A stretch of DNA of 32,413 bases from Chitinophaga pinensis (GTDB taxonomy: Bacteria > Bacteroidota > Bacteroidia > Bacteroidales > Prolixibacteraceae). Numbering within the stretch: position 1 is the stretch's first letter; every line of letters begins with the position of its first letter. Below the pieces are notes generated by a model. It was not told where the DNA came from and did no database searches. It worked only from the letters and a program-made list of their open reading frames with translations. The DNA is taken from positions 1-32,413 of the forward strand of contig CAMDGL010000004.1 in the NCBI GenBank assembly GCA_945897845.1. The letters are read 5' to 3'. Shown in pieces: positions 1 to 32,413 of the stretch. The position numbers were made by a program, and so were the translations under genes.

Positions 1-544
1 TGTTTTCCATTCCTGAATTAAAATTCAGCCAGCCATCGCGGTTTTCGCCAATCAAAGCTTTCAGTTTTAACGTCGGGGATTTATCCTCAGCGGCTTCCAC
101 ATGATTTATCACTTCTGTTTCAGGAACACAAACAATCATCTTGATATCGGCGGCATTATTGCGATACACGATGTCTTTCGGACTGAGCAAATGAGTGGCC
201 GGAATAGTGATTGCACCTATTTTACTGAGTGCCAGTGTGCAAAACCAGAACTCGAAACGACGTTTCAAAATCAGCATCACCGGATCGCCTTTGCCTATTC
301 CAGCCGATCGGAAAAAATTGGCAGCTTTGTCGCTGTATTTTTTCATCTGTGCAAAGGTGAAGATCGCTTCTTCCCCATTGTCGTTGCACCAAACCATCGC
401 AATTTTATCGGGTGTTTCGCGTGCAATTTCGTCCACCACGTCGAATGCGAAATTGAAGTTTTCAGGAATTTGAACGTGAAAATTCTCCGAAAAATCCTGA
501 TAATCCCGGAATTCTATTTGTGAAAGGTATTTATTGAGTACCAT
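1..544 (-). CDS. AMP-dependent synthetase/acyl-CoA ligase, N-terminal part (3' end of gene lies outside window)
   Basis: Not in the ORF track because it is open to the window edge. Reverse-strand reading from the CAT at 542-544 gives MVLNKYLSQIEFRDYQDFSENFHVQIPENFNFAFDVVDEIARETPDKIAMVWCNDNGEEAIFTF...FFRSAGIGKGDPVMLILKRRFEFWFCTLALSKIGAITIPATHLL, typical of the N-terminus of acyl-CoA/acetyl-CoA synthetases. The + strand ORFs 101-523 and 195-473 are antisense shadows. Confidence 0.85.
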   Translation of the reverse strand, partial: MVLNKYLSQIEFRDYQDFSENFHVQIPENFNFAFDVVDEIARETPDKIAMVWCNDNGEEAIFTFAQMKKYSDKAANFFRSAGIGKGDPVMLILKRRFEFWFCTLALSKIGAITIPATHLLSPKDIVYRNNAADIKMIVCVPETEVINHVEAAEDKSPTLKLKALIGENRDGWLNFNSGMEN

Positions 545-575
545 CTATGATTTTTGATTGATTATTTATGATTTA

Positions 576-676
576 TAATTGGTTATTGGTAATTGGTTAT
601 TGGTTATTGGATATTGGTTATTGGATATTGGTTATTGGATATTGGTTATTGGATATTGGTTATTGGTTATTGGTAA
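576..676. repeat. Tandem repeat array, 14-bp core ATTGGTTATTGGAT plus degenerate 7-bp TTATTGG units
   Basis: Direct reading: consecutive attggttattggat units with shorter ttattgg variants at both flanks. Confidence 0.9.
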
Positions 677-681
677 TTTTT

Positions 682-1236
682 TCAGACAATAAATGCTAAA
701 AACTTGGTTTTCTGATTGTTCAATGCTTTCATGGCGTGCGGATAACCCGAATCGAAGTACACAGAATCTCCCTGGTTCAGTATGATTTCGTGTCCGTCAA
801 CAACGATCATCAAAGTACCTTCGAGCACATAATTAAATTCCTGCCCGGGATGTGAATTAAACTCCAGCGGAAGATTTTCAGGATCGGGACTGACCGTCAC
901 GATGAATGGCTCAGCCTTTTTATGGATAAAATTAAAGGCCAGGTTTTCGTATTTGTATTGTTTCCGGCGATCGACATTTAAACCTTTTCCTTTACGAACC
1001 ACGGAATAAACATGCAATTTTGGTTCATCGCCCCTTAAAAGAGCCGACAATTCCATGTTAAACCGATGGGCGACTTTGTATAAAAAACCGACCGGAATAT
1101 CGGTTTTTCCACTTTCGTAGTTCAATAAAAGTTCGGTTTCTATATTTAACTCAGAGGCAAAGCTTTCAGCCGAAATACCTGCGATTTCGCGAAGTTCTTT
1201 TATACGCTCAGCTATTTGTTGTATTTGTTCGTTCAT
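682..1236 (-). CDS. XRE-family transcriptional regulator with C-terminal cupin domain
   Basis: N-terminal HTH (IAERIKELREIAGISAESFASELNIETELLLNYESGKTDIP) and C-terminal cupin (HPGQEFNYVLEGTLMIVVDGHEIILNQGDSVYFDSGYPHAMKA). Confidence 0.9.
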   Translation of the reverse strand: MNEQIQQIAERIKELREIAGISAESFASELNIETELLLNYESGKTDIPVGFLYKVAHRFNMELSALLRGDEPKLHVYSVVRKGKGLNVDRRKQYKYENLAFNFIHKKAEPFIVTVSPDPENLPLEFNSHPGQEFNYVLEGTLMIVVDGHEIILNQGDSVYFDSGYPHAMKALNNQKTKFLAFIV

Positions 1237-1426
1237 TGGGTTGATTTTTGCTTTTCAAGTTACAGATTTTATTCACTTTTTGTTTTCCATTGTGTAAAAC
1301 CAAATTCATTCATTCAAAATAGGTTACAATTCAAAGAACCTGTCAGAAACAGTTTCGTCGAAACCTCAGGGCTTGTTTTTTGTTATCACTTGCAGTAAAT
1401 TACATTTAACTCAACTTATAAATACC

Positions 1427-1864
1427 ATGGATTTTACAATCAATCAATATGAATTCGGGCAACGGCCTGCGGTAACCATTCCTTCTCCTGAACTACTAAA
1501 GACGCTTAAAGAGGAAGGAATTCGCCAAATGGTGAGCGATCATTACGACCTTTTAAGCAAAAGCGAAATTAAACAATTGTTTCCACGAATTGACGAACAG
1601 TTAGACAAAGCGAAACAACGATCGTCTGATTTTTTCATCCAGATATGCGGCGGACACCCTTATTTTAATGAGAACCGTGGAAAACCCATGCTTGCAAAAC
1701 GTCACGCCCCTTTCACCATTACTGCTGAAGCCCGTGAGGTTTGGCTGAAATGTTACATACAGGTACTTTCCAAACTTGACATTCCCGAAGAATTGATTCA
1801 GTCGTTCTGGAATTACCTGAATGTATTCTCATTTTGGATGGTGAATTCGAAAGGAAAATCCTAA
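1427..1864 (+). CDS. Truncated hemoglobin-like globin (group 2-like)
   Basis: GGHPYFNENRGKPMLAKRHAPFTITAEAREVWLKC matches the group-2 trHb core, including the proximal-His context RHAPF and the downstream Trp (EVWLKC). The ATG at 1427 is preferred over the ORF-track start at 1373. Confidence 0.8.
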   Translation: MDFTINQYEFGQRPAVTIPSPELLKTLKEEGIRQMVSDHYDLLSKSEIKQLFPRIDEQLDKAKQRSSDFFIQICGGHPYFNENRGKPMLAKRHAPFTITAEAREVWLKCYIQVLSKLDIPEELIQSFWNYLNVFSFWMVNSKGKS

Positions 1865-1945
1865 ATACTTGCTTCACAAGCATATTTTTTGAGCCGTATT
1901 TTATTTGTACTTTTCGGGCACAAATAAAACTTTCAGGAGGCGGCA

Positions 1946-4582
1946 ATGGAGTTAGAAGATACGGACAGGAATTACATTGAAAGTTTATTCTCCAGTAAAA
2001 AACTTTATCAAATTTTCGTAGAAAACGCTGATGTTGCGATATTCTTTGCGGAAGAATCGAAGATTATCGACTGCAATAAAGCGGCGGTTAAAATATTTGG
2101 TTATCATTCAAAAGATGAACTTCTGGGGAAGTTTCCTTTTGATTTTAGCCCAAAAATGCAAGCCGATCAAATCCTGTCAAACGAAAAGGCTATCCAATTA
2201 ATTACCGAAGCATACAGCAAATCATCAATTGATTTTTTCTGGAAATTTATAAAATCCGACGGAAAATCTTTTGATGCTGAAGTTATCCTGAATTCATTTA
2301 ATCATGAAAATCGCGCTATTCTGCAATTTTCAATCTGCGACATTTCCTTCAAGAGCAATAGAGAAAAAGAACTTTTAAAAACCGAAAACAAATACAAAAA
2401 AATATTCGAAAATGTTCAGGATGTGTTCTACCAGACCGATTTAAATGGAATAATAACTGAAATCAGTCCATCGATAGAAAAATATTCCAAGTATTTATAC
2501 AAAGATGTTGTGGGGCAACCGATTGAAAAATTTTACTACCACCCTGACGACCGGATTAAATTGATCAACAAAATTAAGGAGACTGGCGAGGTTCACGATT
2601 TTGAAGTACTCTTGAAAGGAAAAGAAAATCAGCCAATCTGGGGATCGGTAAATGCACATTTTTTTTTCGACGAAGCAGGTCAAATGGCCGGAATCGAAGG
2701 CACAATAAGGGATTTATCGGACCGGAAACAAGCCGAAGAAAAATTAGAACTTTCGCTTTCACTTTTACAAGCCACACTGGATTCAACAACCGATGCGATA
2801 TTGGTTGTAAACCGGTCGGGAAAAATTACCAGTTTCAACAAACAATTCCGGCTGATATTTAACCATTCTGAAAAAATTCTTGAATCAGGCGAAGATACAG
2901 CTGCCATTGAATCTGTACTTAGTCAGCTAAAATATCCTGAACAATTTGTCTCCAAAATACAATATCTGTACGGTCATCCTGAATCAGTAAGTCATGATAC
3001 CATTGATTTAAAAGATGGACGGATTCTGGAGCGGTATTCATGTCCTCAGTATTTGGATGGTGAACCCATTGGGCGGGTGTGGAACTTCAGGGATGTTACT
3101 GTTCGGAAAAGAGATGAAAAGCAATTGCACCTGATGTCTCACACCCTGAAAAGTATCAACGAATCGATCAGTATAACCGACATCAGCAACAGGATCTTAT
3201 TTGTGAATGCCGCATTTCTGAAAACCTATGGATATGACAATGAAAATGAACTGATTGGGCAGGACATTTCAACTGTAAGACCATCAGAAAATGATCCTGA
3301 GATTACAAATGAAATTCTGACAATTACTGCTGATTCAGGTTGGCAAGGTGAAATATGGAACAAAAAGAAAGATGGCACCAAATTCCCGATCTCGCTTTCT
3401 ACTTCCCTTGTTCAGAATGAGGATGGTGAAACAATCGGAATGGTGGGAGTTGCCGTTGACATTTCGGAACGAAGACAAGCTAAAAAAGCCCTTCAGGAGA
3501 GCGAATCAAAACACAGAAACTTGATAGAAACCATGCCGGATGCTGTTTACAGAAGTACTCCTGAAGGAAAATTTGTGGAAGTAAATCCGGCAATGGTCAA
3601 AATGCTCGGATACGAGAGTAAGGAAGAATTAATTGCAATCGATATCAAAACACAGCTCTATTTTAAGCCTGAAGACAGGGAAAGTCTCGTGTTGCAAAAC
3701 AACCCTGATGACCTTGATGTATTCCCCATAAAAAAGAAAGACGGATCGGCTATCTGGTTGGAAGATCATGGTTGGTATGTCAAAGATGAAACCGGACAAA
3801 TTATTTTTCATGAAGGTGTCATGCGGGATGTTACTGAGCGGAAATTTTCGGAAATACAACTTCAAAAATATTCCGAAGAATTGCAGGAACTGAATGCAAC
3901 CAAAGACAAGTTTTTCTCCATCATTGCGCACGACCTTAAAACCCCGTTCAACAGTATTCTCGGATTAAGTGAAATCATGAAAGACGAGGCCAAACATCTT
4001 GATATTGCAACTATTGAGGAATATGCAGGCATGATTTATTCAACGTCAAAAAATACCTTCAGGCTGCTCGAAAATCTGCTCGACTGGGCACGTATCCAGC
4101 AATCGCGAATGACATTCAATCCAGGACCAATTCTGTTAAAAAAACTGGTGGGCGAAGCTGTTGAACTGATGATTGAAAAAGCAAACAGCAAACAGATTGC
4201 CATTATCAATTTTATTCCTGAAAACCTGATTGTTGTGGCCGATGAAGACATGCTTAAAACTATTTTCAGAAACCTGGTTTCCAACGCGTTGAAATTCACA
4301 TCAGCCAACGGGAAAGTTGAAATAAAAGCAGTTTCAACAGCCCATTCCATCGAAATTTCGGTAAAAGATACCGGTACTGGAATAAAGCAGGAAGACATCG
4401 GTAAACTATTCAAAATTGACTCGAATTTTTCGAAACGCGGAACTGAAAACGAAAAAGGAACAGGACTTGGATTGATGCTGTGCAAAGAGTTTGTTGAAAA
4501 ACATGGAGGTAAAATTTGGGTTGAAAGCGAAGAAGGAAAAGGAAGTAAATTTTGTTTTTCATTGATGCTTCCTGATCATTAA
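1946..4582 (+). CDS. Multi-PAS sensor histidine kinase (about five PAS domains + HisKA + HATPase_c)
   Basis: Repeated PAS/PAC signatures (e.g. IRDLSDRKQAEEKL, VDISERRQAKKAL, MRDVTERKFSEIQL). H-box FFSIIAHDLKTPFNSILG and C-terminal ATPase motifs KDTGTGIKQEDIGKLF...GTGLGLMLCKEFVEKHGGKIWVES. Confidence 0.93.
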   Translation: MELEDTDRNYIESLFSSKKLYQIFVENADVAIFFAEESKIIDCNKAAVKIFGYHSKDELLGKFPFDFSPKMQADQILSNEKAIQLITEAYSKSSIDFFWKFIKSDGKSFDAEVILNSFNHENRAILQFSICDISFKSNREKELLKTENKYKKIFENVQDVFYQTDLNGIITEISPSIEKYSKYLYKDVVGQPIEKFYYHPDDRIKLINKIKETGEVHDFEVLLKGKENQPIWGSVNAHFFFDEAGQMAGIEGTIRDLSDRKQAEEKLELSLSLLQATLDSTTDAILVVNRSGKITSFNKQFRLIFNHSEKILESGEDTAAIESVLSQLKYPEQFVSKIQYLYGHPESVSHDTIDLKDGRILERYSCPQYLDGEPIGRVWNFRDVTVRKRDEKQLHLMSHTLKSINESISITDISNRILFVNAAFLKTYGYDNENELIGQDISTVRPSENDPEITNEILTITADSGWQGEIWNKKKDGTKFPISLSTSLVQNEDGETIGMVGVAVDISERRQAKKALQESESKHRNLIETMPDAVYRSTPEGKFVEVNPAMVKMLGYESKEELIAIDIKTQLYFKPEDRESLVLQNNPDDLDVFPIKKKDGSAIWLEDHGWYVKDETGQIIFHEGVMRDVTERKFSEIQLQKYSEELQELNATKDKFFSIIAHDLKTPFNSILGLSEIMKDEAKHLDIATIEEYAGMIYSTSKNTFRLLENLLDWARIQQSRMTFNPGPILLKKLVGEAVELMIEKANSKQIAIINFIPENLIVVADEDMLKTIFRNLVSNALKFTSANGKVEIKAVSTAHSIEISVKDTGTGIKQEDIGKLFKIDSNFSKRGTENEKGTGLGLMLCKEFVEKHGGKIWVESEEGKGSKFCFSLMLPDH

Positions 4583-4636
4583 ACCAATGTAGGGAAAATA
4601 AATACCGTTTTTGCCCATTAAATTAAAAGGATCGGA

Positions 4637-5797
4637 ATGGATGAATCAATTATTATCGGATTAGTCAGAAATATTGCCATATTGCTAACATTTAGCATGT
4701 TGTATGATTATTTCTGGTCCAGAAATGAAAATAAAAACATACTTTATTCGAAGTTGATATCTGGTGTCGTTTTGGGTGGAATTGGAATTGTTTTGATTTT
4801 AACACCCTGGCATTTTGTTCAGGGTGTATTTTTCGATACGCGTTCGGTAATGCTTTCGATCGCAGGACTTTTTTTTGGACCTGTTCCGACCATTACTGCC
4901 ATGTTGATTTCAGGTATCTACCGGTTTTACATTGGTGGCGCAGGTGCAATGATGGGCATCGCCGTTGTTCTTACTTCCGGATCAGCAGGCCTTTTATGGA
5001 GACACTTCCGACCCGGTTGGCGAAAAACCAATCCCGGAATCGAATTGGCCGCGATGGGTTTCCTTGTTCACATGGTCATGCTTGGCTGTACTATATTTCT
5101 ACCCGACGAAGTCAGATGGCAAACATTTGAAAACATTGCCTTGCCTGCTATTATCATTTATCCGGTTGCAACTGTTTTGCTTGGCAAACTAATGCTCAAC
5201 CAGGCAGAAAACTGGGAGAACCGGAAAGCTTTAAATATTAGCGAAGAACGCTGGCATTTTGCGCTGGAAGGTGCAGGTGACGGTGTCTGGGACTGGAATC
5301 CCAAAACAAACGAGGTGTTCTTTTCGAAACAGTGGAAACGAATGTTGGGATACGAGGATCATGAAATTGAAAATAAACTCGAAGAATGGGAAAAACGTGT
5401 GTTTCCCGAAGATAAGGAAATGACCTACGAAATTTTAAATCGTCACATCCGGGGCGAAACTCCAGTTTACATCTCAGAACACCGCATGTTGTGCAAAGAC
5501 GGAACATACAAATGGATTCTTGACCGGGGGAAAATAATGTCATTTGATTACGATGGAAAACCACTCAGGTTTATCGGAACCCACACTGATATTTCGGAAC
5601 GTAAGGAAACTCAGGAAAATATCAGTAAAATGAATGAAGAGCTGGAACAAAAAGTTTTTGAACGGACAAATGAATTGTCAACAAAAAATAATGATCTCGA
5701 GAGAATTAACCGACTTTTTGTCGGACGCGAGCTTCGCATGGTAGAACTAAAAAAACAGATTAAAACACTGGAAGAAAAACTTGAAAAGTTGATGTAG
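4637..5797 (+). CDS. LytS/YhcK-type 5TM receptor domain + PAS domain + C-terminal coiled coil; no histidine kinase domain
   Basis: N-terminal TM region with SIAGLFFGPVPTITAMLISGIYRFYIGGAGAMMGIA (5TMR-LYT-like), then PAS/PAC (EGAGDGVWDWNPKTNEVFFSKQWKRMLGYEDHEI...GTHTDISERKE). Ends in coiled coil ELRMVELKKQIKTLEEKLEKLM and stop. Confidence 0.85.
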   Translation: MDESIIIGLVRNIAILLTFSMLYDYFWSRNENKNILYSKLISGVVLGGIGIVLILTPWHFVQGVFFDTRSVMLSIAGLFFGPVPTITAMLISGIYRFYIGGAGAMMGIAVVLTSGSAGLLWRHFRPGWRKTNPGIELAAMGFLVHMVMLGCTIFLPDEVRWQTFENIALPAIIIYPVATVLLGKLMLNQAENWENRKALNISEERWHFALEGAGDGVWDWNPKTNEVFFSKQWKRMLGYEDHEIENKLEEWEKRVFPEDKEMTYEILNRHIRGETPVYISEHRMLCKDGTYKWILDRGKIMSFDYDGKPLRFIGTHTDISERKETQENISKMNEELEQKVFERTNELSTKNNDLERINRLFVGRELRMVELKKQIKTLEEKLEKLM

Positions 5798-5860
5798 AAA
5801 GACCAAATCACGAAGTAAAAAGGCCGAAATAAAAATCAAGGTATCAACTAAAAACCCAAA

Positions 5861-6532
5861 ATGACAACGATCGAAATCAACGAATTCAGAACAAGCCTCA
5901 CTAATCTGATTATTGAAGCACATCGGACTGAAGCAGTGAGCCTAATTGATGAAATTTCGAAGGAAACCGGTTATTTCATGGCAATCAACCAGATTCTCGA
6001 GCCTGTTCTGATCAGAATTGGAGAAATGTGGTCAAAAGAAGAATTATCGCTGGCACAAGGTTATGTTGCAGCAAAAATTACGGAGGATGTATTGTTAAAA
6101 GCCCTTCAAACCTCTGAATGGCAGTCAAAAATCACAAATAAACAAGTACCTGTTGTTCTGGCGAACATCGAAGATGATTTTCATGCATTGGGCCGGAAAA
6201 TGGTTGGAACCTTTCTTCAGGCTTCCGGCTGGCAGGTGCACGATTTGGGAAACGATGTTACTGCAATTGATATTGTTGATGCCGCGGTCAGGCTAAATGC
6301 ACCCATCATAGGAGTTTCTGCAATGATGTATTCCACTGCTCTAAACATCCGGAAAGTGCGCGAAGAAATTGACAGCCGTAATCTTCAGGATAAAATAAAG
6401 CTGGCTGTTGGTGGAGCCATTTTTAAAGTTCGGCCCGAATTAACCGCCGAAGTTGGAGGCGATGGCACTACTGCCAGCGCCACAAATGCTTCGGAATTAT
6501 TTTCCGAATTATTAAAAACAATTAAAAACTGA
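5861..6532 (+). CDS. Cobalamin (B12)-binding domain protein, methyltransferase corrinoid-protein type
   Basis: Helical cap-like N-terminus, then DFHALG (DxHxxG at 6176-6193), IGVSAMMYS and KLAVGGAIF, the canonical base-off/His-on corrinoid-binding motifs. Confidence 0.88.
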   Translation: MTTIEINEFRTSLTNLIIEAHRTEAVSLIDEISKETGYFMAINQILEPVLIRIGEMWSKEELSLAQGYVAAKITEDVLLKALQTSEWQSKITNKQVPVVLANIEDDFHALGRKMVGTFLQASGWQVHDLGNDVTAIDIVDAAVRLNAPIIGVSAMMYSTALNIRKVREEIDSRNLQDKIKLAVGGAIFKVRPELTAEVGGDGTTASATNASELFSELLKTIKN

Positions 6533-6536
6533 GGCC

Positions 6537-7550
6537 ATGTTACCTATCGAACGCGTATTTGGAACCATACTTGGTAAGCCAGTCGATCGGGTTCCTTTCA
6601 CACTCACCACATCGCTTTACGGGGCAAAACTAACCAATTGCGAGATTGCTGAATACTACTGCAATCCGGACAAATATTTCAGAGGTCAAATGGCAGTTGT
6701 CAGCGAATTTGAACCCGACATTATTTTTTCTCCTTTCGCCCTTGCAAAGGAAGCCGAAGCCTTTGGTTCAATATCAACTTATTCCGGTAATAATCCGCCA
6801 AACATTAAAAAACCGGTAATATCCGACTTTTCAGAAATTTCATCACTTAAATTACCTGATATAGAGAACCATCCAGGTCTGATTTATCTGAGTGAAAGTA
6901 CACGTTTACTTTCCGGACAATACAAAGATCAAATACCGGTGGCTGCCATCTGTACTTCACCTACCGAACTTCCGGCACTGATTATGGGTATTGAAGGTTG
7001 GCTGGACACCCTGCTTTTTCATCCGGAAGAGGCAAAGCAATTGATGGAACTAACTTCCGGCTTTTTTGTCAGCTTTGCCAACTCACTGCTTGCAGCAGGG
7101 GCTTCGTGCATCGTTACTTTAGCTAATTTTTCAAATCCTACCATCATTACCAGGAAAATTGCGGAAGAAACAATGATTCCGGTACTTGAACAGAACTATG
7201 CGCAAATTAACGGACCAATTATTTTTCATCACGGAGGTCCCCGGCTAATTCCTTTTCTTGATTTATTTCCCAGGCTTCCTAATCTGGCCGGACTGGTGAT
7301 TTCACCAAAAGACAGTTTTGAGGAAACAAGACAGATTGTCGGAAAAGAGATTACCATCTTCGGAAACCTTAATGGCCAAATGCTATTGAAAGCAAATCCT
7401 GAAACAATTAAAAAATGGACCTGTGCTATTCTGGAAAACCGAAAGGATGACCAGCATTTCATTTTTGCTTCATCAAATGCCGATATCCCGTATGATACTC
7501 CGCTTGAAAACCTGAAAGTCATAACCCGTATTTTAAAAAATTCAGCCTGA
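6537..7550 (+). CDS. Uroporphyrinogen decarboxylase-fold (MtaA/CmuA-like) protein with apparently degenerate zinc site
   Basis: Overall URO-D/MtaA-like pattern: MLPIERVFGTILGKPVDRVPF, ITIFGNLNGQMLL, DIPYDTPLENLKVI. Expected HxC and later Cys positions read HHG and NAD. Confidence 0.82.
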   Translation: MLPIERVFGTILGKPVDRVPFTLTTSLYGAKLTNCEIAEYYCNPDKYFRGQMAVVSEFEPDIIFSPFALAKEAEAFGSISTYSGNNPPNIKKPVISDFSEISSLKLPDIENHPGLIYLSESTRLLSGQYKDQIPVAAICTSPTELPALIMGIEGWLDTLLFHPEEAKQLMELTSGFFVSFANSLLAAGASCIVTLANFSNPTIITRKIAEETMIPVLEQNYAQINGPIIFHHGGPRLIPFLDLFPRLPNLAGLVISPKDSFEETRQIVGKEITIFGNLNGQMLLKANPETIKKWTCAILENRKDDQHFIFASSNADIPYDTPLENLKVITRILKNSA

Positions 7551-7551
7551 A

Positions 7552-8133
7552 ATGAATAGTGAAAACTCAGTAACAGGTATCGCATGTAGCATTTTCAGAA
7601 ATGAAATTGACTTCCTGATTGAAAAAGGAAAACTGTCCGGAACATTCACTTATGTTGATTCTGAATTACACATGAATCCTCAGAAATTGAATCAGGTACT
7701 TGAAGAATTGATCAGACCTGATTGTTTGTTGTGTTATGGCGACTGCCATTCGCGAATAATGCAACAGCAAAACGAAGGATTAATACAGCGGATCAACGGA
7801 TTAAATTGTGTTGAAATATTTCTGGGACCGGAAACATACCGGAAACTCAGAAAAGAAGGTGCATTTTTTCTGCTTCCCGAGTGGACGATAAAATGGGAAC
7901 GGATATTTAAAGAATTACTGGGTTTTAAGGACCAGGCAATCGCCATACAGTTCATGAATGAAATGCACACAAAACTCATCTTTTTAAACACCGGTGTTCA
8001 TGAAATTCCTCTCATTACACTTGATGCCATATCGGAGTATTTTTCGCTACCGGTTGAAGTTATTGACATTGATTTGATACATTTGGAAAACGCCATAAAA
8101 AATGGTATAAAACAATTTCAGAATGAAAGTTGA
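7552..8133 (+). CDS. DUF1638 domain-containing protein
   Basis: YVDSELHMNPQKL, CLLCYGDCHSRI, LNCVEIFLGPETYRKLRKEGAFFLLPEWTIKWERIF, LIFLNTGVHEIPLITL. These match the DUF1638 pattern as I recall it. Confidence 0.82.
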   Translation: MNSENSVTGIACSIFRNEIDFLIEKGKLSGTFTYVDSELHMNPQKLNQVLEELIRPDCLLCYGDCHSRIMQQQNEGLIQRINGLNCVEIFLGPETYRKLRKEGAFFLLPEWTIKWERIFKELLGFKDQAIAIQFMNEMHTKLIFLNTGVHEIPLITLDAISEYFSLPVEVIDIDLIHLENAIKNGIKQFQNES

Positions 8134-10261
8134 CAATGCAATTAACTACCTGGTACTCGATCTGCTGAAGAACGTCCTCAGCATGGCCGATAAACCTGAA
8201 GAATTAGGAAAATATATCACCAAACAGATAAGAGAATTAATTGGCTGCAAAATGGTTGCATTGTTTTTCCATAATGAAGTTAAACCGAAAATACACCACG
8301 AACTCATCGGTATTTGTCCTGAACGAAATAAAATTGACATTGATTTGAATTTATGGGATGAAATTGCAGAAGCCAGTCACGAATTTCATACTTCAATCCT
8401 TTTTCAGCATAAAAAAGAAGGTAATAAAGTTGAGCAAATCCTTTCACGGCTTGGTGGTAATTATTCAATTATCATTCCTTTGGAAAGCAGTAATCAACGG
8501 GTTGGAGTACTTGCCATTATTGATATTTTAGATATAAAAAACCTGCAGTCAATCATCGATTCGCTGGATGCACTTTCCGGAGTTTTGGCCATTGAACTGC
8601 GAAATGCAAATGTATTGCAAAACATGGAAACCTTGGTTGCCATGCGAACAAAAGAGCTTTCTGTGAGCGAAAAACGGTTTCGGACCATTATTGAACAAGC
8701 TACCGATGCGATGTTTCTGTCTGATATGAATGGAAATATCGTAGATACCAATCAGCAGGCATGTAAAAGCCTTGGCTACACCCGCGACGAACTGTTAAAA
8801 TTAAAAATCATAGATCTGGATGCTATTTTTGACAGGAATGAAAAAGTAAAAGTTACAATGGACAAGATGGTTCCGAAGGAGAACTCTATTTTCGAATCGG
8901 TTCACCGCAGGAAAAACGGGAATACATTTCCGGTAGAAATCAGCACAAGCATCATTGATCTGGATGGTGTGAATATGGTAATTGGTTTTGTGCGCGATAT
9001 TTCGGAACGCAAGGAAAACGAGCAGAAAATTATGCGGGTGGCACAACATTACCAGGCCCTAATAGAAAAAGCGCCCGATGGGATTGTTCTCATTAACGCT
9101 GAAGGAAACTTCAAATTCATAAGCCCATCAGCCCGAAAAATGTTTGGATATTCAAATACTGATGAAATTACAGGGAATCCTTCAGAGTTCACTCATCCGG
9201 ATGATTTACCCATGGTTTATTCTGTTTTGCAGAACCTCATTCAGAATCCGTCGCTTGTTACGACGGTTCAATACAGGTTTATTAACAAAGACAGACAGTG
9301 GAAATGGGTTGAAAGTACATTCAGTAATTTACTGACCGACCCAAGCGTTGAAGCCATCGTAATCAATTTTCGTGACATCACCGAGCGCAAACTTGCAGTG
9401 GAAGAAATCAACAAGCTCAACGAGCAACTTGAACAAAAAGTACTGGAACGAACCAATGAATTGGAAAGACGCAGTAGTGAATTACTCGATAACGAAGCTG
9501 CATTATTAAACCTGGTGGAAGACCTGAACCTTAAATCAGATGAACTTCAGCGCAGTGCCAAACAACTTGAAGGCGCCAACAAGGAACTCGAAGCTTTCAG
9601 CTATTCGGTTTCGCATGATTTGAGGGCGCCATTGCGCGCTATAAGCGGTTTTGTGAGCATTCTGATGGAAGATTATGAAAACATTCTCGATGATGAAGGC
9701 AGGCGAATTTGCAGTATTATCCAATCAAATGCAGCCAAGATGGGGCAGTTAATTGATGATCTTCTTTCATTTTCGCGGCTAATCAGAAGCGAACTGCACC
9801 ATTCGAAAATTGACATGGGCAGTATGGTGAAAAATGCAATCGCCGAATTCGGAACAGCTCAGGATTTGTCGCCTAAAACAATTACGGTTCAAAACCTGCC
9901 TGAAGCTTTTGGCGATGCAAACCTGCTCAAACAAGTCTGGATAAACCTGATATCAAACGCATTAAAATATTCATCCAAAGAAGACAATGTTCAAATTAAT
10001 ATCGGGGCTTTCCAAAAAGAAAGTGAAACATCCTATTTCATCAAAGACAATGGTGTAGGATTTAACATGACATACAGCAACAAGCTTTTTGGCGTTTTTC
10101 AACGCTTGCACGGACTAAACGAATTTGAAGGAACGGGTGTCGGACTGGCCATTGTTCAGCGAATAATTAACCGGCACGGAGGGCGTGTTTGGGCTGAAGG
10201 TGAAGTCGGAAACGGGGCAACATTCTATTTTTCTTTACCAACAAATAAATTACAGATATAG
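8123..10261 (+). CDS. Sensor histidine kinase (N-terminal GAF-like + 2 PAS + HisKA + HATPase_c)
   Basis: PAS/PAC (VRDISERKENEQKI; FRDITERKLAVEEI), H-box EAFSYSVSHDLRAPLRAISGF, ATPase motifs KDNGVGFNMTYSNKLFGVFQRLHG...GTGVGLAIVQRIINRHGGRVWAEG. The start overlaps the end of the DUF1638 gene by 11 nt. Confidence 0.92.
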   Translation: MKVDNAINYLVLDLLKNVLSMADKPEELGKYITKQIRELIGCKMVALFFHNEVKPKIHHELIGICPERNKIDIDLNLWDEIAEASHEFHTSILFQHKKEGNKVEQILSRLGGNYSIIIPLESSNQRVGVLAIIDILDIKNLQSIIDSLDALSGVLAIELRNANVLQNMETLVAMRTKELSVSEKRFRTIIEQATDAMFLSDMNGNIVDTNQQACKSLGYTRDELLKLKIIDLDAIFDRNEKVKVTMDKMVPKENSIFESVHRRKNGNTFPVEISTSIIDLDGVNMVIGFVRDISERKENEQKIMRVAQHYQALIEKAPDGIVLINAEGNFKFISPSARKMFGYSNTDEITGNPSEFTHPDDLPMVYSVLQNLIQNPSLVTTVQYRFINKDRQWKWVESTFSNLLTDPSVEAIVINFRDITERKLAVEEINKLNEQLEQKVLERTNELERRSSELLDNEAALLNLVEDLNLKSDELQRSAKQLEGANKELEAFSYSVSHDLRAPLRAISGFVSILMEDYENILDDEGRRICSIIQSNAAKMGQLIDDLLSFSRLIRSELHHSKIDMGSMVKNAIAEFGTAQDLSPKTITVQNLPEAFGDANLLKQVWINLISNALKYSSKEDNVQINIGAFQKESETSYFIKDNGVGFNMTYSNKLFGVFQRLHGLNEFEGTGVGLAIVQRIINRHGGRVWAEGEVGNGATFYFSLPTNKLQI

Positions 10262-10301
10262 CAACCATTGGTAATCTTACCAATTAAGAAAATATTAAGA
10301 T

Positions 10302-12188
10302 ATGGATAAGTTGATTCGCGTACTGCTTGCTGAAGATGAGCTCTATGATGCGGAACTCAATATCAGGGAAATAAAAAAAATGCTTTCAAACGTAGTGTTT
10401 GAAAGAGTTGACAACAAGATCGCATTCATCAAAATGCTTGAAACTTATTTTCCTGACATCATCATTTCCGACTACAATATGCCATCATTCGATGGACTTA
10501 CAGCACTTAAAATTGCCAGTGACCTTTGTCCGGAAATTCCGTTTATCATTGTTACCGGTTCGATAAACGAAGATACGGCAGTAGAATGCATGAAAGCAGG
10601 TGCAACCGATTATGTCCTGAAAGATTCATTAAAAAGGCTTGGATCTTCCGTTCAGAATGCATTGGAGCAAAGCAAAATCCGTAAGGAACGAATCGATGCA
10701 TTTGAAACGATTAAATTAAATGAAGCCAAGTACCGGTATATGTTTCATAATAATCCGCAGCCAATGTGGATATACGATCTGGAAACCTATAAATTTCTCG
10801 AAGTAAATAATGCAGCAGCAAAACATTACGGATTTTCAAAGGAAGAATTTCTTACAATGAACTTAAAAGATGTCCTTCCATCATTCGAGATTGAAAAACT
10901 GGTAAAAAATAGTGAAACTTTTGATTCTCATCTCAATCTGGCTGATACATGGATCCATAAAAAAAAGAACGGCGAATTAATATCCGTTGAAATAGTGTCA
11001 TATTTTATCATTTTCAATAAACGAAATGCCAGGCATGTTTTAATCAACGATGTTACCGAAAGAAAAAAAACAGAAGAAAAGCTGATACATGAGCGCAAAC
11101 TATTGCGAACCCTCATTGACAATTTACCCGTTACAATCTATGTAAAAGATGCTGAAGGCCGGAAAATCATAGCCAACCGCGCTGATCTGGAAGTTATTGG
11201 AGCTAAAACGGAAGTAGAAGTGCTGGGTAAAACAGATTTGGAATTATTCAGAAATGATATAGGTGTGAGAGGATATGCCGATGACAAAAAGCTTATCGAA
11301 ACAGGAATCCCGGTGCTAAACCAGGAAGAATATTTTTTTGACATTAACGGAGTACAGCATTGGCTAATGACATCAAAAATTCCTTTGACCGAAGAAAACG
11401 GGAAAATTACCGGATTGGTTGGCATCGGTCACAATATCACCGAACAAAAGAAAATGCAGGCAGAACTTATAGAAGCAAAAGAAAAAGCCGAAGAAAGCGA
11501 CCGTCTGAAATCAGCCTTTCTGGCAAATATGTCGCACGAAATACGCACTCCGCTGAATAGTATCATTGGTTTTTCAGAACTTTTAGGAGACCCTGATTTT
11601 GATCCTGACCAAAAAACAGATTTTATTACGCACATTGTTGACAATGGCAATAGTTTGCTGATGATTATCAGCGACATCATGGACTTTTCGATGCTTGAAG
11701 CTGGTCAACTTAAACTTCGGCCGGAACAAATTTCAGCAAAAAAAATAATGAATGAGCTTTTGAATGAATTTGAGCACAAAGCCGAATTAAGAGGGATTCA
11801 ACTTCGGATAGACGATTCGGCCAATGCGCCCGATATCCTTTTCACAAGTGACATTTACCGTATAAAACAGATTTTCAACAATTTAATCGGAAACGCAATT
11901 AAATTTACCAGTGAAGGATTTGTTGAAATCGGATATAAAACAGCTGGTGAAATGGTTGAATTTCATATCAAAGATTCAGGAATCGGAATTGATCCAAAAT
12001 ATCATCAGGCTATTTTTGAACGGTTCAGGCAAGTTGACAACACCAAAACACGCAAATACGGAGGCAATGGTTTGGGATTGGCTATTTCAAAAAATCTGAT
12101 ACAACTGTTGGGTGGAAACATCTGGTTAAAATCAGAATTAGGCAAGTATTCCGATTTCCTTTTCACAATTCCCATTAACAAGATTTGA
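10302..12188 (+). CDS. Hybrid: N-terminal response-regulator receiver + 2 PAS + HisKA + HATPase_c
   Basis: REC with acidic pocket LLAEDE, phospho-Asp in IISDYNMPSFDG, VTGS and VLKDS. H-box FLANMSHEIRTPLNSIIGFSELL and GNGLGLAISKNLIQLLGGNIWLKSE. Confidence 0.93.
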   Translation: MDKLIRVLLAEDELYDAELNIREIKKMLSNVVFERVDNKIAFIKMLETYFPDIIISDYNMPSFDGLTALKIASDLCPEIPFIIVTGSINEDTAVECMKAGATDYVLKDSLKRLGSSVQNALEQSKIRKERIDAFETIKLNEAKYRYMFHNNPQPMWIYDLETYKFLEVNNAAAKHYGFSKEEFLTMNLKDVLPSFEIEKLVKNSETFDSHLNLADTWIHKKKNGELISVEIVSYFIIFNKRNARHVLINDVTERKKTEEKLIHERKLLRTLIDNLPVTIYVKDAEGRKIIANRADLEVIGAKTEVEVLGKTDLELFRNDIGVRGYADDKKLIETGIPVLNQEEYFFDINGVQHWLMTSKIPLTEENGKITGLVGIGHNITEQKKMQAELIEAKEKAEESDRLKSAFLANMSHEIRTPLNSIIGFSELLGDPDFDPDQKTDFITHIVDNGNSLLMIISDIMDFSMLEAGQLKLRPEQISAKKIMNELLNEFEHKAELRGIQLRIDDSANAPDILFTSDIYRIKQIFNNLIGNAIKFTSEGFVEIGYKTAGEMVEFHIKDSGIGIDPKYHQAIFERFRQVDNTKTRKYGGNGLGLAISKNLIQLLGGNIWLKSELGKYSDFLFTIPINKI

Positions 12189-12204
12189 AAAGGTATTTAG
12201 TGAC

Positions 12205-13074
12205 TTACCTCTTTGTTCGTCTGCTGATTAATGCCATAAATAGAATTACAAAGACTATCACTGCAACCAGAATCAGCAATACATTAATATTTGGATCAGG
12301 GGTTTCTTTTGTAAAAGTTGTTGCAAGTGGCGTTTCGGGAGCAAATCCCTCGAACCAGCCTGCAAGTTGTACTTTTGCTTCAAGCCTGTTTTCAATTTCA
12401 TCTGGCAATTGCGAGTAAAAATCGAATCCGGTTAATTTTTCAGCTTCATCAACTGTCACGGCAAAATCATACAACGGACGGTCGCTTTTTTCATTGGGCA
12501 ACACAAAAGCCAAAATTTTCGGCTCATCTGTCGGGTCATAGATAATTTTATAATAATAACCCGGAACCACGACTTCTTCCTTGCCAATCGTACCCTTATT
12601 GTCCTTAAAAACCGGACCTGTAACTACAAATAACTGGCGCTCCTTTGTTGCCCATTCCCGAACCTGAAATTCCAATTCTTTCCAAACTCCCCGGTTAAAA
12701 TCCGGAACCTGAGGCGAAATGTTCGACATCAGGAAACTTTCCGCCATTGCAACCGCATTAAAATCCATATCACCAGCCGGACATAAATGTCCACGGTCGA
12801 AACCGCTATTGGTATAATCCGATGATTTTGCTGAAACGGAAACAACCGATTTATCCATTTTAAAGCTGTTTTTCCTTTCCTGGCCTGAATTGAAAACCAT
12901 ACTGTCAGTCAATGAGTAATAAACCCAATTCGCCTGCTCATAATTTTCATTGTAAGAAAGTGAATAATAGGTATGCCTGACAATATCATTGGCAGGAACT
13001 GGCAGGAATTCAACAGATTTTGCACCTGCAATATTTGCAGTGAAAAGTAAAAGAAGAAGTAGAAATAATTTCAC
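12205..13074 (-). CDS. DNA/RNA non-specific endonuclease (NUC1, beta-beta-alpha metal), signal peptide and C-terminal TM helix
   Basis: Active-site DRGHLCPAGD; SNISPQVPDFNRGVWKELE; N-terminal MKLFLLLLLLFTANIAGA; C-terminal NVLLILVAVIVFVILFMALISRRTKR. Confidence 0.9.
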   Translation of the reverse strand: MKLFLLLLLLFTANIAGAKSVEFLPVPANDIVRHTYYSLSYNENYEQANWVYYSLTDSMVFNSGQERKNSFKMDKSVVSVSAKSSDYTNSGFDRGHLCPAGDMDFNAVAMAESFLMSNISPQVPDFNRGVWKELEFQVREWATKERQLFVVTGPVFKDNKGTIGKEEVVVPGYYYKIIYDPTDEPKILAFVLPNEKSDRPLYDFAVTVDEAEKLTGFDFYSQLPDEIENRLEAKVQLAGWFEGFAPETPLATTFTKETPDPNINVLLILVAVIVFVILFMALISRRTKR

Positions 13075-13140
13075 GGAAATTCAGGTATTAAACGTTTTAA
13101 AATAAAAGGCCAAAATAAGACCTTTCCTGAAAACTAAATT

Positions 13141-13148
13141 TATTTTTG
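13141..13148 (+). promoter_or_regulatory. Bacteroidota -7 element (TATTTTTG)
   Basis: TAnnTTTG match about 20 nt upstream of the ATG at 13167. Confidence 0.5.
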
Positions 13149-13166
13149 TGCGAAAAATTACAAAAA

Positions 13167-13820
13167 ATGGCAACTGAAAATAAACATATCACTGAAAACG
13201 AACGAATCTTCTATTCAGATGGCTACCAATTAGCACAATCTACCATTGATCAAGGCCTTACAAATGCCACTTTATTTTCGGCTATTGAATCAATGTATGC
13301 CGCCATCGATGCGCTGAACGATTCGATCGTGGCATTGGCTGAACGTCAAAAAATTCCGGTTTCATGCCACAAAGGTTGCCAATGGTGCTGTCATCAGGCT
13401 GTTTATGCCAATTCGTATGAATTGCACTTTCTTTCCGAAAAAATAAAAGTCCGTTTTTCTCCTGAAAATATTTCAAAATTACTTGAAACTGCAGAAACAA
13501 AATTTGCCGCAACTTCACTGATGAATGAAGAAGAAGTGGCCAAATACAAAAGTTCCTGTCCATTACTCGAAAACGGAGCCTGTTCGATTTATGAAGCAAG
13601 ACCGATGGCCTGTAGAATTTATCTTTCGACCAAACTTGAAACCTGCCTCGAATTCTACCATCATCCTGATAATGAACAAAATTATCCTGCGCTAATTGAA
13701 TTCCCTCTACAAGCCGGCAGAATGATGAACGAAGGATTCATGGCAGCACTCAAAGAATATGGAATTGAAACAGCCGAATTCAGATTAGAAGCAGGTTTAA
13801 GAATCGCATTAAAAAAATGA
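13167..13820 (+). CDS. YkgJ-family cysteine cluster protein
   Basis: CHKGCQWCCHQAV and CPLLENGACSIYEARPMACRIYLSTKLETC. The ATG at 13167 is preferred over the track start at 13146, which overlaps the -7 element. Confidence 0.87.
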   Translation: MATENKHITENERIFYSDGYQLAQSTIDQGLTNATLFSAIESMYAAIDALNDSIVALAERQKIPVSCHKGCQWCCHQAVYANSYELHFLSEKIKVRFSPENISKLLETAETKFAATSLMNEEEVAKYKSSCPLLENGACSIYEARPMACRIYLSTKLETCLEFYHHPDNEQNYPALIEFPLQAGRMMNEGFMAALKEYGIETAEFRLEAGLRIALKK

Positions 13821-14039
13821 CCGGATACTTTTCAGGTAAAATGTCATTCGGAATTATAAAAAATTGAAAAAAATCTTGCTTTTTTGAGTATCAAAATTGT
13901 TAATAAGTATCATTTAAGTGAATTTTTAATTTGATATACAATTGAATTACTGAATATTAAAATCAATTCTAACTTATAAACAATTGTTAATAACTGCTGA
14001 TAAAACATCGTTGAATCAAAAATGAAAAAAAGCTTGACT

Positions 14040-14610
14040 TTTATACCAAAGATGTATTAAATTTATTCCATCAGACGAGCGATAAAAAACTGCTTGGAAT
14101 GAGTGGAAAAGGAAGAAGGTACTTAATTGAACCCCAAACCTGATCACCCGGATCTTCGGATCTGCATTCAGGAAAAGCTGAAGTTAGAGCCACAGCATTA
14201 GATTGCAAGGTTCAGTAACAAATGAAAAACCGTCAGAAGTTCAGTAAAATGTTGGCTCAAAGAAGCAGGAGACAAAAGAAACTTTGGTTTCTTTCTGTCA
14301 TACTGGAAACGAAACGATCTTCGGATCAAAGTAGTTTTTCACCAATCAAAAGTTTGAAAAAACAGATGAAAGGTGTCTTTAATGGAACTTCGTTCGGGAA
14401 GGCTATTTCTTCGGAGATGCCGAACGAACAGCTGGAACGTAAAACTGTAAAAGGCAATACGGGAAAGCTCAAGGCTGAGAAAAATGGTTGGAGAAACCGG
14501 ATGAATCAGCCAGTTATAATAACCGTAGTCTGAAACTTAGGAAAACCTTCGGGTTGACTGAAAGTGAATGGGAACTTTCCTCAAAAGATTGTTCCCATTC
14601 GTGTTTTATA
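14040..14610 (+). ncRNA. Candidate structured non-coding RNA (novel, unnamed; boundaries approximate)
   Basis: No convincing protein. Multiple nested hairpins: CCTGA..GATC-ttcg-GATC..TCAGG (14139-14172); GAC-AAAGAAAC-tttg-GTTTCTTT-GTC (14271-14299); GATC-ttcg-GATC (14316-14327); TTCGTTCGG..ATTTC-ttcg-GAGAT..CCGAACGAA (about 14388-14429); GGCTGA..GGTT..AACC..TCAGCC (about 14473-14512); AACC-ttcg-GGTT (14544-14555); a terminator-like stem follows at 14566-14600. Confidence 0.55.
14566..14607 (+). terminator. Terminator-like hairpin, GAATGGGAAC / GTTCCCATTC followed by GTGTTTT
   Basis: Perfect 10-bp inverted repeat (14566-14575 with 14591-14600) and a short T-rich tail. The 15-nt loop is long, so this is only moderately convincing. 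Confidence 0.45.
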
Positions 14611-14661
14611 TCGCTACCCCAATTTGCCTTTGGCTTATCATTTTTTCACTCTTAATTTTAC

Positions 14662-14669
14662 TACTTTTG
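14662..14669 (+). promoter_or_regulatory. Bacteroidota -7 element (TACTTTTG)
   Basis: TAnnTTTG match about 20 nt upstream of the GTG at 14690. Confidence 0.45.
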
Positions 14670-14689
14670 TGCTTCGAAAAAAACAGAAA

Positions 14690-15688
14690 GTGGAAAAAGA
14701 CAACATAGAAAAGGTTTTCAATAAATTTTCGGAATTAAATGTATTGGTAATAGGCGATGCAATGTTAGACCGGTATTTGTGGGGAAAAGTTGACCGTATA
14801 TCTCCCGAAGCTCCAATTCCAATTGTTACCGTCACCAAACAAGAAAGCCGTTTGGGTGGCGCTGGAAATGTATCATTGAACATACAGGCTTTAGGCGCAA
14901 ACCCAATATTGGTATCAATTATCGGGAATGATGAAAACGGCGATGTTTTCAAAAAATTAATGATTGAAAAAAAATTACCGACACAAGGGATTTTTGTTGA
15001 TCAAAGCCGGATAACAACTTCAAAAACACGCATTATCAGCGGAGGACAACAAATATCAAGAGTTGATCAGGAAGTCTCGACTTTAATAGATCATGAATTT
15101 GATCAACTTATTTACGACAGGATCAAAACAATTATTAATACCAATAAAATCAATATTATAATATTTGTTGATTACGATAAGGGACTTATTACACCCTGGC
15201 TTATTAAAAATGTAATTGAACTGGCAAAATCAAAGCAGATTCTAACTGCAGCCGATCCAAAAATCAGAAATTTCAACAATTATCAACAGATCGATTTATT
15301 CAAACCCAATTACAAGGAATTTAAAGAAGGATTGAATCTATTGGTTGAGACCATTGACATGGAAGCGCTAAAAAAAATTTCGGAAATTTTCAAACGAGAC
15401 AATCAAATAGGGCTGCTCTTTATTACTTTATCTGAATTAGGCGTATTTCTGACAAATGGAGAAAAACAACATTATTACCCTGCCGAGGTGCGCGAGATTG
15501 CAGATGTTTCAGGAGCCGGTGACACCGTAATTGCAGTAGCAAGCCTCTGTTTTGCAGCCGGATTGCCCATTCCGTTTATGGCACAGCTTTCTAATCTTGC
15601 AGGCGGACTTGTTTGCGAAAAACTTGGGGTTGTCCCCATTGATTCGGATCTGTTAAAAAAAGAAGCACGAATGTACCAGCTCATTTAA
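14690..15688 (+). CDS. RfaE1/HldE-type carbohydrate kinase (PfkB family; heptose-7-phosphate kinase-like)
   Basis: VLVIGDAMLDRYLWGKVDRISPEAPIPIVTVTKQESRLGGAGNVSLNIQALGA and DVSGAGDTVIAVASL. The track start at 14564 lies inside the terminator-like hairpin; GTG at 14690 (VEKDNIEKVF) is more plausible. Confidence 0.85.
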   Translation: MEKDNIEKVFNKFSELNVLVIGDAMLDRYLWGKVDRISPEAPIPIVTVTKQESRLGGAGNVSLNIQALGANPILVSIIGNDENGDVFKKLMIEKKLPTQGIFVDQSRITTSKTRIISGGQQISRVDQEVSTLIDHEFDQLIYDRIKTIINTNKINIIIFVDYDKGLITPWLIKNVIELAKSKQILTAADPKIRNFNNYQQIDLFKPNYKEFKEGLNLLVETIDMEALKKISEIFKRDNQIGLLFITLSELGVFLTNGEKQHYYPAEVREIADVSGAGDTVIAVASLCFAAGLPIPFMAQLSNLAGGLVCEKLGVVPIDSDLLKKEARMYQLI

Positions 15689-15796
15689 TCTTTTCCATTC
15701 GTCTAATTTCAAATCACAACAACCAATAATTCAATAACTTACAACACACTTAAGTTTAATTAATAAATATTCACAACCTGTTTCTGTTTAAAATAT

Positions 15797-15804
15797 TAAC
15801 TTTG
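15797..15804 (+). promoter_or_regulatory. Bacteroidota -7 element (TAACTTTG) for parA
   Basis: TAnnTTTG match about 27 nt upstream of the parA ATG. Confidence 0.5.
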
Positions 15805-15830
15805 AAACTTATCAAACAAGCAGTTTTCAT

Positions 15831-16631
15831 ATGGGAAAAGTAATTGCGCTTGCCAACCAAAAGGGAGGCGTTGGAAAAACAACCACAGCGATCAACCTGG
15901 CAGCAAGTCTGGCCGTCTTAGAATATAAAGTATTGATTATCGATGCGGATCCGCAGGCCAATGCAACATCTGGTGTGGGTTTCGATGTCAGGAATGTTAA
16001 AACCAGCATTTATGAATGTATTGTTGATGAACTTGATCCGCGTAAAATAATATTGAATACTGAGATTCCCGGATTAGATTTAATTCCGTCGCACATTGAT
16101 CTGGTTGGAGCTGAAATTGAAATGCTCAATCTACCCAACCGCGAAAAAGTGTTGCGCCATGTTATCGAAAAAATAAGGGACGATTACGATTTTATTTTAA
16201 TTGACTGTTCACCTTCACTTGGACTGATAACGGTCAACTCGCTTACGGCAGCTGATTCAGTGATAATTCCGGTACAGTGTGAGTATTTTGCACTAGAAGG
16301 ATTGGGTAAATTACTGAATACCATCAAGATAATACAGACTAAATTGCATCCTGAACTCGAAATTGAAGGGTTTTTGCTCACCATGTACGATTCGCGGTTA
16401 AACCTGTCGAACCAGGTACTCGAAGAAGTAAAGAAACACTTTCAGGAAATGGTATTCGAATCGGTTATTCATCGTAATATTAAACTAAGCGAGGCTCCAA
16501 GCTATGGCCAGCCTGCAATACTTTATGATGCAACATCAAAAGGTTCAGCCTCATACATGAATCTGGCGCGCGAACTGCTTCAAAACAACGGATTAACGAA
16601 AATAAAGAATTCAAACAAAATAATAGAATAA
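15831..16631 (+). CDS. parA: Chromosome partitioning ATPase ParA/Soj
   Basis: MGKVIALANQKGGVGKTTTAINLAASLA (deviant Walker A), LIIDADPQANAT, FILIDCSPSLGLITVNSL. Confidence 0.96.
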   Translation: MGKVIALANQKGGVGKTTTAINLAASLAVLEYKVLIIDADPQANATSGVGFDVRNVKTSIYECIVDELDPRKIILNTEIPGLDLIPSHIDLVGAEIEMLNLPNREKVLRHVIEKIRDDYDFILIDCSPSLGLITVNSLTAADSVIIPVQCEYFALEGLGKLLNTIKIIQTKLHPELEIEGFLLTMYDSRLNLSNQVLEEVKKHFQEMVFESVIHRNIKLSEAPSYGQPAILYDATSKGSASYMNLARELLQNNGLTKIKNSNKIIE

Positions 16632-16644
16632 GAACCTTTTGATT

Positions 16645-17529
16645 ATGGCAAAAAAGAACGTATTGGGAAGAGGTTTGGGTGCTTTAATCGATGGAGCCGA
16701 CACTTATAATTTTAATGAGGTCAGATCGTCAATTAATGAAGTTGATATATCGAAAATAGTTGCCAATCCTTATCAGCCGCGCACTACATTTGACGAAGAA
16801 GCGTTAAACGAACTTGCTGCTTCGATCAGGGAATTAGGTATCATTCAACCAATTACGCTAAGGAAAATTGATCACAATCAATTTCAGATTATTGCCGGAG
16901 AAAGAAGGTTCAGAGCTGCTAAAATTGCCGGATTAACTACCATTCCAGCTTATGTCCGCACTGCCGACGACGAAGGAATGCTTGAAATGGCACTGGTTGA
17001 AAACATTCAGCGCGAAGACCTCGATGCCATTGAAATTGCACTGAGTTACCAGCGATTGATTGAGGAATGTAAACTGACCCAGGAAGATTTAAGTGACCGG
17101 GTTGGAAAAAAACGTTCCACAGTGACCAATTACCTGAGATTATTGAAATTACCAGCAAAAATTCAAAAAGGAATCGTCGAAAAAGCCATCAGCATGGGAC
17201 ATGCGCGTGCTTTGGTGAACATCAAAGATTCGGAAATGCAGTTGATGATTTATGATGAGACACTAAAAAATGACTTTTCGGTGCGCCGTGTTGAAGAAAT
17301 TGTGAGAAACTACAACGAAGACAACTCAAGTTTTACACCGGAAGAGAAATCAGGAAAACAAAAATTCCCCGTTGAATATGAGGATTTAAATAACCACCTG
17401 AACAAATTTTTCCATTCAAAAATTGATTTCAGAATGGATCAAAGCGGGAAAGGAAAAATTGTAATTCCATTTGGCTCAACAAAAGATCTGGAACGAATTT
17501 TAGGAATCCTGGATAAAATAAATGTTTAA
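16645..17529 (+). CDS. parB: Chromosome partitioning protein ParB/Spo0J
   Basis: KNVLGRGLGALI, IVANPYQPRTTFDEEALNELAASIRELGIIQPITLRK, IAGERRFRAAKIAG, VENIQREDLDAIE. ATG at 16645 preferred over TTG at 16639. Confidence 0.95.
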   Translation: MAKKNVLGRGLGALIDGADTYNFNEVRSSINEVDISKIVANPYQPRTTFDEEALNELAASIRELGIIQPITLRKIDHNQFQIIAGERRFRAAKIAGLTTIPAYVRTADDEGMLEMALVENIQREDLDAIEIALSYQRLIEECKLTQEDLSDRVGKKRSTVTNYLRLLKLPAKIQKGIVEKAISMGHARALVNIKDSEMQLMIYDETLKNDFSVRRVEEIVRNYNEDNSSFTPEEKSGKQKFPVEYEDLNNHLNKFFHSKIDFRMDQSGKGKIVIPFGSTKDLERILGILDKINV

Positions 17530-18142
17530 AAAAAATCAACCAATACCGGTAAGAAATTTTACCATTTGTATTCTTACAATCCTGTTTTTCGCAACAGGAT
17601 TTTCTGCCTTAGGACAGGAAGCTGCCAAAGATACAATCCAGAAAAAAAAGTCAGATACCACACATTCACCAAGAAAAGCTACTATATATTCGGCTGCATT
17701 GCCCGGTCTGGGTCAGATTTACAACCGGAAATACTGGAAAGTTCCGCTAGTGTACGGAGGTTTTGCAGCTTTAGGATACTTTATTAACTTTAACAACGAA
17801 GAATACGTCAAATACAGGCAGGCATATTCTGACATTATCGATGATGATCCAAATACAATTTCATACACGCGCCTGAATGCAAATCCCGGTTTTTTGGAGC
17901 CTGATAAAATCGGGCAGTTTACCGAAAGATTGAGAGGTGCAAAAGATTATTGGCGACGAAACAGGGATTTGGTGGTGATTGGAACAGCCGTTTTTTACGC
18001 TGTAAATATCATCGATGCGAGTGTTGATGCTCACTTTTTCAACTTTGACATCAGCGACGATTTAACGATTAATTGGGTGCCCGGACCTGTAATGTGTATG
18101 GACAACAGATTAATGGGGATACATTGCAGAATTACATTTTAA
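17522..18142 (+). CDS. DUF5683 domain-containing membrane protein
   Basis: RKATIYSAALPGLGQIYNRKYWKVPLVYGGFAALGYFINFNN; overlaps the parB end by 8 nt. Confidence 0.85.
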   Translation: MFKKNQPIPVRNFTICILTILFFATGFSALGQEAAKDTIQKKKSDTTHSPRKATIYSAALPGLGQIYNRKYWKVPLVYGGFAALGYFINFNNEEYVKYRQAYSDIIDDDPNTISYTRLNANPGFLEPDKIGQFTERLRGAKDYWRRNRDLVVIGTAVFYAVNIIDASVDAHFFNFDISDDLTINWVPGPVMCMDNRLMGIHCRITF

Positions 18143-18164
18143 ATTCTAACTTAATGAATAAGAT

Positions 18165-19829
18165 ATGAGAATATTACAAATAGCAGTTTTACTACTCGCA
18201 ATTACCGGAATTAGCGCTTCTGCATCCGGAACAAAAAAAGAAAATATTCTAAGGGCTTGTACAATAGCAGTTTCCTCCCTTGACACTCTTAATGGATATG
18301 AAAAGTATTACGAAATACCTGATGAAAACTTAAATAAGTACTTTTCAGACAAACTTGACAGTATGCTGAACAGTTGGTACGTTCAAAACGTATTTCTTCT
18401 CGACAGCACTCAACTTGCTGAAGCCGACACACTTAAACAAATACTTCCTGATTCGGTTTACATTCAAAGGCTTCAATCCATGCAATCGGCTGTTAGCCTT
18501 TCCTACAATGCTACCGTAAAAAATTACATTGCAATGTACACAAACCGCAAACCTAAACAGGTTGCTGTTATGCTTGGACTTGCAAATTATTACTTCCCCC
18601 TTTTTGAAGAAGCATTGGCCAAATATGGTTTACCAATGGAACTTAAATATCTCCCCATTATTGAATCGGCCCTGAACCCGGGAGCCAATTCAAGCGCGAG
18701 CGCTGTCGGACTTTGGCAATTTATGTATCCGACCGGAAAAATGTACAAGCTCGAAATCAGCACCTTTGTAGATGAACGACGCGACCCGATTAAAGCTACC
18801 GACGCAGCCGTAAGATACCTCAGAGATTTATACAATATTTACAACGATTGGCACCTTGTAATCGCAGCCTATAATTGTGGACCTGGAAATGTGAATAAAG
18901 CAATTAAACGTTCGGGAAATGCCAAAGATTATTGGAAAATTTATTACAAACTGCCCAAAGAGACCCGTGGCTATGTGCCCGCTTTCATTGCAGCAAATTA
19001 TGTAATGAACTTTTATCAAAATCACAATATTCATCCGTTATTACCAGAATTCCCAATTATTACTGATACAATAATGGTGAATGAATACCTTCATTTCGAC
19101 CAAGTTGCTGAGGTTATCGGAATTTCAATTCCACAACTACGTACATTGAATCCGCAATACAGGCGCGATATCATTCCGGCAAGCAAGCTAAAATCCTACA
19201 GTCTTGTTTTGCCTCAGGATGAAGTATCAGCCTTTTTAGAAAATGAATTAACTATTCGCAACCATCGAAGAAATGAGTTTTTCCCAAACAACGAGATTGT
19301 TAATCCACAAACCAAGTTCGTTAGTGTTGAAACGGGCGATTTTAAAGGTCGTGACAAGGTGATTTATACCGTTCAGCAAGGTGATAATCTTGGGGCTATT
19401 TCCGGATGGTTCAGAGTTCGGGTTTCTGACATTCAATATTGGAATAAATTGCGCAAGAATTTCATTAAAGCCGGACAAAAACTAACCATTTATGTGACTG
19501 AAGGCCAGGGTGAATATTATAGCCAGGTTAGTAAGATGAGTCATGCTGAAAAACAAAAATCGCTCAATAAAAAACCGACTTATGCTGCAACAGCAAATGC
19601 AGTAATTACAAAGCCATCAGAAAAAGTTACTACCGCTGCAACTGACATCCAGAATAAAGGCTCAAATTCGGATTTTATATATTACACCGTTCGTAAAGGA
19701 GACAATTTATGGACTATCGCCCGTAAATTTCCGGGAGTAACCAATCATGAAATCATGAAAATCAACAACATAAGGGCTTCCGAGAGTCTGATGATTGGTC
19801 AAAAACTGAAAATCATGCCAAAAACCTGA
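18165..19829 (+). CDS. Lytic transglycosylase (MltD-like) with two C-terminal LysM domains
   Basis: LPIIESALNPGANSSASAVGLWQFMYPTGKMY (SLT catalytic region), AAYNCGPGNVNKAIKRSG, LysM repeats YTVQQGDNLGAISGWFRV and YTVRKGDNLWTIARKFPGV. Confidence 0.93.
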   Translation: MRILQIAVLLLAITGISASASGTKKENILRACTIAVSSLDTLNGYEKYYEIPDENLNKYFSDKLDSMLNSWYVQNVFLLDSTQLAEADTLKQILPDSVYIQRLQSMQSAVSLSYNATVKNYIAMYTNRKPKQVAVMLGLANYYFPLFEEALAKYGLPMELKYLPIIESALNPGANSSASAVGLWQFMYPTGKMYKLEISTFVDERRDPIKATDAAVRYLRDLYNIYNDWHLVIAAYNCGPGNVNKAIKRSGNAKDYWKIYYKLPKETRGYVPAFIAANYVMNFYQNHNIHPLLPEFPIITDTIMVNEYLHFDQVAEVIGISIPQLRTLNPQYRRDIIPASKLKSYSLVLPQDEVSAFLENELTIRNHRRNEFFPNNEIVNPQTKFVSVETGDFKGRDKVIYTVQQGDNLGAISGWFRVRVSDIQYWNKLRKNFIKAGQKLTIYVTEGQGEYYSQVSKMSHAEKQKSLNKKPTYAATANAVITKPSEKVTTAATDIQNKGSNSDFIYYTVRKGDNLWTIARKFPGVTNHEIMKINNIRASESLMIGQKLKIMPKT

Positions 19830-19857
19830 TAAATAATTTAGAAAACACTGAACGATA

Positions 19858-21906
19858 ATGAGTTTTTTATATCCGGTTTTTCTTTTTGCATTGTTTGCCC
19901 TGGCCATTCCTGTCATTATACATTTGTTTAATTTCAGAAGGTTTAAAACAGTCTATTTCAGTAATGTTACGCTCCTTAAACTAATTAAAAAGGAATCGAG
20001 AAAGAAATCACAAATTAAGCAGTTAATCATTTTAGCTGCACGTTTATTGGCAATTGCTTCGCTTGTTTTTGCATTTAGCCGACCTTTTATTCCGTTAAAC
20101 AACCGGACGACAAAAGCTGCACAGCAAATTGTGGCCATTTATATCGACAATACTTTCAGCATGAAAAATGTGAACGAGAAAGGTCAGCTTCTCGAACAGG
20201 CAAAACTGAAAGCCATAGAAATTGCCAATTCATACCGTTCCGGAACTCAGTATCTGATCCTGACCAGCGACTTGCTTCCCCAACATCAGTTTCTACTGAA
20301 CAAAGAACAATTCAACCAGCAGATTACCGAAATAAAAGAAAGTACACGGTCGCCAAAATTCTCCGAAATTTACGCGCAAGTGATCCGTTCAATTTCAGGA
20401 ACGACAAAAAAAGCAGACAAAGTTTTCTATTTCATATCTGATTTTCAGAAGAATGGCATTGATTTCGAAACGATAAAAACTGATTCAGCAGTTTGGACCT
20501 ACCTGTTGCCTTTCAATTCTGATAAAACAAATAATCTTATTATCGATTCGTGCTGGTTTGAAGTACCGGGACGCAAAATCGGACAGCAGGAAAAATTGTT
20601 CGTTCGACTTAAAAACCTGTCGGAACAAGCATACCAGAATATCCCGGTACGTTTGACCATCAACGATTCGCTGCGGGCAATTTCAAATATCAGTATCACC
20701 GGTCAGCAGGAATCGATTGTTGAACTCAACTACACGAACAACAAAGAGGGAATTCAGTTATGCAAAGTCGAACTCGATGATTATCCGATCATCTATGACA
20801 ATTCGTATTTCCTGAGCTATCACGTCAGAGGACAAATGAAAGCACTTGGCATTTTTAATCCGCTAAATAACAGCTCGGGCTACCTGAAAGCCTTGTTTGC
20901 TGGTGACGAACTTGTTGCATACGATGAATTTCCGGAGAACAATGTGCAAATAGCTCAGTTAAAGAATTATCAATGCATCTTCATGATCAATAACCAAAAA
21001 ATAAGTTCAGGATTAAAAAGTGAACTTGTTTCGTTTGTTGAACAAGGAGGTTCGCTGGTACTTTTTCCAAACAGAACCAATAATTTTGACGATTATAATG
21101 CTTTGCTTGCCGGCTTGAATGGAAATACTGTAACTTCAATTGACACTGCTTCGATGGGCATTTCAGAAATAAATTACGCTCATGCATTGTATAAAGAAGT
21201 TTTCAAAAAACAGGAAGCAAATGCTGATTTACCTGTCGCACATGGATTTCTGCGATTTTCAGAACAAATTCAAAAAATAGAAACTCCGCTGCTCAAATTC
21301 AGAAATGGTAAAAATGCTTTGAGTACGCATCGGTTTGGAAATGGCAATGTATATTCATTTGCTTTTCCAATCGATAAAAGCAATTTCAATTTCATTCGTC
21401 ATGTAGTTTTTGTACCAACCGTTTATAACATGGTTTTAAACAGCGAAGAACCTCAAAAATATGCTTACTCAATTGATGTAGACGAACCGGTTATCCTGAA
21501 TCAAAACCAACTTCCGGAAGAGTTGAACCTGATCAACCTTCAAACCAAAGAGGAATTTAAGGTATCGGCCAGAAATTCAGGAACAGGACATAAGCAACTG
21601 AATTTAAGCGATTTAATAGATGGAGCAGGGCATTATTTAATAAAAGATGGAGACAAAACCATCCAGTCGGGTTCGTATAATTTTGCAAGGAAAGAGTCAG
21701 TTCCTGAATTCTATACCACTGAAAATATTCAGGATCAAATTAAAGACAATAATTTGAAGCAAATTCAACTGATTACCGCTACAGAAGAACAATTCAGTGA
21801 AATACTTCAGGATTTAAACAATGGAAAACAACTCTGGAAATTGTTTATTGCGCTTGCTATTTTCTTCCTGATGTGCGAAATAGCTGTTATCAGGTTCTGG
21901 AAGTAA
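19858..21906 (+). CDS. BatA/vWA-like membrane protein (N-terminal double-TM domain)
   Basis: MSFLYPVFLFALFALAIPVIIHLFNFRRFKTVYFSNVTLLKLIKKESRKKSQIKQLIILAARLLAIASLVFAFSRPFIP, diagnostic BatA-type N-terminus; IVAIYIDNTFSMKN vWA-like; C-terminal TM. Confidence 0.88.
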   Translation: MSFLYPVFLFALFALAIPVIIHLFNFRRFKTVYFSNVTLLKLIKKESRKKSQIKQLIILAARLLAIASLVFAFSRPFIPLNNRTTKAAQQIVAIYIDNTFSMKNVNEKGQLLEQAKLKAIEIANSYRSGTQYLILTSDLLPQHQFLLNKEQFNQQITEIKESTRSPKFSEIYAQVIRSISGTTKKADKVFYFISDFQKNGIDFETIKTDSAVWTYLLPFNSDKTNNLIIDSCWFEVPGRKIGQQEKLFVRLKNLSEQAYQNIPVRLTINDSLRAISNISITGQQESIVELNYTNNKEGIQLCKVELDDYPIIYDNSYFLSYHVRGQMKALGIFNPLNNSSGYLKALFAGDELVAYDEFPENNVQIAQLKNYQCIFMINNQKISSGLKSELVSFVEQGGSLVLFPNRTNNFDDYNALLAGLNGNTVTSIDTASMGISEINYAHALYKEVFKKQEANADLPVAHGFLRFSEQIQKIETPLLKFRNGKNALSTHRFGNGNVYSFAFPIDKSNFNFIRHVVFVPTVYNMVLNSEEPQKYAYSIDVDEPVILNQNQLPEELNLINLQTKEEFKVSARNSGTGHKQLNLSDLIDGAGHYLIKDGDKTIQSGSYNFARKESVPEFYTTENIQDQIKDNNLKQIQLITATEEQFSEILQDLNNGKQLWKLFIALAIFFLMCEIAVIRFWK

Positions 21907-23787
21907 TTATATGGCCGACGGCAGGGTAAAAGAAAATACCGATCCTTTGCCGGGTTCACTTTCAACCCAGATCTTCCCATCATTTTTTTCAACGAATTCA
22001 TGGCAGAGAACCAAACCCAGACCAGATCCTGTCTCGCCTTCGGTTCCCTGAGTCGTGATATCGTTGTCAACTCTAAAGAGTTTTTCAATCAAATCTGCCG
22101 GTATTCCAACACCTTCGTCAATCACATCAATTTGAACAGTTGCTCCGGTTGAAATGGCCCTTATCCTGATCAATGAACCTTTGGGCGAGAATTTTACGGC
22201 ATTAAAAATTAAGTTCCGCAATACAGTTGAAACCATGTCTTTATCGGCATAAACCATCAAATCACCATCAATTTCGGTTTCCAATCGTTGCCCTTTATCT
22301 ATCAAATTTAAATCGACAAGGGCCTTGACATTGTTTACAATTGATTTCAATTGATTTTTAGTTTTGAAAACATGTATCCGGTTTGTTTGAGAGCGCGTCC
22401 AGAGTAAAAGGTTTTGCAAAAGGTCAAATCCGGTTTCTGAAGCATGATTTAAATCAGTGATGATCTGTTTTAGCTCTTTTTCAGAAAACACTTCGAGATT
22501 GCTCTTTAGCAGGCTTGTATAACTCACCAATACACTAAACGGGTTTTTTAAGTCGTGGGCAATGATGGAGAAAAATTTGTCTTTCGAGATATTCAATTCA
22601 CGAAGTTCATCCGATTTATTTTTGAGTTCTGCAGCGAGCCTCTTCTCCTTATAAAGCAAATAGAAGAGCGCTACCAGCAAGCCAACAACCAGGAGAGCAA
22701 TTGAAATCAGATAGATCTGAATCAAACGAGCAGATTGAATTTTATCAAGTTGAGTTTGATTGGTTTGTTTCAGATTCTCCAGTTCGCGGGTATTTTTTTC
22801 ATGTTGAAATTTAGCCTGAATTTGCCTGATTGTTTTGTTTTTCTTCTCGCCAACCAAACTATCATAAACTACATTGAATTTGTCGTAATAGAAATACGCG
22901 TTTTTATAATCTTTCAGCTCAGCATAATACACCGTGAGATTGCTGTAAATATCGCCCGTAAAATCATACATTTTTAATTCGTTCGCCAGTTTGAGAGATT
23001 TCATAAAATATTGCAGCGATTTTTGATAATCCTTCTTATCAAGCCAAGCCAAACCTATATTACTGTATGCCAATGCAATGCCTGGCTGGTCATTTATTTT
23101 CTGATACAAATCCAGCGCTTTAAGGTAATATTCAAGACTTTCATCAATTTTTTTCTGATCATAGGCAATAGTTCCGAAGTTATTGGTGATATCAATAATC
23201 ATCGAAGTATCTTTTCTGAGAATGGCCAGACGATTGGCCATTTCGTTGTACTCAAGCGCTTTTTGTAAATCCTTTTTATTCTGATAACTGATTGCAATGT
23301 TCTGATAAGTCCGTGCAATCTGGGTACTGTCTTTTAACCGGGTACTGATTTCGAGTGAATTTTTAAACAGAAGAATTGCTTCATCATAATCCTGCAATTC
23401 ATCAAAAACCATGGCCAGATTATGGTTTATCCTCGAAATTAAAAGCGAATCATTTGTTTGCTCTGCCCTAATGAGAGCATTGTAATACAAATCCATTGCA
23501 AGTTCATAATTGCTGCCATAGTACTCATTCAATCCTTTTAAAATCAATACATCTAACTGGCTGTGCGTATCATTGGCTCTTTTGGCCAGCTCGTCTGCAT
23601 TATTGAGTAAAATAGAAACAGTATCGTGGTTGGTTGCGTTCACAACCAATCGTTTTACCTGATCTAACAGAATTTTAATTTGGGAATTTTGAACAGACTG
23701 AGAGGTAGAGATGCCGGTGTATCCAGATTGAGTAAAAAGCAAATAAATCAGGAGCAACAGTGTAATTCGAATAGAAAAAGGCTTCAT
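21907..23787 (-). CDS. Tetratricopeptide-repeat sensor histidine kinase
   Basis: N-terminal signal, multiple TPRs (e.g. ALAYSNIGLAWLDKKDYQKSLQYFMKSLKLA), TM helix, H-box FFSIIAHDLKNPFSVLVSYTSLL and GSGLGLVLCHEFVEKNDGKIWVES. Confidence 0.93.
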   Translation of the reverse strand: MKPFSIRITLLLLIYLLFTQSGYTGISTSQSVQNSQIKILLDQVKRLVVNATNHDTVSILLNNADELAKRANDTHSQLDVLILKGLNEYYGSNYELAMDLYYNALIRAEQTNDSLLISRINHNLAMVFDELQDYDEAILLFKNSLEISTRLKDSTQIARTYQNIAISYQNKKDLQKALEYNEMANRLAILRKDTSMIIDITNNFGTIAYDQKKIDESLEYYLKALDLYQKINDQPGIALAYSNIGLAWLDKKDYQKSLQYFMKSLKLANELKMYDFTGDIYSNLTVYYAELKDYKNAYFYYDKFNVVYDSLVGEKKNKTIRQIQAKFQHEKNTRELENLKQTNQTQLDKIQSARLIQIYLISIALLVVGLLVALFYLLYKEKRLAAELKNKSDELRELNISKDKFFSIIAHDLKNPFSVLVSYTSLLKSNLEVFSEKELKQIITDLNHASETGFDLLQNLLLWTRSQTNRIHVFKTKNQLKSIVNNVKALVDLNLIDKGQRLETEIDGDLMVYADKDMVSTVLRNLIFNAVKFSPKGSLIRIRAISTGATVQIDVIDEGVGIPADLIEKLFRVDNDITTQGTEGETGSGLGLVLCHEFVEKNDGKIWVESEPGKGSVFSFTLPSAI

Positions 23788-24012
23788 ACTAAGTTTATTC
23801 GTTTTTCAGGCAAAGGATGCAAATATAGTACTTTTTCGTCCAATTATCTTTCAGTTTTCTAGCAACTGCAAAGCATATAAAATAATGTGAAACAGGCAAT
23901 TATTCGCCATCAAATATTTGATATTTATTCACTATAATACAAATTGAAATCATTTGAATTACAATAAAATATGCTTAATTCTGTACTTCGCAAACTAAAT
24001 AAAATTATACCA

Positions 24013-25236
24013 ATGAATGAATTAAATGCACAGGAATACATGGATCGTGAAGCCCGTTACGGCGCTCACAATTACCACCCGCTGCCGGTAGTTTTGGAAC
24101 GTGGCGAAGGTGTTTTTGTATGGGATGTTGAAGGCAGGAAATACTACGATTTCCTGGCAGCCTATTCAGCTGTTAATCAGGGTCATTGCCATCCTAAAAT
24201 AGTAAAAGCGCTGACCGAACAGGCACAAAAACTTGCACTGACATCGAGGGCTTTTTACAACAATGTACTGGGCGAATGGGAACAATACATGACCAGTTTA
24301 TTTGGATATGATAAAATGCTGCCTATGAATTCAGGCGCCGAAGCTGATGAAACAGCATTAAAGCTGATTCGTAAATGGGCTTACAAAGTAAAGGGAGTGC
24401 CAAAAGGCGAAGCTAAAATCATCGTTTGCAACGGCAATTTCCATGGCCGAACCATCACCATCATTTCAATGTCGTCTGATCCGGATGCATACAACGATTA
24501 CGGCCCATACACGCCCGGATTTATCAATATTCCATACAATGATGTAAAAGCATTGGTAAAAGCGCTGGAAGATCCCAATGTGGCCGGATTCCTTGTTGAA
24601 CCGATTCAGGCAGAAGCCGGAGTTTATGTTCCTGAAGATGGTTTTCTGCGGAAAGCATTCGATTTGTGCAAAGAGAACAACGTGCTTTTTGTAGCCGACG
24701 AAGTTCAGACCGGACTTGCCCGAACCGGCAAAATGCTGGCCTGCGACCATGAAGATGTCAGACCTGATATTCTGATCCTTGGAAAAGCCATTTCCGGCGG
24801 AATGCTGCCGGTTTCCTGCGTTTTAGCCGACGATGAAATAATGCTGACCATCAAGCCGGGTGAACACGGATCGACTTATGGTGGGAATCCGATTGCAGCC
24901 AAAGTTGCCATTGCTGCGATGGAAGTTATCAGGGAAGAAAACCTGGCCGACAACGCTGAAAGACTTGGAAAAATATTCAGGAAAAAATTGAAATCAATTG
25001 ATTCTGAACTTATTGAAATTGTAAGAGGAAAAGGCTTGCTGAATGCAGTTGTAATAAAACCAGTGGATGGCAAGAGTGCATGGGATGTTTGTGTTGCGCT
25101 GAAAAACAATGGATTACTGGCAAAACCAACCCACGAACACATCATCCGGTTTACCCCTCCGCTCGTTATTACTGAAGACCAATTGATGGAAGCAATCGGA
25201 ATTATTGAAAAAACTTTTGCTGAAATTGGGATTTAG
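24013..25236 (+). CDS. rocD: Ornithine--oxo-acid aminotransferase
   Basis: [57 protein letters not shown]-lysine region [39 protein letters not shown]. Start may alternatively be the ATG at 23971. Confidence 0.94.
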
Positions 25237-25276
25237 CTGAATAACCCATCAATGAATGGGAAAAAGACTCTCTAAA

Positions 25277-25321
25277 GGCGACAGAATGCATATTTTATGT
25301 ATTCTGCCGCCTTCTTTTATT
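25277..25321 (+). terminator. Rho-independent terminator downstream of rocD
   Basis: GGCGaCAGAATGCATA tttt ATGTATTCTGcCGCC hairpin followed by TTCTTTTATTT. Confidence 0.75.
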
Positions 25322-25419
25322 TCCGGTTTCCGCTTTCCAATCGAGATTACCTCGCAATTACCTCAAAAAAAGAAGCTATTTTTACAAAACAAGGTCTGTA
25401 AGAAAGTAGATCAACATAT

Positions 25420-28400
25420 TTGATGATGCAAAATCGCAAGAGAAAGATATTGAAAATACTGTCAGTCATACCATTAAGTTTGATACTGATTGTTTCTGCA
25501 GCTTTTGGATTGATGTATTTCAAAGCACAATCGTACCTGAACGAAAATCTGTCGGCATTTATTTTTAAAAAATCGAAAGGAAAATACGAGTTAACTTTTG
25601 ATAATTTGAACATCAATTTCAGCCATTGGGGATTTGAAATTGAAAATTTGGCATTTCACCCTTCCGACTCGCTGATAAAAACAATCAATGATACCATACA
25701 AGGCAAGCAATTATATTCATTCTCATCACCGAATATCCGAATTGCACAAATCAGGTTGCTGAAATTAATTTTCAACAGACAACTCGAAATTGGCGAAATA
25801 CTCATCACCCAGCCGGAGTTAATTATTCATGGAAAAAAGACTGACGATGACAATCAGAAGAACAACCTCACTTCTGCTTTTCAAGAACTCAGACCATTGG
25901 TCTCAAAAAATTTCAGCAGCATAAAAATTAATAAAATTGAACTGGCAAATGCAAGTTTCGATTTTTACAATCTTCTGGGAGATACCCGGAAATTGGCGAA
26001 TGCCGAAGACATCACAATAGGCATTCTGAATTTTTATACCGATTCGTTGCTTTTACCAGACCCTGAGCGGGTATTCGATGCTGAAGATATATACTTACGG
26101 TTGTCGAACTATCAAAACAGACTTGGCGACAGCATCCACACGCTAACTGCGCAAACCGCCACTTATTCACTTAAAAAGTCACAGATCGAAGCCGAAAACA
26201 TTGAGCTCAAACCCACTGACCGCAAAAATACAGCAAGCGGTAAATACCATATTGTTGTACCAAGAGTGATTATCAAAAGCAGTCATATCAACGAATTTTA
26301 CCACGAAAAGTCAATTCCAATTGATTCGATGGTATTGACAGATGCCGTCATTAAATTCTGGCCGGGCCAGAAAACCACCCAAAAGGTGCTAAAAAAAATG
26401 GACGATTTCGACCTTTATGAGTTGATCAAAGACGAGTTTAGCAGTGTCAGCATAAACAACTTCAGGCTCGAAAATACCCAGTTAATGCTTTTTGAAAGCC
26501 AGGACGAAAAATCAAGTCAGCAGGAACTTAAAAATATCGGGATAAATCTGGAAGGCTTTCTGCTCGATTCGGTTTCGGGACAGGACACCAGCCGCATTTT
26601 CTATGCAAAAGACATCGATTTTTCTGCATCAGAATATGAACTGACACTGGGCGATAACATCCACCGGCTAAAAGTTGGGCAGGTTGATCTTTCAACGAAA
26701 AGAAAAATCGTATTTCTTAAAAAGATCCAATTGTATCCGCTACTGACCGATCAGGCAAGAATGAACCAAAGAAATACGATTGATGGCAGTTGCGACAGTG
26801 TCAGGCTCGATTATTTCGAATTCAAGAAAGCTTTTCACACCAAACGATTTAATTTTCAACGCATTAATATTTTCAATCCTGAAGTCCAACTTACCCAGAA
26901 AACAGTATCCGAAGACAAGCCAGAAATGGAAAACGCGAGTTTCATTTACCAGTTGATTTCAGTTTATCTGAAAGGAATATACGCCAATCAGGTTTCGATA
27001 CGGAAAGGAAAATTTAAACTGGTGAACAAAACCGGTGTGCTGCAAAAAGGCAATATTGAAACATCGATCAAACTGGAACTGAGTGGGTTTGCATTGGATG
27101 AAATAAGCGCAAAAAGGTCAGACAGACTATTTTTCGCCCAACAGATTGAATTGAATTTTAACGAATACAAAATGCAACTAGTTGACCAGTTGCACCGGCT
27201 TACCGTTGAAAAATTTTCAATTTCAACGCGACAAAATCAAGCCTCAATAAAAAATCTGCATTTATTTCCCGATTCGAAAGAAAACATGGAGGAACTGCTT
27301 CAAAAATACAACCGGTCTGAATTATACGAGTTTACGATACCTGAATTATCATTTACCAATGCTGATTTTCACAATGCATTCTTCAACAAAAAGTTTTATG
27401 CCGATTTGTTGAGCATTAACATGCCGGTAATCTACTACGAAAATTTTGCGTTTCTGAAACCTTTGAAACCGAAAGCCAATTTCGAAGATCTTTACTTCCT
27501 GATATCCAATTACCTGGAAGACATTCATTTTGGTAAAGTCGATATTCCTGACGGCACCATCCGGTTGATCAATCACAGCAGAAATGAAAAAACGATCTCG
27601 CTCAACAACCATTTTTCGCTTGGACTTGAAAATATGAGAATCAATAAAGAACAGTTCGGAAAAAAGAAATTGCTTTTCTCTAATGAAGTAGAATTTTCAG
27701 TTCGCGACCATGTGATTCGCCTTTCGGATAAAGTACACGTAATAAAAGCGGGAACTGTTGGTTTTTCAACCAATCGAAAAGAAGTTTATGTAACGAATGC
27801 AACAATGTACCCTGAACCCGGAAGCCTGAATTTATCTACTATAAAATGGAATATTCAACTTAACATACCGGAAATCAGAATAAAAGGAATAAGCATAGAA
27901 GATTTGTACTTTGACCAGAAAATTGTTGCCGACAATGTTTTTATAAGTTCTCCCGAAATTAAACTATATCAGAAAAATAAAAGAAATGATCCGACTGAAT
28001 TTAAAGAAATTACATTTCCAATGCCTGAAGAAATTGTATCTATTGCAATCCGTCAGTTCAATCTGAACAGCGGGTCTTTAAAAATATTCTCCGAATTGGG
28101 TGTAAAACCCTACCTTCTTGTTCAGTCAGATCTGAAGATGGAGTCCCAGAATATTCTTATTCAGAAAAATAAGCTTACCAACCAACCTGAATTTAAAAGC
28201 GGGAAATACACAGCAGGATTGTTTCAGTTTAAATTTACACCGAAAGATAAAAACCAGCAAATCAGCATTGAAGAGCTGAATTTTTCGACTGACAAACGAC
28301 ACCTTCTGGCCCGACAATTAACCGTAAAATCAAAAACAAAAAGTACCAAACAAGATCAATTCGAGTTGGAAATTCCATCGCTTTCGATGAATGGTTTCGA

Positions 28401-29736
28401 CCTCGATAACGCCTACCGGAACGATCAGTATTTCTTTGAATCTATCCTGGTTGAAAAACCGGTATTTGTATTGTATAATAACACCAAAGACTCTACGAAA
28501 ATCGATCCGTTCAAAGTCAACCTTTATCCGCACTTTGAGAGTTTTGCCGATGTATTTGAAACAAAAAATCTCAAGGTAACTGAAGCAGACTTGTCGGTTT
28601 TTAAAAATGGAGTAAAGAAAATGCGGGAGAAAGTTACCTTCGATCTTTCAAATTTCAGAATAGAAAACAAACCATCTTCGGGATTTCTTCATTCAACTGA
28701 CTTTTCATTCAAGGTTCAAAATACAAAATATCAGGATAAAAAGAAATTGTACCAGTTTACAATCGGCAGTTCTGAATATTCATCCAAAGATGATCGCTTT
28801 TTAGCCAAAGATATTCGGCTGATTCCAAATTTAAGCAAAGAGAAATTTAACAGGCAAAGTGGCTTCCAGAATGATTATTTTGAAGGAAAGCTCGATTCAG
28901 TTTCAATTAGCCAGCCCAATATCCGGCGCTGGTTCGAAAAGGCCGAACTGGCCGGCAAATTTATGACAGTCAGAGGATTAAATATTGACATTTACAGGGA
29001 TAAGCGCCTTCCGTTCGACGACACACGACGACCGGAAATGCTTCAGGATATGATTAAAGACCTTCCCTACCCTGTTCAAATTGATTCGCTGAGGCTGATA
29101 AACGCAAGTATCAAATATTCAGAACAACCCGAACTGGGCGACAAAGTTGGAAAAATCAGTTTCAGCGACATCAATGTTACACTAAAACCATTTACCAACA
29201 TGAAAGCTACCAATTCAAAGATACCGGATTTCAGGCTCTATGGAACTGCCACCATTCTGGATTCGTGCCAGATGAAAGTGAGTATGAACTACCAGATGAA
29301 CCATCCTGATAATTTTTTTACGGTAAGCGGTAGCCTGAGTTCCTTTAACATGAGGATTCTAAATCCGGTACTCGAGCCATTGGCATTGGTTTCAATCCGC
29401 AGCGGAAAAGTTGATCAATTCATGTTTAATTTCACCGCTGACAGAACACAGTCAACTGGACAACTGTGGTTTGGCTATAACGATATGCGTATTTCGGTAC
29501 TTGCGCTCAAGGATGGAAATACGAAAGAAACCAAGTTTGCCAGCTTTATTGCAAACAGCTTTCTGCTCAAATCACGAAATCCAAGGGGAGGAGAATTGGA
29601 GCCAGTTGAAATTAGTTTCAAGCGCGATGAAAAACGTTCGGTACTGAATTACTTATGGAAATCAATTTTCAGCGGCATCCGCAATACGCTTGGGATCAAA
29701 GAAAAATCTGAATATGAAGATTCGGAAAACAAGTAA
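25420..29736 (+). CDS. Large (1438 aa) single-TM AsmA/TamB-like envelope protein with internal repeats
   Basis: N-terminal TM helix (ILSVIPLSLILIVSAAFGLMYFKA), AsmA-like start (ENLSAFIFKKSKGKYELTFDNLNINFSHWGFEIENLAF), long beta-rich body with about 200-aa periodic repeats. Family assignment is tentative. Confidence 0.6.
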   Translation: MMMQNRKRKILKILSVIPLSLILIVSAAFGLMYFKAQSYLNENLSAFIFKKSKGKYELTFDNLNINFSHWGFEIENLAFHPSDSLIKTINDTIQGKQLYSFSSPNIRIAQIRLLKLIFNRQLEIGEILITQPELIIHGKKTDDDNQKNNLTSAFQELRPLVSKNFSSIKINKIELANASFDFYNLLGDTRKLANAEDITIGILNFYTDSLLLPDPERVFDAEDIYLRLSNYQNRLGDSIHTLTAQTATYSLKKSQIEAENIELKPTDRKNTASGKYHIVVPRVIIKSSHINEFYHEKSIPIDSMVLTDAVIKFWPGQKTTQKVLKKMDDFDLYELIKDEFSSVSINNFRLENTQLMLFESQDEKSSQQELKNIGINLEGFLLDSVSGQDTSRIFYAKDIDFSASEYELTLGDNIHRLKVGQVDLSTKRKIVFLKKIQLYPLLTDQARMNQRNTIDGSCDSVRLDYFEFKKAFHTKRFNFQRINIFNPEVQLTQKTVSEDKPEMENASFIYQLISVYLKGIYANQVSIRKGKFKLVNKTGVLQKGNIETSIKLELSGFALDEISAKRSDRLFFAQQIELNFNEYKMQLVDQLHRLTVEKFSISTRQNQASIKNLHLFPDSKENMEELLQKYNRSELYEFTIPELSFTNADFHNAFFNKKFYADLLSINMPVIYYENFAFLKPLKPKANFEDLYFLISNYLEDIHFGKVDIPDGTIRLINHSRNEKTISLNNHFSLGLENMRINKEQFGKKKLLFSNEVEFSVRDHVIRLSDKVHVIKAGTVGFSTNRKEVYVTNATMYPEPGSLNLSTIKWNIQLNIPEIRIKGISIEDLYFDQKIVADNVFISSPEIKLYQKNKRNDPTEFKEITFPMPEEIVSIAIRQFNLNSGSLKIFSELGVKPYLLVQSDLKMESQNILIQKNKLTNQPEFKSGKYTAGLFQFKFTPKDKNQQISIEELNFSTDKRHLLARQLTVKSKTKSTKQDQFELEIPSLSMNGFDLDNAYRNDQYFFESILVEKPVFVLYNNTKDSTKIDPFKVNLYPHFESFADVFETKNLKVTEADLSVFKNGVKKMREKVTFDLSNFRIENKPSSGFLHSTDFSFKVQNTKYQDKKKLYQFTIGSSEYSSKDDRFLAKDIRLIPNLSKEKFNRQSGFQNDYFEGKLDSVSISQPNIRRWFEKAELAGKFMTVRGLNIDIYRDKRLPFDDTRRPEMLQDMIKDLPYPVQIDSLRLINASIKYSEQPELGDKVGKISFSDINVTLKPFTNMKATNSKIPDFRLYGTATILDSCQMKVSMNYQMNHPDNFFTVSGSLSSFNMRILNPVLEPLALVSIRSGKVDQFMFNFTADRTQSTGQLWFGYNDMRISVLALKDGNTKETKFASFIANSFLLKSRNPRGGELEPVEISFKRDEKRSVLNYLWKSIFSGIRNTLGIKEKSEYEDSENK

Positions 29737-29752
29737 GTTTATGTATTGAAAA

Positions 29753-30643
29753 TCAGCTTTTCAGATTCCAAATAAACGAAAACTTGACAGTGCGGTAATT
29801 CCAATCGCGCAAGCCGTGCAGATATTGTAGCCTGAGCGTGTGTTTTTTTAAAGAATGTGTTAAATCTAAACTGTAAACCATTGGCCTATCCCGCTCTTTT
29901 TTATATCCCGAATATCCTGAAAGTGAATTGGAAACCGACCAGCGCGACCATTTCAAATCACCCCCTCCGCCATACATGAACGCATCATTCTGAAGGTTCA
30001 TATCATCGTTGGTCTGCCAAGAATAAAATCCGAATGAAGCGAAAGGCTGGAAAGAAAAATCGCTGTTCTGCCCATGGAAATCTTTGGAAAAGCTGAAATC
30101 GAAAAAATAGCCCGGACTGTCTGAATATCTGGCTCCTTCAAGCTGGCTTCCTGAAGTTGTCCGACCTGCCATTCGTGCCATTGTATCCGGAAATTTTTTC
30201 CCCTTTACGAGTTGTACAAGTGTTGAAAAATAGATGTCGCCAACAGCCAGTCCTTTCCCGTCGAAATCACGGGCCAACCGCTCGTCACGAATAAACTCCG
30301 ACATGGCATAATGCTCAATCAAAACGCTGTACAGTTCGATAGCTATTTTATTACCGGCAAAAGAGCGGTAATATTTTGCAGATAAATTCTGGGTAGGATC
30401 GCCTTTTTGAAAATGTGCATCAAATCCCAGCTCGAAAGTTGTTCCGGGCTGAACAACACCTTTTTTCACTTCAGGAACGGGCAAGGCATTTGGGCCTAAA
30501 TAACCGGGGGTGATGTGCAGAAAACTTCGCCAGCTTGGCATTCCGGGCTCCCATCCATGCTTTTGATTCCACCAGTTCCAATCACCTTCAGAAAAGACGA
30601 ACAAAGGAAACAGACAAAAAATAACCAGTACATTTTTCTTCAT
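29753..30643 (-). CDS. Secreted/outer-membrane beta-barrel-like hypothetical protein
   Basis: Signal peptide MKKNVLVIFCLFPLFVFSEG, alternating aromatic/polar strands and C-terminal FSFIWNLKS. Start moved to the inner ATG (MKKN). Confidence 0.55.
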   Translation of the reverse strand: MKKNVLVIFCLFPLFVFSEGDWNWWNQKHGWEPGMPSWRSFLHITPGYLGPNALPVPEVKKGVVQPGTTFELGFDAHFQKGDPTQNLSAKYYRSFAGNKIAIELYSVLIEHYAMSEFIRDERLARDFDGKGLAVGDIYFSTLVQLVKGKKFPDTMARMAGRTTSGSQLEGARYSDSPGYFFDFSFSKDFHGQNSDFSFQPFASFGFYSWQTNDDMNLQNDAFMYGGGGDLKWSRWSVSNSLSGYSGYKKERDRPMVYSLDLTHSLKKHTLRLQYLHGLRDWNYRTVKFSFIWNLKS

Positions 30644-30680
30644 GCGCCAAATATACAAAAGCGCTCCATTTGACATGACG

Positions 30681-30718
30681 TTTTTAAAACAAAAAACCCC
30701 GTCAAATGACGAGGTTTT
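30681..30718 (-). terminator. Rho-independent terminator of the C1 peptidase gene
   Basis: Reverse strand: AAAACCTCGTCA-tt-TGACGGGGTTTT followed by TTGTTTT. Confidence 0.85.
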
Positions 30719-30722
30719 GAAT

Positions 30723-31931
30723 TTACAAATTTAGTTTCTTTCGGATATTCTTCGGAATGGCATCTTTGTGTACCATCACCGACATCGTTTTGTATTTAAC
30801 GTATGGTTTTGAAGCATAGAAATAACCGCCAAAATCGTTGTAATCGCCCCAGGAGTTCTTTACCTTATAATAAAGGTTACCAGCCTGATCTTTGGCAGTT
30901 CCAACAATCACCATTCCATGATCATCGGTTGTTTGGTAATTATCAAAATCGATCTGACGCATTTCCTGCGTGATTACCTTTTCCACTCCGGGTTTCGATA
31001 ATTTATAAAGTTCTTCATTTCTCTCCTTCTCTTTCTGTTTTTCCCATTTGTTAATTTCAGCATCTGTCATGTGTGCTTTGTCGATAACAGGAACAACTGC
31101 CACCCCTTTCTGCGAAGTTGAAAAACCTTTTTCACTCACATCGGCAGCCCATGCAACCGTAAAACCTGTGTTGATGGCATTGTCAATAATTTCGTCCAAT
31201 TCATTCAGCGGAACATTGTAAACTTCGTCCCACGACCAGTTGTCTGGTACTTCAATCATGAATTTGCTGTAAAACGGATGATGTGTATAAGAAGAAATTT
31301 CAACGTAATCGTCCATATTTAAGCCAACAAAATCCGTAGCAAAACTTTGAGGAGTATATTCTTTACCCTTATAATTAAATTTTTCAGGACGTTCTCCAAA
31401 ATAATTATTGAGTGTGCTATTCAACGATTCCTGCCAAATTGTCGATATTTTTTTGTTTGGATTTTCAACAACGGCTTTTACATTTTCAAGTAATACGCGA
31501 TCGAGTTCGCCATGTACGTGCTTTTCTTCACCATAATTAAGACCTGTATAAACTTCTTCAGGAACAATTCCATATTTCCTGATCACGTTGGTCACATCGT
31601 GAAAAGCGCCACCTGCACTAAAACTTAGATTTCCGTGCAACCTGACATATTTTACTGCTTTATCGGAATAGGCATGATAAACCACAAACATTTCAGAAAG
31701 ATCGACTTCCGGTTTCCCCAAACGCAACATCTCCGCTTCCAGAAATCCCAATCCTGAAAAAGACCAGCAGGTACCTGAACGATATTGATCTTTAACCGAT
31801 GTAACCGGAATTTCTTTGATTGAAGTAAACTGATATCCCTTTTCCTTTTCATCCTCCTTCTGGTCCTGAGCTGAAACAAATGTTGAAATAAGGACCGCAC
31901 ATGCAAATAAGAGATTTTTTAACTTTAACAT
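30723..31931 (-). CDS. C1-family cysteine peptidase (aminopeptidase C/bleomycin hydrolase-like), secreted
   Basis: Signal peptide; catalytic Cys region VKDQYRSGTCWSFSGLGFLEAEML; His region DDHGMVIVGTAKDQAGNLYYKVKNSWG. Confidence 0.92.
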   Translation of the reverse strand: MLKLKNLLFACAVLISTFVSAQDQKEDEKEKGYQFTSIKEIPVTSVKDQYRSGTCWSFSGLGFLEAEMLRLGKPEVDLSEMFVVYHAYSDKAVKYVRLHGNLSFSAGGAFHDVTNVIRKYGIVPEEVYTGLNYGEEKHVHGELDRVLLENVKAVVENPNKKISTIWQESLNSTLNNYFGERPEKFNYKGKEYTPQSFATDFVGLNMDDYVEISSYTHHPFYSKFMIEVPDNWSWDEVYNVPLNELDEIIDNAINTGFTVAWAADVSEKGFSTSQKGVAVVPVIDKAHMTDAEINKWEKQKEKERNEELYKLSKPGVEKVITQEMRQIDFDNYQTTDDHGMVIVGTAKDQAGNLYYKVKNSWGDYNDFGGYFYASKPYVKYKTMSVMVHKDAIPKNIRKKLNL

Positions 31932-31969
31932 ACTGATTAATTAATATTAGACCCCTCGAAAACAGAGCA

Positions 31970-31977
31970 CAAATATA
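31970..31977 (-). promoter_or_regulatory. Bacteroidota -7 element (TATATTTG) for the C1 peptidase gene
   Basis: Reverse-strand TAnnTTTG match upstream of the start at 31931. Confidence 0.5.
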
Positions 31978-32261
31978 CGCTTTTATAAGCGTAGGCTGCA
32001 TCATAAACTCAAATATTCAGATATATACATTTAAATAATTGGTAAAACTAAACAGAATGAAAAAATCTCTTCTAATCTGAATTTTAACGTCTTCCGAACA
32101 TTAAAGCACCAATTTGATGATAAATAATTAACAAAAACATGTTAAAGAACAATTTTTACCATCCGGAACTATTTCGTTTCACCAAGTCATTTTTTCATCA
32201 AAACAATAAGGCCTAATGAAACTTTTCTAACTTTATCGATCTAAAAATCAAAATTACTGAA

Positions 32262-32413
32262 ATGCAAAATTCAATTGGAGTGATTTTAATAATTCTATTA
32301 TTTGGTCTGAATACATTGCGCGCACAGACAACTAAAAATGAATGGATTATGCTGCCAGAAGACAAGCAAATCGCTGAAGAAAAATTGAATTTATTTGCAT
32401 CGAAGTCAGGTTT
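32262..32413 (+). CDS. Secreted hypothetical protein, N-terminal fragment (truncated by window end)
   Basis: ATG at 32262 reading MQNSIGVILIILLFGLNTLRAQTTKNEWIMLPEDKQIAEEKLNLFASKSG with a signal peptide; open to the window edge. Confidence 0.6.
   Translation, partial: MQNSIGVILIILLFGLNTLRAQTTKNEWIMLPEDKQIAEEKLNLFASKSG

Follow-up and report, generated by a model that had tools for sequence, protein, structure and literature searches.

The question raised by this locus is what a UroD/MtaA-like protein is doing in a run of signalling genes when it has lost the cysteines of its zinc site. In the window, by which we mean the whole 32,413-nucleotide stretch of DNA analysed, the gene of this protein (6537..7550, forward strand, like all genes of the run) is the third of a tight run. 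It is preceded by genes for a 5TM-PAS membrane protein without a kinase domain (4637..5797; PF07694, PF08447) and a B12-binding protein (5861..6532), and is followed by genes for a DUF1638 protein (7552..8133) and a histidine kinase with PAS domains (8123..10261; PF00512, PF02518), the last two overlapping by 11 bases. HisKA (47.1 bits) and HATPase_c (82.0 bits) both score above cut-off in this kinase, which identifies it as a two-component histidine kinase. More kinases lie on both sides in the same direction: a PAS-rich histidine kinase upstream (1946..4582; PF00989, PF00512, PF02518) and a receiver-PAS-histidine kinase downstream (10302..12188; PF00072, PF00512, PF02518). A truncated-haemoglobin-like protein (1373-1864; PF01152) is encoded just upstream of the kinases.

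Identity and zinc site of the window protein

The 337-residue protein matches Pfam family PF01208 over residues 4-334, its full length (E 1.2e-52; 179.6 bits against a gathering score of 23.9). Its best solved match, with an end-to-end alignment, is the corrinoid:coenzyme M methyltransferase structure 4AY7, which we take to be M. mazei MtaA. Its best NCBIfam matches are methylcobalamin:CoM methyltransferases, every one far under cut-off; for the MtaA/CmuA models these scores are 77.5 versus 235.4 bits (TIGR01463) and 100.7 versus 244 bits (NF004889). Identity as HemE was rejected on the basis of the TIGR01464 score (22.1 versus 303 bits) and a position outside the HemE group in the tree.

Alignment with 4AY7 and with M. 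extorquens CM4 CmuA, which both carry H, C and C at the ligand columns (HxC...C), confirmed the claim of the sequence-only reading that both zinc cysteines are missing. The zinc-site histidine is retained as H231 (codon 7227-7229), the first cysteine is replaced by G233 (7233-7235) and the second by A315 or the adjoining N314 (7476-7481), and the His-Cys-Cys triad is therefore absent. The first half of the former site had been placed correctly at 7227..7235, which covers H231, H232 and G233 and is followed by a one-residue insertion relative to MtaA. The second half had been put slightly off, at 7476-7490; it falls within ASSNADIPYDTPLEN (residues 311-325; 7467..7511).

An ortholog at locus L012, 77% identical and in the same core gene order, has FHHGGP and ASSNADIP motifs identical to those of the window. 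Chance and sequencing error are excluded because L012 shares these motifs and because 14 homologues of the same subclade (K1, below) share the pattern with small variations. A pseudogene was rejected in view of the intact reading frame, the shared motifs and a dN far below dS: comparison with L012 gave a dN of 0.14 and a dS of about 2, the latter near saturation, and this sequence comparison indicates that the UroD gene is under strong purifying selection. The neighbouring genes behave similarly, with dN of 0.13-0.16 and dS of 1.3-2.8 across the four module genes.

The gene for the corrinoid protein (223 residues; PF02310, E 1.6e-21; PF02607, E 1.3e-6) ends 4 bases 5' of the UroD start. A motif search located the DxHxxG cobalt lower-ligand motif as DFHALG (6176..6193), which makes this a cognate corrinoid protein of the kind that accompanies MtaA and CmuA. 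The best match is TIGR02370, at 84.5 bits and thus below the curated cut-off of 215.3; there is also a weak profile match to CarH, and the TIGR02370 corrinoid proteins are closer than CarH. AlphaFold models of the UroD and DUF1638 proteins, built from two-sequence alignments, had mean pLDDT values of 42 and 47 and were not used.

A clade of altered UroD proteins and its gene neighbourhood

We surveyed about 1,150 genomes, mostly from the window's order and phylum, together with plasmid records, using as queries DUF1638, the window UroD protein and the MtaA-like family NF004889, the last of which is independent of DUF1638. Neighbouring genes were read with purpose-built profiles, zinc positions were tabulated in 78 UroD-family proteins, and all trees were quick trees with SH-aLRT support only. 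In a tree calculated without the zinc columns, the window protein belongs to a clade of 28 (SH-aLRT 99) that comprises three subclades, K1, K2 and K3 (support 100 each). The triad is absent from all 28 members, and the second cysteine is kept in none of them versus all 33 MtaA-like controls, which have both cysteines throughout (22 H-C-C and 11 F-C-C). The controls were sorted by their own zinc letters, with which tree groups and gene neighbourhoods are concordant. Fisher's test on the cysteine loss (p 5e-18) is an overstatement, as the clade has a single origin and the counts are not independent. At the sequence level, the original observation is thus correct and more general than a single protein, and the expectation that classical zinc-thiol methyl transfer is unlikely is supported.

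Each subclade has lost the site in its own way. K1 (n=14), to which the window belongs, has H[HNS]GG and SNADIP with small variations, and K2 (n=9) has HxAS and DNHGEIP, with DNHGE in all but one member, which has ENHGE. K3 (n=5) has YYCG and no second cysteine, so that the histidine is lost and one cysteine is retained. Three K3 members (L125-L127) and two K2 members (L122, L124) were found through the MtaA-like search and not through DUF1638; the pattern is therefore not solely an effect of the route by which loci were found. Cysteines elsewhere in the protein, SCIV and WTCAIL among them, had been named as a possible alternative zinc site, and they are not conserved: C191 (SCIV) occurs in 4/14, C296 (WTCAIL) in 1/14, C139 in 3/14 and C35 in 7/14 K1 homologues, with no conservation of any of them in K2 or K3. 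The acidic residues E72, E74 and D61, common to many of the MtaA-like controls, are nearly invariant in the clade. A different variation, with Phe for the zinc His and both cysteines kept (FVCG...APGCDL), is seen in the MtaA-like protein of L015 (3626-5086) and in ten relatives; a B12 protein adjoins most of these Phe variants, and L015, the one that was scanned, has a C-terminal thioredoxin-like domain.

The genes that recur in the surroundings of the modules are signalling genes. Of the 28 clade loci, 23 have an adjoining histidine kinase (22 by automatic scan and L045 by Pfam). At L039 and L089 the contig ends within the PAS proteins that follow the module, and L040 stops at a contig edge. 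A kinase is lacking near L091 and L124, and at L048 an NMT1-like protein separates DUF1638 from the kinase downstream of it. No kinase was seen near the 33 controls within the flanks examined, which were only 1.5 kb for many. DUF1638 is fused to a kinase at L014, L042, L043, L090, L092, L122 and L071 (with a sub-threshold Pfam score at L071), and at L087 UroD and DUF1638 form one protein that is followed by a kinase. The suggestion that cysteine loss might co-vary with a kinase neighbourhood was borne out, with the reservation that one origin underlies the non-independent counts.

The clade is co-inherited with its own corrinoid protein and, in most loci, with DUF1638, which was not detected in the K3 members L125-L127. 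The K1/K2/K3 split of the UroD tree is repeated in the B12 tree (where K1 has a support of only 80) and in the DUF1638 tree, which indicates that the genes descend together as one inherited unit. In the modules, the motif search also picked up DxHxxG in the B12 proteins encoded next to UroD; at L071 the pattern match fell elsewhere. Downstream in the K2 loci L014 (10489-11619), L042 and L043, there is a second B12 protein with E[KQ]HQVG for DxHxxG, followed by a protein of ~150 residues (no Pfam match in L014). At L042 of genome G014, most of the UroD gene is missing between the B12 and DUF1638-kinase genes (8776-9213), which could reflect a deletion or an assembly fault.

The DUF1638 protein of the window (193 residues; PF07796, E 7.2e-25; 88.2 bits against a gathering score of 27) has three invariant cysteines, C12 (7585-7587), C65 (7744-7746) and C86 (7807-7809). 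The sequence-only reading had suggested that DUF1638 might supply the lost zinc ligands in trans. This compensatory role was rejected: the same three cysteines are invariant in the 36-37 sequences compared, including 11 without a UroD protein of the clade, and at L044 DUF1638 and a RamA-like protein stand beside a UroD protein with an intact HNCG/C site. L044 likewise speaks against DUF1638 as such causing the cysteine loss. DUF1638 gave no significant match to solved structures, and tblastn found no DUF1638 in the plasmid records. In the same order, L073-L081 carry DUF1638 without a UroD or kinase module. A B12 protein is often encoded within some kilobases of it, and these loci are probably metabolic. 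In Phaeobacter inhibens, methionine synthesis requires a DUF1638 gene that stands beside a three-part B12 methionine synthase and for which no specific function was put forward (PMC5764234). We infer that a corrinoid protein is what DUF1638 handles or reads.

A putative corrinoid-based sensor and its rivals

The genome evidence gives good support to a signalling role of the module, and the UroD clade probably contributes to sensing a methylated or one-carbon compound and not to metabolism. The explanation that we favour, at about even chances, is that a repurposed corrinoid-methyltransferase pair provides the input to a two-component system that senses a methyl or C1 compound. The UroD barrel would bind this compound beside the corrinoid of the B12 protein and alter the state of the corrinoid; the three-Cys DUF1638, which several relatives have as a fusion with the kinase, would read that state and set kinase activity. 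In the acceptor half-reaction of MtaA-type enzymes, zinc is required to activate the thiol. Loss of the zinc-thiol site would remove this half-reaction, so that the signal would not be drained into metabolism. The ligand, the movement of the methyl group and the role of DUF1638 are what we infer in this scheme. Weighing against it are the clade loci that lack a neighbouring kinase or are cut off at a contig end, the NMT1-like protein interposed at L048 and the G014 locus with most of UroD missing.

How the corrinoid state would change can be considered in light of CdmB, a UroD-superfamily corrinoid methyltransferase that methylates its own corrinoid protein from chloromethane without zinc (PMC13222342). 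As this donor half-reaction is zinc-free, clade members could still methylate their corrinoid or merely bind the ligand, and the label of pseudo-enzyme offered by the sequence-only reading is not forced. The receptor role offered alongside it is supported in part by the tight operons and the DUF1638-kinase fusions. Repeated methyl transfer through Co(I) normally needs a RACo/RamA activator. None was detected in most module-bearing genomes, several of which are incomplete; G012, which is 99% complete and has two modules, is among those without one. This points to binding, or to an event of few turnovers, more than to catalysis.

A first candidate ligand comes from Azoarcus KH32C, where a K2 module (L154; NC_020548.1 246-293 kb) sits in the middle of a methylotrophy island with fae, fhc, PQQ dehydrogenase, RuBisCO and H4MPT genes. 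The module has fae/fhcABCD, which are H4MPT formaldehyde genes, on one side and a PQQ methanol/ethanol dehydrogenase on the other; Calvin-cycle genes are close by, and this position suggests methanol or another C1 compound. The link of the module to C1 compounds comes from this one locus. Outside the clade, a Thiodictyon plasmid (L072; NZ_CP020371.1 38703-43694) encodes in a row a B12 protein, a UroD protein with HTAG and the second cysteine kept, a RamA-like ASKHA protein and a GAF-diguanylate cyclase; here a corrinoid methyltransferase was perhaps recruited to signalling a second time, separately.

The same module could also work with no methyl group moving at all, if a UroD barrel devoid of catalysis did no more than bind a ligand or the corrinoid protein, and the B12 protein were a structural or redox partner. 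This is possible though unlikely. It would suit the loss of both cysteines in K1 and K2 and of the histidine and one cysteine in K3, the missing activator (G012 included) and the lack of a recurrent methyl acceptor protein in the operons, whereas the near-invariance of E72, E74 and D61 and the retained DxHxxG are more than a dead scaffold needs.

If the UroD protein were instead a metabolic, zinc-independent methyltransferase acting on the donor side like CdmB, in an operon that merely carries its own regulators, the purifying selection would fit, as would the zinc-free donor-side catalysis that CdmB shows in the family (PMC13222342). What recurs in the operons, however, is kinases, DUF1638-kinase fusions among them, whereas neither a second methyltransferase nor a pathway gene was seen repeatedly and an activator gene is usually undetected; we regard a metabolic role as quite unlikely. 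Very unlikely, in our judgement, is that the corrinoid itself, like that of CarH/AerR, is the sensor of redox state, oxygen or light, with UroD as a docking piece that holds it by DUF1638 and the kinase. The B12 motif that outlasts the zinc site, the PAS/GAF-rich kinases and the weak CarH match are consistent with such a sensor, but conserved residues and clade-specific motifs persist in a UroD barrel that is retained at full length, and the B12 protein resembles CarH less than it does the methyltransferase-cognate corrinoid proteins (TIGR02370). Finally, we find it hardly credible that the proteins still hold zinc or some other metal, with H231 and N314/D316 as ligands in K1 or the His of DNHGEIP as a ligand in K2: H231 is invariant in K1 and K2, D316 is invariant in K1, DNHGE is kept in K2 bar the one ENHGE, and other UroD proteins in the same genome include H-C-H variants with His third, but K3, with no His and one Cys left, leaves no ligand set common to the three subclades.

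Returning to the sensing corrinoid-methyltransferase pair, no corrinoid/UroD/kinase sensor was found in the literature searched. More tentatively, at somewhat below even chances, we suggest an undescribed class of signal input in Bacteroidota and the Azoarcus methylotrophy island, in which a zinc-less corrinoid methyltransferase pair would register a methyl or C1 compound as corrinoid methylation or redox state, and three-Cys DUF1638 would read this state and pass it to histidine kinases. If so, DUF1638 would gain a role, its part in B12-dependent methyl transfer having been left open (PMC5764234). It would also mean that a corrinoid methyltransferase pair had been converted into a sensor in bacteria, with methyl compounds detected chemically and not by simple binding. 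The fusion proteins and the Azoarcus locus make this idea directly testable, and a 'uroporphyrinogen decarboxylase family protein' beside a B12 protein need not signify metabolism.

Comparison with known systems

CarH/AerR, a B12-dependent light-sensing repressor/antirepressor with neither UroD nor kinase, resembles the module in employing a B12 protein for signalling; the B12 protein of the window matches CarH only weakly. CdmB of Acetobacterium dehalogenans, which acts on chloromethane, shares the UroD superfamily, a corrinoid-protein partner and the absence of zinc, and its structure (9rui) is a profile match of the clade (E 3.2e-10). The traits that mark its type are an aromatic substrate cavity and an activity that EDTA leaves unchanged. 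Unlike the clade, to which it has only distant sequence similarity, CdmB is metabolic and works with an activator and a second methyltransferase, and the part of the report consulted describes no kinase module for it (PMC13222342). The DUF1638/RamA-like system of P. inhibens likewise places DUF1638, of the same Pfam family as that of the window, beside a B12 protein, but it is a metabolic methionine synthase with a RamA-like protein, for which no UroD or kinase is described (PMC5764234). MtaA, MtbA and CmuA (TIGR01463; 4AY7) share with the window protein the UroD superfamily by full-length alignment, an adjoining cognate corrinoid gene and the E72/E74 region; in contrast to them, the window protein is without both zinc cysteines, scores well under the family cut-offs and is linked to a histidine kinase and DUF1638.
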